From: Leptolyngbya sp. Heron Island J
Lineage (GTDB): Bacteria; Cyanobacteriota; Cyanobacteriia; Phormidesmidales; Phormidesmidaceae
Length of the DNA: 64,000 nucleotides
Reading direction: 5' to 3'
Assembly (NCBI RefSeq): GCF_000482245.1
Contig: NZ_AWNH01000040.1
Location: forward strand, 1-64,000
Part shown: positions 1-64,000 of the stretch, in pieces
Position numbering within the stretch: the first letter of the stretch is position 1
How the letters are laid out: every line of letters starts with the position of its first letter
Notes under the pieces: model-generated
What the model was told of the DNA's origin: nothing
Seen by the model: only the letters and a program-made list of their open reading frames with translations
The model's database searches: none
Made by a program: the position numbers and the translations under genes

Positions 1-236
1 CAGGCGCAATCCGCTGTTCTCCGACCGAGCTTGGTTAGCTCTAGGGACCCCCCAGTTTGGATTGCATGAAATGATGGCTATTACTAGCATCCCTGATGCG
101 CTACCCAACATACAAGGGACCCCACGCAACCGGTTTTGCCCCCAACCAATCACCCTAAATCACATAAAAATACCCACCAGGCAGAATTGGTTCAAATCTT
201 GCATACTAATCAAGGAATTAAATCCTCTGTCAGCGA

Positions 237-1418
237 ATGCAATATCGTCGATTTGGACGCACAGAATTACAAATGCCAGTGTTTTCCTGCGGTGGCATGC
301 GGTACCAACACTCCTGGAAAGATGTACCGCAGTGGATGATTCCAGCAAAAAATCAGGAAAATTTGGATACTACGATCAAACGCGCCGTTGAGCTAGGTAT
401 TAACCACATTGAAACGGCTCGCGGCTATGGCACCTCAGAGATACAGCTGGGTAAAGTCCTACCGACCTTCGAGCGCGATCGCATCATCGTCCAAACCAAA
501 GTCACACCGCGCCAGGACTCCAAAGAATTCCTCGACACCTTTAATAAGTCCATCAAAAACCTACAGCTAGACTATGTGGACCTATTGGGTATCCACGGCA
601 TCAATACCCACGAGCTACTAGACTGGACGCTACGTCCGGGTGGCTGTATGGATGTGGTGCGTGACCTGCAACGACAGGGACGTGTGCGTCATGTCGGGTT
701 TTCTACCCACGGTCCCACCAATGTAATTGTGGATACGATTAATACCGGCCAGTTTGATTACGTAAACCTGCACTGGTACTACATTTTTCAGAATAATTGG
801 CCAGCAATTGCAGCGGCTCAGAAAAACGATGTCGGGGTATTTATTATCAGTCCGTCGGATAAAGGGGGGCACCTCTATGCGCCACCGCCAAAGCTAGTCG
901 ATCTGTGTGCGCCCCTCAGTCCAATGGTGTTTAATGACCTGTTTTGTTTAAGTCACTCACAGGTGCATACCCTGAGTCTGGGGGCAGCTAAACCCAGTGA
1001 CTTTGATGAACACATGAAGGTGCTACCGCTGATCGAGCAGGCAGATGAAGTGCTGCCACCGATTTTGAAAAGGCTGAAGAAAGCTGCGATCGCAGCCCTG
1101 GGTGAAACCTGGTATAAAACCTGGGATGTGGGTCTACCCAAACCGGAAGATACCCCTGGCAACCTCAATATTCCCATAACGCTCTGGCTGGGCAACCTGA
1201 TGGATGCCTTTGATATGACCGAATATGCAGCAGCTCGCTATAACCTGTTGGGGGGCGGCAGTCATTGGTTCCCCGGTGCTCGCGCTGATAATTTATCCTC
1301 GTTAGATCTAAGCCGCTGTCTGCAGCAGAGTCCTCATCAAGATAGGATCCCTCAACGGCTGGCCGAGATTCATCAGCGCTTGGCTGGGGCTAAGGTCAAG
1401 CGCCTCTCAGAATCATAG
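237..1418 (+). CDS. Aldo/keto reductase family oxidoreductase
   Basis: A 393-residue cytosolic NADPH-dependent oxidoreductase of the aldo/keto reductase family. The N-terminus MQYRRFGRTELQMPVFSCGG is the usual AKR opening. IETARGYGTSE carries the catalytic Asp-like/Tyr region, although Asp is replaced by Glu-Thr-Ala here. IIVQTKV supplies the Lys, and the barrel continues through VRHVGFSTHG. The C-terminal extension ending near GGSHWFPG matches the long cyanobacterial form of about 390 residues, which in many bacteria carries a 4Fe-4S motif; no Cys cluster is visible here. The start is the ATG at 237, in family-conserved position. The substrate cannot be told. It stands alone ahead of a P450. 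Confidence 0.9.
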   Translation: MQYRRFGRTELQMPVFSCGGMRYQHSWKDVPQWMIPAKNQENLDTTIKRAVELGINHIETARGYGTSEIQLGKVLPTFERDRIIVQTKVTPRQDSKEFLDTFNKSIKNLQLDYVDLLGIHGINTHELLDWTLRPGGCMDVVRDLQRQGRVRHVGFSTHGPTNVIVDTINTGQFDYVNLHWYYIFQNNWPAIAAAQKNDVGVFIISPSDKGGHLYAPPPKLVDLCAPLSPMVFNDLFCLSHSQVHTLSLGAAKPSDFDEHMKVLPLIEQADEVLPPILKRLKKAAIAALGETWYKTWDVGLPKPEDTPGNLNIPITLWLGNLMDAFDMTEYAAARYNLLGGGSHWFPGARADNLSSLDLSRCLQQSPHQDRIPQRLAEIHQRLAGAKVKRLSES

Positions 1419-1464
1419 AAGACCTGTAACAACTAGAGCATCTTCTTCTGCTCCCATGTCAAGA

Positions 1465-1500
1465 GCTCGTAGGGGCAGACCTTATGTCTGCCCTAGTCGG
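1465..1500. terminator. Hairpin downstream of the aldo/keto reductase
   Basis: A perfect 8-bp stem, GGGCAGAC (1473-1480) with GTCTGCCC (1486-1493), has a 5-nt loop CTTAT. It lies 55 bases after the reductase stop and before the P450. There is no strong T-run, so it is either a weak terminator or a dispersed cyanobacterial palindrome of the gtaggggcagac type. Confidence 0.4.
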
Positions 1501-1558
1501 GTGTTTACATCTGATCATCAACCTTTAGAGTAGGAGAGTAGTAATCGGGCGTATCTCC

Positions 1559-2908
1559 ATGACTGTCTCCTCGATTCCCCAAGGGTCAACAGCACCGCGC
1601 TGGTTGCAAATGCTGCATTACACAGCCAAGCCACTGGACTACATGGAACAGGGAGCACAAAGGGGTGGGGATATTTTCAACGCACCGGTCATTGGCGACC
1701 ATGAGACTGTTTTATTTGTCAGCCATCCCCAAGGGATTCAACAAATTTTCTCTAGCGACAAGTGTATTACCGCTCCCCCCAATGCACTCCTGCAGCCGAT
1801 TGTTGGCAATCGCTCTATCTTTTGTCTAGAAGGTGCTCGCCATCGACGTGAACGTAAGCTACTGATGCCGCCGTTTCATCGCGAGCAGATTCCCCAATAT
1901 GGTCAGTTAATCCTTGAACTGACGGAAAATGCCATGGCAGGTTTAGCGCCTGGGGAGTCGTTTTTGGCGCGATCGCTGATGCAAACAATTTCCCTGGATG
2001 TCATTCTGAAGGTGGTCTTTGGCCTCAGTGACGGTCCTCGGTTTGACCAGCTCAAGACATTGATTATTGAGTTTACCGACTGTTTTCAAAATAGTCTGGT
2101 CTCCGGTGCTTTATTCTTTCCGGCATTGCGTATAAATTGGGGGTCCCGTAGCCCATGGGGCCATTTTCAGCATGTGCGTCATCAGGTGAGTGAACTATTG
2201 CTGGCTGAGATTTGCGATCGTAGAGCCCAAGATACAACCCACAAAAACGATATCCTCAGCCTGCTGATCGCCGCCCGAGACGAAAACGGTCAGCCCATGG
2301 CCGATGCCGAACTCCATGATGAACTGCTAACCATGCTAGTGGCCGGTCATGAAACAACGGCCAGTGCCATTTCCTGGGCGCTCTACTGGATTTACCAGAA
2401 TCCCAAGATTTATCAAACCCTGGTAGATGAGCTGGATCGTTTAGGGCCTTCCCCTGATCCCATGGAGATCACAAAGCTGCCTTATCTCACGGCCGTATGT
2501 CATGAAACCCTGCGGCTGTATCCCATTGCTACTCTGACAGTTCCTCGCGAAGTCACAGCACCCATGACACTGATGGATTACGCACTAGAGCCAGGCACTC
2601 GACTATATGGGGCCATTTATCTCACCCACCATCGGCCTGACCTCTATCCGGAGTCCAAATCATTTAAACCCGAACGATTCTTAGAACGCCAGTTTTCCAA
2701 CTATGAGTTTCTTCCCTTTGGTGGTGGTATCCGCCGGTGCATTGGTGAGGTATTAGCTCAGTTTGAGATGAAACTAGTGTTGGCCACCCTGGTGTCGCAC
2801 TACCAGCTGGAGTGGGTCGATAAAACACCTGAAGTGCCTAAAAGACGTGGAGTAACCCTGGCTCCAGGCAACGGCGTAAAAATGCAATTCAATGGGAAGA
2901 GAGAATAA
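1559..2908 (+). CDS. Cytochrome P450 (CYP110-like)
   Basis: A 449-residue heme monooxygenase, full length for a soluble bacterial P450. The I-helix oxygen-activation motif AGHETTA is at about 262-268. The K-helix ExxR is E316-R319 (ETLR). The heme-binding loop FLPFGGGIRRCIG has its thiolate ligand at Cys394. The overall pattern (SIPQGSTAPRW near the start, a proline-rich region, LMPPFHREQ in the C-helix) is like the cyanobacterial CYP110 family, whose members often oxidise fatty acids or terpenes; the substrate here is unknown. It has no membrane anchor. It converges with dapE, leaving only 21 bases between the stops. No ferredoxin partner is encoded nearby. Confidence 0.95.
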   Translation: MTVSSIPQGSTAPRWLQMLHYTAKPLDYMEQGAQRGGDIFNAPVIGDHETVLFVSHPQGIQQIFSSDKCITAPPNALLQPIVGNRSIFCLEGARHRRERKLLMPPFHREQIPQYGQLILELTENAMAGLAPGESFLARSLMQTISLDVILKVVFGLSDGPRFDQLKTLIIEFTDCFQNSLVSGALFFPALRINWGSRSPWGHFQHVRHQVSELLLAEICDRRAQDTTHKNDILSLLIAARDENGQPMADAELHDELLTMLVAGHETTASAISWALYWIYQNPKIYQTLVDELDRLGPSPDPMEITKLPYLTAVCHETLRLYPIATLTVPREVTAPMTLMDYALEPGTRLYGAIYLTHHRPDLYPESKSFKPERFLERQFSNYEFLPFGGGIRRCIGEVLAQFEMKLVLATLVSHYQLEWVDKTPEVPKRRGVTLAPGNGVKMQFNGKRE

Positions 2909-2929
2909 CCTCCCTTGAATTCTATAAAT

Positions 2930-4126
2930 TTAACTGCTAAAAAACTTGTCGATAATACGCTCATACACTTGGTGCAGTTCGTGAATATGAGCAATGGGAA
3001 TATGTTCACCAATCTGATGCATGGTGTTATCCAACGGCCCATATTCCACCGTTACACAGTGAGGCACCAGAAACCGAGCATCGGTGATGCCACCCTCTGT
3101 ACTGAGCCTGGGCCGTCGGTTGGCAATCTCTTCAACCGCGTCCTGTACCAGGGCAACAAACCCATCATTGGGATCAGTACGAAACGCTTCACCACTGACA
3201 CGAAAGCGAATATCGTACTCGGTGCTATACTCACGGGCAATGGGATCAACCGTTTCCCGAATGAGCTGCTGCAGCCCTGCCCCAGTTTGTTCATCGTTAA
3301 AGCGAATATTAAACCGCAGTTTCACTTCAGCTGGAATCACATTCTCCGCACATTTGGCTGTCTCAAACTGGGTCATTTCCAGATTTGAGGGCTCAAACCA
3401 CTCATTGCCTTGATCCAACGTCAGCTTCTGCAGTGCCGATACCATAGCCACCGCTGCCGGTACCGGGTTCAGGACATTACGCTGATAGGCCACATGCCCT
3501 TGCTTCCCCTTCACCGTAATAAATGTATTGATACTGCCCCGCCGACCAATATGCACACAGTCTCCCATTTCCAGTGGGTTTGTGGGTTCTCCTACCACAC
3601 AGGCATCAATCTTTTCACCTTGTTTTTCCAGCCACTGCATCACCGGCTTGGTCCCGTTAATGGCTTCGTGTTCTTCATCGCCGGTAATGATAAAGCTAAA
3701 AGATCCTTTAAACGAGTCTTTATTCTTGGCTAACCAGGACGATACAGCAGCAATAAAACAGCCAATACCTGCCTTCATGTCGACAGTACCTCGCCCCCAC
3801 AAAATCCCGTCTCGGATTTCTCCTTTATAGGGATCAATATCTCCCCAACGGTCACGATTGCCTTCAGGCACCACATCAGTATGGCCAGCAAAGGCTAGAT
3901 TGGGTCCATCGGTTCCCAGACGAGCGTAAAGGTTGTCAACTTCATAGCTACCGGGTTCGTTGTGGAACGTCATGCGGTGACAGGTAAAACCCAGTTGTTC
4001 CAGGTGACGCTGGACAACGTCTAGGCCACCTTCACGGTCAGGGGTAACGCTGGGGCGGCGAATAAGCTCTTGAGTGACTGTGACGGGATTGAAGATGAGG
4101 GTCTCTAGAGAGGTACCAATGGTCAT
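2930..4126 (-). CDS. dapE: Succinyl-diaminopimelate desuccinylase
   Basis: A 398-residue M20-family metallohydrolase predicted to remove succinate from N-succinyl-LL-diaminopimelate in lysine and peptidoglycan synthesis. The di-zinc ligands are visible: H82 in AFAGHTDVVP, D116 in GRGTVDMK, E151-E152 in TGDEEHEAINGTK, E180 in VVGEPT, and a late His in TMHQIGEH. NGRRGS-like IGRRGSIN and KGKQGHVAYQ are DapE signatures rather than generic M20 ones. It shares a strand with an aminotransferase and dapD just upstream, which supports the pathway call. The succinylase branch is uncommon in cyanobacteria, which usually use LL-DAP aminotransferase. Confidence 0.85.
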   Translation of the reverse strand: MTIGTSLETLIFNPVTVTQELIRRPSVTPDREGGLDVVQRHLEQLGFTCHRMTFHNEPGSYEVDNLYARLGTDGPNLAFAGHTDVVPEGNRDRWGDIDPYKGEIRDGILWGRGTVDMKAGIGCFIAAVSSWLAKNKDSFKGSFSFIITGDEEHEAINGTKPVMQWLEKQGEKIDACVVGEPTNPLEMGDCVHIGRRGSINTFITVKGKQGHVAYQRNVLNPVPAAVAMVSALQKLTLDQGNEWFEPSNLEMTQFETAKCAENVIPAEVKLRFNIRFNDEQTGAGLQQLIRETVDPIAREYSTEYDIRFRVSGEAFRTDPNDGFVALVQDAVEEIANRRPRLSTEGGITDARFLVPHCVTVEYGPLDNTMHQIGEHIPIAHIHELHQVYERIIDKFFSS

Positions 4127-4525
4127 GGGAATTTTTAGAGAATCTTGTTTTGGGAGAGTAAAAGCTGAGAGAAACTGAATCTTGGAGTTAGAGTGATGTT
4201 TGCACGAGGAATCCCTTTACGTTGGCGAATTTAGTATTTAAAACATGGGCAATGAAACAAACGTTATTCAGGCCCCTGAAATCCCCCAGTTCTGAGGGAC
4301 TTCGAGGTTATAATCTCCCACAAGCCTTTTGAAGGATTAATTTCTAAAGCCTCCAGAATTCGGGGTTTGGGGGCCTCCGAGAGACTTGCTATGTGACGAA
4401 ATCATTCACCAGCAATATTTTCATAAGGGGCGGAAAACCCAAGACATATATTCATTATGAGAATTTTGTCCACATAAGTCCTCCAGTGCCTCTCCATAAA
4501 TACTCTCAGCATTGTACAAAACCAA
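4127..4525. other. Intergenic region with a dispersed G-rich repeat
   Basis: These 399 bases lie between dapE and the aminotransferase. No gene is supported. The stretch at about 4340-4378 (agcctccagaattcggggtt and following) is, in reverse complement, closely similar to 53573-53602 (cccccaaacccccaatgctg and following), so it is a copy of a small dispersed repeat. The rest presumably holds the dapE promoter. Confidence 0.5.
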
Positions 4526-5422
4526 CTAACCGTTTGCCGCCGTCTGCGCTGTCACAAAGTCCCGATACGCCTCAATCAAACGCATCGTTACTGGACCAAA
4601 CGACTCAAACGGCTGCTCGTCAATCTGGCTAATCGACTCAATTTCACAGGTTGTCCCGGTCAAAAAGACCTCTTGGGCCTGGGTTAGCTCTTCTGGTTGA
4701 ATGTGGCGCTCAAAGACGGGAATTTCCAGCTGCTTGGCAAGCTTAATAATGGTTTGGCGGGTAATGCCGTTTAAGAAACAGTCTGGAATGGGCGTATGGA
4801 CGGCCCCATCTACAATCAAAAACACATTGGACGCTGTGGACTCGGCAATCAGTCCCCGATAGTCCAGCATGAGCGCATCATCAAACCCTTGCTCTACCGC
4901 CTCATGTTTACTCATAAAGCAGATGGGGTAAAGGCAGGCGGCTTTACTAACCGTAGGTGCCGTGGTTGGATCAGGCTTACGCCAGCTGATTTGGCTGGTG
5001 AGTTTTAAGGGTTGCTTAGTTTCGATATTAAATAAGGTCGTGGGAAATGCCCAAGCAGCAATGCCTAAACGGGTAGAAGTATCCGGTGCGTAGATGCGTA
5101 AGCGCTCACTACCCCGCCAAGCAAAATGACGGATGTAACCAACATCAATGGGATCTTTGGCTAGTAAGTCATGGGTGGCGGCGATCATGTCGTCCGTAGA
5201 ATAAGACAGTTCAAAACCCAGGATCTTGGCGGACTGATGCAGGCGCTCAATATGTTCAGTTAATAAAAATGGTTGGCCATTGTAAATTCGAACGCCTTCG
5301 AAGACGCTACTGGCGTAGTGGAGACCATGGGTAAGAGGATGGATAGCGGCGTCTTTCCAGACAACGATTTCGCCGTTGAGCCACAGATATCCTTCCTTTT
5401 GGTCAAAAGGCAACAGAGACAT
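4526..5422 (-). CDS. Branched-chain-type (fold IV) aminotransferase
   Basis: A 298-residue PLP-dependent class IV aminotransferase. The family hallmarks are LTHGLHYASSVFEG near 30-42, the PLP lysine K160 in TAPTVSKAACLYP, the conserved stretch AESTASNVFLI, GITRQTIIKLA, and the phosphate-binding FLTGTTCEI. These are typical of IlvE-like branched-chain aminotransferases, and the wording closely resembles the alphaproteobacterial subgroup as I recall it. It sits between dapE and dapD on the same strand. It could therefore be a normal IlvE, or it could supply the N-succinyl-amino-ketopimelate transaminase (DapC) step. The second idea is inference from context only. Confidence 0.85.
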   Translation of the reverse strand: MSLLPFDQKEGYLWLNGEIVVWKDAAIHPLTHGLHYASSVFEGVRIYNGQPFLLTEHIERLHQSAKILGFELSYSTDDMIAATHDLLAKDPIDVGYIRHFAWRGSERLRIYAPDTSTRLGIAAWAFPTTLFNIETKQPLKLTSQISWRKPDPTTAPTVSKAACLYPICFMSKHEAVEQGFDDALMLDYRGLIAESTASNVFLIVDGAVHTPIPDCFLNGITRQTIIKLAKQLEIPVFERHIQPEELTQAQEVFLTGTTCEIESISQIDEQPFESFGPVTMRLIEAYRDFVTAQTAANG

Positions 5423-5452
5423 GTGAAATTCCTATAGACAATACACATGTAG

Positions 5453-5560
5453 GTTGGGTTGCTTAAAACCCAACGTTTTCGGAAATATCGAGCTTTGTAA
5501 AACCCAACGTTTTCGGAAATATCGAGTAAAATTCAACATCTGCGGGAAAGTTGGGTTTCA
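5453..5560. repeat. Two 29-base direct repeats plus hairpin between dapD and the aminotransferase
   Basis: A unit beginning taaaacccaacgttttcgga occupies 5464-5492 and recurs identically at 5498-5526, a 34-base period. The first unit also pairs with GTTGGGTT at 5453-5460 to form an 8-bp stem with AACCCAAC. A third, inverted partial copy (gttgggttt) is at about 5549-5558. The array lies wholly within the gap between two genes that may be co-transcribed. It could be a small processing or attenuation element, or simply a cyanobacterial dispersed repeat. Confidence 0.7.
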
Positions 5561-5580
5561 CGTGTTCAAACTAACCTACG

Positions 5581-6438
5581 TTAATCCCGCAACAGCTCGT
5601 TAATCGAAGTCTTGGACCGGGTCTTATCATCCACAGTCTTAACAATCACGTTGCAATATAGGCTCGGTCCAGGGGTACCGTCTGCCAGGGGCTTGCCGGG
5701 TAGTGCCCCAGGAACAACAACAGAATAAGGTGGAATCTCACCGTAGGTAATCTCGCCGGTGGCGCGGTTGACAATCTTAGTGGATTGACTCAGATATACA
5801 CCGATGGCCAGTACCGCTCCTTCTCTGACGATCACACCTTCGGACACTTCACTTTGACCGCCGACAAAAACATTGTCTTCAATGATGACGGGGTTAGCCT
5901 GGAGGGGTTCTAAAACACCCCCAATGACGACACCTGCAGAGAGGTGGCAGTTTTGGCCGATTTGAGCGCAGGAACCGACCGTTACATAGCTGTCTACCAT
6001 GGTGCCGCTGTCGACATATGCACCAATGTTGACAAAGCTGGGCATCAATACAACGTTATTGGCAACGTAGGACCCGCGCCGGACAACGCAGTTGGGCACG
6101 GCGCGAAAGCCTGCTTGGGCATAGTGCTCCTGGGTCCAGCCAGAAAACTTGGAGGGAACTTTGTCAAACCAGGGGGCATCGCCCATTTCGGCGTATTTTA
6201 GACCGCTGGAAATGACGGTGGAGTCGTTGAGACGGAAGGACATCAATACGGCCTTTTTGAGCCATTGGTTCACAACCCAATCGTTGCCTGATTTTTCACA
6301 AACCCGATACTGGCCACTATCCAGGCCGTTCACTACATATTCGATAGCATCGCGGGTTTCGCCTGATGTACTGGAATTGATCGAGCTGCGGTTTTCCCAG
6401 GCGGTGTCGATAATTCGGATCAGGTTCTGTGTGTCCAT
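5581..6438 (-). CDS. dapD: Tetrahydrodipicolinate N-succinyltransferase
   Basis: A 285-residue left-handed beta-helix acyltransferase that succinylates tetrahydrodipicolinate in the DAP/lysine pathway. It follows the E. coli DapD sequence along its whole length: [79 protein letters not shown] and LYCNVIVK, ending in INELLRD. I chose the ATG at 6438 ([17 protein letters not shown]), which matches the family start. A GTG 11 codons upstream at 6471 is in frame but has no family support. It is divergent from the cyclase-kinase gene. Confidence 0.93.
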
Positions 6439-6929
6439 AGATTCTGTGCCCTTTGGGGTTGCTGTTTGCACTAAAGTAGGTCAACTAAAAAACGTCAATC
6501 TTTAGATGCTATCGCTAATAGGGACACTGGGAAATGGCAGATTGCCTGAGAGGATGGCGAGCCAGGTGTGGCTTAATCTTGCGGTGGAGATGAAGCAATG
6601 ACAGCGATAGGTTTGATTGTGATTAAGCTTTGTGAGTAGGATGCCTGATTTTACTGTCCGCGCCAGATAAGCTTGAAAGCATAAATATGTGATGCTCTGG
6701 CAAGGGGAGTAGTTGTATGAATAGACAGTTTCTTAGGTGTCATAGAGCATTTGATCAGAAAAAACTCAGCATTGTGATGAAGATTATGTGGTCGTGATAG
6801 TTCTTTAGTGGTCTTTTGTACGGAGGTTCGTCTCTATTTAGGGGCATCTGTATAAAGCTCTTAGAAAACCACAAATCCATTGGTCTTAGTTGTTCAATAA
6901 TGTGACGTCTTGGTAGCGTCTTCAGCCCC
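6439..6929. other. Divergent intergenic region, dapD / cyclase-kinase
   Basis: These 491 bases separate dapD (minus) from the cyclase-kinase (plus) and must hold promoters for both. I see no convincing small gene, riboswitch or terminator. Confidence 0.4.
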
Positions 6930-8951
6930 ATGTCCAGCGATCTTCCCACCCCTAGCCGAGGGCAGCGTGCGCTCGCCGCTATTGTTGTTACTGATGCGGT
7001 TGGTTTTAGTGCCCGCATGTCGGTTGATGAAGAAAATACACTTCAGCTAATTCAGCGTGACTTAACGTTGATGGCGACCCGATGTCAGGACTTTGAGGGG
7101 CAGGTGCTGAAGTCCACTGGTGATGGCTTGCTGATGTATTTTGTCAGTGCTGTTCAAGCGGTGAGCTGCGCGATCGCAATCCAAAAATCCCTGACAGCCC
7201 AATCCAGGGATACGAATGACCTACCCCACCGCATTGGCATTCACATGGGAGACGTCTTTTTTAACAATTCAGACGTAATGGGCAACAGCGTTAATATTGC
7301 CGCTCGTCTCCAAACCCAGGCAAACCCAGGCGGTATTTGCCTATCCAAAATGATTTACGACCTGGTCAAGGTACGTTTGTCCCTTGATGCAGACTGTGCT
7401 GGTCCACTCCAGCTTAAAAATATTCAAGAACCGATTACGGCTTACCACATTAATGTCGCCGCTGGCTCAAAGCCTAAGACTGCGGCTCGATCCGCGTCAG
7501 GTCCTCAGAAAACAACCTCTAATCCAACATCCTCCCAAAAGCCTACCCCCGTACTGGCAGAAGGTACCAAAGTCGGAGGGCGCTACACCATTAAACGCAT
7601 GTTGGGCCAGGGGGGATTTGGGTTTTCCTACCTGGTTGAAGACACCCAGCGCTTTGGCGAACTCTGTGTACTCAAGGAACTGCGCCCCCTGCAACAACAG
7701 GGCAAGCTCCTACAAAAGGCCATTGAGCTGTTTCAGCGTGAAGCGAAGACGTTACACAGCATTGACCATCCACAAATTCCTAAATTTATGGCCTGTTTTA
7801 CCCAGGCCAAGCGGTTGTTTATTGTCCAGGAATATATCAACGGAGTTACCTATCTAAAACTGCTACAGCAGCGCAAAAAGCAGTCAAAGCTATTTAGTGA
7901 GACAGAAGTGACTGTCTGGATGGCCCATATGCTGCGGGTGCTGAACTATTTGCACAGTCTCAATATTATGCATCGTGATATTTCACCGGAGAATGTGATG
8001 TATTCTCGCGATCGCAACCTGCCCGTACTGATAGACTTTGGCCTGGTCAACAACACCATGTCAGATTCCTTATCAGAAAGCGTCACCCATAACGAAAACC
8101 TCCAAAAAGCAGTGACTGCCGTGGGCAAATTTGGCTATTCCCCACCGGAACAAATGTTTGGCAAATGTACGCCTTCTGGAGATCTGTATGCCCTAGGCGT
8201 GACGGCCCTAGTATTACTGACCGGCAAACATCCCCGTAACCTGATGGACCCCCATACGCTGAACATGGACTGGCAGCAGCATGCACAGATCAGCCCAGCC
8301 CTGGGAAAAATAATTGCCAAAATGACCCGGCAGCAGCCCCAGAATAGATTTCAGTCTGCCCAAGAGGTTTTTGAGCAACTCACACCGTTACTGCCTGTAA
8401 ACTTTAGCAAAACCCTGAGCCAGGTACCCCCGCCACCCGCTGCCATTTCACCGGAGCAGACTGACCGCAGTTCTGGGCCAGACCCCTCCTTTATTGCCCA
8501 GTGTCGCGATGAACTGAGCCGCTGCATTGGTCCCATTGCTGACATGGTCATTGCAGAAACCCTGGAAGATTATCCCAGTGCAACTCCCCAGGAAATTGTT
8601 GAAATTTTAGCCGGGCAAATCTCAGATGCCGATCAGGCCACCGTCTTTTTGAGTCACATTTGTATCCCTGATGAGGCCATGGCCTCCAGTGACACCATGC
8701 CTGAGATTACTACCGTTCTGCAGCAACGTCAGCAAACACTCAAGCCTAACTTTATTGATCACTGCCGTGAGGTATTGGCCCAGTGCATTGGACCTATGGC
8801 CAGCATGATTATTGAGGATACACTGGGGGATTATCCAGATCTCAGCCCCCCGGCTTTTGTTGATCGGCTAGCCAGAGAGATTCCGGACGGAGAGAAAGCG
8901 CAGGAGTTTCGAAATGAGCTGCGCGATGAGATTAGTATCAAGTCAAAGTGA
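6930..8951 (+). CDS. Class III nucleotide cyclase fused to a Ser/Thr protein kinase
   Basis: A 673-residue multidomain signalling protein. Residues 1-170 are a class III cyclase catalytic domain: VTDAVGFSARM has the first metal Asp, KSTGDGLLMYF has the second metal Asp and a purine-recognising Lys, and GNSVNIAARLQ has the transition-state Asn/Arg. All key residues are therefore present. After a Pro/Thr-rich linker, a Hanks-type kinase follows: GQGGFGFSY near 225, VLKEL lysine, HRDISPEN near 350 and DFG near 368. The usual catalytic-loop Lys is Ser, as in some bacterial kinases. The C-terminus has two related helical repeats (about 518-573 and 604-660), each with a C-R-x-x-L and IGP core. No membrane segment is seen. 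The order cyclase then kinase is unusual. Confidence 0.9.
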   Translation: MSSDLPTPSRGQRALAAIVVTDAVGFSARMSVDEENTLQLIQRDLTLMATRCQDFEGQVLKSTGDGLLMYFVSAVQAVSCAIAIQKSLTAQSRDTNDLPHRIGIHMGDVFFNNSDVMGNSVNIAARLQTQANPGGICLSKMIYDLVKVRLSLDADCAGPLQLKNIQEPITAYHINVAAGSKPKTAARSASGPQKTTSNPTSSQKPTPVLAEGTKVGGRYTIKRMLGQGGFGFSYLVEDTQRFGELCVLKELRPLQQQGKLLQKAIELFQREAKTLHSIDHPQIPKFMACFTQAKRLFIVQEYINGVTYLKLLQQRKKQSKLFSETEVTVWMAHMLRVLNYLHSLNIMHRDISPENVMYSRDRNLPVLIDFGLVNNTMSDSLSESVTHNENLQKAVTAVGKFGYSPPEQMFGKCTPSGDLYALGVTALVLLTGKHPRNLMDPHTLNMDWQQHAQISPALGKIIAKMTRQQPQNRFQSAQEVFEQLTPLLPVNFSKTLSQVPPPPAAISPEQTDRSSGPDPSFIAQCRDELSRCIGPIADMVIAETLEDYPSATPQEIVEILAGQISDADQATVFLSHICIPDEAMASSDTMPEITTVLQQRQQTLKPNFIDHCREVLAQCIGPMASMIIEDTLGDYPDLSPPAFVDRLAREIPDGEKAQEFRNELRDEISIKSK

Positions 8952-9017
8952 GGAGATGCTGGAGGGCGGTTCGCTATAGCCCCTGTACAGTCTTCGGGCT
9001 ATGGGCGCAGCATTGAT

Positions 9018-9046
9018 GTTCTGGGCGCACTGCTGTGCGCCCGTAC
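9018..9046. terminator. Hairpin between convergent genes
   Basis: A perfect 8-bp stem, GGGCGCAC (9023-9030) and GTGCGCCC (9035-9042), has a TGCT loop. It sits in the 100-base gap where the cyclase-kinase and the heme-sensor gene converge and could stop both. It also resembles a dispersed cyanobacterial palindrome. Confidence 0.5.
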
Positions 9047-9051
9047 GTCGT

Positions 9052-9981
9052 CTATCCGGCTCCCTGACTGCCTTTGCGTTTACGGCGATGTCGTTCTAGC
9101 CGCTGCATAGCCATTTGCAAACTTAGACGCATGCGGTTAAAGGAGTCGGTAAGGTTGCCAACTTCGTCATCGGACCATTTGATAAATTCGGCTTTGGTGT
9201 CGCCCGTACTGACGGCTTCTGCAGTAGCGGCCATGCGATTAATCGGACGGACAACGTAGCGTTTAAGCCAGAAGTTGACCAGGAAAATTGCGATCGCAAA
9301 TACCCCTGTAAACACACCCAAGGTAATCAATAGGGATTGCTTAGCCGTATTAAAAACCGTTTGGGCCGGTACCGAAATAACCTGCGTACCGACAATTTCA
9401 TTCAATTGCCAATTAAAGCCATGCTCACTGCCATAAAGAGAAACCATACTTTTAGGGGCTTGGTCTGGGGAGCCATGGCAGGTCAGACAGGCCTCCTGCT
9501 TAATTTGAATAGGGCGAGCAATATAAAACAGCTTGCCACCGGGGGCAGGTCTAAACCCATGCAACTCATCACGACTGGCATCACGTTGAAATGAACTGAT
9601 CAGCGAAGTCTCAAAGTCATCAGCCTTGTCCTTAGGATTAGTCGGATCTAAAACCGCTTCCTTATAAAAAAAGTCTTCATAATTTTCATTAGACTGCAAC
9701 GTTGCAAACACCCGATGGGCTGAATAGCTAGGGACAATTTCTGGCAAAAATACCGCTTCACTTTCCTCCTCCAGTTCAGGGCGCACCTCATCGACGGTAT
9801 ACTGCCGCACGGAATTCATTGTTTCCATCAGCATCAGCGCCTTATTAGTCAGTTCTGTTTGGGCCGTATAGTTGAGCAGCCTAGAGAGAGCCACACCACT
9901 CATCAGAATGCCGCCCATAAAAACGACCATCAGCATCAGCGTAAACTTTTGTCCGAGTTTTAGTTTCGAAAGCGTTCCCAT
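9052..9981 (-). CDS. Membrane sensor with Tll0287-like (DUF3365) heme-c domain and HAMP
   Basis: A 309-residue membrane protein. A first transmembrane segment (about 13-33, LMLMVVFMGGILMSGVALS) is followed by an extracytoplasmic DUF3365 domain with one c-type heme site, CLTCH, near 185. A second membrane segment (LLITLGVFTGVFAIAIFLV) follows, then a HAMP domain (VVRPINRMAATAEAV to LTDSFNRMR) and a basic tail. No kinase or cyclase output domain follows, so it must signal through a partner. The ATG at 9981, with GGAG just upstream, is preferred over a TTG at 9993. It converges with the cyclase-kinase. A redox or gas sensor is plausible. Confidence 0.85.
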   Translation of the reverse strand: MGTLSKLKLGQKFTLMLMVVFMGGILMSGVALSRLLNYTAQTELTNKALMLMETMNSVRQYTVDEVRPELEEESEAVFLPEIVPSYSAHRVFATLQSNENYEDFFYKEAVLDPTNPKDKADDFETSLISSFQRDASRDELHGFRPAPGGKLFYIARPIQIKQEACLTCHGSPDQAPKSMVSLYGSEHGFNWQLNEIVGTQVISVPAQTVFNTAKQSLLITLGVFTGVFAIAIFLVNFWLKRYVVRPINRMAATAEAVSTGDTKAEFIKWSDDEVGNLTDSFNRMRLSLQMAMQRLERHRRKRKGSQGAG

Positions 9982-10321
9982 AGCTCCAAGCAAAAGAGGT
10001 TTTATCAGATCAGCTGTAGAGGCGTACAGTTGTGCGCCTCTACAGCCTATTGCCCTGTATCTAACGTATCTATTTGGCCCACATTAAGACTGTGAGTCAA
10101 ATCAATTGGCAATATTTCAATACAAACGCTTTTAGATCTTCAACCTCAGAGCCCGGTTTTCAGGTTTGATGCAGCGAAATTATGGAGTTGCTTGTGCTCA
10201 AAACCTTAGTGGCCAGGGAGATATTAGAATCCCCCTGGCTCGCTTTGAGTGAGGACAGACGAGCAATCTCAACTAATCAATACTTTTTTAGTAGGATTAG
10301 GGAAAATGCATAGCCTCGGTG
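9982..10321. other. Intergenic region with a 15-bp palindrome
   Basis: No gene is supported here. A strong stem of 15 pairs including one T-G wobble, GCTGTAGAGGCGTAC (10013-10027) with GTGCGCCTCTACAGC (10032-10046), lies 32 bases upstream of the heme-sensor start. It is probably a dispersed cyanobacterial palindrome within its leader. A second weak stem (GCCAGGG with CCCTGGC, about 10211-10239) lies past the CAP-RTX stop. Confidence 0.55.
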
Positions 10322-11413
10322 TTAAACCATCCGAAATGTGCTGCTGTCCAGATTGAGATTACCTGAGCCACGAATAACTGCAATTAGCTCATCTTGTTGA
10401 CCGGGACCATTGTCAATAAACAAGGCACGACCACTATCAACTCCCTGAGGGGATGAGCCTAACCGATAATTATGATCGTTGCTCAGCTGGATAATATCTC
10501 TCTCGCTCACCTTCAGATCGGTGATCAGCGCATAGTTCTTCGTTCCCAAAGAGTTAGCATTGCCATCGTCATATAGGGTACCTTTCTGATCACCCAAGAC
10601 AAAGGTGTCGCGACCGCTGCCACCAGTCATCACATCTTTCTCAGCTGAACGTCGATGCCAGGCTCCTTTTAAGACATCGTTGCCGGTTCCACCGATCAGT
10701 CTGTCATTGCCCGGACCTCCCAACAACTGATCATTGTCAGCGCCACCAAGAATATAGTCATTACCGTAATGACCGATCAGCTTGTCATTACCTTGATCAC
10801 CATAAATTTTGTCGTTACCTCCCTTCGCGTCGATAAAATCATTGCCTCCTTTACCACCGATACGCTGACTTTTGGAGCCGCCAATTAACCGATCCGCTCC
10901 ATCGGTTCCACGAATCACAGAGTTGTTGCTTGGATTAGGACTCGGGTTGGGGTTGGGACTCGGATTCGGGTTTGGATTGGGATTGGGATTCGAGTTTTCA
11001 ACAGTGCCCTTACCAAACACCTGTGTCCAATAGTGATTGTAGTTGGTGCTGCCAGTGTCATTTTCCAGATAATAATGGCCAATACCAATCTCGTTATAGT
11101 TGGGATTTAGCATGTTAGCTCGGTGACCGGAGCTATTCTTCCAACCATTGAAGACAGCTTGTGCAGAGCGCTGACCTGCAGCGATATTTTCACCAATAGT
11201 TCTAGATTCATAGCCTGCTTGTTGGGCACGGTCCCAGGGCTTGGAGCCATCTCTTCCTGTGTGGGAAAAGTAGTCCTGCCGTGCCATGTCTCTACTATGG
11301 TTGTCAGCGGCCCGTTCTAGGCTTTGATCCAGGAAGAGAGCCTTTAAACCGTTTTGCTGACGAAATTCATTAGTTAGTCTCAGAACTTCTTGTTCAAACG
11401 CTATATTCTGCAT
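10322..11413 (-). CDS. Secreted CAP-domain protein with RTX calcium-binding repeats
   Basis: A 363-residue protein. Residues 5-140 form a CAP (SCP/PR1) domain: [63 protein letters not shown] and YWTQVFG. A low-complexity Asn-Pro/Ser-Pro linker follows (about 144-166), then several GGxGxDxx-type RTX nonapeptides (about 170-255) that bind calcium, and a hydrophobic-aromatic end typical of type I secretion signals. There is no N-terminal signal peptide, which fits ABC-type (type I) export. It is likely an extracellular or sheath protein of unknown role. No T1SS transporter is encoded next to it. Confidence 0.9.
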
Positions 11414-12666
11414 GTTCTCTATTGTTTAGGACTAGATTGCAAATGGCATTGATCCCCTTTGGAGCAGACAACATTTTTCAGGACGGTTTGAACTCAAATA
11501 GAGAGTTTAATTGGGCTCAAACTGCTCCCAACAATCAGTGTCTGTTTTGAAAAAGACCAAAGGGTTCTCTAGCTTTGAACACACGTGATCAGGTGAGTCA
11601 TAGACGCGATCTCACCAGCACAGAAACTTCCTGCACTTGTCGTAGTAATGGATTAAGCGTCAATTGCTACAGGTAATCGAGAACTTAGGAATGAGGATTC
11701 AATTAGGTCCTATCTTTTGCCGTACAGACGTTCCATGGAACATCTCTGCAGACAACATTTTTGGATCTGATAAAATCCTGATCCCTTCCTCGCTGTCGGC
11801 ATTCAATCGAATCAACAAGTTGTCTAGGCTCTAGCATCAGTTATGAGATTCAGCAAGTGATGTAATTGCAACAACTTTAATGCCGTATTTTCTTCTTAAG
11901 TGCGAGTTTTACACGTTCTCTGTGGCAGCTTGCACCTGTTTCCTGTTTGCATAATAAAAATCGAATTCGGCTATGTCAACAGTTCTAGATAATATGAACC
12001 ATGTTATTTACTGGATAATTCTGCGATCAGTCTTGATGGTAAAGGGTTTTAATGGTTTTAAAAAGAATTCAAGAAGTTCCTGTGAGGACGATGGGGATGA
12101 GATTTCTGCGATAAAATAGCCTGTTTGTTTTTCTTGTCTTTAGCCCCTGTGACGATATGAATAGTGACACAGATAGGGATAAACGATTCATAACGTAAAA
12201 AATGAAGCAAGGGTCTCAGTATGGACGATAGCAATGTGTAGTCAACCCAAAGATAGGAAAACGACTTAGCAGATTACACACAGAGAAAAAACCTTCGTCT
12301 TTAAGGGAACTGGAAATCGAACATTATCGATTTTCTGAATTTTTCGAACGTAATTGCACCGTTTCGAATTTTCTTTCGTGATACACTTCCAAGTCCTGTA
12401 ATAAATCGCGGCTCACCATAATCATACAGATCCAGTAGGATAGGGATGGAAGCAGGCTCTTGCAGGATTGAATGCACCGGAATTACAGGCAACTCGGGAT
12501 GAGTTAGCCATGTCAGTCAGATGGGTAATGATGTAGGAACCCACTCTAGGCTCCAGGCTCTGCCTGGGAGCGAGGGGAGAGTACCAATATCATTTCCTGG
12601 GAGAAAAATAAATCTGAGTTTCGCGAATAGAACTGTGCATAATCTGTTCATGGTTCAAACTCAGCA
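11414..12666. other. Long intergenic region upstream of the CAP-RTX gene and downstream of the DGR
   Basis: About 1.25 kb with no gene I can support. A 63-codon minus-strand reading frame (12301-12492) has no recognisable features. The stretch contains one copy of a 105-base dispersed repeat (11683-11787) and, at about 12549-12574, the small palindrome ggctccaggctctgcctggg, related sequence of which also occurs near 18640. It looks like decayed or regulatory sequence. Confidence 0.5.
11683..11787. repeat. 105-base dispersed repeat, copy 1
   Basis: It matches 43710-43814 over 105 bases without gaps, with 7 differences (about 93% identity). Both copies centre on a hairpin, here AGACGTTC (11726-11733) and GAACATCT (11738-11745) with a CATG loop. 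Relative to copy 2, one stem pair is changed on both sides (G-C to A-T) and one pair is broken. It is a non-coding repeat, perhaps a small MITE-like or RNA-structured element. Confidence 0.85.
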
Positions 12667-12721
12667 AGCAGCTTAGTCAATTAGTGCTGGGCAACCGTTC
12701 AGCATTGCCTACTAAGCTGCT
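12667..12721. repeat. Nested stem-loop beside the DGR template repeat
   Basis: An 11-bp perfect outer stem pairs AGCAGCTTAGT (12667-12677) with ACTAAGCTGCT (12711-12721). Inside it is a 7-pair stem including one G-T wobble, AGTGCTG (12683-12689) with CAGCATT (12700-12706). It lies about 110 bases beyond the TR in the direction of DGR transcription, so it may belong to the 3' part of the TR RNA or act as a terminator. Confidence 0.6.
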
Positions 12722-12831
12722 CAGCACAGGTTGATTTTTGGATACGGTTACCTCATATCACCGGAGCAATGGCTGGACTCTTCCTACACGCTTGATGAAT
12801 TCCCATCCACCAACTCTGGCTGTGAAGAGTA

Positions 12832-12951
12832 CTGGGAGGAAAACAGACCACTCGAAAACCAATATTGTTGTAGTAGTTGTCGAGGTCGTTCCTGTTGCGA
12901 TTAGCAGAGCGGCAGTTGTCCGGATTGTTGTTCCAGGAACCGCCCCGCAGT
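12832..12951 (-). repeat. DGR template repeat (TR)
   Basis: On the minus strand this reads CTGCGGGGCGGTTCCTGG and onward. It aligns without gaps with the VR at 14565-14684. In the target reading frame it would encode an Asn-rich stretch (LRGGSW-NNNPDNCRSANRNRNDL then DNYYNN-IGFRVVCFPP), with AAC/AAT codons at the variable sites, as is classic for DGR templates. TR and VR differ at 15 positions, and all 15 are adenines in the TR sense strand. The TR lies 59 bases downstream of the RT stop, not upstream of RT as in the Bordetella phage element. Its reverse strand contains chance open frames that are not genes. Confidence 0.95.
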
Positions 12952-13010
12952 CGGTGATGCCTGTCCCGTCGTAGGTTTCCTTTTTGATCACGAGTGATCT
13001 TAGGAAAAGG

Positions 13011-14078
13011 CTACAGGTCTAATTGTGCCGCAAAAGGTAGTGTGAGAAGTATTTGGTTTTGTAACTGCCAGGTATCACCATGGTTGAGATGAGCAAACCA
13101 GCTTTGCAATGATTGTTGAATCTGTTCCAGAGGCATGGTTTCACGTTGATAGGCGAGTTTTAGATCCTTTATTCGACGACGACCGCGCTTAAGATTGCTA
13201 GAACAGACTCGAATACGGTTAGGTAAGACTCTAAATCCAAGAAAGGTGGCACCTACTTTGGTTTCAAAGAGTTGACTTTTGATGGGATGAATTTTGAGTC
13301 GGAGGGTAGCGAGATAGGCTTCTATGTATTCTCTTGCGTCTTGTAAAAAAGCTTTGTCATCGCTGAATAGGGCAAAATCATCCACATAGCGAACATAGCG
13401 TTTAACGTGGAGGTTTTCTTTGATGAAATGGTCAAAGCCATTGAGGTAAACATTGGCAAAGAACTGACTGGTGAGGTTGCCAATAGGGAGACCTCGACGA
13501 CGCATAGCGGGGGTAATCAGAGTGTCACCAGAGAAATAATTAATTACGGTTTCTTGTTCGTTGCTGCCGTCGATAATCGCATCGACTAACCGGAGGGTAT
13601 CTTTGCACTTGATCTTGCGACGGATTAAGGTTTTGAGGATCTCAAGGTCAATTGATGGAAAGTATTTACGAATGTCGCACTGTAAAACGTAGCGACTGGA
13701 GCGAGAGAATTTAATAAATTTAGCCAGGGCACGATGGGTGCCAAAACCTACTCGATTGGCATAGGAGTCAGCAATAAAACTACGTTCAAATAGGGGACAA
13801 ATGACAGTACAAAGGGCATGGTGAACCACTCGATCTCGATAGGGTGCGGCGGAAATCATGCGTGGTTTTGGATCGATAATTTTAAACGTTTTATACGCTC
13901 CAGGCTGATAGGTTTTAGTTGCTAATTCTGCCTGTAATTGGATAAGGTTATGTTCTAGATTGAAGTTAAATTCCAGAACATTTTCTCGGAATCGCTTGTC
14001 TTTTTCTGCTTTTCAAGCTGATAGTAATAAGTTTTCAAACTCAATGATGTGGGGCCAGAGATTTCCGTGGCGCTTCAT
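13011..14078 (-). pseudogene. DGR reverse transcriptase, frame interrupted by TGA at codon 22
   Basis: The intact frame 13011-13859 (282 codons) contains the RT core: [27 protein letters not shown], the DGR-type motif [14 protein letters not shown], catalytic YVDD (residues 231-234 of the full frame) and ATFLGFRV. The frame clearly continues upstream with family-typical sequence ([34 protein letters not shown]). It reaches an ATG at 14078 that begins MKRHGNLWPHIIEFENLLLSA and is then cut by TGA at 14013-14015, where relatives often have Arg. The ATG overlaps the 3' end of avd by 38 bases, the usual DGR arrangement. Either the gene is inactivated, or TGA is recoded, or an internal start yields a shortened protein lacking the N-terminal region, or there is a sequencing error. 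Confidence 0.9.
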
Positions 14079-14418
14079 GGTGTTTTACCTTTTGTTGTTT
14101 GATCCAGCCACCCAGCTCATTGCCAATGGCATCAAGTCTTTGACAGATATATCCGTAGCGTTGGGCATCCATTTGTTGAAAGTCGAGAAGCAGCCGAGTT
14201 TGATAGCGTAATATATCTAACTGACTGTTAAGATTTTCCAGACGAGTGAGTTTTTGGCGTTCGTAGCGTGCTTTAATTAGGTGTTCTAGAAAATCGTATA
14301 GGCCAGACGTCATTCGGTCACCTAGTAGGAATTTATGATTCTTTGGTAGTCGGTTGAGTATAGGCACATACCACTTAATTAGGTCGTAGGTTTTCTGAAT
14401 AATTGGTAGTTCTTTCAT
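14041..14418 (-). CDS. avd: DGR accessory variability determinant (Avd)
   Basis: A 125-residue helical protein of the bAvd four-helix-bundle family. In DGRs Avd forms a basic pentamer that binds the RT and is needed for mutagenic retrohoming. The opening MKELPIIQKTYDLIKWYVP, then LPKNHKFLLGDRM and ALIKARYERQK-like LEHLIKARYERQK, are the family signature (S23-ribosomal/Avd-like). The C-terminus GGWIKQQKVKHHEAP is basic. It overlaps the RT start downstream and lies 140 bases from the target gene, with a terminator-like hairpin between. Confidence 0.93.
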   Translation of the reverse strand: MKELPIIQKTYDLIKWYVPILNRLPKNHKFLLGDRMTSGLYDFLEHLIKARYERQKLTRLENLNSQLDILRYQTRLLLDFQQMDAQRYGYICQRLDAIGNELGGWIKQQKVKHHEAPRKSLAPHH

Positions 14419-14480
14419 GGAGGCAGTATAAATACCTTTTTCTAATTTTTATTTAAAAATCTCTGAAAACTTCAAAATTG

Positions 14481-14510
14481 CAAAAAAAATTTAAAGCGCT
14501 TCGCGCTAAA
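14481..14510 (-). terminator. Rho-independent-type terminator after the DGR target gene
   Basis: On the minus strand a short GC stem AGCGC-GAA-GCGCT (14495-14507) is followed by TTTAAA and a run of eight T (14482-14489). It lies about 50 bases beyond the VR. It may end the target transcript, separating it from avd-RT, or serve as the hairpin found downstream of many DGR VRs. Confidence 0.65.
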
Positions 14511-14557
14511 GAGGGAAAAGAAATTAGATCAAAGTGCAAGAGTGTAAAGCGCCAATA

Positions 14558-17023
14558 TTATGTCCTGGGAGGAAAACAGACCACCCGAAAACCAATATCG
14601 TAGTAGAAGAGGTCGAGGTCGAGCCTGTAGCGATTAGCAGAGCGGCAGCCGACCGGATTGAAGTACCAGGAACCGCCCCGCAGTATTTTTATTTTGCCAG
14701 AAGATATCCATGCGCTTCCATCTTTAGGGGCATCTTTATAGGTGTCGTGCCAGTCATCTAAGCACCATTCCCATACGTTGCCATGCATGTCGTAAAGGCC
14801 AAATGAGTTTGCGATCGCAAAACTCCCTACCTTAGTGGTCTCTTTGCGATACTGCCCTTTTGGCCCATTGCCGTAAGTAGAACTACCCCTATAATTAGCT
14901 AAATCTGTTGTAATCGTGGGACCAAAATGGAACGGCGTTTTAGTTCCGGCCCGACATGCATATTCCCATTGAGCCTCGCTGGGTAGTTTATACTCCTTCT
15001 TTGTCTTTTTCGACAATCGCTTACAAAACTCTTCAGCATCTTCCCAACTAATTTGTTCGACTGGTCGCTTGGTTCCTTTAAATCTGGCCGGATCTCCTTT
15101 CAAATCACGATTAATCTTGTCAAGCTTTGCCACTGCCTGCCACTGCTCTTGGGTAACCGCAAACTTCCCCATCCAAAACTCAGGCACCGTCACCTGATGC
15201 TGTGGATACTCATCCTTGCTAGCATCTTTTTCTCCCTCAGCAGCCCCCATCATAAACGTGTTACCTGGTATCCGCACCATCTCTAGCTTGATTCCATCAT
15301 CCAAATCTTCAGCAAAAAACTCTGCCTCTTTTTCCAGAGTTTCGATTACTTTACCGTTCTCATCCACCTGAATAGTTTCAAAGGAGAATTTGAGGTTTGG
15401 CTCATTTTGAGTTTGATATTCTTGAACAGATAAGTTGATCTGATTCTTAAGTTTCAGCCAAACATAATTCTGAAAGAGTTCAAGTTTGTTCCAAACCTGC
15501 CAAAAGCTTGAAAAGCTTTTATTTTGGAAAGAAAGAGTTGCCCCACCGACGATTGTAGGTGGTTCAAATCCCAAGATTTCCCGCTGATGGGGTAACTGTG
15601 ACCAATCGCCTTCATCGGCCATCCATAACACTCTTACCCAACGATAGGTTCCATGGTTATCACTGCATATATCAGTGTCTAATACCTCAACGATATGGGT
15701 AACCCGAGCACGCTGATGTAGGATAATTAACTCATGTGCCGATGGAGTTTGAGCACCTTTACTACTTGCAGGCCAGAATAATTCAAATACTCTAGAGTCT
15801 ACAGAGCCACCACTCTGTTTAATGCGCTGAAGTGTGTATGCCCACCCGTTTGGATCTTTGATATTTTTGAGGTAGAGAATTTTCGAAGTATCAGCAAGAG
15901 TCTTATAAGGTACTTCAGGTAGAGGATTTAAACTTTTTTCAAGCCTATGACCCAAAATCCCTACCTCTGCTGCCTGCACATCTTCATCTCGTAAATTTAG
16001 CAACCGCTTTAACTCTTCAAAATCTTCAATGATTTCACGGGAAAATGGGTAGGCTTCCTCTTTCTCAGCTTTCAATGCTTGAGTATAGGTTTCTAGATGA
16101 TTTGCCCTTTCTTTGTAGGGCTTGAGAACTTCATCTAAAATCTTTTCTGCATCTGTATTTGAGACTTTAAATTGTGTCTGTTTCTGCTTCAAAGTGGCTT
16201 TCGCCGCATAATTTAAACGACCATTTCTCTCGTTGACTTTACGCTGTACTTCTTTTCGATAACGTTGTGCATTATCTACCTGCACCTTAGCAATAATAAT
16301 TCCAGGTCCCTGTTCTTTATTAAACATGAGGGGTTCCATAGCAGGTGCCGCTGCTTTTACCTGGGTATACACATACTGATGTAAATCCCCAATGGCAATA
16401 AAGTTTTGTCCGTCCGGTGCTGCACCACCTGTTCTTAAGCCTTCTACTAAATAGCGGGTATACACCGACAAATCTTCACCTTCTTGTTCTAGGGCGTATT
16501 TCATTGATGTGGCAGCTGTCAGCACACACCAGCCCTTACCTCCCAAATAAGTTTCAACATCGACACTGCCATCATCCATAGCTAAAAAGCCATCAACAAA
16601 CGCTCCAGCAAAGCAACAATCTAAAATGATGACTTTACGCCTAGTAGGGGAACTCTCAATCACATCTTTCAGAAAATCAGCAGACACTGCTGTTCCCATA
16701 TTTGGACTACCGTTTCCAAAAAGCTGAGTTTGGGCAGTGGATAGATAAAATTTGCCAGACATCATATCCTTGATGCCGTGACCTGTGAAATAAAACAGCA
16801 CCATGTCATGTTGAGTGAGGTTTTGGGTAAACACTTCACTAATGCGAGACCGCATTGTGAATAAATCCGGATTAATCAGCGGCACCACCTGATCAAAACC
16901 ACCAATCTCAGGATTTTCCAGCAATTCTTGCATGGCACCCACACCATTAGCCGGACATCGCAACGGCTTTAGCCCATTGCCATACTCCCCAACACCAATC
17001 AGCAATGCAATCTTTCTAGCCAT
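14558..17023 (-). CDS. Caspase (C14)-FGE fusion, DGR variable target protein
   Basis: An 821-residue protein. Residues 1-250 form an orthocaspase domain: KIALLIGVGEYG, catalytic His82 in YFTGHG, and catalytic Cys137 in LDCCFAG. A helical middle follows (about 270-360, with ATLKQKQTQFKVSNTDAEKI and LLNLRDEDVQAAE), like repeats seen in other cyanobacterial signalling proteins. Next is an uncharacterised beta-rich segment (about 380-500), then an FGE/sulfatase-modifying-factor domain (about 580-821: PGNTFMMGAAEGE, SWEDAEEFCKRLS, SEAQWEYACRAGT, DMHGNVWEWC). The last about 40 residues are the DGR variable region. The EACC1-like gene lies just upstream. Predicted role: ligand sensing by the variable FGE fold triggers the caspase. 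There is no signal peptide, so it acts in the cytoplasm. Confidence 0.95.
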   Translation of the reverse strand: MARKIALLIGVGEYGNGLKPLRCPANGVGAMQELLENPEIGGFDQVVPLINPDLFTMRSRISEVFTQNLTQHDMVLFYFTGHGIKDMMSGKFYLSTAQTQLFGNGSPNMGTAVSADFLKDVIESSPTRRKVIILDCCFAGAFVDGFLAMDDGSVDVETYLGGKGWCVLTAATSMKYALEQEGEDLSVYTRYLVEGLRTGGAAPDGQNFIAIGDLHQYVYTQVKAAAPAMEPLMFNKEQGPGIIIAKVQVDNAQRYRKEVQRKVNERNGRLNYAAKATLKQKQTQFKVSNTDAEKILDEVLKPYKERANHLETYTQALKAEKEEAYPFSREIIEDFEELKRLLNLRDEDVQAAEVGILGHRLEKSLNPLPEVPYKTLADTSKILYLKNIKDPNGWAYTLQRIKQSGGSVDSRVFELFWPASSKGAQTPSAHELIILHQRARVTHIVEVLDTDICSDNHGTYRWVRVLWMADEGDWSQLPHQREILGFEPPTIVGGATLSFQNKSFSSFWQVWNKLELFQNYVWLKLKNQINLSVQEYQTQNEPNLKFSFETIQVDENGKVIETLEKEAEFFAEDLDDGIKLEMVRIPGNTFMMGAAEGEKDASKDEYPQHQVTVPEFWMGKFAVTQEQWQAVAKLDKINRDLKGDPARFKGTKRPVEQISWEDAEEFCKRLSKKTKKEYKLPSEAQWEYACRAGTKTPFHFGPTITTDLANYRGSSTYGNGPKGQYRKETTKVGSFAIANSFGLYDMHGNVWEWCLDDWHDTYKDAPKDGSAWISSGKIKILRGGSWYFNPVGCRSANRYRLDLDLFYYDIGFRVVCFPPRT
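14565..14684 (-). repeat. DGR variable repeat (VR) in the caspase-FGE gene
   Basis: This is the 3' end of the target gene and encodes LRGGSWYFNPVGCRSANRYR and onward through IGFRVVCFPP. It matches the TR at 12832-12951 at every position that is not adenine in the TR. The 15 changes give 10 amino-acid replacements (for example N to Y, F, G, L and D; D to V; Y to F) plus one silent CGA to CGG. The invariant flanks RGGSW, CRSANR and IGFRVVC are kept. The VR ends at the GC-containing CCTCCCAG, a few codons from the stop. Confidence 0.95.
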
Positions 17024-17088
17024 TCACCCAGCAGTCAGCACCTTCCAATTCTTTCAGCCCTCAACCAGCCAATTCCCCACTGTTTTGA

Positions 17089-17481
17089 TTAACTATCCTG
17101 TAGTTTCTGCGCTGCTGCAACCAGTTTTTCAAGCGTCTCATCAAAGTTATCCGGGCGGACATTCTTCGCCCCAATGCTGGCTTTCTTCCCATCGACTTCC
17201 AGGGTAAATTCAATCGGTTTACCAGGCAGCCGTTCATAAGCATCCTGACACACCTGCTTAATCCCCTCAACAGTTATTTCTGCCGTCAAAACACTCCACA
17301 GCCAGTTAGCACCCATGCCCCCGTCGGGCACCTCCGGGTCTGCCACCCGCTGCACATCTTCCACCTCATCTAACGCCCGCAGTTCCTGAAACACCGTTTG
17401 GGTTAGCGTTTCCTGCTGCTCTTCGGGCATATCACTATCTGCCGCACGCCAGTCAATCGTCAGCAAAATCGTATCAGCCAT
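17089..17481 (-). CDS. EACC1-like small protein (effector-associated constant component)
   Basis: A 130-residue acidic protein immediately upstream of the caspase-FGE gene on the same strand (65 bases apart), so probably in one operon. It opens with a beta strand TILLTIDWRA, has LRALDEVEDVQRV then VPDGGMGANWLWSVLTAEIT, and ends in a beta hairpin EFTLEVDGKKASIGAKN and a helix. This layout resembles the EACC1 domain, the constant partner of effectors in NTP-dependent conflict systems. The match is from memory and the similarity is modest. If correct, the pair is a two-gene effector module with a DGR-diversified sensor. Confidence 0.6.
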   Translation of the reverse strand: MADTILLTIDWRAADSDMPEEQQETLTQTVFQELRALDEVEDVQRVADPEVPDGGMGANWLWSVLTAEITVEGIKQVCQDAYERLPGKPIEFTLEVDGKKASIGAKNVRPDNFDETLEKLVAAAQKLQDS

Positions 17482-17598
17482 AGCAGGGTATATTAGTTGC
17501 CACCGCAGTATTCTAGCTAAATCAACTGCTACAACTCAGATTTGTAGTATTGCCTTAATAGACTATCCACAGAAGGTCATTCAGCCAACCTCGGGAAA

Positions 17599-17832
17599 TC
17601 AATCCGCATATAGCAGACAAGCTTGTATATCAGCTGCCTCTAAATCAGGAAAATCTTCTAAAATTTCGCTAGCAGTGCCCCCTTCTGCCAACGTTTCTAA
17701 AATATCCACCACCCGAATTCGCATACCTCGAATGCAAGGACGCCCCCCACATTTACCAGGCGTTTGAGTAATTCGTTCCAGCAAGGCTGCTCGATCCAAC
17801 ATCACAACCACCTCAACACGATCCGTACTCAA
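17599..17832 (-). CDS. DUF433 family antitoxin-like protein
   Basis: A 77-residue protein of the DUF433 family, helix-turn-helix proteins that often act as antitoxins next to a PIN-like DUF5615 toxin. GKCGGRPCIRGMRIRVVDILETLAEG then DFPDLEAADIQACLLYA is the full family signature. The start at 17832 or MLDRAALLERI at 17802 are both possible. No DUF5615 partner lies on either side: the downstream gap is 117 bases and the upstream gene is Uma2-type. It is an orphan or remnant antitoxin. Confidence 0.8.
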   Translation of the reverse strand: MSTDRVEVVVMLDRAALLERITQTPGKCGGRPCIRGMRIRVVDILETLAEGGTASEILEDFPDLEAADIQACLLYAD

Positions 17833-17940
17833 CCTTATCCAAATTTAGTCATTGCCGCTGCTCTATCCAAGCAATAGCAACTAAAGTCAAGATGATGCAT
17901 CAGTTTTACGCCACAATAGTAACGATCAACGGTAGTCATT

Positions 17941-18498
17941 ATGATGGCAATTCCCGCTGGTTTTAGCCCTCAAGAATACCTGGCCCTGGAGCATGAAAAC
18001 GCGATTCGCCACGAATATCGCCAGGGCTTAGTCTATGCCATGGCAAGCGGCAGCGATGACCATAGCCGCATTGCCATTAACTTTCTCACTGCCCTAAACT
18101 TGCACCTGCGCGATGGCACTTGCCAATTCTTCTCCGGTGACGTCAAAGTCAACTACGCCGACGACTTTTTCTATTACCCAGATGCCTTTGTTACTTGTAA
18201 TCCACGAGACCGAGAAGATCGCTACGTCAAACGCTATCCCAAATTAATCACCGAAGTCTTATCCCCCTCCACCACAGACTTCGACCGAGGCGATAAATTC
18301 AAAGATTACGCTCTGCTAGCCTCCTTAGAAGAATACGTCTTGATTGACCAAGACATCATGCAAGTCGAATGCCGTTATCCCATAGACGATCAACGATGGG
18401 AAACCACCATTTATACTATCGGCGAACAAGTTACCCTCAAAAGCATTAACCTGGAGCTACCCATCGAAGAACTCTATCGGGGCACCAGCATTGCTTAG
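17941..18498 (+). CDS. Uma2 family (DUF820) endonuclease-like protein
   Basis: A 185-residue protein of the Uma2/DUF820 family, which is expanded in cyanobacteria and has a PD-(D/E)xK nuclease fold. The markers are SPQEYLALEHENAIRHEYRQG, FSGDVKVNY, YYPDAFVTC (catalytic Asp), LITEVLSPSTTDFDRGDKF (catalytic Glu) and YVLIDQDIMQVE. It is full length. The cellular role of the family is unknown. It is divergent from the DUF433 gene. Confidence 0.92.
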   Translation: MMAIPAGFSPQEYLALEHENAIRHEYRQGLVYAMASGSDDHSRIAINFLTALNLHLRDGTCQFFSGDVKVNYADDFFYYPDAFVTCNPRDREDRYVKRYPKLITEVLSPSTTDFDRGDKFKDYALLASLEEYVLIDQDIMQVECRYPIDDQRWETTIYTIGEQVTLKSINLELPIEELYRGTSIA

Positions 18499-18781
18499 GT
18501 GTTTTCGTTAGAAGGCTACAACTGGCTGAAGATATCCCTTTGATGAATCATCTACGTCCCTTAGTTAGGCATAGTAGAGTTTCCGCGTGGAGGCGGCTCA
18601 TGATGGTGGCGGAGCCACAGGGCTGGTGTGGGTTACCCAGGCAGAGCCTGGGAGCGAGGGCAGATTTGGGGGTTTGGGGGCCTGGGTAACTGGTAGCTTT
18701 TCTCCTAGGGATTTCTTTAACTTTAAAGTATTCGCCAAACTCCAAACGCTACAATAACTAACGCTGTAACCGCCACCAACC
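18499..18781. other. Intergenic palindromic repeat region
   Basis: These 283 bases hold a copy of the small palindrome gcagagcctgggagcgaggg (about 18640-18660), whose inverse occurs near 12552, and a GTTACCCAGG / CCTGGGTAAC inverted pair that brackets it. No gene is supported. Confidence 0.55.
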
Positions 18782-19615
18782 ATGGCCGCTCAACCATCGG
18801 GGAAAAAATACCAGGGTCAATCCTCTCTGCTTTCCAAACAGCTGCTGGCCTTCTACCGACGGGTAAGCCAATCCACGTTAACCGTCGTCGATGTCGAAAC
18901 CACTGGCTCTGTAGCCTATAAGTCCAACGTCATCGAAGTTTCCGTTATTAAAGCTAACCTGACTGACGGTATCCTCCAACAGGAAACGTCCCTGATTAAC
19001 CCCACAGGTAAGGTGCCGCCATTTATTACTAAAATTACCGGCATTACCACCGCTATGGTTAGCAAGGCTCCCTACCCTGAGGAAATCTGGGCCGACTATG
19101 AACCCTTACTCCGTCAGGATGTGCTCACGGCTCATAATCTTGATTTTGACTACGGCTTTCTCCAATCGGAATACAAACGTCTTGATGTTCACTACTATCG
19201 TCCGCCCAGCCACCGTTTTTGCACTGTGCTGCTTTCCAGGCTAATGCTGGCGGATTTGCCCTCTCGTAGTCTGCCCAATCTCGTCAAACACTTTAATTTT
19301 GATGTGGGTACCTCTCATCGGGCTGAAGCGGATACTAAAGCTTGCTGGCTGTTGGCGGAGATTTTGTTAAGTCGTATCCAGCAAGAACCTGAGGAGAAAA
19401 TCTTAGGGTTGTTTCGGCAACAGTGGATTCGTCTCCAGGATGCAGCGGCGATGTTTGGCAAACGCAAAAAAGACATCCTGGATTTGTTGATCAAAGCTGG
19501 CATAGAACATCGTCTGTCCAAGCGCCAGCAACAACCGTTGTTTCGCCGTGGTGATGTGGAGGATATCTTCTATGCTCAGCAGGGTGAGCAATTATCGGTT
19601 CTAGGCGAATCTTGA
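18782..19615 (+). CDS. DnaQ-like 3'-5' exonuclease
   Basis: A 277-residue DEDDh exonuclease related to the epsilon subunit of DNA polymerase III. Exo I is VDVETTG (about 38-44), Exo II is TAHNLDFDYGF (about 118-128), and Exo III-epsilon is SHRAEADTKACW (about 178-189). The C-terminal 70 residues (DAAAMFGKRKKDILDLLIKA) look like a small helical nucleic-acid-binding extension. It is probably involved in proofreading, repair or RNA trimming. It converges with the glycosyltransferase, with 4 bases between the genes. Confidence 0.9.
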   Translation: MAAQPSGKKYQGQSSLLSKQLLAFYRRVSQSTLTVVDVETTGSVAYKSNVIEVSVIKANLTDGILQQETSLINPTGKVPPFITKITGITTAMVSKAPYPEEIWADYEPLLRQDVLTAHNLDFDYGFLQSEYKRLDVHYYRPPSHRFCTVLLSRLMLADLPSRSLPNLVKHFNFDVGTSHRAEADTKACWLLAEILLSRIQQEPEEKILGLFRQQWIRLQDAAAMFGKRKKDILDLLIKAGIEHRLSKRQQQPLFRRGDVEDIFYAQQGEQLSVLGES

Positions 19616-19619
19616 ATTG

Positions 19620-21305
19620 TTAGGATACTCTCTCATAGATATTTAAACTAAAGCTGTCCAATTCCATGGTGCCCGTCAGCTCTTGTTGTTCTACGGTCTG
19701 ATAATCTCTGCTTAAAAGGCGATCAATATCTTGGCGGATTTGCTCAGCTTCTGCGGCTGTGGGTGTTTTCCATACGGGTCTCCTGGATTCTAGCCAGAGA
19801 ATTTGATCATATTCTGAATTGGTGATGACATTGTCTAACGCTTCAGGGAGTGTCGCAGCATCAGTGGCCAACAACTTTACAGGAGTATCGCTGGGGAAAT
19901 AATAAACCAGTCGAAGAACATGGCCCCAGGCTTTGGAGTTCATGGCAATTAGGGTGGTATCTGAGGCCGTAGCAGCGTTGGCAATTTGCTGAAATACCTG
20001 GCGGTTGCGTCCCATCATATCGCCTACATTTAGACCAAGGTATAACACTAATATTGTGATTAAAACTGGTTTTTGCCAGGTATTGGATAGGTTGATTAAC
20101 CAGGCGGTAATTAGTAACAACAGACCCGGCAAAATAAAAATTGCGCTGCGACCAAACCCCCAGGCCAACGTGGATTTTCCTGATAGGATATCAGATCCTA
20201 GCATTAGCAATAAGGGTAAACAGCCTAAGGTCAAAATAGTTAGTAGCAGCCCAGGAGACTCGTTGCGTAAGAGATGCCATAAATGCCAGATAATGGTTGC
20301 TAATAACAGGATTACCAGAAATCCCATGGTTAAAATAACAGCGGGGGATAAGCTGGTAGCCCAGTCTCCTACTGTGAGTTGAATGCCGAGTACTTCCAAC
20401 ACCCCCTGGGTATGTTTGGTGATGGTTTCTCCTAAGCTACTTTGGGTGGCGAAGCGTTTGAGGTCTACATTTCTGAGTTGCTGTGGGAGTCCCCAATAAA
20501 ACCAGGGGGCGGCTAAGCCAACAGAACCAAGACCGCAAAGTCCATACTGCCACCAGCGTTTACGGTCTTGAATGAGAATGACACAGCCTAATGATAAAAA
20601 CCATAGGGCTGACAGATAGTAAGTTAAAATCCCGGCGGCGATCGCAACGGTCAATAGCAGATACCATCCTAATCGCCCTCGCCGAGACAGGCGTTGATTG
20701 CAGAGCTGTAGGGTGGCCCAACCGCTGAGGGTAACCCACAAAATGGTGGGACAGTACATGCGCACATTAAGGGAGTGAAACCAAAAGAATGGGTTTAAGC
20801 CTAATAATGCGGCTAAGGTCAGACCGCCTCGATGGTTAAAGAGGGCTTTGCCCATGCCATAGGCTCCCAGGATTGCACCTAAACTTAGCAACAGGTTAAG
20901 GCTGCGCAGAGCGGCTTCTTGATTCCCGGTTATGGGTAGCCACAGGTACTGGGATAAAAAGAAAAGGGGAGGATGGGGTTCGCGACCGACCAGACCTTGT
21001 AATAAGGGTTTGACGGCTCTGATAAAGTCAGCTGGGCCGCTAAATGAGGGCAGCTGTAATAGCGTACTATAGTCCGCCAAGGCAATGGGGGTATCAGGCG
21101 GCTGGGTGTAGCTGAGCCGCTGGGTGGTGGATAATAATAACGATAGAACTTCGTCGTACCAAAGCTCCCGTACGCCCATGTAAGTGATGCGGATAAGGCA
21201 TGCGATCGCAATCGCGATCATCAGAATCCGGTTAATTGGAATCCGTTGAATAAAATTTTTGACATTATTAGGAGTAGTCTCTGAGGACGTTGGTAGCTGT
21301 GACAC
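19620..21305 (-). CDS. GT39-like polytopic membrane glycosyltransferase
   Basis: A 561-residue membrane protein with about ten hydrophobic helices. A first-loop acidic motif, VRELWYDEVLSLL, and EPHPPLFFLSQYLW match GT-C fold (ArnT/PMT, GT39-like) transferases that use polyprenyl-phosphate sugars. A hydrophilic C-terminal domain (about 430-561) follows the last helix. The first membrane helix RILMIAIAIACLIRITYM begins near residue 26. The acceptor is unknown; cell-envelope or exopolysaccharide glycosylation is likely. Confidence 0.85.
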   Translation of the reverse strand: MSQLPTSSETTPNNVKNFIQRIPINRILMIAIAIACLIRITYMGVRELWYDEVLSLLLSTTQRLSYTQPPDTPIALADYSTLLQLPSFSGPADFIRAVKPLLQGLVGREPHPPLFFLSQYLWLPITGNQEAALRSLNLLLSLGAILGAYGMGKALFNHRGGLTLAALLGLNPFFWFHSLNVRMYCPTILWVTLSGWATLQLCNQRLSRRGRLGWYLLLTVAIAAGILTYYLSALWFLSLGCVILIQDRKRWWQYGLCGLGSVGLAAPWFYWGLPQQLRNVDLKRFATQSSLGETITKHTQGVLEVLGIQLTVGDWATSLSPAVILTMGFLVILLLATIIWHLWHLLRNESPGLLLTILTLGCLPLLLMLGSDILSGKSTLAWGFGRSAIFILPGLLLLITAWLINLSNTWQKPVLITILVLYLGLNVGDMMGRNRQVFQQIANAATASDTTLIAMNSKAWGHVLRLVYYFPSDTPVKLLATDAATLPEALDNVITNSEYDQILWLESRRPVWKTPTAAEAEQIRQDIDRLLSRDYQTVEQQELTGTMELDSFSLNIYERVS

Positions 21306-21581
21306 AGGATGCCTCCTTAAAAGGGATACGGTTCACCGTTGATTTGCTGAGCTACAACCGGCTACTACCTCGGATTCTAATGCTTTGAAGAGGTGTTGCC
21401 TTAGGCTGAAGCCGTGATGCCTTCATCCTCATTATTCCGTCTCACGCTGTCAAACTTAACTACCATCATTGGAGTTAAGTTTATTAAGTCAGACCAGCTG
21501 CAATCGAGGCCCTAACGTGTTTTGACCAGGGCTATAAAGACTTTGAGCAAACAGATCATTCAGTGTTGCATCGGAGCTAAT

Positions 21582-22493
21582 TTAATCCGTCCAGCGCTGT
21601 TTAATCACAGTTAGTTGTTGATATAAACCCTGGGTATCAGCCCAGCCTACAAATCCTGCAAAACGGCAGCGATTGGCGGCATCGGCTAGAAATATGTGAT
21701 GAATGCCCAGGGGGTGACGCCAGGTACGCAGGGTAAACCCCTGGGAGAGTGTAGCCCAGACACGGGCCTGATGAAAGTCGCGCCGGTGAGCATCGGTCAT
21801 GCCAGGAATAGCTTGTAGCTCAGTGATGATGGCGTCTTCGTAGGGATCCTGGTTCTGGTCCTGGACCAGTGGGTTGGGCAGGGTCTGCCAAAAAGTTTGA
21901 ATCGCCGCAGTTACTTCGGGGTGGTCTTTGGTGTTGTCATGGCGGATGCCACTGAGCTGGGTGTAGCTGGCATGGCGAAACTGGGAGCACTGAATCGGGA
22001 CGGTGCCATCGCTGCCACCGTCATAGTCGCTGGCAATAGTTTGCATAGGCACCTGGCGAGCCAAATGTTCTGCTATGGCGCGACGGTCGGTGCCCAGGTC
22101 TCTAGCAATGCCAATACCCCAGCGGTAGGGATCTAAAATTCGACCCAGATCGGCTCCGCCAACGGGGGAGCTAATTAAGCTGACAGCATCGATCCGCGTC
22201 CACCATTCTGGATGGCGCTGCAGTAGCTCTAACCAGATCAATCCACCCATGGAATGGCCAACAATACGCCAGGGGCGGTCTGGGTATTGATCACGGGTGG
22301 CGATCGCAATCTGTTCTACCTGTTCAATCAGGGGATCAATCCGCCACCAGGTCTTAATCAGTCCCAAATTTGGCGCAATGACCTCGGTTTTCGCCTCTGC
22401 TAGGGCCAGTCCTAACCGATGCATGCGACGGTTGGTATCGTGCCAGCCATGCTGGACAAATAGAACGTAAGGGCGAGTTGGGGTATGCACCAT
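21582..22493 (-). CDS. Alpha/beta hydrolase
   Basis: A 303-residue hydrolase with the nucleophile elbow VGHSMGGLIWL and an upstream FVQHGWHD oxyanion strand. A likely acid is in DYDGGSDGTVP, and a His is in GIRHDNTKDHPE. The first 200 residues form the hydrolase fold. The last 90 (DAIITELQAIPGMTDAHRRD) form an extra domain. Fold and motifs suggest a lipase or esterase; the substrate is unknown. It is preceded by a 355-base region shared with cysE. Confidence 0.85.
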   Translation of the reverse strand: MVHTPTRPYVLFVQHGWHDTNRRMHRLGLALAEAKTEVIAPNLGLIKTWWRIDPLIEQVEQIAIATRDQYPDRPWRIVGHSMGGLIWLELLQRHPEWWTRIDAVSLISSPVGGADLGRILDPYRWGIGIARDLGTDRRAIAEHLARQVPMQTIASDYDGGSDGTVPIQCSQFRHASYTQLSGIRHDNTKDHPEVTAAIQTFWQTLPNPLVQDQNQDPYEDAIITELQAIPGMTDAHRRDFHQARVWATLSQGFTLRTWRHPLGIHHIFLADAANRCRFAGFVGWADTQGLYQQLTVIKQRWTD

Positions 22494-22848
22494 GGCGTCG
22501 GTTTATCCCGTAATGATTTTCAGTAAAACGACACATTTGCTTTGGGGTTAAGTATGCGCCAGTTGAGACAAACGATTTTCGTGATCACCCTGATCTTGAC
22601 CTACTGATTACACTCATATTTCAGGCAACGTTCAGGTTGAATATCTGTCCCTGAGGTATGCTAGTTCCGGAGTGTATCTTTACACTTTCGTCACATTCAT
22701 ATTTCCTAAAGACTCCATTACTCGATCGCTGATCTTACTCGATGGTTTTGTTACACCGTTGGCCGGTTGTGACACTTACACCCGCTCTAAACTGAACCCA
22801 TAGGTTCAACCCCATCAGCGACGCATCAATACCTCTGAGGACGTCTAC
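22494..22848. other. Divergent promoter region, hydrolase / cysE
   Basis: These 355 bases sit between a minus-strand hydrolase and cysE. The GTG start of cysE is preceded by a clear GAGGA (22836-22841). No gene or strong hairpin is seen. Confidence 0.4.
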
Positions 22849-23592
22849 GTGTTACGAACATTTATTGCCGACTTTAAAGTAGTTTTTGAACGGGACCCAG
22901 CTGCCCGTAACGCGCTGGAAGTTCTGTTTTGTTATCCAGGCCTCCATGCTTTACTGCTTTATCGCTTAGCCCATGGCCTATGGAACCTGGGTCTACCGTT
23001 TGTGCCAAGGTTTATATCCCACATCGCCCGACTGATTACGGGTATCGAAATCCATCCAGGAGCTACTGTTGGTCGCGGTGTATTTATCGACCATGGTATG
23101 GGTGTAGTCATTGGTGAAACGGCCATTGTGGGCGATTATTCATTGATTTATCAGGGAGTTACCCTGGGTGGTACCGGTAAAGAAACCGGTAAACGTCATC
23201 CCACTTTAGGCACTCAAGTTGTGGTTGGGGCTGGGGCCAAAGTGTTAGGCAATATTCAAATTGGTAACAATGTTCGAGTTGGCGCTGGGTCCGTTGTGCT
23301 GCGAGATGTGCCCTCGGACTGCACTGTAGTCGGGGTACCGGGTCGGGTTGTCCATCGTTCCAGCAGTCGACCAGGCCCACTGGAACATGGTCAGCTACCG
23401 GATTCCGAAGCGGTGGTCATTCGTACCCTGGTGGATCGAATCGAAACCCTGGAGCACCAACTTGCTCAGCTACAGAAGTCGTCAGTCGCCATGCAGCTAT
23501 TGGCCAAGGAAGAAGAGCACGATGAAGGTGACTGTTGTCGGTTACAAGATCGGGCGATTGAAGAATTTTTAGATGGCTGCCCCCAACGTTAG
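22849..23592 (+). CDS. cysE: Serine O-acetyltransferase
   Basis: A 247-residue enzyme that acetylates L-serine with acetyl-CoA, the first committed step of cysteine synthesis. It has the short N-terminal helical domain ([34 protein letters not shown]) and the left-handed beta-helix of hexapeptide repeats, with the catalytic loop [16 protein letters not shown] and [13 protein letters not shown]. It starts at GTG with GAGGA 8 bases upstream. The acidic Cys-containing tail (HDEGDCCRL) is variable in the family. It may act with sat further along in sulfur assimilation. Confidence 0.95.
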
Positions 23593-23631
23593 CAGCCTGG
23601 GTCGGTTGGATTGCCGCTTAAGGATTGCCGC

Positions 23632-24198
23632 TTAAGGATTAACTTCCTGCAGTTGCCATTCACCCTCTGTCTGTTGATAAAGATATCGGTTTTGAGGATG
23701 GCCTCGTAGCTCCAAATGCTCTACTCGCTCAGGGGTGAGTAGCAGTACAGAGAAACTATCTGGAGGGTATGCTGTTGATGGCGTAGCAGATGGTTCAAAG
23801 GCTGCTTGACTGACCCGTGGCTCACCTGGGTGAGGCCAGTAAAACTGTTGGTGAGCATTTGCTGACATTGTTTGCCAAGCATTTAGACGAACGGCATCAG
23901 GATCATGAGCAGCGCTAATCAGCGTTATCCTACCGGCTATGCGAAACTGTTCACGGGTGACTGTAAAGTACCAGCAAATCTCTGTCCACGGGCAGGCTTG
24001 AATATGTTGGACTTTCTCGCTGCGACTATCGGTGACCATTTGTATTGCTTCATCAACAAATCCCCGAAAAACTACGGTACGATTAGAGGGTTTACCTGAT
24101 TCATTGACAGTAGCTAGCTGTAGATAACGACAGTAGGCTTGGGCTCGATTGCGATGAAGGGCTCGCGCTAATGCTGGTCGCCATGGGGCTATTGTCAT
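23632..24198 (-). CDS. Pyridoxamine 5'-phosphate oxidase-like FMN-binding protein
   Basis: A 188-residue split-barrel flavoprotein of the Alr4036/PNPOx-like family. APWRPALARALHRNRAQAYCRYLQLATV, then PSNRTVVFRGF, DSRSEKVQHI and WYFTVTREQFRIAGR cover the FMN-binding barrel, ending with VEHLELRG and RYLY. True PdxH also keeps a substrate-binding C-terminal motif, which I do not see clearly, so a general FMN-dependent oxidoreductase is safer. It converges with cysE. Confidence 0.85.
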   Translation of the reverse strand: MTIAPWRPALARALHRNRAQAYCRYLQLATVNESGKPSNRTVVFRGFVDEAIQMVTDSRSEKVQHIQACPWTEICWYFTVTREQFRIAGRITLISAAHDPDAVRLNAWQTMSANAHQQFYWPHPGEPRVSQAAFEPSATPSTAYPPDSFSVLLLTPERVEHLELRGHPQNRYLYQQTEGEWQLQEVNP

Positions 24199-24425
24199 CG
24201 TTGGTTTGCTTAACTGTTGGTAAAGATTACGGCTATTGGCGGTTTGTTCTGTCTCAGAGTAGTCAGCAGAATGATCGATATTGAGGTAATCATTAATACA
24301 TGTAGTCCCATGGACTTTAACAAAACATGTAACAAGTCAATAAAGCCGATAAACTGCTCGGTGGTCGGGTGCTTGATTTTCACAAACAATAGAGAAGATG
24401 CGTAAAGGAGATAGCCTGTAAGGCC

Positions 24426-25517
24426 ATGACTGCCACTGTATTTCTCATGCTGGGGATAGTTTTCCTAGTTGTTGGTGCCGATTTTTTAGTAAGAGGTGCT
24501 TCCAACTTAGCAGCTATGGTAGGAATCTCCCCGTTGGTAATTGGTTTGACAGTGGTTGCGTTTGGTACCAGTGCGCCAGAACTTGCTGTGAGTTTGCACG
24601 CCACGTTTAACGATCAAGCCCAAATTGCTGTTGGCAATGTAGTGGGTAGCAATATTTGCAATGTGTTGCTGATTTTAGGGGTGTCTGCCCTGGTGGCTCC
24701 CTTGGTGGTGGCCCAGCAGTTAGTGCGCTTAGACGTTCCCATTATGATTGGGGTGTCTGGTCTGGTATTTATGTTTAGTATGGATGGCTCCATTGGGACA
24801 TCCGACGGTGTGGTTTTGTTTCTAGGCGGGCTGACTTACACCCTGTTTCTGCTATTCCAAAGCCGCCGGGAGAAGAATCCTGAAGTGCAGGATGAATATG
24901 CTCAAGAGTACGGTCCTAAGGAGTTTTCCTGGCCCAAGGTGAGTATTGAAGTGCTGGCTTTCTTGGGCGGGATGGCCTGTTTGGTCATTGGGTCACAACT
25001 GTTGGTCAGGGGCGCGGTGACCATTGCTGAGTCCTTGGGGGTCAATCCTTTAATCATTGGTCTAACCATTGTGGCGTTTGGGACATCTTTGCCAGAGCTG
25101 GCAACGTCAATTGTGGCTAGTTTGCGCGGTGAGCGAGATATTGCTGTTGGCAATGTGGTAGGCAGCAACATTTTTAATATTTTGGTGGTTTTAGGGGTGA
25201 CGAGTGCGTTAGCGCCTAATGGCATTGTCATTGAGCCATCGGTTTTGGCATTTGATATTCCGGTCATGCTGGGGGTGGCGATTATGTGCTTTCCCATTTG
25301 CTTTAACGACAATCTGGTGAGCCGTTGGGAAGGGTTGCTACTGGTGGTATATTACTTGGCTTACACGTTGTACCTGGTGATGAAATCAACTGAGCATGAC
25401 AGTACGGTGTTGTTTGGTTCAGCCCTTAAGTATGTGATTGTGCCTTTGACCATCATTGGATTGATGGCAATTACGTTGCGATCGCGCCTGAGTGCATCTA
25501 GAACCAAAGAACTATAG
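24426..25517 (+). CDS. Calcium/sodium (CaCA family) antiporter
   Basis: A 363-residue inner-membrane exchanger with the family's inverted repeat. Alpha-1 VAFGTSAPELAVSL and VGNVVGSNICNVLL are mirrored by alpha-2 VAFGTSLPELATSI and VGNVVGSNIFNILV, with about ten membrane helices. The acidic PEL glutamates are the ion-binding residues. The architecture is that of YrbG-type Ca2+/Na+ or Ca2+/H+ antiporters. The start at 24426 is ATG, after a GGAG-containing leader (aaaggagat, about 24404-24412). Confidence 0.95.
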   Translation: MTATVFLMLGIVFLVVGADFLVRGASNLAAMVGISPLVIGLTVVAFGTSAPELAVSLHATFNDQAQIAVGNVVGSNICNVLLILGVSALVAPLVVAQQLVRLDVPIMIGVSGLVFMFSMDGSIGTSDGVVLFLGGLTYTLFLLFQSRREKNPEVQDEYAQEYGPKEFSWPKVSIEVLAFLGGMACLVIGSQLLVRGAVTIAESLGVNPLIIGLTIVAFGTSLPELATSIVASLRGERDIAVGNVVGSNIFNILVVLGVTSALAPNGIVIEPSVLAFDIPVMLGVAIMCFPICFNDNLVSRWEGLLLVVYYLAYTLYLVMKSTEHDSTVLFGSALKYVIVPLTIIGLMAITLRSRLSASRTKEL

Positions 25518-25521
25518 ATCA

Positions 25522-27093
25522 TCACCCAGCGATTATTTCTGGCATGATGCCATTAGCCAGATAGTCAGCCAACGCGGGATTTAAACAGTGAGCCAGTTCC
25601 AGCGGATCCACACCAAGTATTGTGCGCTGTTTGTGGGCATATAAACCAGCGAGAGCATGCCACCAAACCGCTCCCATGGCCGCATCTGTGACCACTGTGG
25701 CCAGATTTGTTAATCCCTGCTGCGCTACTTGTTGTGCCATAACTCCCCCCATTAACCCAGTCAGGACATCACCGCTACCGCCTCGGGCTAGAGCTGGCGT
25801 GCTGTGGGGGTTTAGCCAGAGCTGGTGATTGTTGGCAATGGCAACCTTGGCTCCCTTCAACACCACTGTTGCCCCAGTAGTTTGAGCGGCCATGATCGCG
25901 CCATCATGGCCGCTAATTAAATCTGGAAACAAGCGTCTAAACTCACCGGGATGGGGGGTAATTACTGTTATCCCTTGACGGTTGGTGAGTTGGGCGGCAG
26001 TGATGCCGTTGAGACCGTCCGCATCCAACAACAGGGGAACTGGACTATTTAACACTGCGGTGAGCCAGCTGACCTGGGCCAGACCGGGACCACAGGCGAT
26101 CGTATGATATCGGTCCCAGTCCAGGGGAGGTAAAGTCGCGATCGCACCAGCAGCGGTTTCCTCAGCGCCAATCACCAAGGCCCCTGGCAGCTGAGCAATT
26201 GCTAAAGACCGCAGACTGGCTGGTACCACCAAGGTCACCATGCCCACGCCGCTGGCCATGGCTCCATGCCCGCTCAACAGGGCAGCTCCCCCATACTGTC
26301 TCGAACCAGCAATCACCAGCAGCTGACCCACGGTGTACTTATGGGCTAAGGGGGGGCGTTTGAGCGGTAATGTTGGGAGTGCCTTTTCTGGGGTGAGTCG
26401 CTGGACGTCGGGCTCTAAACCCAGTACCGCTTCAATGTTAGTCAGAGGAATATCAAAATCAATCAAAACAGGATGCCCTAGATAGGGCTGGGCAGCTTCC
26501 TGCAGACAGGCTCGTTTCCACAGCCCCAGACACAGGGTAGTCTCAGCTCGAATCGCTGTTCCCAAAGCCTCACCGCTGTCGGTGTGAATACCCGACGGTA
26601 AATCAATACTGACAATTGGGATAGGGGATTGATTGAGCCGATCTATCACCTTGGCCAGTTCTCCCTCCAGGGGACGGCTGAGGCCAAAGCCAAACAAACC
26701 ATCTAGGATGCGATCGCAAGCCAGTGACCCCAGGGGTGTTGCCAGCTCTGTCCATGTCTGGTACCAGGGAATACCGAGACTGCGGCAGTAGCGACCATGA
26801 TCTGCCGTCAGTGGTTTGTAGCCTTCAAAGGGACTATAAATACTAACGTTGTAGCCGTGTAAATGGAGTTCACGGGCCACCACCAGCGCATCGCCGCCAT
26901 TGTGGCCTGGCCCTGCTAAGACAATGACATTTTGCGACTGCGGCCAGTCTTTTAGCCAATAGTCTGCGATACGTCCAGCCACTTTTTCCATCAGGGCGGC
27001 CACTGGGAACCCGGCAGCAAAGATCTGGGCCTCGATGGCTTGCATTTGTTGGGCGGTGACACAAAAAGATTGCAGGATCTCTGGCTTGTCCAT
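25522..27093 (-). CDS. nnr: Bifunctional NAD(P)H-hydrate epimerase / ADP-dependent dehydratase
   Basis: A 523-residue metabolite-repair enzyme. The N-terminal YjeF_N epimerase (about 10-215) shows VLAGPGHNGGDALVVAR and IPIVSIDLPSGIHTDSG. The C-terminal carbohydrate-kinase-like dehydratase (about 235-515) shows VIAGSRQYGGAALLS, CGPGL, DADGLN, TPHPGEF and the catalytic ARGGSGDVLTGLMGG. Together they return damaged NADHX/NADPHX to NAD(P)H. It converges with the antiporter (4 bases apart) and is divergent from mnmA. Confidence 0.96.
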   Translation of the reverse strand: MDKPEILQSFCVTAQQMQAIEAQIFAAGFPVAALMEKVAGRIADYWLKDWPQSQNVIVLAGPGHNGGDALVVARELHLHGYNVSIYSPFEGYKPLTADHGRYCRSLGIPWYQTWTELATPLGSLACDRILDGLFGFGLSRPLEGELAKVIDRLNQSPIPIVSIDLPSGIHTDSGEALGTAIRAETTLCLGLWKRACLQEAAQPYLGHPVLIDFDIPLTNIEAVLGLEPDVQRLTPEKALPTLPLKRPPLAHKYTVGQLLVIAGSRQYGGAALLSGHGAMASGVGMVTLVVPASLRSLAIAQLPGALVIGAEETAAGAIATLPPLDWDRYHTIACGPGLAQVSWLTAVLNSPVPLLLDADGLNGITAAQLTNRQGITVITPHPGEFRRLFPDLISGHDGAIMAAQTTGATVVLKGAKVAIANNHQLWLNPHSTPALARGGSGDVLTGLMGGVMAQQVAQQGLTNLATVVTDAAMGAVWWHALAGLYAHKQRTILGVDPLELAHCLNPALADYLANGIMPEIIAG

Positions 27094-27350
27094 GGCTACG
27101 CTGTTGATGTCAGCTTTGACTGACGATTTGACTGAGTGATCCGGATTTCTACGGGGATTTCATCATGATTTTAGGGGGCTGCGACTGTATGGTTGGATAG
27201 GCAACTTGAAATATTCAGCTATTGCAACATCTGGGCGATAGCCCTAACCCTAATTCCATCGACAAAAGTAATCAGGAGCAATCACGGATTTGTGGATGGA
27301 GTGTTAGCCTAAGAATTGGCATTTTGATACATTTAGTCATCTATGGGTAT

Positions 27351-28424
27351 ATGGGTAAAGTTGTTGTAGGTTTGTCGGGAGGCGTAGATAGTTCGGTCGC
27401 TGCGGCCACACTGCATCAGCAGGGGCACGATGTCATTGGCCTCACCCTGTGGTTAATGAAAGGAAAAGGTCAATGCTGTTCTGAGGGGATGGTGGATGCT
27501 GCTCAGCTTTGTGAAGACCTAGATATTCCGTATCACGTGGTTGATACCCGTGAGCTGTTTGAAGAAAAAATTGTCAATTATTTGGTTGAGGGCTACAGCC
27601 AGGGGGTCACACCACTGCCTTGTTCTCAGTGCAATCGCAGTGTCAAATTTGGGCCGATGCTAGACTATGCCCGGCAAGAACTGGGAGCAGATGCGATCGC
27701 CACTGGTCACTACGCACGCATTCGCCATAACCCAGAAACCAACCGCTACGAACTGCGCCGGGCCGTTGACCGCAATAAAGATCAGTCCTACTTTCTCTAC
27801 GATCTAACTCAAACCCAGCTAGGGGCGACCCAATTTCCCCTGGGAGAACAAACCAAAGTGCAGACCCGAGAAATCGCTGCACAGCTGGGTTTACATACGG
27901 CTGAAAAACCCGAGAGTCAAGATCTATGTTTGATTGAGCAACATGGCTCCATGCAAGCATTTCTAGATAAGTATTTAGCTCCTAAACCGGGCAATATCGT
28001 TGATACCAACGGTCAGGTTTTGGGTCAGCACACAGGTATTCATCACTACACCATCGGTCAGCGTAAAGGGTTGGGTATTGCCGCTCCAGCTCCCCTTTAT
28101 GTAGTGGCTTTAGACGTTGCTCGCAATCAGGTGGTTGTGGGCGAACGAGACAGCGTTCATCAACCCTACTGTATTGCTGATCGGGTTAACTGGGTGTCAA
28201 TTGAGGCCCCCGATGCTCCGATTGCGGTGTCAGTGCAAATCCGTTATCGCTCGCCAGCTGTAGCGGCGACGGTAGTTCCCCTGGCTGATGGCTCTGTCAA
28301 GCTAGTCTTTGCAGACCCTCAATTTGGGGTTTCTCCAGGACAGGCGGCAGTTTGGTACGACGATGACGAGCGGGTGCTCGGCGGCGGTCTGATTCGACCG
28401 TTTGCTCAATCTGATGAACGATAA
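27351..28424 (+). CDS. mnmA: tRNA-specific 2-thiouridylase
   Basis: A 357-residue ATP-dependent enzyme that thiolates U34 of tRNAs for Lys, Glu and Gln. [14 protein letters not shown] is the PP-loop, [12 protein letters not shown] holds the first catalytic Cys, [12 protein letters not shown] and [12 protein letters not shown] follow, and QDLCLIEQ holds the second Cys. The C-terminal beta domain contains [11 protein letters not shown] and [12 protein letters not shown]. The ATG at 27351 ([11 protein letters not shown]) matches the family start; an upstream in-frame ATG at 27222 would add 43 unsupported residues. It lies 30 bases ahead of sat. Confidence 0.96.
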
Positions 28425-28454
28425 CGCAGTTTCTATAGAAGAAAAGAGGACGTT

Positions 28455-29627
28455 TTGACATTAATCAACGACGGGATTGCTCCCCACGGCGGTACGCTCA
28501 TCGACCGTTTAGTATCCGAGGAGCAAAAAGCAGAATTTTTAAGCAAAGCTGACTTTTTACCCCAGGTCACCCTAGATGATCGGGCTCTGTCAGATTTAGT
28601 GATGATTGCTATCGGTGGTTTTAGCCCGCTGAACGGGTTTATGGGCCAGGCTGACTATGAGCCTGTGGTGACTGACATGCGTCTGGCTAGCGGGTTGCCC
28701 TGGGCAGTACCGGTAACGCTGTCTGTGTCAGAAGCAGTAGCCGCTCCTCTGAAGGAAGGTATGCTAGTGCGCTTGAATGACAAGACAGGCCGCTATGTTG
28801 GTGTCCTTGAGCTGACGGAGAAATACACCTACGACAAACAAAAAGAAGCGGTTAATGTTTATCGCACTGGTGAAGATAAACACCCTGGGGTCAAAGTGAT
28901 TTACGAACAGGGTCCTGTGAATTTAGCCGGACCTGTCTGGCTGTTAGAGCGTGATCCCCATCCTCTGTTTCCTAACTACCAGATTGACCCTGCCGCCTCC
29001 CGCGCCATGTTCCGTGAGCGGGGCTGGAAAACCGTCGTTGGCTTCCAGACTCGTAATCCCATTCACCGGGCCCATGAATATATTCAAAAGTGTGCCTTAG
29101 AAACAGTGGATGGTCTGTTTTTGCATCCATTAGTAGGCGCAACTAAGAAAGACGACATCCCAGCTGATGTGCGGATGCGTTGTTATGAAATCATGATGGA
29201 CCGCTATTTTCCTCAAGATCGAGTAATTTTGGCAATTAATCCATCGGCTATGCGCTACGCTGGTCCTCGCGAGGCAATTTTCCATGCTCTAATTCGGAAG
29301 AATTATGGCTGCACTCACTTTATTGTGGGGCGTGACCACGCTGGTGTAGGGGACTACTATGGCACCTACGATGCTCAGCATATTTTTGACCAGTTTGAGC
29401 CTGGTGAACTGGGGATTACACCGATGAAGTTTGAGCATGCTTTCTATTGCACCCGTACGGGGACAATGGCAACTAGTAAGACTAGCCCCAGCACCAAGGA
29501 AGAGCGTATCCACCTATCGGGTACTAAGGTGCGTGAAATGCTGCGTCGTGGCGAGCTACCCCCCCCGGAGTTCTCTCGTCCAGAAGTGGCTGCCGAGCTA
29601 TCTAGAGCAATGCAAGTCCAAAGCTAA
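28455..29627 (+). CDS. sat: Sulfate adenylyltransferase
   Basis: A 390-residue ATP sulfurylase of the homomeric type, converting sulfate and ATP to APS at the start of sulfate assimilation. [13 protein letters not shown] is the nucleotide-binding HxxH loop, [14 protein letters not shown] and [18 protein letters not shown] follow, and [17 protein letters not shown] is the ATP-binding GRD region. It starts at TTG (28455) with AGAGGA four bases upstream; no ATG is available near the family start. It is 21 bases ahead of the pseudo-caspase gene and probably co-transcribed with it. Confidence 0.96.
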
Positions 29628-29648
29628 TGCTAGTGGAGTAGTCAGGGA

Positions 29649-31781
29649 GTGAAGCGACGGGAGTTTTTGTCAGCGACGGGTGTCATTTTAGGAGCGTTTG
29701 GTCTCAGTCAGTCTCAGCTTCTGGGCTGGCAGCAAGCGTTGGCAGATCCGTCTCGTCGCAAATTTGCTTTACTGATTGGGATTAATCAATATCCGGGACG
29801 GGTGCTGGGAAAAGCACTCGATCCTTTGCAGGGCTGTGTGACCGATGTGCAGCTTCAACGTCAGTTGCTCATCCATCGTTTTGGGTTTGCGCCAAGGGAT
29901 ATGGTCACGCTGATTGATGCTCAAGCTACTCAGGCGGCGATTGTAGAATCGCTTTATCGGCTAACTCAAACAGCCACGGCTAATGATTGTGTGGTAGTTC
30001 ACTTTAGTGGCTATGGTGGACAGCTGATACTTGGGGACAAACGCATCAAGACCTGGGTGCCTGTGGATGGGTATTTGCCAACCTTGGCTGAGCCGGTATC
30101 TAGGGATGTTCCGGTGTCCTGGGTAAAGCAAATTTTGGCTCGGTTGAAAACCAAACAGATATTTACAGTTGTAGACGTGGGCTACACTCAGCCCGATGCG
30201 CCGTTGTCCAGTGGCTATCGCTCCCGTGCTCGTGGGGATAGCCTGACAGTAGAAGGCATTCGTTTTCCGAACGTATCTACTGCGATCGCAACAGACTTAG
30301 ATAAGTTGCAAACCGCAGCAGAACCAGCATTTTTCCCAGGGGATTTGCTGATGGCCGCCCGTGATGGTCAGCCAGTGATTGAGCGGCAATGGACTGACTT
30401 TGGGGCAGGTTTATTTACCTATGGTCTGACACGCTACTTATGGACGACCCAGCTGCCAGTTAAGCTTTCCGCAACGATGCGGGGGGCCCAGGAATCGATT
30501 TTGCCGCTGGTGCCTAATCAAACCCCGTACTGGACGACCCAAACCGCTGATGAGCACGCTGTCTATGGAGCGGCATCCTCACCCTGTTCGGATGCGGTGA
30601 TCACATCCGTTGAGGGCCGTTCGGCCATGGTATGGCTGGGTGGCTTACCGGCGGATGTGGTGCAGTATGGCGAGCGATTTTTGTTTGCTCGACAGCTAGA
30701 TGCAGACGAGCCATTGTTGGAGCTGCGATCGCAAAACGGTCTGTCCGGTCGGCTTAAACTAACGGATGATGCATCCTGGTCAGTGGGCCAGCCCCTCTAT
30801 GAAGTTAACCGGGTGTTACCCAAAAACCTGCCCCTGGTCGTTTCTCTTGACTCAAACCTGGAAAGAATTGAGCGAGTAGATGCCACCAGCGCTCTGGCTG
30901 CCCTATCATTTGTGGACGCAACTGATGATATGCACCCAGCTGACTGCATTTTAGGCCAACCCGAGGTGGCCCCCACCGAGGCGGCAGAACCAGGGGCAAT
31001 GCCAGTTGTCAAACAAGGCTATGGTCTCTTTACCCCCACCCATGCTCTGATCGTTGGCACCCTGGCCAAGCAAGATGAGGCGGTCAAAATGGCTGTGGGA
31101 CGGCTATCGTCTAAGCTTCAGACAATGTTGGCGATGAAGCTGCTGCGCTTAAGCGAAAACCAGGCATCCTCTCGTGTGGCGGTGCGCCTCAATTTGTTGT
31201 TAGCCGGTGAAACTGAAAAACTGCTGCTGCAGCAAGAGACCCGACAAGCGGCAGACAAAGCCTCAAAAAGTCGTTTGGCTGAGGCGGTCAGTCGTCAAAA
31301 TCGCCCCGTTGAATTTTCCAAAGGAGCGCGGCTGAAATACCAGGCCTTGAATTTTAGCGCGGAGCCGATGTATGTCATGTTGCTGGCGTTTGATGCTCGC
31401 GATCGGATGCTCGCCTTTTTCCCGCCTAATAACGGCCAACCCTACTCCCTGGATGCGCTGCAGACGGCTCTGACCATAGCGCCTGGAAAAGCAATCAATT
31501 TACCGACCCAAACCACCTGGGCTGTTGATGATCCTGAGGGGCGGGTGGAAGCCTACCTGGTATGCAGCACTCGCCCCCTCACCGCCTGCTGGCAAGAGCT
31601 GCTATCGATTGCGAATACCGCTAGCAATCAGCGGGTGACCCTAGGTGACAATGCGTTGGCACTGGTACAGGCATTGTTTGATGATTTGAATGCCGATGAG
31701 ACAGACGATACTGATCCAGATAGCTACACCCTCAATACGACTCAGTGGGCGACAGTAGGGTGTCATTACAGTATTGTCTAG
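29649..31781 (+). CDS. Tat-exported caspase-like protein lacking the catalytic dyad
   Basis: A 710-residue protein. The N-terminus MKRREFLSATGVILGAFGLS is a twin-arginine-type signal. A C14 caspase fold follows: KFALLIGINQYP, LQGCVTDVQLQRQLL, NDCVVVHFSGYGG. The catalytic His is Tyr122 (GYG for GHG), and the position of the catalytic Cys is Gly178 (VVDVGYTQ), so it should be proteolytically dead. The C-terminal half (about 540-690) contains a DUF4384-like domain, GARLKYQALNFSAEPMYVMLLAFD and FFPPN. It starts at GTG with AGGGAG upstream, 21 bases after sat. Likely a periplasmic binding or scaffold protein. Confidence 0.88.
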   Translation: MKRREFLSATGVILGAFGLSQSQLLGWQQALADPSRRKFALLIGINQYPGRVLGKALDPLQGCVTDVQLQRQLLIHRFGFAPRDMVTLIDAQATQAAIVESLYRLTQTATANDCVVVHFSGYGGQLILGDKRIKTWVPVDGYLPTLAEPVSRDVPVSWVKQILARLKTKQIFTVVDVGYTQPDAPLSSGYRSRARGDSLTVEGIRFPNVSTAIATDLDKLQTAAEPAFFPGDLLMAARDGQPVIERQWTDFGAGLFTYGLTRYLWTTQLPVKLSATMRGAQESILPLVPNQTPYWTTQTADEHAVYGAASSPCSDAVITSVEGRSAMVWLGGLPADVVQYGERFLFARQLDADEPLLELRSQNGLSGRLKLTDDASWSVGQPLYEVNRVLPKNLPLVVSLDSNLERIERVDATSALAALSFVDATDDMHPADCILGQPEVAPTEAAEPGAMPVVKQGYGLFTPTHALIVGTLAKQDEAVKMAVGRLSSKLQTMLAMKLLRLSENQASSRVAVRLNLLLAGETEKLLLQQETRQAADKASKSRLAEAVSRQNRPVEFSKGARLKYQALNFSAEPMYVMLLAFDARDRMLAFFPPNNGQPYSLDALQTALTIAPGKAINLPTQTTWAVDDPEGRVEAYLVCSTRPLTACWQELLSIANTASNQRVTLGDNALALVQALFDDLNADETDDTDPDSYTLNTTQWATVGCHYSIV

Positions 31782-31837
31782 CAATTCACTGCCTAGAACA
31801 GTTTGTCAGGCTGCACCAGCTATCATTCAACACTCGC

Positions 31838-32227
31838 TTAACCGGCAATTTCCGCTTCGGCAGAGCCGCCCTCTGGAGTGCTCATTTCCTGATTGGAAAA
31901 GCTAAAGGCGCGAAAGTGCTTGGCTTGTTCCTCAATGCGGCTGGCAATGCGATCGCACACCAGGCTACACAGCTGAAAACTCAGATCGTCCGCCACCCGA
32001 TAAAAAGAGGAGGTCCCCTCGGTACGCCGAGTTAAAATCCCCGCTTGCATCATCACCTTCAGGTGCTTAGAGACATTCGCCTGGCTGGTCTCAGTTACAT
32101 CAACCAGTTCCTGGACACATTTTTCACCACTTCCTAGCAGATTTAAAATTTTAAGCCGCATAGGTTCGCTAAGAACGCTGAAATAATCGGCTACCTGCTG
32201 AATCACTTCAGCGGAGATATGTTCCAT
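31838..32227 (-). CDS. ArsR/SmtB family transcriptional regulator
   Basis: A 129-residue winged helix-turn-helix repressor: FSVLSEPMRLKILNLLGSG then VQELVDVTETSQANVSKHLKVMMQAGILTRR (recognition helix) and FYRVADD. Cys residues at about 37, 93 and 97 could form a thiol sensor, but the classic CxC metal motif is absent. It is alone and divergent from a histidine kinase across a long gap. A 13-base palindrome about 60 bases upstream is a candidate self-operator. Confidence 0.9.
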   Translation of the reverse strand: MEHISAEVIQQVADYFSVLSEPMRLKILNLLGSGEKCVQELVDVTETSQANVSKHLKVMMQAGILTRRTEGTSSFYRVADDLSFQLCSLVCDRIASRIEEQAKHFRAFSFSNQEMSTPEGGSAEAEIAG

Positions 32228-32963
32228 TGCGGAACCTCCAAGACCCTAAGGAGACAGACATCTCTGCTACATCAAAACCTGATGGGTATTGTAACAATAT
32301 ATTCATCAATGGCAATAGAGCGATGTAGTTTTTTACTAAAAAAATAAAATTAGGTCTGCATTGGCCCCACCTAATTGATTGACATTGATGCGATCGTCGT
32401 GTTGATCGTGAAGACAGATGTTTTTTATCCAAGTAGATAGATACGCTGCTCAAAGAATATGAAAGAAGTATAGGGTTTCGACATCAGCTTAAAACAACAG
32501 CGTTACGATAGGGACACTTTCAAGGTATTAGCCTGCTGTATTTTTCCTCGGAGATTACTTATAGAATCAATGTTTATTTCAACATTGAAAAAACTCATTA
32601 GGGTCAATCCCTTATAGTTGATTTCACTAATCTGTATGATATCTACGTAGTGATATAGAGCCGAATTTTAGTTTGTTGACATAATTTTGAAGCTTGTCAG
32701 AAGCATGAATACAGCGCTATTACATCAGCCACTAATACTGGTTTTATCATTAAGGAATTAGCCACTCTTTGGGCCAGTGCTAAGCTTTCTAAGCTTTTAA
32801 GAAGGCATTGCTTTGATGATATTTCTCTTTAAATAAAGATACTTTTAAGTAACCTATGTTCACTATTGTTTACAACAATGTTTAGTTGGTGAGTGTTGTT
32901 AACACGTATTTTGTAGCCAGCGCGGCCACTTCCAGTTAGTGCCTGTAAAAATGTTTAGTAGCT
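32228..32963. other. Long divergent intergenic region, ArsR / histidine kinase
   Basis: These 736 bases are clearly more AT-rich than the surroundings. I find no supported coding region or RNA gene. The one notable site is the palindrome at 32287-32299. Promoters for both flanking genes must lie here. Confidence 0.45.
32287..32299. promoter_or_regulatory. Candidate ArsR-type operator
   Basis: TATTGT-A-ACAATA is a perfect 6+1+6 palindrome 60 bases upstream of the ArsR start codon, a typical placement for autoregulation. The assignment is inference. Confidence 0.4.
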
Positions 32964-35243
32964 ATGGTTAACGTCTCCTCAGCGTTAGAGTATCAAAGTG
33001 TACCGCATCATGTTTTCGAGCAGATACGGAAGAATTTCTTTTGTTTATTATCAGGAGAAATATCCCATCTATCTGAGCAAGATTTTGTCAAAGCTCAACT
33101 ACCTATAGAGGCTGAGATTACAAAATTCACGCTGCTTTCGACAGACAAGGTGAATTTGCTCCTGTTGGCTAAGCCCGACGGCGAGTGTCGCTATCTAGTT
33201 TGCTTGTGTTCCAATCCGATAGTAATTGAACAATTTTTGTCTACATCCTGGCTGGCCAAGGGATTACATCGTCGTAGCAAGGCCGTTCGGAAACAGCTGC
33301 AGCAACGGTTGCAGCAAGCGGCTGAGGTTTCCCAACCACTTGCGATAGAGGGACAAGCGCTGCTCAAATTTGCCCATCAGCTGATATTAGAAGCCAGTGA
33401 TTTAGAGCAGTTTTCTGGAGCTAAACCCCTATCGTCGGCTGCTATTTTGCAGCATGTTGTGAGTCGCTTACAACATGCTGAACCGCTGACCTCTCTGATT
33501 CAGTTGACGCTCAATGAGGCTTGCGAATGGCTAGGTCTCGATCGGTTGTTTATTTATCAGGTGGTCAATCCTCCTCCCCGTTCTGAGCACTTGGAACACC
33601 CGTCTGACGATGCGGAAGATGTTTCTCCTTGCATCACCTATGAAGCCCGTAGCCATTCATCTATAGAATCTGTTCTCTATCGCTCTGATGCCGACTGCTT
33701 TGTTCAGGCGAAGGTCCATCAGCGCTATGGGCAAAAAACTCAAAAAAAACAGTATTACGCGATTGAAAATATAGCTCAGCACTATCAACATCATCCCTGT
33801 ATGGGAACACAGCTCAAGCAAGCTAATGTTGGGTCTCAGTTACTGGTGCCCATATGGCTGGAGGATACGCTATGGGGATTGTTGATTGGGCATCACTGTA
33901 TTGACAATATCGATCGTGATGACCTGGAGTTAGCCGACACGTCTGAGCATTTTCGCAGCTGGCAAGCTGGGGAAGGAAATTTCCTAGTTCAAATCGCTGA
34001 TTTACTGGCCCTGGCCATTCGTCAAGCCGATTTACAGCAGCAGCTACAGTATCAAAAGCTGATGCTTAAGGCCCAGGTTGAGGACCGTACGCAGAGCCTT
34101 AAGGATGCTCTCATGGCGGCTGAGGCTGCGAATAAAACAAAGAGTGAGTTTTTGGCAACCATGAGCCATGAACTACGAACGCCGTTGACCTATATTATCG
34201 GCATGTCGGCGACGTTATTACGCTGGTCTTTTGGGGATTTAAGTCCCCGTCAGCGGGATTATCTCAACACTATCCACAGCAGCGGAGAGCAACTATTAGA
34301 CATCATTAACGACATTCTAGAAGTGGCCAAAATTGAAGCAGGCCGTACTGTTCTTGAAATTAATGATTTTTCATTGTCCAACCTGGCTCGCAGTAGCCTA
34401 GAGAGCTTTCGGCAGGAGGCTCAGGCTAAAGGAGTTGATTTACGAATAAATTTACGGTTGTCCGGTGCTGAAGATGATTTTCGAGCTGATCCGCGCCGAA
34501 TACGTCAGATTTTAGCTAATTTATTAAGTAATGCTGTCAAATTTACCAATGCGAATGGTCGCATTAGTTTACGAGTTTGGCGCGATCCGCAGAATGTCAT
34601 GTTTCAGGTGGAGGATACTGGTATTGGTATTCCTGAAGCCCAGCAAGCGGTTTTATTTGAGACATTTAAGCAATTAGAGGCGGCTCGTCAACGTCAGTAT
34701 TCTGGTGCGGGTTTAGGCTTAGCCCTCACTAAACAGCTAGTTGAATTGCACAATGGCTCGATTCAGGTGGTCTCTACACCGGGTAAAGGTTCTATGTTTA
34801 CGGTCCGGATTCCCCTGCAGCAGCCCGATGGTATCATCACTCCCGGTCAGAGTATTGAACCGACCACTGGTCGGATTATTTTGTTGGAAGATGATGAAAC
34901 CAGTGCCAGCTTAATCTGCGACTTGTTGACGGCGGCTAACTATCAGGTCATTTGGGTGATCGAGGGCTCGCGCATCGTACACCAGGTGGAGATACTCCAG
35001 CCGGTGGCCATTATTCTGAATCATCACTTGGTCAGCGGCAATAGTCATTACATTGTGGATGATTTAAAGCGCTATGTAGCGACCTCTGGCATTAAGGTGA
35101 TTTCGCTGATGGATGCTGGGGATATGGCAACTGACGGTGGGCTATCTGAGGATATGTCCATGGATGGTTTTGATGATTACCTGGTAAAACCTATTCATCC
35201 GCCTACGCTGCTCAATAAAATTCAATCGCTGTCCATAGGATAA
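32964..35243 (+). CDS. GAF-domain hybrid histidine kinase with degenerate receiver
   Basis: A 759-residue cytosolic kinase. The N-terminal 150 residues are a DUF-type region (LLLLAKPDGECRYLVCLCSN). A GAF domain follows (about 165-355; LTLNEACEWLGLDRLFIYQV, GSQLLVPIWLEDTLWGLLI) without an obvious bilin Cys. A coiled linker leads to HisKA with His402 in FLATMSHELRTPL, then HATPase with NLLSNAVKFT, DTGIGIP and GAGLGLALTKQLVELH. The C-terminal receiver keeps the acidic pair LLEDDE and the Lys in YLVKPIHPP, but the phosphoacceptor is Asn686 (IILNHHL), so it is a pseudo-receiver. It is followed 179 bases on by a Ser/Thr kinase. Confidence 0.92.
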   Translation: MVNVSSALEYQSVPHHVFEQIRKNFFCLLSGEISHLSEQDFVKAQLPIEAEITKFTLLSTDKVNLLLLAKPDGECRYLVCLCSNPIVIEQFLSTSWLAKGLHRRSKAVRKQLQQRLQQAAEVSQPLAIEGQALLKFAHQLILEASDLEQFSGAKPLSSAAILQHVVSRLQHAEPLTSLIQLTLNEACEWLGLDRLFIYQVVNPPPRSEHLEHPSDDAEDVSPCITYEARSHSSIESVLYRSDADCFVQAKVHQRYGQKTQKKQYYAIENIAQHYQHHPCMGTQLKQANVGSQLLVPIWLEDTLWGLLIGHHCIDNIDRDDLELADTSEHFRSWQAGEGNFLVQIADLLALAIRQADLQQQLQYQKLMLKAQVEDRTQSLKDALMAAEAANKTKSEFLATMSHELRTPLTYIIGMSATLLRWSFGDLSPRQRDYLNTIHSSGEQLLDIINDILEVAKIEAGRTVLEINDFSLSNLARSSLESFRQEAQAKGVDLRINLRLSGAEDDFRADPRRIRQILANLLSNAVKFTNANGRISLRVWRDPQNVMFQVEDTGIGIPEAQQAVLFETFKQLEAARQRQYSGAGLGLALTKQLVELHNGSIQVVSTPGKGSMFTVRIPLQQPDGIITPGQSIEPTTGRIILLEDDETSASLICDLLTAANYQVIWVIEGSRIVHQVEILQPVAIILNHHLVSGNSHYIVDDLKRYVATSGIKVISLMDAGDMATDGGLSEDMSMDGFDDYLVKPIHPPTLLNKIQSLSIG

Positions 35244-35422
35244 GTCGGTAAGCTGAACTGGCATGGCTCTGGGCCTAGGGTGTGGAAGGCCAGGTAAACT
35301 GTCTATAGTGTTGGCCCTCAAGCTAGAGATATTCCCTCGTGTCGCTGAAGCGGGGGCATGTAAATATCCTTGGTGCATCGGGGTGTTTGCTAAATCAAGC
35401 TGTTCAGGGGCTGTTAGAGCCG

Positions 35423-37510
35423 ATGCTAGGCAAGGTTCTTAAGGAACGTTATCAATTAATTAGAGTGCTGGGGTCAGGGGGCTTCGGTCAAACCTATGTG
35501 GCCAGAGACTTGTTTCAGGCGCAGACACCTGAGTGTGTGGTGAAACAGCTAAAGCCAGCCAGCAGCGATGTCACTTTTCTCAAGGTGGCTCGACGACTAT
35601 TTGAGACAGAGGTGTCTACCCTCAGGCGTTTAGGCACCCATAGCTGTATTCCGAAACTGCTGGATTCGTTTGAAGAGCAGCAGGAGTTTTATCTGGTTCA
35701 AGAGTTAATTGATGGGGAGTCGCTGGGGGATGAAATTCGTCGTACGGGTCGCCTCAGTGAAGCGCAGGTCATTACGCTGTTGCACGAGGTTTTAAGTATT
35801 CTGCAATTTGTCCATGAAAATCGAGTGATCCACCGCGATCTCAAACCGGATAATCTGATTCGACGCAAACAAGATGGCAAACTGTGTCTGATTGATTTTG
35901 GGGCGGTGAAGGAAATTCGTACTCAGCTGGTCAATAGTGAGTTAAGTGGTCTAACGGTGGGGGTAGGTACCCAGGGCTATACCCCTAGCGAACAGCTGGC
36001 GGGTAAGCCGCGTTTAAGTAGTGATATTTTTGCCTTGGGGATGACGGCAATTCATGGTTTGACGGGACGACCCCCCACCGATCTGCCTGAGGATATGTCT
36101 TCTTTGGACCTGCGTTGGGAGGAGTATGTCAATGTGAGTCCTGGGCTGCAGTATTTGCTGAAAAAGATGGTGCGTCATTATTTCTATCAGCGCTATCAAT
36201 CTGTTACTGAAGTCCTGCATGATTTGGGCCATTTAGATGAGCTGGCCGAAAAGGCCGATCATCCGACTATGGCTGAGACGTTTTTGCCCCAGGCCACGGT
36301 ATGGCAGCCCACGCGTAAGGAGAGTATTCGAGCGGTTGCGATCGCAACTGCCCTGGCCAGCAGCCTGGTGCTAGGGGTGCGTCAGCTGGGTATATTGATG
36401 CCCCTGGAATTGTGGGTATACGACAGCCTGGTTGCCTATCAACGTGACCTTGGCCCCGATCCTCGCATTCTCTTAGTGGGCATTACCGAACAGGATCTAA
36501 ACAACCAGCAACGTGAAAGTCCCTCGGATCAATCAATTGCCGACGCGATTGACAGGATTCAACGCCATCATCCCACCACCATCGGCTTAGATCTGCATCG
36601 TAATATTCCTCAGGGGGAGGGGCGGGCCGCTCTGGCCCGCAGCCTAGCTGCAGACAATATCATTGGCATTACTAAACTAGGTGACTTTGAAGGCGAGAGG
36701 ATTCCACCGCCGCCAGAGCTAAATCCTGCACAGGTTGGGTTTAATGACATCCCGCTTGATGGGGACGATAAAATTCGTCGTAATCTCTTTTTTGCCAGTC
36801 TGGAAAATGAAACGGGAGAAAATTACACATCGTTTGGACTGCTGGTAGCACTGCATTATCTCTACAATCAGCACGGTTTCGTTTCTGCGGAAAGTGAAGT
36901 GGAGCCCAACGTGATGACCATCGGTGACGTGCCCTTTAGACCGATGAATAATACCTTTGGCGGCTATCAGTCGGTCGATGCCGCAGGATATCAAATCCCG
37001 CTGACCTTTCGCTCCCCGACAAATATTGTCCAGCGAGTCTCGCTGACTGATGTTTTAACTGGCTCGGTTGATCCTGAACTCATTACCGATAAGATTGTGC
37101 TGATTGGCAATACTGCCTATATCAGTACCGATAAGTTTTTTACCCCCTATACTCTGCGTGGCGATAGCTATCAGATGTCTGGTGTAGAAGTACATCTGCA
37201 TATGGTGAGCCAATTTCTCGGCGCTGTTTTAGATGACTATCCGCTGCCGTGGGCCTGGCCCGATAGTCTGGAAATTGCCTGGATTATTGGCTGGGCCAGC
37301 GGGGGTAGTCTGCTGACCTGGCAGCTACGCCGCCAGCGCTACTGGGTAATGGCCTGGGGGGTGGGCGTGGTTGCGATCGCAGGCACTACCGTACTGCTCT
37401 TTTTTACCAATGCCTGGGTTCCCCTGGCAGCTCCCCTGGCGGGCTTTACCTTAGCCAGCGGTAGCCTCGTGCTTTATCGCCGCTATCGTCAGCAGCCCCT
37501 TAGGCTCTAA
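35423..37510 (+). CDS. Ser/Thr protein kinase with CHASE2 sensor domain
   Basis: A 696-residue membrane kinase. Residues 1-290 are a Hanks kinase: GSGGFGQTY, VVKQL lysine, VIHRDLKPDNLI, IDFGAVKE and GTQGYTPSEQ. A membrane segment (AIATALASSLVLGV) leads to an extracytoplasmic CHASE2 domain (about 310-600; LELWVYDSLVAYQRDLGPDPRI, TTIGLDLHRNIPQ, DKIVLIGNTA). Two to three C-terminal membrane helices follow. I chose ATG 35423 (MLGKVLKERYQLIRVLGSGG), just ahead of the kinase fold. A GTG at 35339 would add 28 residues without family support. Confidence 0.92.
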   Translation: MLGKVLKERYQLIRVLGSGGFGQTYVARDLFQAQTPECVVKQLKPASSDVTFLKVARRLFETEVSTLRRLGTHSCIPKLLDSFEEQQEFYLVQELIDGESLGDEIRRTGRLSEAQVITLLHEVLSILQFVHENRVIHRDLKPDNLIRRKQDGKLCLIDFGAVKEIRTQLVNSELSGLTVGVGTQGYTPSEQLAGKPRLSSDIFALGMTAIHGLTGRPPTDLPEDMSSLDLRWEEYVNVSPGLQYLLKKMVRHYFYQRYQSVTEVLHDLGHLDELAEKADHPTMAETFLPQATVWQPTRKESIRAVAIATALASSLVLGVRQLGILMPLELWVYDSLVAYQRDLGPDPRILLVGITEQDLNNQQRESPSDQSIADAIDRIQRHHPTTIGLDLHRNIPQGEGRAALARSLAADNIIGITKLGDFEGERIPPPPELNPAQVGFNDIPLDGDDKIRRNLFFASLENETGENYTSFGLLVALHYLYNQHGFVSAESEVEPNVMTIGDVPFRPMNNTFGGYQSVDAAGYQIPLTFRSPTNIVQRVSLTDVLTGSVDPELITDKIVLIGNTAYISTDKFFTPYTLRGDSYQMSGVEVHLHMVSQFLGAVLDDYPLPWAWPDSLEIAWIIGWASGGSLLTWQLRRQRYWVMAWGVGVVAIAGTTVLLFFTNAWVPLAAPLAGFTLASGSLVLYRRYRQQPLRL

Positions 37511-37560
37511 TCTGCGTTAGGATCAGACCAAAGCTGTAATCGACTTTCTGAGCAAAAACT

Positions 37561-37965
37561 ATGGTGGAGAAAATTCAAAAAACAGATGCAGAATGGCAAG
37601 CACAGCTTACCCCAGAGCAGTATCAGGTAACTCGCAAACACGGTACTGAGCGAGCGTTTACCGGTAAATACCACGACAACAAAGCAGCCGGTATCTACAA
37701 CTGTATTTGCTGTGGTTCAGAACTCTTTTCCTCGGAGACCAAATTCGATTCCGGGACTGGTTGGCCCAGCTTTTGGGCACCAAGCAAATCAGAAAACGTG
37801 GCGACTAAGCGTGATTTTAGCCACTTTATGATTCGCACTGAAGTCCTCTGTGCTGTATGCGATGCTCACCTGGGACATGTTTTCCCCGATGGTCCCCAGC
37901 CCACGGGTCAGCGATACTGCATGAACTCGGCAGCGCTTGATTTTGTCCCTAAAGCAAACGCTTAA
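37561..37965 (+). CDS. msrB: Peptide-methionine (R)-S-oxide reductase
   Basis: A 134-residue repair enzyme that reduces the R-sulfoxide of methionine in proteins. The zinc site is C48/C51 (CICC) with C97/C100 (CAVC). The catalytic nucleophile is C120 in [22 protein letters not shown] and [16 protein letters not shown] are diagnostic. The start ATG at 37561 fits the family. An alpha/beta hydrolase follows 13 bases later and is probably co-transcribed. Confidence 0.97.
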
Positions 37966-37978
37966 GACTTTCCCCCCT

Positions 37979-38797
37979 ATGGACCTATCAGTAAAATGCT
38001 GTGGCCAGGGCATGCCCGTGCTATGTCTCCATGGTCATCCCGGCACAGGGCGCTGCATGTCAGTATTTACTGAATTTCTCTCATCTCATTTTCAGACGAT
38101 TGCCCCCGATTTGCGAGGCTATGGCCGCAGCCAGGTCACCGCATCCTTCGGCATGGAACAACACCTGGAGGATCTATCGACGTTGCTTAATTCTTTAGAC
38201 CAGCCCTGTTTGTTACTGGGTTGGTCTTTGGGGGGGATCTTGGCAATGGAGCTGGCCCTGCGCTATCCCCAACGCATAGCTGGTCTCATGTTAGTTAGTA
38301 CAGCAGCGAGACCTGTGGGGTGTCACCCGGCTATTAGCTGGCAAGATAACCTGTTAACAGGAATTGCTGGGGTCATCAACTGGCTAGTGCCTGGTTGGTC
38401 GTGGAATATTTCCACCTTTGGCCAGCGCTCTCTGTTTCGCTATTTGATCTCTCAGCACAGTGCACCTACCTATCGTCGCATTGCCCAGGAGGGAACACCC
38501 GCTTTTTTACAAACATCTAAGTTCGCAAACCAGGCCCTAAGTAGAGCCCTAAAAAAAGGATATAACCGTTTAGGAGACCTGCATCAGATCCAACAACCCT
38601 GTCTGATGTTGGCGGCGGCTAATGATGTCCATATTACGCCGACATCCAGTCAAGAAACGGCGGCGGCTTTGCCCAATTGTGAGTGGCATTTATATAAAGG
38701 TGTTGCCCATTTAATGCCTTGGGAAATTGGCCCCAAGCTGTGTGATGACCTAGGGGTTTGGTTACGAAGTCATCAATTTCTGCCACCTGAGCCTTAA
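37979..38797 (+). CDS. Alpha/beta hydrolase (BioH/epoxide-hydrolase-like)
   Basis: A 272-residue hydrolase with LCLHGHPGTG (oxyanion hole), LRGYGRS, the nucleophile elbow LLGWSLGG, AANDVHITP (likely acid) and VAHLMPWE (likely His). I prefer the ATG at 37979 (MDLSVKCCGQG), 13 bases after msrB. A TTG at 37937 would overlap msrB by 29 bases. The substrate is unknown; it ends before a strong bidirectional hairpin. Confidence 0.88.
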   Translation: MDLSVKCCGQGMPVLCLHGHPGTGRCMSVFTEFLSSHFQTIAPDLRGYGRSQVTASFGMEQHLEDLSTLLNSLDQPCLLLGWSLGGILAMELALRYPQRIAGLMLVSTAARPVGCHPAISWQDNLLTGIAGVINWLVPGWSWNISTFGQRSLFRYLISQHSAPTYRRIAQEGTPAFLQTSKFANQALSRALKKGYNRLGDLHQIQQPCLMLAAANDVHITPTSSQETAAALPNCEWHLYKGVAHLMPWEIGPKLCDDLGVWLRSHQFLPPEP

Positions 38798-38880
38798 ATC
38801 AGTTACTCAAGGGAAGTAGAAGCCCATGGAGCCTGCCAAAGTCACGTAGCGACTACATTCTTTTGTCCTTTGCCCTAACG

Positions 38881-38918
38881 ACAAACGGTGTCTGGTCATT
38901 TTGCCAGACACCGTTTGT
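38881..38918. terminator. 15-bp perfect hairpin between convergent genes
   Basis: ACAAACGGTGTCTGG (38881-38895) pairs perfectly with CCAGACACCGTTTGT (38904-38918) across an 8-nt loop. It lies between the hydrolase (ending 38797) and the DUF1816 gene (ending 38970) and is well placed to stop both transcripts. No long T-run follows, but the stem is strong. Confidence 0.7.
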
Positions 38919-38969
38919 AGAAATTCTATTAAGCACCGTTCTGTTGGTGTCGCCCTAATCCGTTAACAA

Positions 38970-39236
38970 TTAGTTGTTATAAACAGGGGTAACGTTGCTA
39001 GGCTCAGTATATTCCACAGTTAGATGGGCAGGCTCTGCGCAGCATTTGATGGTGACGTCAATCTGTTGAGCTCCTTCCTGTTCGAGGTCTTCAATGTAGC
39101 CTCCCTGATACTGAATTGCCTCACTTTCTGTACTGAATGGGCCAAAGTAATAAAGGCAGCGAGGCTGAGCAGTGGAAATTTCGACCCACCAAGGTTTGGA
39201 AAATGAGCTGAAAAGATTACTCAAAAAGCTTTTCAT
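38970..39236 (-). CDS. DUF1816 domain protein
   Basis: An 88-residue cyanobacteria-specific protein. WWVEISTAQPRCLYYFGPFSTESEA then GGYIEDLEQEGAQQI and IKCCAEPAHLTVEY is the complete DUF1816 signature. Members are short and related to linker-type CpcD-like folds, but no function is established. It starts at ATG 39236, shortly downstream of the rRNA methyltransferase gene. Confidence 0.9.
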   Translation of the reverse strand: MKSFLSNLFSSFSKPWWVEISTAQPRCLYYFGPFSTESEAIQYQGGYIEDLEQEGAQQIDVTIKCCAEPAHLTVEYTEPSNVTPVYNN

Positions 39237-39303
39237 AAAATCTGTACCTGTTTGTTGTTAAAAATTCAGCTTACGAGCCGCCTGAAATTGGGCCTTATAA
39301 CAT

Positions 39304-40266
39304 TTATACAGTGTGATTTTGATCCCCGCCAAGACTAATCGTCGGTAATTTTTCTAACCACCGCTGCCGATAAATTTCATACAACACCATGCCTGTGGCT
39401 ACTGAGGCATTGAGACTGGGGGTTTTACCAGCGAGTGGAATAGATACTAAGACATCACAAAGATTCTGAATCGATAGGCTCAGCCCAGCACCCTCAGCGC
39501 CGATGGCAAGGACGATGGGGCGATCAAACTGAGTAGTATGAACAGATTGTCCCACTTCAGAGGCTGTGCCATAGACCCAAAAGCCGTCCTCCTTAAGTTG
39601 TTCTAAGGCTCGTCCTAGGTTGACCACCCGCGCCACGGGTAATGTCTCCAGGGCTCCGGCAGCAACTTTGGCAACCGTCGGGGTAATGCCCACAGCTCGA
39701 CGCTGAGGGATCACAACGCCTTGGGCTCCCAGGGCTTCAGCTGTGCGAATAATGGCTCCCAAGTTATGGGGATCGGTGATGCTGTCAGCGGCAATAATGA
39801 CTGGCTGACGACAGGCGGCTTTGGCTTGGGTGATGAGCTCGGCGAGTTCGACATACTCATGGGCAGCAATTTGGGCCACAATGCCTTGATGATTGGCTCC
39901 CTGGGTTAGCTGGTTAAGCCGTTGTGTATCGACTTCGTCAATGACAGCACCGTTGGCTTTGGCATCTAAAATGAGCGGTCGAAACCGGGCATCAAATACA
40001 AGCCGAGAATTAACCCACAGACGATTAATGGGGCGTTGATTTGCGATCGCAGCCTCCACTGAGTGACGTCCATAGACTAGATCGGGCCGGTCCTCCTGGG
40101 GCGTCCCTTCAGGCTGTTGAGGAATTGGGCGACTAAAGTCCTTTGGTCGCCGTTTCTTAAAGGATTTTCTCGGCGTTTGCTTAAAGGAAGGTTTAGCATG
40201 CCCTTTCCGTTGAGGACGAGATTTTCCTTTAGCCAGACGAGGCCGATCGGAGGAAGGTTTAACCAT
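39304..40266 (-). CDS. rlmB: SpoU-type 2'-O-methyltransferase, RlmB-like
   Basis: A 320-residue SPOUT methyltransferase, most likely 2'-O-methylating G2251 of 23S rRNA. A basic low-complexity N-terminus (about 1-60) precedes the substrate-binding domain ([12 protein letters not shown]). The knotted catalytic domain follows with [41 protein letters not shown] and [22 protein letters not shown]. The N-terminal extension is longer than in E. coli but common in cyanobacteria. Confidence 0.93.
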
Positions 40267-40396
40267 GGGTCAGGAGTGTAAGCGGAGTCACATCATACCG
40301 CTTAGTTGTTGTCTGGAGGGTAGCTTCCCAGAGTATGTTTAAGGATATAAAGTGGGGATCAATTTTCATGGATGTGGAGCCTGTTTGACCAACAAA

Positions 40397-40855
40397 CTAA
40401 CCCTCAGCAGGAAAACTGATCATCGTTAGCAGCTCGTGTAGCCGAGCCTGGTCAGTGATGTAGAGATAGCCAACCAGCGTCTCAAACGCAGTTGCCTGAC
40501 GATAGATCTTGGCTGATAGACGTCTGGGGGACTTAGACGTTGCGTTGCGTCCCCGTCGCACTACATCAGCTTCTGCATCGTTTAAATGGGGCAGCAATTC
40601 TTTAAGGTAATCAGCCTGCTGCTCAGCTTTTACCTGGCTTACCACCTGCTGATGAAATACCTGGATACGCTGAGGCGGCCACAAAAACTGCATACGGACA
40701 TAGAGTTCGAATACAGCATCACCGATATAGGCCAATGCCACTGGTGAAATAGATTGTACCTGCTGGGGCTGAAGTTGATCAGGCGAGACTACCTCAGGTA
40801 GTTGGCTAGGGGCAGGTAGCCGAACACCCATTCCACTAGGACAATTTTCCATCAA
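40397..40855 (-). CDS. mrnC: Mini-ribonuclease III
   Basis: A 152-residue RNase III-fold nuclease without a dsRNA-binding domain, used in 23S rRNA maturation. The signature is PVALAYIGDAVFELYVR (active-site Asp) and the second acidic site ATAFETLVGYLYI. RRGRNATSKSPR is the conserved basic loop. The N-terminal 35 residues are variable. Clustering with rlmB supports a ribosome-maturation context. Confidence 0.93.
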   Translation of the reverse strand: MMENCPSGMGVRLPAPSQLPEVVSPDQLQPQQVQSISPVALAYIGDAVFELYVRMQFLWPPQRIQVFHQQVVSQVKAEQQADYLKELLPHLNDAEADVVRRGRNATSKSPRRLSAKIYRQATAFETLVGYLYITDQARLHELLTMISFPAEG

Positions 40856-40933
40856 GGCCTCCCGTGCTTAAACACACTAATGAGTCAGCACGCCATTGGC
40901 TGATGGCGTTCCCAGTCCAGCCCACGGTTGCAA

Positions 40934-41302
40934 TCAAGAATCTTTGAGATTCTCAAGGGCGGCTTCAACAGTGGGCTGGAGCGAGAGAAACTTCTCTAAA
41001 CGGACAAGTTTGACCGTCTGGGTGACTCGAGCATTGGTTACCACCTGAACACTGCCGCTTTCACCCTTGGCTTTTTTCACCAGCTGCACTAGCGCACCTA
41101 GCCCTGAACTGTCGACAAAATCAATTGCCGACAGATCAAGAATGATATGGGTGGGGCCTTCTTCGATATACCGATTCAAAACCTTACGGAAAGTAGGCTC
41201 TGAAAACGCATCGAGTAGTCCAGTGAGGCGAAATATTTGACATTTCCCCCTAACATCACGGGTGCCTCTTAAACTTACGGTTAGGGTCAGCGACTCAGCG
41301 AT
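40934..41302 (-). CDS. STAS-domain anti-anti-sigma factor-like protein with non-AUG start
   Basis: A STAS-domain protein of about 123 residues. The family-typical sequence LTVSLRGTRDVRGKCQIFRL then GLLDAFSEPTFRKVLNRY and ILDLSAIDFVDSSGLGALVQL (phosphorylatable Ser in DSSG) runs well upstream of the first possible TTG start at 41179. The frame reaches a TAG with no ATG, GTG or TTG in between. A perfect AGGAGG (41306-41311, minus strand) precedes ATT and ATC codons at 41305 and 41302, so initiation at ATC or ATT is the best reading. CTG at 41290 is an alternative. Likely a partner-switching regulator. Confidence 0.8.
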   Translation of the reverse strand: MAESLTLTVSLRGTRDVRGKCQIFRLTGLLDAFSEPTFRKVLNRYIEEGPTHIILDLSAIDFVDSSGLGALVQLVKKAKGESGSVQVVTNARVTQTVKLVRLEKFLSLQPTVEAALENLKDS

Positions 41303-41473
41303 AATAACCTCCTAAAGGTATTAAATACGGCAAAATTAAACGTCTAATTTTAGGTCAGGATTCTATTGACTGCAAGAAAATTAAGTGAAACGTAAATGGG
41401 CTTATCCAGGGTTCATCGAGGACTAATCTGGGGCGTTTCCGTCACTTAATGGCCACTTAATAGAAAATATAGA

Positions 41474-42643
41474 TTACCCTACCTTATTACTCCGATGATC
41501 ACGCATCAGAGTGACAAATTTTTCAAACAAGTAATCTGCGTCATGGGGCCCAGGACTCGCTTCAGGATGGTATTGCACTGAAAAGATCGGTAAAGTTTTA
41601 TGCTTTAGGCCGGCTACAGTGCGATCGTTGAGATTGAAATGAGTCACTTCAACCTCCGTGGATGGAATTGTATCAGCGTCAATGGCAAAACCGTGATTTT
41701 GGCTGGTAATTTCTACCTGCTGAGTGAGGCCACAGGGTTGATTAAGACCCCGATGGCCAAATTTGAGCTTAAAGGTTTTGGCCCCAAAAGATAGACCGAG
41801 AATCTGATGGCCCATACAAATACCAAATGTGGGAATCTGACTATCTAACAAGGCTTTGACCAGGTCGGGAGCTGACTCCACTGCAGCTGGATCGCCGGGA
41901 CCGTTGGATAGAAAAATGCCGTCGGGCTGGTAGTTAAGAATGTCTTCAGGAGATGTGTCAATCGGTACTACAACCACACGGCAGCCATAGCTGGCTAAGC
42001 GCCTCAGAATATTGCGTTTGATGCCAAAGTCAATGGCGACTACGGTGAGGAGGGCAGCCGTCTCCGGCGGGGCGCTCAGCGTCGCGGCAAACTCCCAGGG
42101 GGGCTTGGTGGTTTCTCTCCATTCGTAAACCGTAGGCGTACTGACATCTTTAACCAGGTTTAGCCCTTCCATGCTGGGGATAAGCTCTAACTGCTGCCGC
42201 AGCTGATCGGGATCAAGGATTTCGCTGGAAATCGCCCCGTTCATGGCACCAGCCGTCCGCAGTTTACGGGTTAAGGCGCGGGTATCAATGCCGTAAATGC
42301 CTGGAATATTGTGCTGTTTGAGATAGTCGGGTAAGGAGGTCGTAGAGCGCCAGTTGCTGGGACGCTCACAAATGTTTTTTGCGATCGCGCCATTCACCTG
42401 GGGGGCTGCCGATTCCTCATCCTCAGCATTGATCCCAGTATTCCCCAGCTCTGGATACGTAAATGTGACAATCTGACCGCGATAGCTAGGGTCAGTCAAC
42501 ACCTCCTGGTATCCTGTCATGCCAGTGTTAAAAACAATTTCACCCACTACGGTACCCGTGGCCCCAAAGGACCAGCCCCGAAAAACGGACCCGTCGGCCA
42601 ATACCAATAACGCAGGCTGGGAGCTAGTGGAAAAAATAGACAT
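41474..42643 (-). CDS. carA: Carbamoyl-phosphate synthase small subunit
   Basis: A 389-residue glutaminase subunit that supplies ammonia to CarB for arginine and pyrimidine synthesis. The N-terminal domain carries [28 protein letters not shown]. The C-terminal class I glutamine amidotransferase has [23 protein letters not shown], the catalytic Cys in [13 protein letters not shown], and His/Glu in [12 protein letters not shown]. It is full length. No carB is nearby. It is divergent from the lipoprotein protease gene. Confidence 0.97.
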
Positions 42644-42745
42644 GGGTTACAACAGGAAAATAAACGCAGCATCTCCCCACATAGAACACAGTGAAACATC
42701 ATGGGGGCCGGTACTATCCTAGAGGCCATGGGTAACTTTTGAACA

Positions 42746-43627
42746 ATGCTTGAGAAAAAACGAATTAGATTTATTCAAGTTCTTTGTCTGGGGACCCTGA
42801 CCGCCTGTCAGGCGGTGCCGATGTCATCGAACAGCCAGGAGCGCTTAGAATCGCGACCGACGGAAGTAAATGCAGCCGTGGTTGAATCTGATGCTGAGGC
42901 AGACGGGGCTGTCGCTAATGAGTCTGCTGAAGCCGCATCGGAGGAGGCCACCAGCGCCTTAAATGCTTACCAAGAAGCGATTAATCTGGCCTCCGGGGCG
43001 TTTACCCTGGGGCAGCAAGCGACCTCCCCCGATGATTGGGACCTAATTGTCGGTCGTTGGGAGCAGGCGATCCAAAAACTCAAAGCTGTACCAACGGATG
43101 ATCAAAACTATGCGGTGGCCCAGACCAAACTCAGAGACTATGAGCGTAACCTGGCCCAGGCTAAACAGCGACTGACTGGTCTCAAACAGCCCCCTGCGGA
43201 GATTGCCCTCAATAGAACTGCGCCTATTGCTAGCGGCAGCCAGGCCGCGACTACCCTACCGGTCACCAGCAACCGCGTTCCTATTATCGAGCGCCGTGGT
43301 GGTACCCCAGTGATTGAAGTCACCTTTAATGGCAGACGCTATCCCATGATTTTAGATACAGGCGCTAGCCATACCCATATCACTCGCTCCATGGCCAATG
43401 AGTTGGGAGTCCAGGTGGTAGGTCAGACGTCGGTTGCTACCGCTAGCAGCAGTCAGGCGGTTGTGGATGTGGGTTATGTGAACGCCATTCAGGTGGGTGG
43501 CATCACTCGAGATAATTTGCCGGTCAGTATTGGTGATGCCGTTCCTATTGGCCTTTTAGGGAATGATGTCTATAAAAATTTTGATGTTATTTTGCAAGCC
43601 AACACTGTGGAATTTCGTCCTCGCTAA
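42746..43627 (+). CDS. Lipoprotein with retropepsin-like aspartic protease domain
   Basis: A 293-residue protein. It has a lipoprotein signal with lipobox LTAC (Cys at about 21), an Ala/Glu-rich linker, and a helical stretch (ALNAYQEAINLASGAF to KLRDYERNLAQAK). The clan AA aspartic protease domain follows (about 185-290) with MILDTGASHTHITRSMANELGV (catalytic DTG) and GLLGNDVYKNFDV. Such single-domain proteases dimerise like retroviral enzymes. It is probably anchored to a membrane facing the periplasm or lumen. Confidence 0.88.
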   Translation: MLEKKRIRFIQVLCLGTLTACQAVPMSSNSQERLESRPTEVNAAVVESDAEADGAVANESAEAASEEATSALNAYQEAINLASGAFTLGQQATSPDDWDLIVGRWEQAIQKLKAVPTDDQNYAVAQTKLRDYERNLAQAKQRLTGLKQPPAEIALNRTAPIASGSQAATTLPVTSNRVPIIERRGGTPVIEVTFNGRRYPMILDTGASHTHITRSMANELGVQVVGQTSVATASSSQAVVDVGYVNAIQVGGITRDNLPVSIGDAVPIGLLGNDVYKNFDVILQANTVEFRPR

Positions 43628-44039
43628 TCGGTTTGGAGCCGTTAGGGTGGTGATTATGAGGCCAGCGACGGCAATGCCGTTGGCGAGACTATTACTTATT
43701 GAGACTATTACTTAGAAATGAGGATTCAATTAGGTCCTATTTTTTGCCCTACAGGCGTTCCATAGAACGCCTCTGCAGACAACATTTTTGGATCTGATAA
43801 AATCCTGATCCCTTAATTATTTATGCAATGAGATAAATATCTAACATCTCGATCCCCTAGAGCTGGTATACCCTGAGATAGAAAACTACAAAAATCAGGG
43901 AGCCAACGTCTTGAGCTCCTTGGTTTTAGTCCATCATTTATCCCTGAACGTCCTGGTGCAATAGCGAATAGCCCCTCCTGCTCAATCCGTTGGTTGTCGT
44001 TGTTGCGTTTTTACAGTCATTTTTTTCTAACGCGCTGCT
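43628..44039. other. Intergenic region with dispersed repeat
   Basis: These 412 bases contain copy 2 of the 105-base repeat (43710-43814), described separately, and no gene I can support. Confidence 0.5.
43710..43814. repeat. 105-base dispersed repeat, copy 2
   Basis: It is ungapped with 11683-11787, with 7 differences. The central hairpin is perfect here: AGGCGTTC (43753-43760) and GAACGCCT (43765-43772), loop CATA. It is followed by the shared stretch ctgcagacaacatttttgga. Confidence 0.85.
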
Positions 44040-44969
44040 ATGTCTGAGCTTCGCATCGTTTCCTTAATTCCCAGCGCTACAGAAATTGTTATCCAACTTG
44101 GATTTGGTGCATCGTTGGTGGGACGCTCCCATTCCTGTGATTTTCCACCCGCCGTGCAAAAATTGCCAGTATGTACGGCTCCTAGCTTTGATCTCGATGG
44201 CAACAGTAAAGAAATCCACGATCGGGTGAGCGAGTTATTGCGTCGGGGGCTGAGCGTCTATGACGTGAATGTAGAGCTGCTGCAACAGTTGCGTCCTACC
44301 CACATTCTGACCCAGGACCAATGTGAGGTGTGTGCCGCTAGTTTGGCAGATGTTGAAAAAGCGGTAGCTCAGTTGATTGAGCCTCAGCCTCGGGTGATTT
44401 CTCTGAAACCACAGGTTTTAGCAGATTTGTGGGACGATCTGCGCCGGGTGGCTGTCGCGATCGACCCAACCAATGGAAATGCGATCGCAGATCTCACCAT
44501 TGCCCAACTTCAGGGTCGCCTCCAGGACTGCCTCAAAAAAGTACCCAGCAAACTGCCTCAGCCCACTGTGGCCTGCTTGGAATGGACAGATCCGCTGATG
44601 GGAGCGGGCAACTGGGTACCTGAGTTAGTCTCCATGGCTGGTGGTCATCCCCTGTTTGGTCAGGTAGGCCGACATTCCCCCTGGTTACCTTGGGAGGATT
44701 TGAGTGCGGCTGAACCGGATATGTTGGTGGTCATGCCCTGTGGCTACGACCTGCAACAGAGTAGGCAGTCCATCAATGTATTGGCCCAAGTGCCTGCCTG
44801 GCATAACATGAAAGCCGTCAAAGAGGGTCGTGTCTTTGTGGTCGATGCCAATCACTATTTCAATCGGCCTGGGCCGCGTTTAGTGGATTCCCTGGAAATT
44901 TTGGCGGAAATCCTGCACCCAGACGAATGTGCGTTTGGCTATGCCATGAAGGCTTGGAAGATCTATTAG
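44040..44969 (+). CDS. Cobalamin-binding-like (BtuF/TroA fold) protein
   Basis: A 309-residue protein of the helical-backbone periplasmic-binding fold: RIVSLIPSATEIVIQLGFGASLVGRSHSCDFPP, THILTQDQCEVCA, CLEWTDPLMGAGNWVPELV, AGGHPLFG and VFVVDANHYFNRPGPRLVDSLEIL. It lacks a signal peptide and no ABC transporter genes are adjacent, as is usual for this cyanobacterial and actinobacterial subgroup annotated as cobalamin-binding. The ligand is not certain. It converges with thiL (36 bases). Confidence 0.88.
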   Translation: MSELRIVSLIPSATEIVIQLGFGASLVGRSHSCDFPPAVQKLPVCTAPSFDLDGNSKEIHDRVSELLRRGLSVYDVNVELLQQLRPTHILTQDQCEVCAASLADVEKAVAQLIEPQPRVISLKPQVLADLWDDLRRVAVAIDPTNGNAIADLTIAQLQGRLQDCLKKVPSKLPQPTVACLEWTDPLMGAGNWVPELVSMAGGHPLFGQVGRHSPWLPWEDLSAAEPDMLVVMPCGYDLQQSRQSINVLAQVPAWHNMKAVKEGRVFVVDANHYFNRPGPRLVDSLEILAEILHPDECAFGYAMKAWKIY

Positions 44970-45005
44970 TAACGATATAGCAAAGAAGGTTTTGCGTTGC
45001 CAAAA

Positions 45006-45995
45006 CTAACCCTGGAAGTGTTGGTAGCCTTGATCCTGGTCCAATGGGATATCTGTTCCGTGGTTAACATCATCCCTCAGACGGATTTCAGGTTCGAGGG
45101 TAGTATGGCCAATAATCTGACTATCTGGCAGCGCTTGGCTCAAGGCTCCGGCAATCTCTGGCGGCAGGCTCAAGAGTAGCTCAAAATCTTCGCCACCATA
45201 GAGTGTCCATTGCTCAGCTGTGGTCTGCCCCACTGCTTCGACTAATCCGGGTGGAATTGGCAATTGCGATCGCAAAAGCGTAGCCCCCACCTGACTTTGA
45301 TCACAAATTTGAATGATAGCGTCGGCCAGACCGTCGCTAGTATCCATGGCCGCAATGCTGCTCAGATCCTGGCAATGGGTCTGCAGGGCTGCGATCGCAT
45401 CAAATCTGGGCACCGGCTGCTGGTGCGCCTGAATCCACGCCTCAGCAGCTGGACTGACCAGGTCTAGCTCAGCTAATAGCAGCGCCAATCCCGCACGAGC
45501 GGCTCCATGGACTCCGGTTGCCACTAGCATCTGGCCTGCTTTTGCCCGGTTACGATACAGCGCTTGACCGGGTAATACAGTGCCTAAGGCGGTAATCGCT
45601 AAACTGCGCTGATGGCCTCGGCATAAATCGCCACCGAGGATCGCACCGCCATGGTGATCCAAACAATCCTTAAACCCCTGGTATAGGTCATCAACCCAGG
45701 ACCAGGGCGTATCTGGCGGTAGCGTCAGGCCAATGGTAACCCCCATGGGCGTGGCGGCCATCGCCGCTAAATCCGAGAGATTAACAGCCGCCGCTCGCCA
45801 GCCAAGGGCATGGGGTGGGAGGGTGCGATCGCTAAAATGCACCTGATCAACCAGGACATCGGTGGTCACCACCAGCTGTTCACCAGCCGGTAGCGATCGC
45901 ACCGCGCCATCATCCCCAACCACGGCTGCGCAATATGGACGCAACCGTCTGAGGATCTCATGTTCACCCAGGTCAGCAACCGTGACTGGAATCAC
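45006..45995 (-). CDS. thiL: Thiamine-monophosphate kinase
   Basis: A 329-residue ATP-dependent kinase making thiamine pyrophosphate. It shows AVVGDDGAVRSL and VTTDVLVDQVHF (metal Asps), GWRAAAVNLSDLAAMAATPMGV, GGDLCRG, LLVATGVHG-like MLVATGVHGAARAG, IAAMDTSDGLADAI and YGGEDFELLL. It overlaps the cyclophilin gene upstream by 4 bases, indicating translational coupling. Confidence 0.96.
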   Translation of the reverse strand: MIPVTVADLGEHEILRRLRPYCAAVVGDDGAVRSLPAGEQLVVTTDVLVDQVHFSDRTLPPHALGWRAAAVNLSDLAAMAATPMGVTIGLTLPPDTPWSWVDDLYQGFKDCLDHHGGAILGGDLCRGHQRSLAITALGTVLPGQALYRNRAKAGQMLVATGVHGAARAGLALLLAELDLVSPAAEAWIQAHQQPVPRFDAIAALQTHCQDLSSIAAMDTSDGLADAIIQICDQSQVGATLLRSQLPIPPGLVEAVGQTTAEQWTLYGGEDFELLLSLPPEIAGALSQALPDSQIIGHTTLEPEIRLRDDVNHGTDIPLDQDQGYQHFQG

Positions 45996-47128
45996 GCCTG
46001 CGGAGCAACCAAGTTATCCAACCCATCTACCACCTGGGCCGAAATAATTTTGCCCCCCTGACGCCCCATGCGATCCAGGGCATCCTGACCATCAATGGTG
46101 TAGCCAAAGACCGCATAGCGACCATCTAGCAGATTTAAGCCCGCTGGAGTTAACTCCGGCTCAAACAAAAAGAAGAAAAACTGAGAAGAACCACCGTCGG
46201 GCTCAGACTCAGGCCGGGCCATGGCCAGTGCCCCAAAGGAATTAAATGGCAATACAGGCTTTTCAAGAAAACGGCCCAGCTCTTCCAGGGTGGCTCCATA
46301 GGTTGGTGCATCATCCCCTTCCACTAAAATCTCTAGTGGAATAGCTCGGTATTTCTTAGTTTTTGGATCAATAAATCCCGCTTCAGGGCCATCCGGATCC
46401 CCCGTTTGCAACACATAGTTTTCCTCCGCCCGATCAAAGGTCATGCCATCATAAAAACCCCGTTCAATCAGATCGACGAAGTTACCAGCCGTCACCGGAG
46501 CACTGTATCCATCAACTACTACCGATACCAATCCTTCATTGGTTTTAAATTCAACCGTGGCGCGTCCTTTTAACTGAGGCAGGTTGTCATAGTCAGCCGG
46601 TACCTCATAGGGAAACCCTTTAACCATGAGGCCTTCCAAATCACCAATCGCGTTTAAAACCGACCGTCGCTCAGTCCAAAGGGTTTCCAAATCCTTGCTC
46701 TGGGCCGCCGTTTGCATCCCCTCTAATTGCAAACTGATTTGCTCGAATAAGGGGTCAGCCAGGGAGCGTCGTTCTTCCGGAATCGCTTCTACAATGGCCG
46801 AACGCTTACGATTGAGTAACTTTGCAGACCCATTAATTTCCCGTTTTGCTCGTCCCCACTGCTTTGTTCGCAGCGCATAATTAAGTCCCTCTAACTTATC
46901 CTGAACCTTACGAATCTCGGGACTGTCTATCGGTAGGGCATAGCGTAGTAATGCCTTAGGGTCAGTAATCGCATCACCAGGAGGCAAGTAAGCGATCGGT
47001 AAATTAAGTGAAGGGATGGGAGCAGCCTGAGCCGATGGTATATAGCACCAACCCATCAGCAAAAAACTAAAACCAACGCCCAGGAGACCGGCAAGAGCGG
47101 TCTGCAAGCGGTATTGAAAACGAGCCAT
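45992..47128 (-). CDS. Exported cyclophilin-type peptidyl-prolyl isomerase (TLP40/CYP38-like)
   Basis: A 378-residue lumenal or periplasmic protein. MARFQYRLQTALAGLLGVGF to SAQAAP is a Sec signal with an AQA cleavage site. A helical domain (about 60-180; PEIRKVQDKLEGLNYALRTKQW) resembles the PsbQ-like bundle of plant CYP38. The cyclophilin domain follows with VTAGNFVDLIERGFYDGMTFDRAEENYVLQTGDP and FFFLFEPELTPAGLNLLDGRYAVFGY. I chose ATG 47128, since the upstream in-frame extension to 47251 spoils the signal peptide. CYP38 homologues help photosystem II assembly. Confidence 0.9.
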   Translation of the reverse strand: MARFQYRLQTALAGLLGVGFSFLLMGWCYIPSAQAAPIPSLNLPIAYLPPGDAITDPKALLRYALPIDSPEIRKVQDKLEGLNYALRTKQWGRAKREINGSAKLLNRKRSAIVEAIPEERRSLADPLFEQISLQLEGMQTAAQSKDLETLWTERRSVLNAIGDLEGLMVKGFPYEVPADYDNLPQLKGRATVEFKTNEGLVSVVVDGYSAPVTAGNFVDLIERGFYDGMTFDRAEENYVLQTGDPDGPEAGFIDPKTKKYRAIPLEILVEGDDAPTYGATLEELGRFLEKPVLPFNSFGALAMARPESEPDGGSSQFFFFLFEPELTPAGLNLLDGRYAVFGYTIDGQDALDRMGRQGGKIISAQVVDGLDNLVAPQA

Positions 47129-47325
47129 AGTTGAAAATGAACGACAACGGCGTGACAAACCTTTACGATCTTGCCACAGTGTGGGTCGTCTCAGATAGTT
47201 AGCTGCTGCGGTTTCAGATGTCTTGTATTGCTGGCCACCATAATTGAACAACCGTACGGGTAAATGACCGCTGGGCTGTACAATAAGTGCCGACCACCGA
47301 CTATCAACCTACCGTCCGCCAGACC

Positions 47326-47883
47326 ATGATTTCTAGTAATGATTTTCGCACCGGTACTAGTATTGAACTTGATGGCTCCGTGTGGCGAGTGGTGGAGTTT
47401 CTCCATGTAAAACCTGGAAAAGGGGCAGCATTTGTACGTACCAAGCTAAAAAACGTGCAATCCGGTAGTGTTGTTGAACGCACCTTTCGGGCTGGGGAAA
47501 CAGTCCCCCAGGCTATCTTGGAAAAGAGCGTCATGCAGCACACCTATCGCGATGGTGAGCAATACGTATTTATGGATATGGAAACCTATGATGAAGCCCA
47601 GCTCTCGGCGAAGCAAATTGGCTCACAGGTGAAATATCTAAAGGAAGAGATGGAAGTCACTGTGCTGCGTTGGAATGGTCAAGTTCTGGAAGTTGATCTG
47701 CCCAACTCGGTGGTTTTGGAAGTGACAGAAACAGACCCTGGCGTGAAGGGAGATACCGCTACGGGGGGTACCAAGCCTGCCAAAGTCGAAACTGGTGCCC
47801 AGGTCATGGTGCCGCTATTTATTTCAATTGGTGAAAGAATTAAGATCGATACCCGCAATGATTCTTATCTCGGTCGAGAATAA
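47326..47883 (+). CDS. efp: Elongation factor P
   Basis: A 185-residue translation factor that relieves stalling at polyproline. The three-domain length is standard: [17 protein letters not shown] at the start, then the loop [11 protein letters not shown] with the P-site lysine K32, [20 protein letters not shown], and the end [20 protein letters not shown]. The ATG at 47326 matches the family; an upstream ATG at 47287 adds 13 unsupported residues. It precedes accB, a common cyanobacterial pairing. Confidence 0.97.
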
Positions 47884-48004
47884 GACTTTGTTGTTTGGGA
47901 AATGTGCTGGTGAATAGGTTGTACCATCTATATTCTGAAGTCGGTTACCTCAATATAGGTTAGGTGGGTAGATGTCTCTCATCGTTTATTTGGAGTTGTA
48001 AATA

Positions 48005-48493
48005 GTGGATTTGGATTTTAGTGAGCTTCGTCAGCTAGTTGCCGCTCTTGATCAAACGGATATTGCTGAGCTGACGCTTAAAAATCCTCAGTTTGAGCTT
48101 ACCCTGCGCAAAGCAACTGCCCCTAGCCAGGCTGTGGTGTTGTCTCCAGATGCTGCTGCCACTATACCTCCCGGAGCACCTATGGTAGCGCCGCCTGCTG
48201 CAGCGCCTGCGGTCGAGCCTGTTGCTACCCCACCTGCGGCCAGTGCCTCTGATTTGTATGAGATTACGTCCCCTATGGTGGGGACTTTCTATCGTTCGCC
48301 AGCTCCTGATGAACCGCCGTTTGTTGACACGGGCGATCGCATCAAACCCGGTCAGACAGTTTGCATCATTGAAGCCATGAAGCTGATGAATGAGTTAGAG
48401 GCTGAAATATCCGGTGAAATTGTGGAAGTTTTGGTCCAAAATGCTGAACCCGTAGAGTTTGGTCAACCTTTGATGCGAGTAAAGCAAAGCTAA
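48005..48493 (+). CDS. accB: Biotin carboxyl carrier protein of acetyl-CoA carboxylase
   Basis: A 162-residue carrier subunit. The N-terminus is [18 protein letters not shown], followed by an Ala/Pro-rich flexible linker (about 45-82). The biotinyl domain has [21 protein letters not shown] and the biotinylated Lys126 in EAMKLMNE. It starts at GTG (48005). It lies 121 bases after efp. Confidence 0.96.
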
Positions 48494-49026
48494 CCTGGCC
48501 GCACTCACATCTCCATAGGTAGCAGGAAGGTTCTAGAAGGCTAGGAACCTTGTGCCCAGGGTGAGGAATTTTAGCCGTTGCTGATTGAGAGAATGCACCG
48601 ATCTGGAGAAATGCCACTCATCTGTATCTTGTAGATGAAGTCATCCCGAGGAGTCGCAACGCCGAATTTTATAATTTACTTAAGGTCCATAGCTGAATCT
48701 GACAGCTTTTGTGTCTACTCGTCTAGATTGGTATGGTGTAGACTACCTAGAAAGGTTCTGCCTTGAATAGACTTGGGCATTCTTTTAAAAATGCTGAGCT
48801 ATGACAGGTATTCAGGTTTAGTTCCAGACAAGCCACTAAACTAGCTCTATTCACTTGATTTTTACCTATAGCAGGAGGTGTCCCCTCAGTAGAGATATGC
48901 CAGATGTCCAGCTCTAAAACCACTTACTCAGGGTGATTTGACAATTAGACAAGCATTGTTAAACGCGTGATTGCATCAGTAAGTGGCCTGTGTACGGCAT
49001 TGTGTATTGACCCAAAGGAGAGAAGC
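48494..49026. other. Intergenic region downstream of accB
   Basis: These 533 bases hold a hairpin soon after accB (AAGGTTC with GAACCTT around 48527-48551) that may be its terminator. I see no other gene or RNA. The end holds the Shine-Dalgarno ggagaga of the next gene. Confidence 0.45.
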
Positions 49027-49404
49027 ATGCAAAATACCCCTCGACCGCTCATCCAGCATGAATCAGAGTCTCGCGCCTGCAAAGCTCCAAAACAAACACG
49101 GCTCTACAAACGTTTAGAAGAAGCTCTCCACACCGGTAGTGAAGTCTGGTTTCGAATGCCAGGAACAAGACTCGTCGGCATTCCTATTTATTTAGACGGT
49201 GACTACGTGGAAGTTGTGGATGTGGATGTGGCGGAAGGTTACGAAGATGATGAGCTACCGGATGATCCTTATCAGCGGACGGTATGGCTGATTCGGTTGG
49301 CTGAAATTAGTGCCATTTCCTATGCGACAGATCGTTGGTCAAAAGATCGGTTTGAACGTTTGTTAGACCAAAGCGACTCTGACAGTAGTTCTAAAAATTG
49401 TTAG
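49027..49404 (+). CDS. Conserved hypothetical protein
   Basis: A 125-residue soluble, acidic protein of unknown function. The middle shows EVWFRMPGTRLVGIPIYLDGDYVEVVDVD and then RTVWLIRLAEISAISYATDRWSKDRFERLL, reminiscent of an Sm-like beta barrel. I chose ATG 49027 because GGAGAG lies 6 bases upstream. The upstream in-frame start near 48967 is poorly placed. It converges with the iron permease gene across a hairpin (TGGGGTC / GACCCCA, about 49408-49449). Confidence 0.75.
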   Translation: MQNTPRPLIQHESESRACKAPKQTRLYKRLEEALHTGSEVWFRMPGTRLVGIPIYLDGDYVEVVDVDVAEGYEDDELPDDPYQRTVWLIRLAEISAISYATDRWSKDRFERLLDQSDSDSSSKNC

Positions 49405-49558
49405 CCTATGGGGTCGCTGCTGAGAGGTGACAGAATCAGCAATGACCCCATACGAGACTTTACTGATCAGCAGGTTTTCGTTAGAAAAGTCGTAGTTGAG
49501 TAGTTTCACTGATATGCTTACGGCGTGAGCCATGATTCTTGTTTTTATAAATCCTTAC

Positions 49559-50491
49559 TTATGGTGATGGCGCTACTGATGTGGTTTGAGTTTTTGGGGG
49601 AATGGGTTGATTGAGTGTACGGAAATATCGGTTGCCAATCACTAGCCAGAATAAGATATACGCCATTAGCTGAACTAGATAGATGCGATCGCGATAGCCT
49701 AGCAATACTTTCAAGATCACCCCTGGAAACTGCTTATCTGGCAAACTCTGGCTAGTATTCCAAACCAACGGACCCAGGATGCAAGATTGTCCCGTACCAA
49801 GGCATAGATCCAGAGAGAAATTATTAAGCTGGCTCACAATAGCAAAGGTAATGTCAATGTTGCGACATACTGACACCACCAGCCCCGAGATGATTAACAA
49901 CAGCAGCACTCCCATAACTTGAAAAAACAATTTCAAGTTAATCCGGATACCCCACTTAAAGAGCCCAAACCCAATTAATGTCGCCCCCAACAATCCCATA
50001 ACAACTCCAAACAAGCTACCCATCAGTGTTTGGGATTGGGTAAACAAAAATAAAACGGTCTCAAACCCCTCCCTGAGCACCGCGATACATACAAGGCTAA
50101 AGATACTCAGCCCAGCTGTTTCATTGACCAGGGCGTTGGTAACAGTTTGGCTGATTTCTGCTTTTAAAGATCGGGCCTGACGCGTCATCCACAGCAACAT
50201 CCAGCTCAGCATAATGATGGCAACACTACCAAACAAAATGCCCAGGAATGGCTTTAGCAGCCGCTCAGCATTGGGCATTACATATTGCAACTGCTGCAGC
50301 CCCAAACCCAAAAAGGAACCAATCAGAACACTACCCGTCAAACCCGCCACTACTCCCCCAAAAACCCATTGATTGAGCTCGGCTTTTTCCGCCTTATTTA
50401 GGCAGGCGAGAACGATTCCGACCACCAGCGCTGCTTCTACACCCTCGCGTAGGGTAACGATCGCAGCTGGTAAAGCAGAGGCAATATCCAT
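49559..50491 (-). CDS. FTR1-family high-affinity iron permease
   Basis: A 310-residue membrane protein with about seven helices. Both REGxE iron-binding motifs are present: TLREGVEAALVVG near residue 15 and VLREGFETVLFLF near 140. It likely imports ferric or ferrous iron across the plasma membrane. No EfeO- or multicopper-oxidase-like partner is adjacent. It is separated from the upstream oxygenase by 75 bases on the same strand. Confidence 0.93.
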   Translation of the reverse strand: MDIASALPAAIVTLREGVEAALVVGIVLACLNKAEKAELNQWVFGGVVAGLTGSVLIGSFLGLGLQQLQYVMPNAERLLKPFLGILFGSVAIIMLSWMLLWMTRQARSLKAEISQTVTNALVNETAGLSIFSLVCIAVLREGFETVLFLFTQSQTLMGSLFGVVMGLLGATLIGFGLFKWGIRINLKLFFQVMGVLLLLIISGLVVSVCRNIDITFAIVSQLNNFSLDLCLGTGQSCILGPLVWNTSQSLPDKQFPGVILKVLLGYRDRIYLVQLMAYILFWLVIGNRYFRTLNQPIPPKTQTTSVAPSP

Positions 50492-50565
50492 AGAGAAGTG
50501 GCCGTAGGTAATGGAGATATTTGTCTATTATGACGTGTTAAGGCGATTGCCTTGGTATCAAGATT

Positions 50566-51513
50566 TTAGGCTAAGCCAATTTCCTGGAGCCGCTGCTGTA
50601 GATATTGGCCAGCAGTCTGGGATGGAAACTTGGGTTGACCGCCTGTGCGCTGAATGCATCCGGGCAGCGGCGTTAAGTCAAAATCAGCGCGAGGATGCAC
50701 AAAGAAGGGCAGGGAAAATCTTCGCTCCTGATCCGGAGAGAGGGGGCCAACCCTCTGAGCATCGGGGTTTACAACCCGATGGGTGGTACTTCTAAAGATG
50801 CCATTGCTCAAGGCCTGCAGCATATCCCCCGTATCGATAATGATCTGGCCGGGTAGAGGGTTAACGGCTAGCCAGTGCCCGTCTGTTTGCAAGAGTTCCA
50901 ACCCTGGCCCGGTGGCTTCACACAGCAAGGTAATCAGATTAATATCTTCATGGGCAGCTGCTCTCAAACTTTTTGCCGACAGTGATTCTGGCAAAGGCGG
51001 ATAGTGCAACAGGCGCAGAATGCTTTTGCCCTGGCGAGCTTCTGCATCAAAAAACGGCTCTGGCAGCTCTAGATAAAGGGCACAGGCTCTCAGTAAATGG
51101 GTCGCACACAGCTCCAACTCCAGGTATAGCTGTGACATCGCCTGCTGGAATTGAGGCACCTCCTGGGGCCAGGGATTGGCCAATTCTTCGTCTCGACCCA
51201 CATGCCAGAACTCTTTAAGATCAGGAGCCTCGCTGTTTTTGGCATGCTCTTGACCAAAGCGAGTAAAGCCTCGCTGTTGGTGGATTTCGGGCCGTTCGTA
51301 GGTCTGTTTAATAGCGTCTGGCAAGGTAAAAAAGTCAGCCGCCGCTTGATAGGCCAACTGAATCAGCTGGGCATCAATGCCATGGTTCTCCAGGGCAAAA
51401 AAGCCCACTGTTTCCAGCGCCTGACCTAGGGTCAGGACAAACTGCTGTCGGTCGGACGGTGCCCCGTGGAGAAAGGTTTGCAGGTTAAGGGTGGGGAGGG
51501 TTGAGGCTGGCAT
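50566..51513 (-). CDS. 2-oxoglutarate/Fe(II) oxygenase, isopenicillin-N-synthase-like
   Basis: A 315-residue non-heme iron dioxygenase. The N-terminal DIOX_N half has VGFFALENHGID and FFTLPDAIKQTY. The catalytic half has the iron triad HED (AAAHEDINLITLL) with a distal His in STTHRVVNP, and the 2OG-binding RFSLPFFV. The substrate is unknown. The nearby iron permease on the same strand may be coincidental. Confidence 0.92.
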   Translation of the reverse strand: MPASTLPTLNLQTFLHGAPSDRQQFVLTLGQALETVGFFALENHGIDAQLIQLAYQAAADFFTLPDAIKQTYERPEIHQQRGFTRFGQEHAKNSEAPDLKEFWHVGRDEELANPWPQEVPQFQQAMSQLYLELELCATHLLRACALYLELPEPFFDAEARQGKSILRLLHYPPLPESLSAKSLRAAAHEDINLITLLCEATGPGLELLQTDGHWLAVNPLPGQIIIDTGDMLQALSNGIFRSTTHRVVNPDAQRVGPLSPDQERRFSLPFFVHPRADFDLTPLPGCIQRTGGQPKFPSQTAGQYLQQRLQEIGLA

Positions 51514-51794
51514 AGAGGGTGCAGGGTGGATGAGCTGAAGGGTGAATGGATGATTTTGATTTTGTTAAACACCAGGATAAATTGTGGGGGAATATAGGCT
51601 GGCGATTGGCCAGCGGATAGATTGCCGATTCGCGATCGCACATCTGGTTAGCGGTTTATGATTGCAGGTACCTCATATTCCGGGGTAAGCACACTACCCC
51701 TACGGATTCGTTCATTGGGGTTTGGGGTTACTGACTTTGGATTTCGTATCCTATGCAAAGGATTGCGCCATAATCATGAAGTCATGCTCTAAAG

Positions 51795-52631
51795 ATGGGT
51801 GATCCTGTGGAAACGTCTGCGAGTAATCTCACGTTGCATCGCTACAAGCGTACCAATCAAGGCTTTGTGGAAGACCTGGGCAATGGGGTGACGCTGACGC
51901 TGATGCTGATTCCTGCAGGGGAATTTCTGATGGGTTCTGTAGAAGACGAGCCTGATAGCAGGGATGAAGAGCGTCCTCAACATTTGGTACGAGTTCCCCA
52001 GTTTTTGATGGGTCGATATCCAGTTATCCAGAGGCAATGGAGAGCCGTAGCTGGACTCGAAAAAGTAGCAATTGACTTAAACCCTGAACCGTCTGGGTTT
52101 AAAGGAGATAATCATCCGGTGGAGCAAGTGTCTTGGTTTGAGGCAGTGGAGTTTTGTAAGCGGTTATCGGTCCAGACAGGTCGAGAGTATGGATTGCCGA
52201 GTGAGGCAGAGTGGGAGTATGCCTGTCGGGCAGGGACTGAGGCACCCTATCATTTTGGAGTAATGATTTCCTCTGATATTGGTAACTTTCGTGGCGGTCT
52301 CCTAGCAGAAGGACCAGAAGGTTCAAATGGAGGAAGAACTACTCCTGTTACTCAATTTGGTGTGGCTAATGTCTTTGGTTTGTGTGATATGCATGGGAAT
52401 GTATGGGAATGGTGCCAAGACCATTGGCATGATAACTATGAGCAAGCACCGACCGATGGAAGTGCTTGGTTAACTTCCAATAAAAATATTATGCGTGTAC
52501 TACGTGGCGGTTCCTGGTACAGCCGTCCGTGGTATTGCTGCTCTGCCTCTCGCTTTGTGACTTCGTCCGGTCACTACGACAACACTATCGGTTTTCGTGT
52601 AACATGCCATGCCCGGGAGACTTTTCGGTAA
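51795..52631 (+). CDS. Free-standing FGE (SUMF1/C-lectin-fold) protein
   Basis: A 278-residue protein made almost only of an FGE/sulfatase-modifying-factor domain: LMLIPAGEFLMGSVEDEPDS, FLMGRYPVIQRQWRAVAG, VEQVSWFEAVEFCKRLS, SEAEWEYACRAGTEAPYHFG and DMHGNVWEWCQDHWHDNY. The C-terminus RGGSWYSRPWYCCSASRFVT and onward aligns with the DGR variable region of the caspase-FGE target. The variable sites are occupied by diverse residues, but the DNA differs from the local TR at non-adenine positions too. ATG 51795 gives a short N-terminal tail. It is the first gene of the second conflict island. Confidence 0.92.
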   Translation: MGDPVETSASNLTLHRYKRTNQGFVEDLGNGVTLTLMLIPAGEFLMGSVEDEPDSRDEERPQHLVRVPQFLMGRYPVIQRQWRAVAGLEKVAIDLNPEPSGFKGDNHPVEQVSWFEAVEFCKRLSVQTGREYGLPSEAEWEYACRAGTEAPYHFGVMISSDIGNFRGGLLAEGPEGSNGGRTTPVTQFGVANVFGLCDMHGNVWEWCQDHWHDNYEQAPTDGSAWLTSNKNIMRVLRGGSWYSRPWYCCSASRFVTSSGHYDNTIGFRVTCHARETFR

Positions 52632-52766
52632 CCTTTCGACTCCGTTATCCTTTTACCTTTTACCCTCTTTGGCGCATAGCGTCTCGATTTCTTCTGACTG
52701 CTTCATCTAGCTTCCAGACTCTGGTTGGGAGACTCCCAGCGGCCCTGCTGCCATATTCTGGACTCT

Positions 52767-53321
52767 TTAATGACCTTTGGCGAGGTCGGCGTAGTCTGTA
52801 ATTCTTAGTCCCAAAACAATTAGTAAAACAGCCTCCATGGCAGAGAGGATAACCGCAAAAACAGAGATGCTTGAGGTCAACAACCAAAAAGCAACCAGAG
52901 CAACTAAACCAGAAATTACAAATGTAACCTGATCGACAAATAGCTGTGTATGTTTCCGACGTTTGCGACGCGGATCATCGCGGTGAGCAGTTTCCCAGCC
53001 AAACAGGTATTTTTCGTCAGCGGCACCACCAATCAGAGCAGCAACCCGCTTTTCCAGGTCGTAGCGCACATAGCGACCGATGGCGGTTATCTTCTCGTCG
53101 TTGATCAGGTAAGTCCAGCCCATAACCAGACATACCCAGGGAATAACCAAGAGTGCAGCGTAACCGTTGGCATTGGTCAAAGCAAAGGACGCAATCGCTC
53201 CAAAAATCCCTAAGGTGACGTATAGCAGATTATCCCGAAAGCCGATGCGCATACTTTGCTCTGCTTTGAGGACACGGTATTCCTCCATCAGGATTTGCAG
53301 GGTGTGTTCGTTGCGGTCCAT
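52767..53321 (-). CDS. Four-helix membrane protein beside FGE genes
   Basis: A 184-residue membrane protein. Two hydrophobic hairpins, about 30-70 (LLYVTLGIFGAIASFAL, LVIPWVCLVMGWTYL) and 130-172 (FVISGLVALVAFWLL, ISVFAVILSAMEAVLLIVLGL), flank a cytosolic charged loop with KRRKHTQLF. I do not recognise a family. I prefer ATG 53321 (MDRNEHTLQILMEEYRVL) because the 20 residues upstream lie in a palindromic repeat. Its position next to the conflict operon, pointing away, fits the membrane effectors often found there, but that is inference. Confidence 0.75.
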   Translation of the reverse strand: MDRNEHTLQILMEEYRVLKAEQSMRIGFRDNLLYVTLGIFGAIASFALTNANGYAALLVIPWVCLVMGWTYLINDEKITAIGRYVRYDLEKRVAALIGGAADEKYLFGWETAHRDDPRRKRRKHTQLFVDQVTFVISGLVALVAFWLLTSSISVFAVILSAMEAVLLIVLGLRITDYADLAKGH

Positions 53322-53670
53322 GGGCTGACTGGTAGGGAGTGTGAGGTAAGTCTGAGCTGCAAGCGTTCCCTTCGACTCCACTCAGGGAACGCGGGGTCGA
53401 GGGGGTGGTTTCGACTTCGCTCAACCAACGGTTATTAATTCATTCATTGTGTCGATTCGTTGTGAAAGTGAGACAATTCCATGGAAAATTTCCAGAATCT
53501 GGGCAAAGTTCATTGTATCGACCAAAGTAGATATGGCTTGGATTTTGGTGGGGTAGTTGGCTTTCTTGACAGCCCCCCAAACCCCCAATGCTGGAGGCTT
53601 TGAAGTTGATTTAAGGTATTCTATTTTTTACAGGAATTCACGTCGTCACTTATCTGTTTGTGGTTCAGCG
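53322..53670. repeat. Palindromic repeat cluster upstream of the VMAP-like gene
   Basis: A perfect 9-bp stem joins GCGTTCCCT (53363-53371) and AGGGAACGC (53384-53392). Close behind is GGTT-tcgacttcgctc-AACC. A further repeat (cccccaaacccccaatgctg, about 53574) resembles one at 4340-4378. Promoters for both flanking genes must be here. Confidence 0.65.
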
Positions 53671-55605
53671 ATGCCCAATCTGCGTGCTGTCATTCTTACT
53701 GCATTACGAGTTGAATTTGAGGCTGTACGGGCGTTTTTGACCAATAGTCATGAGGTGCAGCATCCAGCAGGCAATATTTATGAGCAGGGAGTCTTTACAG
53801 CCAACGGTCGTACCTGGGAGGTGGGGATAGCTGAAGTGGGGATGGGGGATTCTGTTGCAGCCCTGGAAACGGAGCGGGTAATTTCGGTTTTTGACCCACA
53901 GGTGATTCTGTTTGTAGGGGTGGCAGGCGGTATCAAGGATGTGAGGATTGGCGATGTAGTGGCAGCTACTAAGGTCCATAACTATGAGTACGGTAAAGCC
54001 AAGGCTGAGTTTGAAGCGCGCACGGAGCTAGGGTTGAGTTCCTATGCGCTGATCGAGCGGGCAAAGGCAGAGGCTCGCAGCCATGATCAGCGATGGTTAA
54101 AGCGGCTGTCGATGCAGCCGGAATCGATGCCTGAAGTACGGGTAGGCGCGATCGCAGCCGGAGAAAAAGTGATTGCTTCCACCCAGTCCAGCGTCTATCA
54201 GTTTCTGCGCAGACAATACAGTGATGCTCTAGCCGTAGAAATGGAGGGCTATGGCTTTCTAAAAGCGGCCCATGCCAATGCCCATCGAGCATCGGCCATT
54301 GTGGTACGGGGCATTTCGGATTTGATTGACAGCAAAAATGACGCTCTCAATCAGCCACCGGAGGATGTGCGACAAGTAACAGCATCCAACCATGCCAGTG
54401 CCTTTGCCTTTCAGATTTTGGCCAACTTTGAACCGAACGTAGGATTTCTGGGGAATCAGGCTCCCATATACCAGGTGGCTGCTCAAGTTTGGGATGAGCT
54501 GTTTGCTTATTTTACGGATGCAGACGTGTCGATAATTGCTCCCCTGTGTCGCCAGGTCTTTGAGCAAGCATTGACATCTGAAAAGGTGGCGTTTGCCTAT
54601 CCAGAATTAGCCCAGGTAGAAACTGTGCAAGGACTTAAGCAGATCGTCACGCGGGCAGATGATCTCAGCCTGGCCGTAACCTTTGTAGGACGAGCAATCG
54701 AAGAGTTTAAACACCCGTCTAAAGGAGTTGGGGTACCACCTGGATTGCAAACCTGGTATGCACAGCATCGGCCTGCCGAGCCAGAACCGAGCCAGGTAGA
54801 CAAGTCTCCTGGTTATCTCCTGGTTACCTTGGAGCCCAAGGATGATGAGAATACAGTGGCGATCCGAGCTGAGTTTGACGATGGTGCAGGCAGCATGACA
54901 ACAGATTTGCTGCCACCGGATGCCCAGTGTTCTCTGGATGCTCCAGATGAAGCGTTATCCAAGTATTTATCTGTTGCTGTGGGTAAAGCCAAAGGGGTTA
55001 AGACCATCGAGTTCTTCCTATCGTGGCGACATTTTGATCAACCGGTGCATGAGTGGAAAATTAAGGCCGGTTTGGGCAAGCCAAAAGAACTGAAGCAGTT
55101 TCGGAATACGCTGGTGCGATCGCTAGATCGACTGACCATAAAAAATTACTCAGAGGAATGGCTAAAAGGCCTACGGGACAAGCTAACCCGGCTACAAACT
55201 TGCCGTAATGAAGACTTGCTAACTCTCAGTCATCCAGTCACTGAACTGGACTGTGATGTTCTAGCGAAAGACCTGCCGGAAGGATGTGACACACTTATAC
55301 TGAAGTTGCTGACAGTGTTACCGGAGGACCATGATGATTTGGAACAGCTATTGGGGACCGTCCTATGGTCCGGCATTCCGCTGTGGTTTTGGTCCTATGG
55401 ACCTCCAGCAGATACTACAAAACTGTTAGAGCAAATCGATCACCTGCTGCGGGCCGTAAATCTAAAGGATTCTGCCACATTAGCTGAGGTTATTCGGAAG
55501 GAACGGTCTCGCCTGCCTGATTTGGGCTTATTATGCGATTGTCCGCATCGGTTGCCAGTCCTGGTAGATTGGAAAAATGGTCGTTTGCGGCCGCCTGCTG
55601 CTTAG
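53671..55605 (+). CDS. Nucleoside phosphorylase/nucleosidase effector with VMAP-like C-terminus
   Basis: A 644-residue protein. Residues 1-250 are a PNP/MTAN-fold domain: ILTALRVEFEAVRAF, VGVAGGIKDVRIGDVVAATKV, AVEMEGYGF (ribose-binding Glu) and VVRGISDLID (catalytic Asp). A helical segment (about 260-345; QVAAQVWDELFAYFTDADV) resembles an effector-associated domain. The rest (about 365-644) looks like the VMAP C-terminal domain that links effectors to vWA-MoxR modules. ATG 53671 (MPNLRAVILTAL) begins the enzyme fold. The MoxR gene follows after 8 bases. Predicted: cleavage of nucleosides or nucleotides as a toxic output. Confidence 0.8.
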   Translation: MPNLRAVILTALRVEFEAVRAFLTNSHEVQHPAGNIYEQGVFTANGRTWEVGIAEVGMGDSVAALETERVISVFDPQVILFVGVAGGIKDVRIGDVVAATKVHNYEYGKAKAEFEARTELGLSSYALIERAKAEARSHDQRWLKRLSMQPESMPEVRVGAIAAGEKVIASTQSSVYQFLRRQYSDALAVEMEGYGFLKAAHANAHRASAIVVRGISDLIDSKNDALNQPPEDVRQVTASNHASAFAFQILANFEPNVGFLGNQAPIYQVAAQVWDELFAYFTDADVSIIAPLCRQVFEQALTSEKVAFAYPELAQVETVQGLKQIVTRADDLSLAVTFVGRAIEEFKHPSKGVGVPPGLQTWYAQHRPAEPEPSQVDKSPGYLLVTLEPKDDENTVAIRAEFDDGAGSMTTDLLPPDAQCSLDAPDEALSKYLSVAVGKAKGVKTIEFFLSWRHFDQPVHEWKIKAGLGKPKELKQFRNTLVRSLDRLTIKNYSEEWLKGLRDKLTRLQTCRNEDLLTLSHPVTELDCDVLAKDLPEGCDTLILKLLTVLPEDHDDLEQLLGTVLWSGIPLWFWSYGPPADTTKLLEQIDHLLRAVNLKDSATLAEVIRKERSRLPDLGLLCDCPHRLPVLVDWKNGRLRPPAA

Positions 55606-55613
55606 TAGAGCCT

Positions 55614-56804
55614 ATGTCTGACTGGAAATTTTTTACGGGTGGTCTTAATCGTGATGGGCAGCCACAGCAACATCCGCTGCAGCCGATCGTTGAGCGACCT
55701 GCCTGGCGGCAGTTTATGTCCACAGCAGACTTTGACCAAGATTGGCAGCAGGCTAGTGAACAGCGATGGACTGAACTCCGTAGTGAGCAGCGGTTAGATA
55801 CTCGCTCTCGGGAGCGGGGACAAAGCTTTCGAATTCGTCAGGCAGGCACCACGGGCCAGTCGGATATTCTGACAGCGGTTAACTCGGCACTGGCCTTACG
55901 TCGTCCTTTGTTAATTACGGGGAATCCAGGTTCGGGAAAAACGTCGCTGGCCTATGCCATTGCTTATGAGCTGCAGCTGGGGCCGGTGTTGCTATGGCCG
56001 ATTACTACTCGGTCTACTCTGTCAGATGCACTGTATCGGTATGATGCGATCGCGCGTTTACAAGACACCCAATTTGACAAGTCAGAACTAGAGCTACAAA
56101 CTCTGCTGGCAAAGGATAAAGATGAAGATTACGACCGCGCTAAAATCGACCAGCTCAAGCAAGGCCGCAGTTTAGGAGACTATATCCAGCTCGGTCCTGT
56201 GGGCACAGCATTTTTACCCTCCCATTTACCCCGTGTATTATTGATCGACGAGATCGATAAGAGCGACCTGAATCTGCCTAACGATTTGCTCAACCTATTT
56301 GAAGAAGGCAGCTACGAAGTTCCCGAACTGGTGCGCCAAAAAAGTAATGCTCCCATGTCAGTACGCACAGCCGATGAGCAGCTGCCAGCTGAGATTGTGC
56401 AGGGCAAAGTTACCTGTTACGAATTTCCCCTGGTAATTATGACCAGCAATGGCGAGAGAGACTTTCCACCAGCATTTTTACGCCGTTGTTTACGCATTAC
56501 CATGCCTGACCCGGCAGATAGTACGGTGCTAGAAAACATTGTCGGTGCCCACTTTCAGCAGGAAGCCAGTGACACCACCTGGGAACAGGTGAAAAAGGAA
56601 GTCGATCCACTCATTGTTGAATTTGCCCAGAAGCTCCAAAGCAAAAAATCTTCCCTGGCAACCGATCAGCTGTTGAATTTAGTTTATATGGTGCGTCAGT
56701 CTCAGCTCAGTGCTGGCAATGATGAGCAGACAAAAGCCGACGAGTTAAAAGCCTTAGAGGAAATTCTGCTCCGCCGTTTGACCAGTGACCCAGGGGGCAA
56801 ATGA
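55614..56804 (+). CDS. MoxR-type AAA+ ATPase
   Basis: A 396-residue AAA+ ATPase. Walker A is GNPGSGKT (103-110), Walker B VLLIDEIDKSDLNL (about 207-220), sensor 1 MTSNGERDFP, and arginine finger FLRRCLRI. The N-terminal 70 residues (WKFFTGGLNRDG to RDTRSR-like LDTRSRERG) are typical of MoxR ATPases paired with VMAP/vWA proteins. ATG 55614 follows the VMAP-like stop by 8 bases. The gene overlaps the vWA gene by 4 bases, so the three are one operon. Confidence 0.92.
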   Translation: MSDWKFFTGGLNRDGQPQQHPLQPIVERPAWRQFMSTADFDQDWQQASEQRWTELRSEQRLDTRSRERGQSFRIRQAGTTGQSDILTAVNSALALRRPLLITGNPGSGKTSLAYAIAYELQLGPVLLWPITTRSTLSDALYRYDAIARLQDTQFDKSELELQTLLAKDKDEDYDRAKIDQLKQGRSLGDYIQLGPVGTAFLPSHLPRVLLIDEIDKSDLNLPNDLLNLFEEGSYEVPELVRQKSNAPMSVRTADEQLPAEIVQGKVTCYEFPLVIMTSNGERDFPPAFLRRCLRITMPDPADSTVLENIVGAHFQQEASDTTWEQVKKEVDPLIVEFAQKLQSKKSSLATDQLLNLVYMVRQSQLSAGNDEQTKADELKALEEILLRRLTSDPGGK

Positions 56805-59440
56805 ACACCGAGCGGTTTATTGCAGCTCTGAGTGACTGTGCACTAAATCCGACAGAGATTGCGGAGATTCTCTGGCTGGCTATGCGGCAGTCGGAACCAG
56901 AGCCGATAGAGCCGATAGAGAACCAGGATGAGACAGCTATCGAACCGTCTGAGCAGGAGATTCAGGCTGATTACGACACGATTCCCCCTGATGACTGGGA
57001 GGAGGAGTTTGACGACGAAGAGAATGATAGCCACAACGCACTAGATGAAGGCAGAGCTGATATTGCCGCTGGTCCCGCTGGGAATTTACCGGCTAAAGCA
57101 TTACCCATTTCTGTCCCTGACCCTGGTTATGTCGAAGATACATTACCACTGGTCCGGGCTCTGCGACCGCTGCTTAAACAAATCGCCTCTGAGACCGCTA
57201 GCCACTTGAATGAAACGGCGACCGTTGAGCGTATTGCAGAAACTGATATTTGGTCTCCGGTGTTAGAACCAGATCGAGAACCGTGGTTTGAGGTGGCTCT
57301 GGTCATCGATGGCAGTGCCAGTATGGCCCTATGGCAGCGGTTGATTGATGATATTCAGAGACTACTACAGTGCTACGGCTCGTTTCGCGACTTTCGGGTG
57401 TGGGAATTGGTGGTTGACCAGGGAACACCAGGGCTCCGCGCTATCCCCGATCGGACTGTGCGGAGCCCAAGGGTGCTACTGTCCCCAACGGGGCGACGAT
57501 TGACGCTAGTATTTAGCGACTGCACAGCCGATTACTGGTGGGATGGGTCGTTGCAGCCCGTTCTGACCCAGTGGGGGCAGTCAATGCCCACGGCAATTTG
57601 GCAGGTGCTGCCGGACTGGATGTGGAAGCGAACGGCTCTGGGTGTGGGTGACCATGTGGCTATTCGAAATCGGATGCCGGGCGCAGTGAATCAAAACCTG
57701 ATGCCTAGATTTTTGGGGTTGCGATCGCCAAAGCGCCGCCCACAGAAGTCTGATGCCAACTTGGCTGGTCCCGCCATTTGTGTGCCCGTGATAACCACCG
57801 ATGACTCCGCAATTAGTGCCTGGAGTCGTATGCTATCAGGAGATCGACGACAGTCAGCCCCTGGCTTTGTGTTGCCTGCTGAGGGGTGGGAACAAACAAA
57901 TGGGCGAGTAATTAATGAGCCTGATGAACGTTTGGAACAGTTTCGACTACGAGCAACTCCAGCAGCACGACGGTTGGCAGCTTTGTTATCAGCCGCTCCA
58001 GTGATTACGTTGCCGGTGATGCGACTGATCCGAGTCGCCATGTTGCCAGACGTAAAGTCTCCCCTGCCAGTGGCCGAAGTGTTTTTGGGTGGTCTGTTGC
58101 AGCGGTCTGTTGATCAGTCGGAGACCACTGATCCAGAGCTGGTACAGTACGACTTTCCGGCAGAGACTCGGGAGCGGTTATTGGATATTTTGCCAACCGT
58201 AGACGCTGTTGCAGTTGTCGAGAAAGTATCGGAACATGTAGCAGAGAAACTAAACTGCACCTTGGCAGACTTTAGAGCGTTATTGTTATCTCCCGAGTTA
58301 AAGGCTGAAGCAGATCGATATGGTTTAAAAACATTTGCTCAGGTTACGGCCCAGATCCTTCGCACCTTAGGCAGTGAGTATGCAGAGTTAGCCAACCAAT
58401 TAGACCCTCAGAGTTCAACAGAACCAGGTATGGCTACCAAATGGCCAGATTTTCCTCTCCAAACCTTTGAATACGAAGTTGCCGAGTTTCTTGATTTTCC
58501 AGCACTGCAAACCAAGGAAATAGAAGTAGTTACTATCGTTCTACAGGAGCCCACTGGTAAGATTCCTGAAACAGAGATTAAATCCTTTAGCTTTGATGTA
58601 GCCACTATTGAACCTAGAGGGGTACTGAGGCGATGGCAAGTACGCCGTCAGCAACGACAGTCTGAGCGGTATCGCGAACGATTAGGAAATGATGCATTCA
58701 TAATGATGGTGGCTATTCCAGCAGGCAGCTTTGTCATGGGTTCCCCGGAGAATGAGCCGGAACGGTCTAGTGCAGAAGGACCACAGCATGATGTAACAGT
58801 TAATGAGTTCTTTATGGGGCAATATCCAGTTACTCAAGCCCAATGGCAATTTGTGGCTACGTTACCCCAGATTGAGCTAACTCTAGAGACTAATCCTTCT
58901 GTATTTAAAGGCAATAGCCGTCCGGTTGAGCGAGTATCTTGGCATGAGGCAGTGGAGTTTTGTCAGCGGCTATCAGTTTACACCGGACATAGGTACGAAC
59001 TTCCGACAGAAGCAGAATGGGAATATGCTTGCCGAGCTGAAACGGTAACGCCTTTCCACTATGGAGAGATGATCACAACTGATGTTGCTAACTACAATGG
59101 AAAAAACGTTTATCACGATGGCCCAGAAGGTCAAAGTCGCAATCAAACCACGCTGGTAAAAAAGTTTAAGGTAGCCAACGCTTTTGGCTTGTACGACATG
59201 CATGGAAATGTATGGGAGTGGTGTCAGGATCACTGGCATAAAAACTATGAGGGAGCGCCAGTCGATAGTGATGCTTGGTTTACTAACAATGGAGATGCTA
59301 AACGGTTATTACGTGGTGGTTCCTGGGACTTCGCCCCGAAATTCTGTCGGTCTGCCTCTCGCGAATATCTTCAGGCTAATCGTAGGTTTAGTCGAATTGG
59401 TTTTCGAGTGGTGTGTCGTTCTCCTAGACGTTCATTATGA
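56801..59440 (+). CDS. vWA-domain conflict-system protein with C-terminal FGE domain
   Basis: An 879-residue protein. An acidic, disordered N-terminus (about 30-85) is followed by a SAV_2336-like region and a vWA domain with MIDAS D170-x-S-x-S (VIDGSASM), and LTLVFSDCTADYWW. A helical domain follows (about 380-560; ATPAARRLAALLSAAPVITLPVMRLIR), then an FGE domain (about 630-875; PAGSFVMGSPENEPE, SWHEAVEFCQRLS, TEAEWEYACRAET, DMHGNVWEWCQDHW, RGGSWDFAPKFCRSASRE). It pairs with MoxR and the nucleosidase-VMAP-like protein. The FGE fold is probably the ligand sensor. It is unusually long for a vWA partner because of this fusion. Confidence 0.88.
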   Translation: MNTERFIAALSDCALNPTEIAEILWLAMRQSEPEPIEPIENQDETAIEPSEQEIQADYDTIPPDDWEEEFDDEENDSHNALDEGRADIAAGPAGNLPAKALPISVPDPGYVEDTLPLVRALRPLLKQIASETASHLNETATVERIAETDIWSPVLEPDREPWFEVALVIDGSASMALWQRLIDDIQRLLQCYGSFRDFRVWELVVDQGTPGLRAIPDRTVRSPRVLLSPTGRRLTLVFSDCTADYWWDGSLQPVLTQWGQSMPTAIWQVLPDWMWKRTALGVGDHVAIRNRMPGAVNQNLMPRFLGLRSPKRRPQKSDANLAGPAICVPVITTDDSAISAWSRMLSGDRRQSAPGFVLPAEGWEQTNGRVINEPDERLEQFRLRATPAARRLAALLSAAPVITLPVMRLIRVAMLPDVKSPLPVAEVFLGGLLQRSVDQSETTDPELVQYDFPAETRERLLDILPTVDAVAVVEKVSEHVAEKLNCTLADFRALLLSPELKAEADRYGLKTFAQVTAQILRTLGSEYAELANQLDPQSSTEPGMATKWPDFPLQTFEYEVAEFLDFPALQTKEIEVVTIVLQEPTGKIPETEIKSFSFDVATIEPRGVLRRWQVRRQQRQSERYRERLGNDAFIMMVAIPAGSFVMGSPENEPERSSAEGPQHDVTVNEFFMGQYPVTQAQWQFVATLPQIELTLETNPSVFKGNSRPVERVSWHEAVEFCQRLSVYTGHRYELPTEAEWEYACRAETVTPFHYGEMITTDVANYNGKNVYHDGPEGQSRNQTTLVKKFKVANAFGLYDMHGNVWEWCQDHWHKNYEGAPVDSDAWFTNNGDAKRLLRGGSWDFAPKFCRSASREYLQANRRFSRIGFRVVCRSPRRSL

Positions 59441-59496
59441 CGTTCTTTCTTTTGTCTCTTACCTTTTGAGAACCCATACACTTTGATTCTTGAGTT

Positions 59497-60315
59497 ATGA
59501 GTACTTTGTCAGAACGACCTAATGTTTCTTATGAGCGGCGACAAGAAACAATTCATTTTTTTGCTGAGGTTCTGGATAACAATCTAACTGTAGAGTTGGT
59601 GCAGATTCCAGCGGGAAGTTTTACCATGGGCTCCCCAAGAACTGAACCAGAACGAAAGGATTCCGAAGGACCACAACATGAGGTGCAACTTGATGAGTTC
59701 TTTATGGGGCAATACCCTATTACCCAAGCCCAATGGCGCTTCGTGGCAGAACTACCCCAGGTTAAACAACCTCTAGAGGCTAATCCGTCCCGGTTTAGGA
59801 AAGATAACCATCCAGTAGAACAGGTGTCATGGTACGACGCGGTAGAGTTTTGCAAACGGTTGTCGGCCTATACAGGTCGGCAGTATGATTTACCAACGGA
59901 AGCAGAGTGGGAATATGCCTGTCGAGCAGGAACTACCACACCATTTCACTTTGGAGAAACGATCGCACCTGACCTGGCTAACTACCAAGCTACTGAGGCC
60001 TATAATAACGGGCCAACGAGTGGACAACGTCGAAAGACGACCCCTGTTGATCACTTTGGTATAGCCAATGCCTTTGGTCTGTGTGACATGCACGGGAATT
60101 TATGGGAGTGGTGTCAAGACCATTGGCACAACAACTATGAGCGAGCACCCACCAACGGGCAAGCCTGGCTAACTGCATACAAGAATGCCAAACGTGTGAT
60201 ACGTGGCGGTGCGAGAAATTGTTTTCCAGGGCAATGTCGATCTGCCTCTCGCGTTGAAAATGCAGCCGACAGCCGCAGCTATGTTATCGGTTTCAGAGTG
60301 GTGTGTCGGCACTAG
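59497..60315 (+). CDS. Free-standing FGE (SUMF1/C-lectin-fold) protein
   Basis: A 272-residue single-domain FGE protein, 56 bases after the vWA-FGE gene and closely related to its C-terminus: VQIPAGSFTMGSPRTEPERKD, FFMGQYPITQAQWRFVAELPQ, VEQVSWYDAVEFCKRLSAYTGRQYDLPTEAEWEYACRAGTT (segments contiguous in the protein) and DMHGNLWEWCQDHWHNNY. In the variable segment the normally fixed GGSW is GGAR, while CRSASR and IGFRVVC are kept. It is likely a second sensor for the same system or a duplicated cassette. Confidence 0.92.
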   Translation: MSTLSERPNVSYERRQETIHFFAEVLDNNLTVELVQIPAGSFTMGSPRTEPERKDSEGPQHEVQLDEFFMGQYPITQAQWRFVAELPQVKQPLEANPSRFRKDNHPVEQVSWYDAVEFCKRLSAYTGRQYDLPTEAEWEYACRAGTTTPFHFGETIAPDLANYQATEAYNNGPTSGQRRKTTPVDHFGIANAFGLCDMHGNLWEWCQDHWHNNYERAPTNGQAWLTAYKNAKRVIRGGARNCFPGQCRSASRVENAADSRSYVIGFRVVCRH

Positions 60316-60320
60316 CCTGA

Positions 60321-60355
60321 CTCCCAGACTCTAGCTCCCAGCCGGAGTCTGGGAG
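60321..60355. terminator. 11-bp hairpin after the FGE gene
   Basis: CTCCCAGACTC (60321-60331) pairs perfectly with GAGTCTGGGAG (60345-60355). It starts 6 bases after the FGE stop. A related gactctggttgggagactcc element follows the other free-standing FGE gene at about 52717, so the FGE cassettes may have moved together with this repeat. Confidence 0.55.
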
Positions 60356-60388
60356 CCCCCAGCAGCTCTGCCGCGACAGGGTCCGACA

Positions 60389-60634
60389 TTGATTGAGCGG
60401 GTGAATGGTAAACGGGTGGCGTCTGTAAATGGCTATTACCGCAAGAATGGACCTGCGTCTATGGATTTATCCATTGAAGTGACGGGCATTCGGGGCACCT
60501 GGGGTAGAGAAACGACCTTTGCTGCCTCAGCCATCAAACATGCCAATCGCACCATTGAACTACGAGATAGCAATGGATACCCAATGTGGATGACTTGGCA
60601 AACAGACCAAAACTCAGAAGTTTACGAGGATTAA
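60389..60634 (+). CDS. Small hypothetical protein
   Basis: An 81-residue reading frame with an open, protein-like composition: ERVNGKRVASVNGYYRKNG, IEVTGIRGTWGRETTFAAS and DSNGYPMWMTWQT. The only starts are TTG at 60389 or an inner GTG at 60401, with no clear Shine-Dalgarno. NGKRVASVNGYYRKNG resembles small cyanobacterial proteins of unknown function, and the next segment looks shortened, so it may be a remnant. Confidence 0.45.
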   Translation: MIERVNGKRVASVNGYYRKNGPASMDLSIEVTGIRGTWGRETTFAASAIKHANRTIELRDSNGYPMWMTWQTDQNSEVYED

Positions 60635-61030
60635 GTTTCACACCTAATCACTATTCTCCATGGCGATATCCTAGCACCTGTTTTTGGGAGATATAGAGAA
60701 TAAGCTGACGCAGCATAGCAGGAGAATGTATTAGCATCTTAGGAGTAGTCTCTAGGGATGGTATCTGAGCAAGCCCAGCTTACTCCAGCAAGAGCTAAAA
60801 ACAATGTGCTACTAGTACTCTGTGGCGTCAGTTTGCCCACTATCAAATGTGGATGGGTGGCTGGGCAGGCGTATCAGGACCTTTTTCACTCTCACAACTT
60901 CCTCATATTGTTTTTTTACCTTAAGTATGGTTACCCCACTCTTGAGGCAATTAAGTTGAAACTTTTCTAACAATGGGTTTCAGCCAGCTTTGCGTTGCCT
61001 ATCACTACTACATAGCTAGAGGGAGATTCT
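60635..61030. other. Region upstream of groESL
   Basis: These 396 bases hold the groESL promoter. I searched for a CIRCE element (TTAGCACTC-N9-GAGTGCTAA) and do not see one. A 70-codon frame (60758-60970) has no protein-like features. GAGGGAG just before the groES ATG (about 61019-61025) is the ribosome-binding site. Confidence 0.5.
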
Positions 61031-61342
61031 ATGGTGACAGTATCTTTACAGGTTGCAACGGTCAAACCCCTGGGCGATCGCATTTTTTTGAAAGTAAGTG
61101 CCCCTGAAGAAAAGACAGAAGGCGGCATTTTGCTCCCAGATACCGCCCAGGAAAAACCCCAGATCGGAGAAGTAATCGCAGTAGGTCCTGGCAATCGAAA
61201 TGAGAACGGTGTACATCAACCCATTGATGTCAATGTGGGCGACAAGGTGCTCTATTCGAAATACTCAGGGACCGATATCCAGATGAGCAATGAAGACTAT
61301 GTTCTCGTGTCAGAGCAAGACATTCTAGCAACGCTAGCGTAG
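61031..61342 (+). CDS. groES: Co-chaperonin GroES
   Basis: A 103-residue heptameric lid of the GroEL folding chamber. It shows [29 protein letters not shown], the mobile-loop region, and [13 protein letters not shown], then [14 protein letters not shown] and the end [13 protein letters not shown]. It lies 27 bases ahead of groEL in the standard operon order. Confidence 0.98.
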
Positions 61343-61369
61343 CCGTGAATTATGTAGGAGACAGTGGCA

Positions 61370-62992
<1,623 letters not shown>

Positions 62993-63575
62993 GTCTTGAA
63001 ACACCAAAACTCTTAATATCATCTCCATCCATGATCTCTGATTTGGACGGAGATTTCTTATGTTTCTAATTGTCATGGAGATACCTAAATTGCGTTTTAT
63101 TAGGATATAGAGTTAAGTATTTTTGAGGTGATAATTGGGATCAAATCACCTGTTATATAGTTGGAGTGAGAGCTAATCTATCCACTGAATTTTCATATTG
63201 TGTTCTGTTAAAATTAGGGCTTGTTAATGAATAAACTCATGTACTCAAAGAGCTACGATTCCTATGCTTCAGAAGCTATATACCCAAACTATGAAGTTGA
63301 TTTTAACAGCTAATTAGCATTTCTTGGAGGACTTATGAAAAGATAGCTTCAATATTTTAAGAGGATAAATATAATGTATCTCAAAAAACGGAGATTTTCC
63401 TATTGTGGTAGGCGAAATCACGAAAAAATCTAATTTTCAGATATTTTGAGATAAAAGTTTTTGCTATTCTCTTCATCTTTCTAATAGTTTCAAGGTTGCT
63501 TTGGGAAAGTAAAGCAGTTTTAAGAGATGAAACGATAGTTACCTTTATTCTTGGATTTAAGGGACCTTAAGCCTC
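62993..63575. other. AT-rich intergenic region after groEL
   Basis: These 583 bases have a markedly lower GC content than the flanking genes. A hairpin-like repeat just past groEL (agagatttc-type, atctctgatttggacggagat at about 63031-63052) may be its terminator. No gene or structured RNA can be supported. Confidence 0.4.
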
Positions 63576-64000
63576 ATGGTTAATATTCTCCATCTTTCAG
63601 ATCTGCACTTTGGAACCCAAGATGATGCCAAGAGGTGGTACACACAAATTGCTACTGATTTACGTCAAGATTTAAAGTGCGATAAACTCAATGCTTTGAT
63701 TATCTCTGGTGATATTGCCAATCGGTCCAGTCCAGAAGAATACGAAGCAGCAAGAAAGTTTATTGTTGACCTTGTAATTAGTTTTAGGTTGAAATGGCCA
63801 GAAGTCATTTGTGTCCCTGGCAACCACGATCTTAATTGGAATCTTGCTAAAGATGCCTACCGTGTAGTACGGCGGACAGACTATCAGGGGGCACTGGATG
63901 AAGGTCACGTAATTGATTACGGTGAGTTCGTCGAAGTTTTAGATCCAGAGCAGTATAAACAACGTTTTAGCTGTTTTAGCTGTTTTTATGACAATATCGT
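63576..64000 (+). CDS. Calcineurin-like metallophosphoesterase (partial, runs off the window)
   Basis: The first 141 codons of a metallophosphoesterase. MVNILHLSDLHFG holds the D-x-H metal motif, ALIISGDIANRSSPEEY the GD motif, and EVICVPGNHDLNWN the GNHD motif, in standard order and spacing. The gene is cut by the window end, so later domains are unknown. Large relatives fuse this domain to AAA+ or TPR regions in bacterial conflict systems. The start is ATG 63576. Confidence 0.92.
   Translation, partial: MVNILHLSDLHFGTQDDAKRWYTQIATDLRQDLKCDKLNALIISGDIANRSSPEEYEAARKFIVDLVISFRLKWPEVICVPGNHDLNWNLAKDAYRVVRRTDYQGALDEGHVIDYGEFVEVLDPEQYKQRFSCFSCFYDNI

Follow-up and report, generated by a model that had tools for sequence, protein, structure and literature searches.

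Within the window, a 64,000-nucleotide stretch of DNA from Leptolyngbya sp. Heron Island J, positions 6930-8951 of the forward strand form one unbroken open reading frame of 673 aa with an ATG start. On the opposite strand, the ORF list contained no frame of at least 100 aa over these positions, while an overlapping internal frame of 157 aa is listed at 7384-7857 (+). The gene encodes a nucleotide cyclase domain, a protein kinase domain and two related C-terminal repeats, and it is followed by a convergently transcribed receptor gene. The features of the locus are as follows.

6930-8951 (+): whole gene, cyclase - kinase - two STAC-like repeats, 673 aa
6957-7454 (+): class III nucleotide cyclase domain, residues 10-175 (D22, K61, D65, D115, N122, R126); among PDB sequences, the protein is best matched by the cyclase 3mr7
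7584-8369 (+): Hanks-type kinase domain, residues 219-480 (Pfam)
7971-7994 (+): catalytic loop HRDISPEN without the usual Lys, residues 348-355
8481-8660 (+): repeat 1, residues 518-577, CIGPIA core
8742-8921 (+): repeat 2, residues 605-664, CIGPMA core; a 75-aa segment was modeled and came out helical (mean pLDDT 87)
9052-9993 (-): membrane receptor with Tll0287 (sCache_heme) and HAMP domains, convergent neighbor; ends about 20 residues after HAMP
9367-9867 (-): Tll0287-like/sCache_heme domain (PF11845, 145.7 bits, cutoff 24.1; E 1.9e-42), CXXCH present as CLTCH
9115-9270 (-): HAMP domain, the sole recognizable cytosolic part of the receptor (PF00672, 44.9 bits, cutoff 25)

The cyclase-kinase chain

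The initial annotation had placed cyclase and kinase in one polypeptide and proposed a domain-architecture search as a check. Indeed, Pfam returned Guanylate_cyc at residues 17-174 (35.6 bits; cutoff 21.9) and Pkinase at residues 219-480 (130 bits; cutoff 31.7). Outside the cyclase core, no membrane-type hydrophobic segment was found in the protein. The chain was present in full or near-full length in 26 of 59 genomes searched, including the genome of origin, and six named or metagenome contigs carried homologs with 71 to 83% identity; relatives of the chain were found in Leptolyngbya sp. PCC 7375, Adonisia turfae and Leptolyngbya cf. ectocarpi. It also occurs in more distant families (L116, L121, L140, L141, L142, L145). 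One copy is interrupted by a contig end (G033), and in another (G058) the alignment spans residues 3-494, the repeats being nonetheless present. Two of the 26 were flagged for stop codons: in G007, a TAG lies inside the kinase directly after K249 and not at a domain boundary, and in G028 a 725-aa frame (L093) contains all four parts. Since the fused architecture is conserved across genomes, it is not an accident of frame or assembly, and the single conserved frame rules out two separate proteins. A structure model of the full-length protein (6 sequences; mean pLDDT 44.8) was too poor for use, and a promoter and terminator scan at the locus gave signals near chance level.

All six residues expected of a complete class III cyclase are present, as had been annotated for the two metal Asp residues, the Lys and the Asn/Arg pair. 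We take D22 and D65 to serve in metal binding, K61 and D115 in base recognition, and N122 and R126 in catalysis. With these residues intact, a catalytically dead cyclase was rejected. According to the available excerpt of PMC1262709, Lys and Asp are the base-specifying pair of adenylyl cyclases. Because K61 and D115 match this pair, the cyclase is probably of the adenylate type and would make cAMP; of the annotated cAMP/cGMP synthesis, the cGMP half is not indicated. Of 34 distinct cyclase domains that are linked to a kinase or a repeat, 30 keep all six scored residues, and one is unreadable at D22 since the stretch is cut. The catalytic Asn is replaced in the other three, by Thr in L051 and L145 and by Lys, together with further changes, in L116. 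This loss suggests that cyclase activity may be dispensable in some members.

The kinase domain carries the signatures GQGGFG (residues 226-231), K249, E271, D350 and D369, and thus has the Gly-rich loop, VAIK-type Lys, HRD Asp and DFG of a Hanks-type Ser/Thr kinase. Its catalytic loop lacks the usual Lys, in line with the earlier reading. In a 2007 survey, as far as the excerpt of PMC2176072 goes, this Lys was found in 86.7% of cyanobacterial kinases. The genome of origin contains 30 kinase genes above the Pfam cutoff. The loop motif was readable in 24 of them, with Lys in 18, HRDISP in three, HRDINP in one and HGD forms in two. Furthermore, HRDISP was present in 101 of 115 repeat-bearing kinase frames (not deduplicated). 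Because the absence is shared by 6 of the 24 loops and by these 101 kinases, the missing Lys is, judged from the aligned loops, an ordinary subfamily trait and not a defect. A literature search retrieved no paper on HRDISP.

Cyclase-kinase chains are already known. Myxococcus xanthus Pkn2 (PMC1262709, available in part) likewise joins a Hanks kinase and a class III cyclase in one chain, but it has the reversed order, a membrane segment and other cyclase specificity residues. The TOMM kinase/cyclase fusion (TIGR03903) combines the two activities according to the name of the model; as an assignment for our protein it was rejected, since the score was 89.5 against an NCBIfam cutoff of 705.75 and the best stretch covered the kinase only. 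The repeats are the new and most informative part of the protein. The initial annotation was correct as to the fused chain and its intact signature residues, but it gave the repeats no more than passing mention and left the adjoining gene unlinked.

The C-terminal repeats and their resemblance to STAC

The two repeats are clearly related: in a single BLASTP comparison, they aligned without gaps with 26 of 59 residues identical and 40 of 59 positive (E 6e-19). Twin repeats with IGP cores had been annotated before, and this description holds except for the length of the unit, which is about 60 and not 56 residues. Pfam reported nothing above the cutoff in the last approximately 160 residues. The best subthreshold Pfam/NCBIfam hits, PXA (0.0048) and ARM_TANGO6 (0.01), were taken as chance matches, and a known domain was therefore rejected.

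A repeat profile matched in at least 112 of 388 cyanobacterial genomes of the class, a number that may be low because at most 16 candidates per genome were scored. In the genome of origin, where all 103 of 103 candidates were scored, the only credible repeats were the two in the cyclase-kinase (next hits, E 0.2 and 0.7). Some other genomes encode several repeat proteins (e.g., G054, G012 and G316). At the fetched loci, the repeat was found on Hanks kinases (one to three repeats), on cyclase-kinases, on caspase C14 proteins (L112 and L113 by Pfam, L119 by eye), and on CHAT (L115) and FHA (L111) proteins; a caspase-repeat example is carried by a plasmid of Rippkaea orientalis PCC 8801. A 437-aa cyclase with two repeats lacks a kinase (L233), and there are small repeat proteins for which Pfam gave no match or was not run (L107-L110, L131, L134). 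In a kinase tree, the repeat-bearing kinases occupied several separate positions and the cyclase-kinase chains did not form one clade (five changes); several branches are long, making placement unsure, and kinases whose match was partial or split (e.g., L124, L133, L114) were omitted. From the scattered positions in the tree and the varied partners, we conclude that the repeat behaves as a portable module among effectors.

The available excerpt of PMC4834066 describes the STAC domain as about 60 to 90 residues forming four helices, with the motif LGPx(x)A between helices 1 and 2. An AlphaFold2 model of repeat 2, made from a nine-row alignment, predicted helices at 8-22, 25-36, 42-51 and 56-65 and a short one at 67-70. 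The four predicted main helices and the length of about 60 residues thus fall within the range of this four-helix bundle. The motif IGPMA occupies positions 22-26 of the model and joins helix 1 (to 22) to helix 2 (from 25). Compared with the STAC motif, I replaces L, and G and P were invariant in 25 aligned repeats.

When a profile of 25 diverse repeats was run against 177,635 PDB sequences, the STAC protein Af1502 was the single match at E up to 5 (E 0.21, with IGPIA aligned on IGPIA), a hit not significant alone. In the Foldseek search, Af1502 ranked fifth by E value (3.4; best 1.3, for another protein) but had the highest probability (0.63) and TM-score. On realignment of 52 Foldseek candidates with VIA-align, it came first with a Z score of 6.1 (rmsd 2.8 Å over 61 residues; next Z 4.3), although four-helix matches at about this level are common and the absence of other folds from structural match lists is no evidence. 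Taken singly, none of these three results is significant. When the repeat profile was compared with one built from 14 SLC5-type STAC sequences (RpuS and relatives), the IG motifs came out in register with a probability of 1.6%, which is not significant. This value was exceeded by 5 of 40 control windows, the top ones overlapping each other, and by 0 of 100 column shuffles; one of the 15 sequences of the SLC5 set (L209) had been dropped because its STAC was cut short. SLC5-STAC kinases were found in none of 242 genomes of the class, a search that had no positive control and is uninformative. The evidence for homology to STAC is suggestive but does not amount to proof. Since the comparison with SLC5-type STAC was not significant, we name the repeats STAC-like instead of filing them as STAC.

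The genetic setting adds a further likeness. Af1502 is encoded together with Af1503, whose sole cytosolic part is a HAMP domain (PMC4834066, in the excerpt available), and the repeat gene likewise lies beside a receptor with HAMP as its only cytosolic part. In contrast to the known STAC systems, however, the repeats are C-terminal, in tandem and on a soluble cyclase-kinase, which also lacks the SLC5 and histidine kinase parts of CbrA, CrbS and RpuS. The role of STAC is called unknown or unclear in the available text of PMC5715377 and PMC13022988. In our literature search, limited to partly available sources, a STAC-like tail on soluble kinases, cyclases or caspases tied to heme-HAMP receptors was not found, although the original STAC paper (J Mol Biol 2015) may mention one. 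Literature on cyclase-kinase chains, on PhnD with DUF3365, on effector-associated domains and on STAC in cyanobacteria or with Ser/Thr kinases likewise gave no account of this combination in the texts retrieved.

Association of the repeats with heme-Cache receptor genes

The receptor encoded at 9052-9993 (-) has two hydrophobic segments. With membrane helices, HAMP and CXXCH, it corresponds to the signaling type of sCache_heme proteins, and Pfam detected no output domain. It shares its domains, CXXCH motif and two hydrophobic segments with sCache_heme-HAMP (DUF3365/Tll0287) receptors such as the NO-binding protein of P. azotoformans. The same composition was found at other repeat loci: all eight neighbors run through Pfam, including this one, had Tll0287 and HAMP only. 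Furthermore, all 20 distinct neighbors in a hand-chosen alignment (21 rows, one duplicate) contained CXXCH and ended within about 35 residues of HAMP in a short, partly conserved tail. As reported in the available part of a preprint (PMC12889525), a Tll0287 protein that has HAMP and membrane helices showed properties of an NO sensor, tight NO binding was measured for one homolog, and a stand-alone sCache_heme protein looked redox-related; this part makes no mention of a partner resembling a repeat-bearing effector.

In 59 genomes, we counted 125 Tll0287 matches and 53 repeat ORFs, and 27 of the 53 had a Tll0287 match within 3.5 kb. Viewed from the receptor side, a repeat ORF lay within 3.5 kb of 24 of 42 short Tll0287 matches versus 0 of 83 other Tll0287 matches, the short class being frames of 290 to 420 aa among the 60 best Tll0287 matches, with the cut set post hoc. 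These counts include close relatives and are not independent, and a Fisher test, which disregards relatedness, was set aside. The underlying table has one row per repeat ORF, two doubtful ones kept (G017, 35 aa; G008:C7), and among its Tll0287 rows are fragments and a single subthreshold match (G031). Both genes were present in 30 of the 59 genomes, the repeat only in 4, the short Tll0287 only in 2 and neither in 23. The cyclase-kinase chain occurs in 26 of the genomes, and in 16 of these the receptor is within 3.5 kb.

The association is incomplete. No nearby receptor gene was detected for 26 of the 53 repeat ORFs, some of which are on short contigs, where contig ends lead to missed neighbors. 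In three genomes, repeat and receptor were on one contig but distant, at 58 kb (G014), 51 kb (G020) and 462 kb (G058). Wider stretches of 20 repeat loci, picked mostly for the absence of a visible receptor, contained a Tll0287-HAMP gene in two cases, one of them previously counted, which argues that the repeat also works elsewhere.

The neighbors were also compared by protein type. With one ORF taken per distinct last 120 residues and fragments included, a Tll0287 ORF was on the same locus for 38 of 69 repeat-kinases, 3 of 19 repeat proteins without a kinase and 1 of 40 kinases without a repeat, the last being the second kinase at a repeat locus (L136); because many flanks are 1.5 kb or shorter, misses are overcounted in these numbers. 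When a downstream flank of at least 2 kb was required, a rule that excluded the 6930-8951 gene itself, Tll0287 lay within 2 kb of 14 of 21 cyclase-kinase-repeat genes, 14 of 23 kinase-repeat genes, the one cyclase-repeat gene (1/1) and 3 of 15 repeat-only genes, versus 0 of 5 kinases without a repeat, which are too few to serve as a control. In the genome of origin, inspection by eye showed that none of the other 29 kinases above the Pfam cutoff has a Tll0287 hit at 2 kb or less; the smallest distance, 2.2 kb, is on contig C34, where the Tll0287 match belongs to a frame of 688 aa.

Receptors of the same class lie beside kinases, cyclase-kinases, caspases and a cyclase alone (L233). At one caspase locus (L113), the open frames of caspase and receptor are 11 bp apart, and at the other (L112), a kinase gene lies between the two. 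Moreover, 8 of 10 repeat-bearing kinases outside the main clade of the tree have a receptor neighbor (L112, L122, L128, L129, L130, L132, L137 and L138, but not L120 and L135). We therefore conclude that the link tracks the repeat rather than one kinase lineage.

A putative split receptor-enzyme

Soluble enzymes, a receptor that lacks an output domain, the association of their genes and a STAC-like module fit a split receptor-enzyme, in which the repeats would tether the cyclase-kinase to the heme receptor. We consider this reading somewhat better than even (probability about 0.55). The transmembrane receptor would be split, with the cyclase-kinase as its soluble effector, and its two membrane segments presumably flank a periplasmic c-type-heme Cache domain, followed by HAMP only. 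The two C-terminal repeats would bind the receptor, most likely at HAMP or at the short stretch that follows. An event at the heme, possibly NO binding or a redox change, could then be passed through HAMP to the repeats, which may alter the cyclase, the kinase or both, so that one input would yield cAMP and phosphorylation. Two observations call for caution: the receptor gene is convergent and not in an operon with the cyclase-kinase gene, which counts against the proposal, and removal of STAC from CbrA or CrbS caused no obvious growth difference (PMC5715377, available in part).

Class III cyclases function as dimers, and four-helix bundles often dimerize. The repeats might therefore be a dimerizing or stabilizing tail of an ordinary soluble kinase-cyclase, with the receptor gene a mere passenger. 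The convergent orientation suits such a tail, as does the confinement of the repeats to this protein in its own genome, by which any repeat pairing would be internal. We nevertheless regard it as unlikely, because Tll0287-HAMP-only neighbors accompany the repeat in several families and kinase lineages while the other Tll0287 matches do not, because small repeat proteins without a recognized catalytic domain occur, and because the structurally closest protein, Af1502, was considered a monomer in solution (excerpt of PMC4834066). Less probable still is that the repeat acts as a homotypic adaptor in a conflict or cell-death network, comparable to effector-associated or Death-like domains. The repeat shares with effector-associated domains that it is a small module common to kinases, cyclases and caspases, and its occurrence on caspase, CHAT, FHA, kinase and cyclase proteins recalls such networks (PMC8195603, as far as available). 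In addition, the structural comparison gave low-scoring hits to PYD domains (Z 4.0 and 2.6), and the PADLOC models for the PD-T4-6 kinase and for caspase matched our kinase domain (3.2e-75) and the L113 caspase (3.8e-23), in both cases over the catalytic domain only. Against this, the repeats match no Pfam family above chance, the genome of origin has no second repeat protein to recruit, and the genes associate with a sensor-type receptor.

It is very improbable that cyclase and kinase simply regulate each other within the chain, in either direction, an intracellular cue setting both with no membrane receptor. The conservation of the chain and of the six cyclase residues in most members is what such coupling would lead one to expect, but kinase and cyclase also occur apart with the same repeats, and three cyclase domains have lost the catalytic Asn, so that neither enzyme appears strictly dependent on the other.

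The split receptor-enzyme could also be one instance of a broader scheme, which we advance tentatively and hold to be more doubtful than the tethering itself. STAC-like domains might be a general plug for HAMP-ended receptors, by which cyanobacteria would attach kinases, adenylate cyclases, cyclase-kinases and caspases to a common NO- or redox-responsive heme-Cache receptor. HAMP-terminated receptors such as Af1503 have no recognizable output according to the available text of PMC4834066, and a general plug, if real, would suggest how these effector-less receptors signal. With the repeat on identifiable enzymes beside a HAMP-only receptor, the question of output becomes directly testable. If correct, the scheme would link periplasmic heme/NO sensing to cAMP, Ser/Thr phosphorylation and caspase-like proteases in cyanobacteria.

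Besides the receptor, a gene for a PhnD-like periplasmic binding protein is a frequent third neighbor of repeat genes. As an obligatory partner it was rejected, since the genome of origin has only distant matches (22 and 31% identity) on other contigs. A PhnD-like ORF was on the same locus for 23 of 69 repeat-kinases, 4 of 19 repeat proteins without a kinase and 2 of 40 kinases without a repeat, and both of the latter were located at repeat loci.

Repeats outside the cyclase-kinase fusion

The STAC-like repeats of the window gene also occur on a cyclase that lacks the kinase and at the ends of caspase-type proteins, at the following loci:

L233:4827-8364, cyclase with two repeats, without kinase, and its neighbouring genes
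L113:2442-4634 (-), caspase-type protein, same repeats at its end
L112:2908-5166 (-), caspase-type protein, same repeats at its end
L119, caspase-type protein, same repeats at its end

At L233, 337 bp separate the cyclase-repeat gene from a convergent Tll0287-HAMP gene, and a PhnD-like lipoprotein gene lies next. All three caspase-type proteins carry additional degenerate repeat copies, and the heme-HAMP receptor was found at the L113 and L112 loci. Furthermore, tandem gene pairs at L107, L108 and L109 encode frames of ~190 to 215 aa, each with a single repeat towards the C terminus and an N-terminal part without annotation; neither Tll0287 nor HAMP was seen in the wider stretches surrounding L107 and L108.

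Relatives of the fused gene and its cyclase domain

In a metagenome bin (L025/L031), the kinase domain of the fused gene is interrupted by an in-frame TAG, which may be a sequencing error or mark a pseudogene. A second cyclase is related to that of the window gene:

G000:C35:4658-5170 (L004), cyclase domain, 62% identical to the window gene's cyclase domain

It sits in a 611-aa frame, whose other ~400 residues gave no Pfam match above the cut-off and, judged by eye, look like related helical segments. In many relatives, cyclase matches lie within frames of ~600 to 650 aa.

Other genes in the window

13011-13859 (-), reverse transcriptase, YVDDF core plus 10 protein letters not shown
14041-14418 (-), small ORF, helical-looking
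14558-17023, large ORF beside these two
10322-11413 (-), CAP/SCP-like domain, then glycine-rich repeats of the RTX type, recognized by eye

The first three resemble a diversity-generating retroelement, a putative assignment based on sequence motifs.

Follow-up and report, generated by a model that had tools for sequence, protein, structure and literature searches.

The window analyzed here, i.e. the whole stretch of 64,000 nucleotides from Leptolyngbya sp. Heron Island J, contains on its minus strand a standard Avd-type cyanobacterial DGR with the order caspase-FGE target gene, avd, reverse transcriptase (RT) gene and TR. The target gene (14558..17023) encodes a variable protein of 821 amino acids (PF00656, PF03781, NF047832), which combines a caspase (C14) N-terminus with an FGE-sulfatase/C-type-lectin-like C-terminus. 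The FGE-sulfatase domain extends from residue 581 to residue 815 of the protein, and the VR of 120 bp (14565..14684), which is located at the 3' end of the gene, falls into its last codons. The accessory gene avd (14041..14418) is intact, as judged by 136 bits with NF033474 (cut-off 80) and 72.9 bits with PF22296, and adjoins the RT gene. The TR, also 120 bp long (12832..12951), is situated downstream of the RT gene, between this gene and the end of the cassette. VR and TR differ by 15 mismatches, all of which affect adenines of the TR. Fifteen of 30 adenines but none of 90 non-A positions were changed, which bounds the TR-VR divergence to approximately 3.3% (95%). Downstream of the VR, no hairpin exceeding chance expectation was found (z 0.24).

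The RT frame and its relatives

On the same strand, the RT gene can be read from an ATG at position 14078 to a TAG at 13013-13011. This frame (13011..14078) comprises 355 codons plus the terminator and is interrupted solely by a TGA at codon 22 (14013..14015), which reads TCA on the plus strand. The single in-frame stop reported by the first-pass annotation was thus borne out. Since the five alternative frames across the same DNA carry between 14 and 34 stops, an RT frame with only one stop is not a product of chance. Its start codon lies inside avd, whose end is at 14041, resulting in an overlap of 38 bp. The SQ motif (residues 196-205) and the YVDD motif (residues 231-234) are intact and the invariant columns of the family have been kept. 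The protein therefore carries the GxxxSQ and YxDD motifs of the DGR clade, but the uninterrupted frame that characterizes an active DGR is broken at codon 22.

A tblastn search with the 355-residue RT detected about 80 relatives in public genomes, which share 61-70% identity over essentially the full length. The closest relative (G054) is 78% identical over 246 residues and starts at the same MKR. The family alignment covers the residues upstream of the TGA and shows that the RT truly starts upstream of the stop. The family-like N-terminus beginning inside avd, which had been proposed before, is confirmed by these relatives, as they align end to end. The 79 intact relatives have R (51), K (17), H (5), Q (4), E (1) or C (1) at column 22, i.e. 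Arg or Lys in 68 of 79 RTs, and a stop was found at this position in none of the relatives read there. Hence, the expectation of an Arg at this site was largely borne out, while its second part, a CGA codon converted by one C-to-T change, can be upheld with reservation. CGA occurs at the position in a number of relatives and belongs to the common Arg codons of the RT gene (9 of 30). For these reasons, an ancestral CGA is plausible and a C-to-T change would be the simplest origin of the TGA, yet the closest relative has CGC and the ancestral codon is unproven.

Compared to G054, the RT gene revealed a pN of 0.126 and a pS of 0.82 over 246 codons, indicating that it has been under purifying selection in the past. 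Three of 111 highly conserved RT columns deviate, the family median being one (rank 68 of 80), which is no clear sign of excess decay in the rest of the RT. The locus of G054 (L161:8247-9125) shares the order target, avd, RT and TR; its RT meets the TR directly after residue 246, as if the C-terminus had been deleted. A search of viral contigs for copies from the same population, using a DNA pattern around codon 22, gave no match, and no close RT copy with more than 72% identity was detected on plasmids or phages.

A trivial explanation for the TGA would be a base error in the assembly or a polymorphism within the culture, the RT gene being really intact. In modern assemblies, substitution errors are rarer than indels, and the sequence around the TGA is not a homopolymer run. 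Moreover, independent disruptions of other kinds (deletions, an insertion and frameshifts) exist in related genomes. On the other hand, the TGA is the sole defect of an otherwise intact cassette, and Schillinger et al. raised the same caveat for their own cases (PMC3521204). Taken together, we regard an error or a polymorphism as unlikely. Phase variation, which had also been considered, is unsupported since the change is a point nonsense codon and no slippage run was seen at the site.

Possible sources of a functional RT

An AlphaFold2 model of the RT, in which the TGA was treated as Arg for folding only, reached a pLDDT of 78. Its best match was the Bordetella DGR RT 8ub7 (TMq 0.79, 32% identity). 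In the model, codon 22 falls in a helix formed by residues 14-25. The next ATG, GTG or TTG after the TGA is 52 codons distant and corresponds to Met74 (13859), from which the longest remaining ORF of 282 amino acids (13011..13859, minus strand) can be read. Since the SQ and YVDD motifs are retained in this ORF, which also still produces an RVT_1 hit, an internal restart at Met74, or at a rare codon, might give rise to an active shortened RT. However, a protein starting at Met74 would be deprived of four helices (residues 8-12, 14-25, 32-39 and 41-53) and of the first finger strand (residues 63-67), and 18 positions conserved to at least 95% in the family are located within the missing residues 1-73. 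A corresponding N-terminal region is also present in the Bordetella enzyme, as profile positions 2-168 were aligned to residues 3-171 of 8ub7. The 282-residue product is probably not a functional RT, and a productive restart is highly improbable.

The second possibility is low-level read-through of the UGA by a near-cognate tRNA, for instance Trp-CCA, yielding little but sufficient RT for a slowly working DGR. Near-cognate tRNAs are able to misread UGA in bacteria, and in E. coli a U at position +4 favors termination (PMC5289835). The UGA of the RT gene is followed by A. The conserved RT sequence after the stop, the clean VR and an extra Trp-CCA-like gene in a tRNA array on contig C115 are also compatible with read-through. 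By contrast, the absence of a stop at codon 22 in the relatives is at variance with it, and so is the use of TGA as terminator by six of the 40 largest ORFs in the window. Of 54 tRNA hits, none would decode a stop codon, and tRNA-Sec gave only sub-threshold hits, which overlap ordinary tRNA hits; the scan scored 150 of 360 first-look candidates. In addition, RTs broken beyond read-through by frameshifts or an insertion are accompanied by equally clean VRs (see below). Read-through, as envisaged by the first-pass annotation, thus gained no positive support and is quite unlikely. Genome-wide reassignment of TGA is not indicated either, because this codon ends ordinary ORFs in the window. The tRNA array itself (L125:962-3310; contig C115:39962-42310) contains at least 14 genes according to ARAGORN. 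By eye, further unannotated tRNA-like segments resembling Cys-GCA, Trp-CCA and Pro-TGG were recognized between these genes, none of them with a stop-reading anticodon.

Finally, the RT might be supplied in trans by another DGR of the cell. The draft genome (8.06 Mb, 119 contigs) is estimated to be 99.3% complete. Neither a protein search nor an RVT_1 search of this draft revealed a second DGR RT besides the one DGR-type frame, and avd is likewise present only once. Apart from the DGR RT, the RVT_1 search identified 12 full-length ORFs of 488-588 amino acids and one fragment. The 12 full-length RTs look like the group II intron type; two of them were read and possess group II-intron-like C-terminal CPVCG...LHHI zinc/HNH motifs. 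Their genes are scattered over contigs C5, C31, C59, C79, C107, C108 and others, and the identical scores of several of them suggest that group II intron copies recently spread in the genome.

A remote VR was detected on contig C115 (74533-74652) in a second caspase-FGE gene (L126:2606-4660). Its existence would agree with an RT acting in trans, as would the occurrence of two DGR RTs in another genome of the genus (G003). However, when compared with the TR of the window, the remote VR is changed at 15 A and 8 non-A positions and, because of the latter, looks much older and was apparently last refreshed long ago. With one DGR RT frame and one avd found in the draft genome and the other full-length RTs looking like the group II intron type, the earlier idea of a rescue in trans has no support and is extremely improbable.

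VRs beside disrupted RTs

A set of 111 distinct loci, drawn from public genomes as well as the strain's own family and phylum, was scored for RT integrity and for the TR/VR pair. The RT was disrupted at 24 of the 111 loci, although fewer of them may be truly broken since some of these loci belong to MAGs or low-coverage contigs. Besides frameshifts or split matches, nonsense codons (e.g. L047 at codon 10, L058 at codon 245, and L210), internal deletions, an insertion (G048) and truncations, including that of G054, were observed. The RT of Calothrix sp. PCC 7103 (L047:4782-5837) has its TAA at codon 10 and is thus a second case of an early nonsense codon; the two VRs of this locus show no non-A mismatch to the TR. 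Within the genus, the RTs of L163 (G007) and L164 (G001) lack internal segments of about 83 and 120 codons.

If a VR lost its clean appearance beside a broken RT, intact and broken loci should differ. Such a difference was not detected. Zero non-A mismatches were counted at 29 of 69 intact and 6 of 13 broken scorable loci (Fisher p=1.0), and the mean non-A divergence was 0.0131 and 0.0125, respectively. A Mann-Whitney test likewise gave no difference in cleanliness (p=0.88). The only deviation was that TR and VR were undetectable more often at broken (11/24) than at intact loci (18/87, p=0.019). As the VRs of both groups are equally clean, the adenine-only signature outlasts inactivation and is no evidence of hidden activity. 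The apparent paradox of a dead RT beside a fresh-looking VR, implied when the locus was first described, thereby disappears, all the more as this state was already reported in 2012 (PMC3521204). One could also imagine that single early nonsense codons combined with clean VRs (codon 22 here, codon 10 in Calothrix PCC 7103) represent a tolerated state of low activity, in which diversification is throttled by read-through or frequent reversion, but this is very unlikely. For annotators, the survey calls for caution: about one fifth of the sampled loci of this RT clade are disrupted, and adenine-only VRs fail to separate them from the others. The more useful by-product of the analysis is that, in this clade, a clean VR by itself does not show that the element works.

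Probable inactivation of the DGR and comparison with known systems

From the sequence data we infer that the DGR was most likely inactivated recently by one nonsense mutation in the RT gene. This conclusion is based on one stop in 355 codons with intact motifs and on the sense codon, mostly for Arg or Lys, in the relatives, but also on past purifying selection, the adenine-only VR, the intact avd and the lack of a backup RT or avd. The frequency of RT disruptions among related loci (24/111, including G001 and G007) and the cases described previously (PMC3521204) point in the same direction. The suggestion that the element is newly dead is thus supported by a lone nonsense codon in an intact cassette and a genome with no second DGR RT. 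According to this scenario, a single nonsense change, in the simplest case from CGA to TGA, would have hit codon 22 of the RT gene, so that translation of the RT message would end after 21 residues. No usual start occurs before Met74, and a product begun there, deprived of its N-terminal helices and first finger strand, would not be expected to act as a functional RT. The last diversified VR would consequently be frozen in the target gene, with avd, TR and VR still undecayed. It should be noted that the absence of other decay would be equally expected if some functional RT were still made. Moreover, the event is only loosely dated, because the bound of about 3.3% on TR-VR divergence is loose. 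The silencing may have been neutral, or it may have favored a good VR variant. The locus captures, in good preservation, a DGR shortly after its apparent death in a genome lacking a backup RT, and it therefore lends itself to a clean test of how long the VR signature persists in an inactive element.

With the Bordetella BPP-1 DGR RT (PDB 8ub7), the RT described here shares the fold and the SQ/YxDD architecture. What separates the two is the premature stop and the nature of the element, which is cellular and cyanobacterial here, whereas BPP-1 is a phage. Closer parallels are the DGRs with inactivated RT and clean VR/TR presented by Schillinger et al. in 2012 (Fig. 4), namely a nonsense mutation in Ruminococcus gnavus, an insertion in Acaryochloris marina and a frameshift in Bacteroides sp. 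(PMC3521204). The combination of a broken RT with A mismatches only, by which a recently inactivated DGR was recognized there, was also found in the window, and in all cases a single event broke the RT while the rest of the cassette is present. This state is therefore already known, and it is common among the relatives; what differs is the organism and the position, as the stop found here falls in codon 22 and the cyanobacterial DGR is of the caspase-FGE type. Cyanobacterial DGRs that have C-type-lectin/FGE targets as well as remote variable proteins were described in 2020 by Vallota-Eastman et al., who proposed that cyanobacteria may drop their diversifying components when selection has yielded a good variant (PMC7517822). 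The DGR studied here has in common with those elements an N-terminal effector-like domain, a C-terminal lectin-like VR and a remote paralog with TR homology. Unlike them, it still harbors the RT pseudogene in its place, next to an avd, a TR and a VR that are all intact. The present case fits both the state described by Schillinger et al. and the loss after selection suggested by Vallota-Eastman et al.
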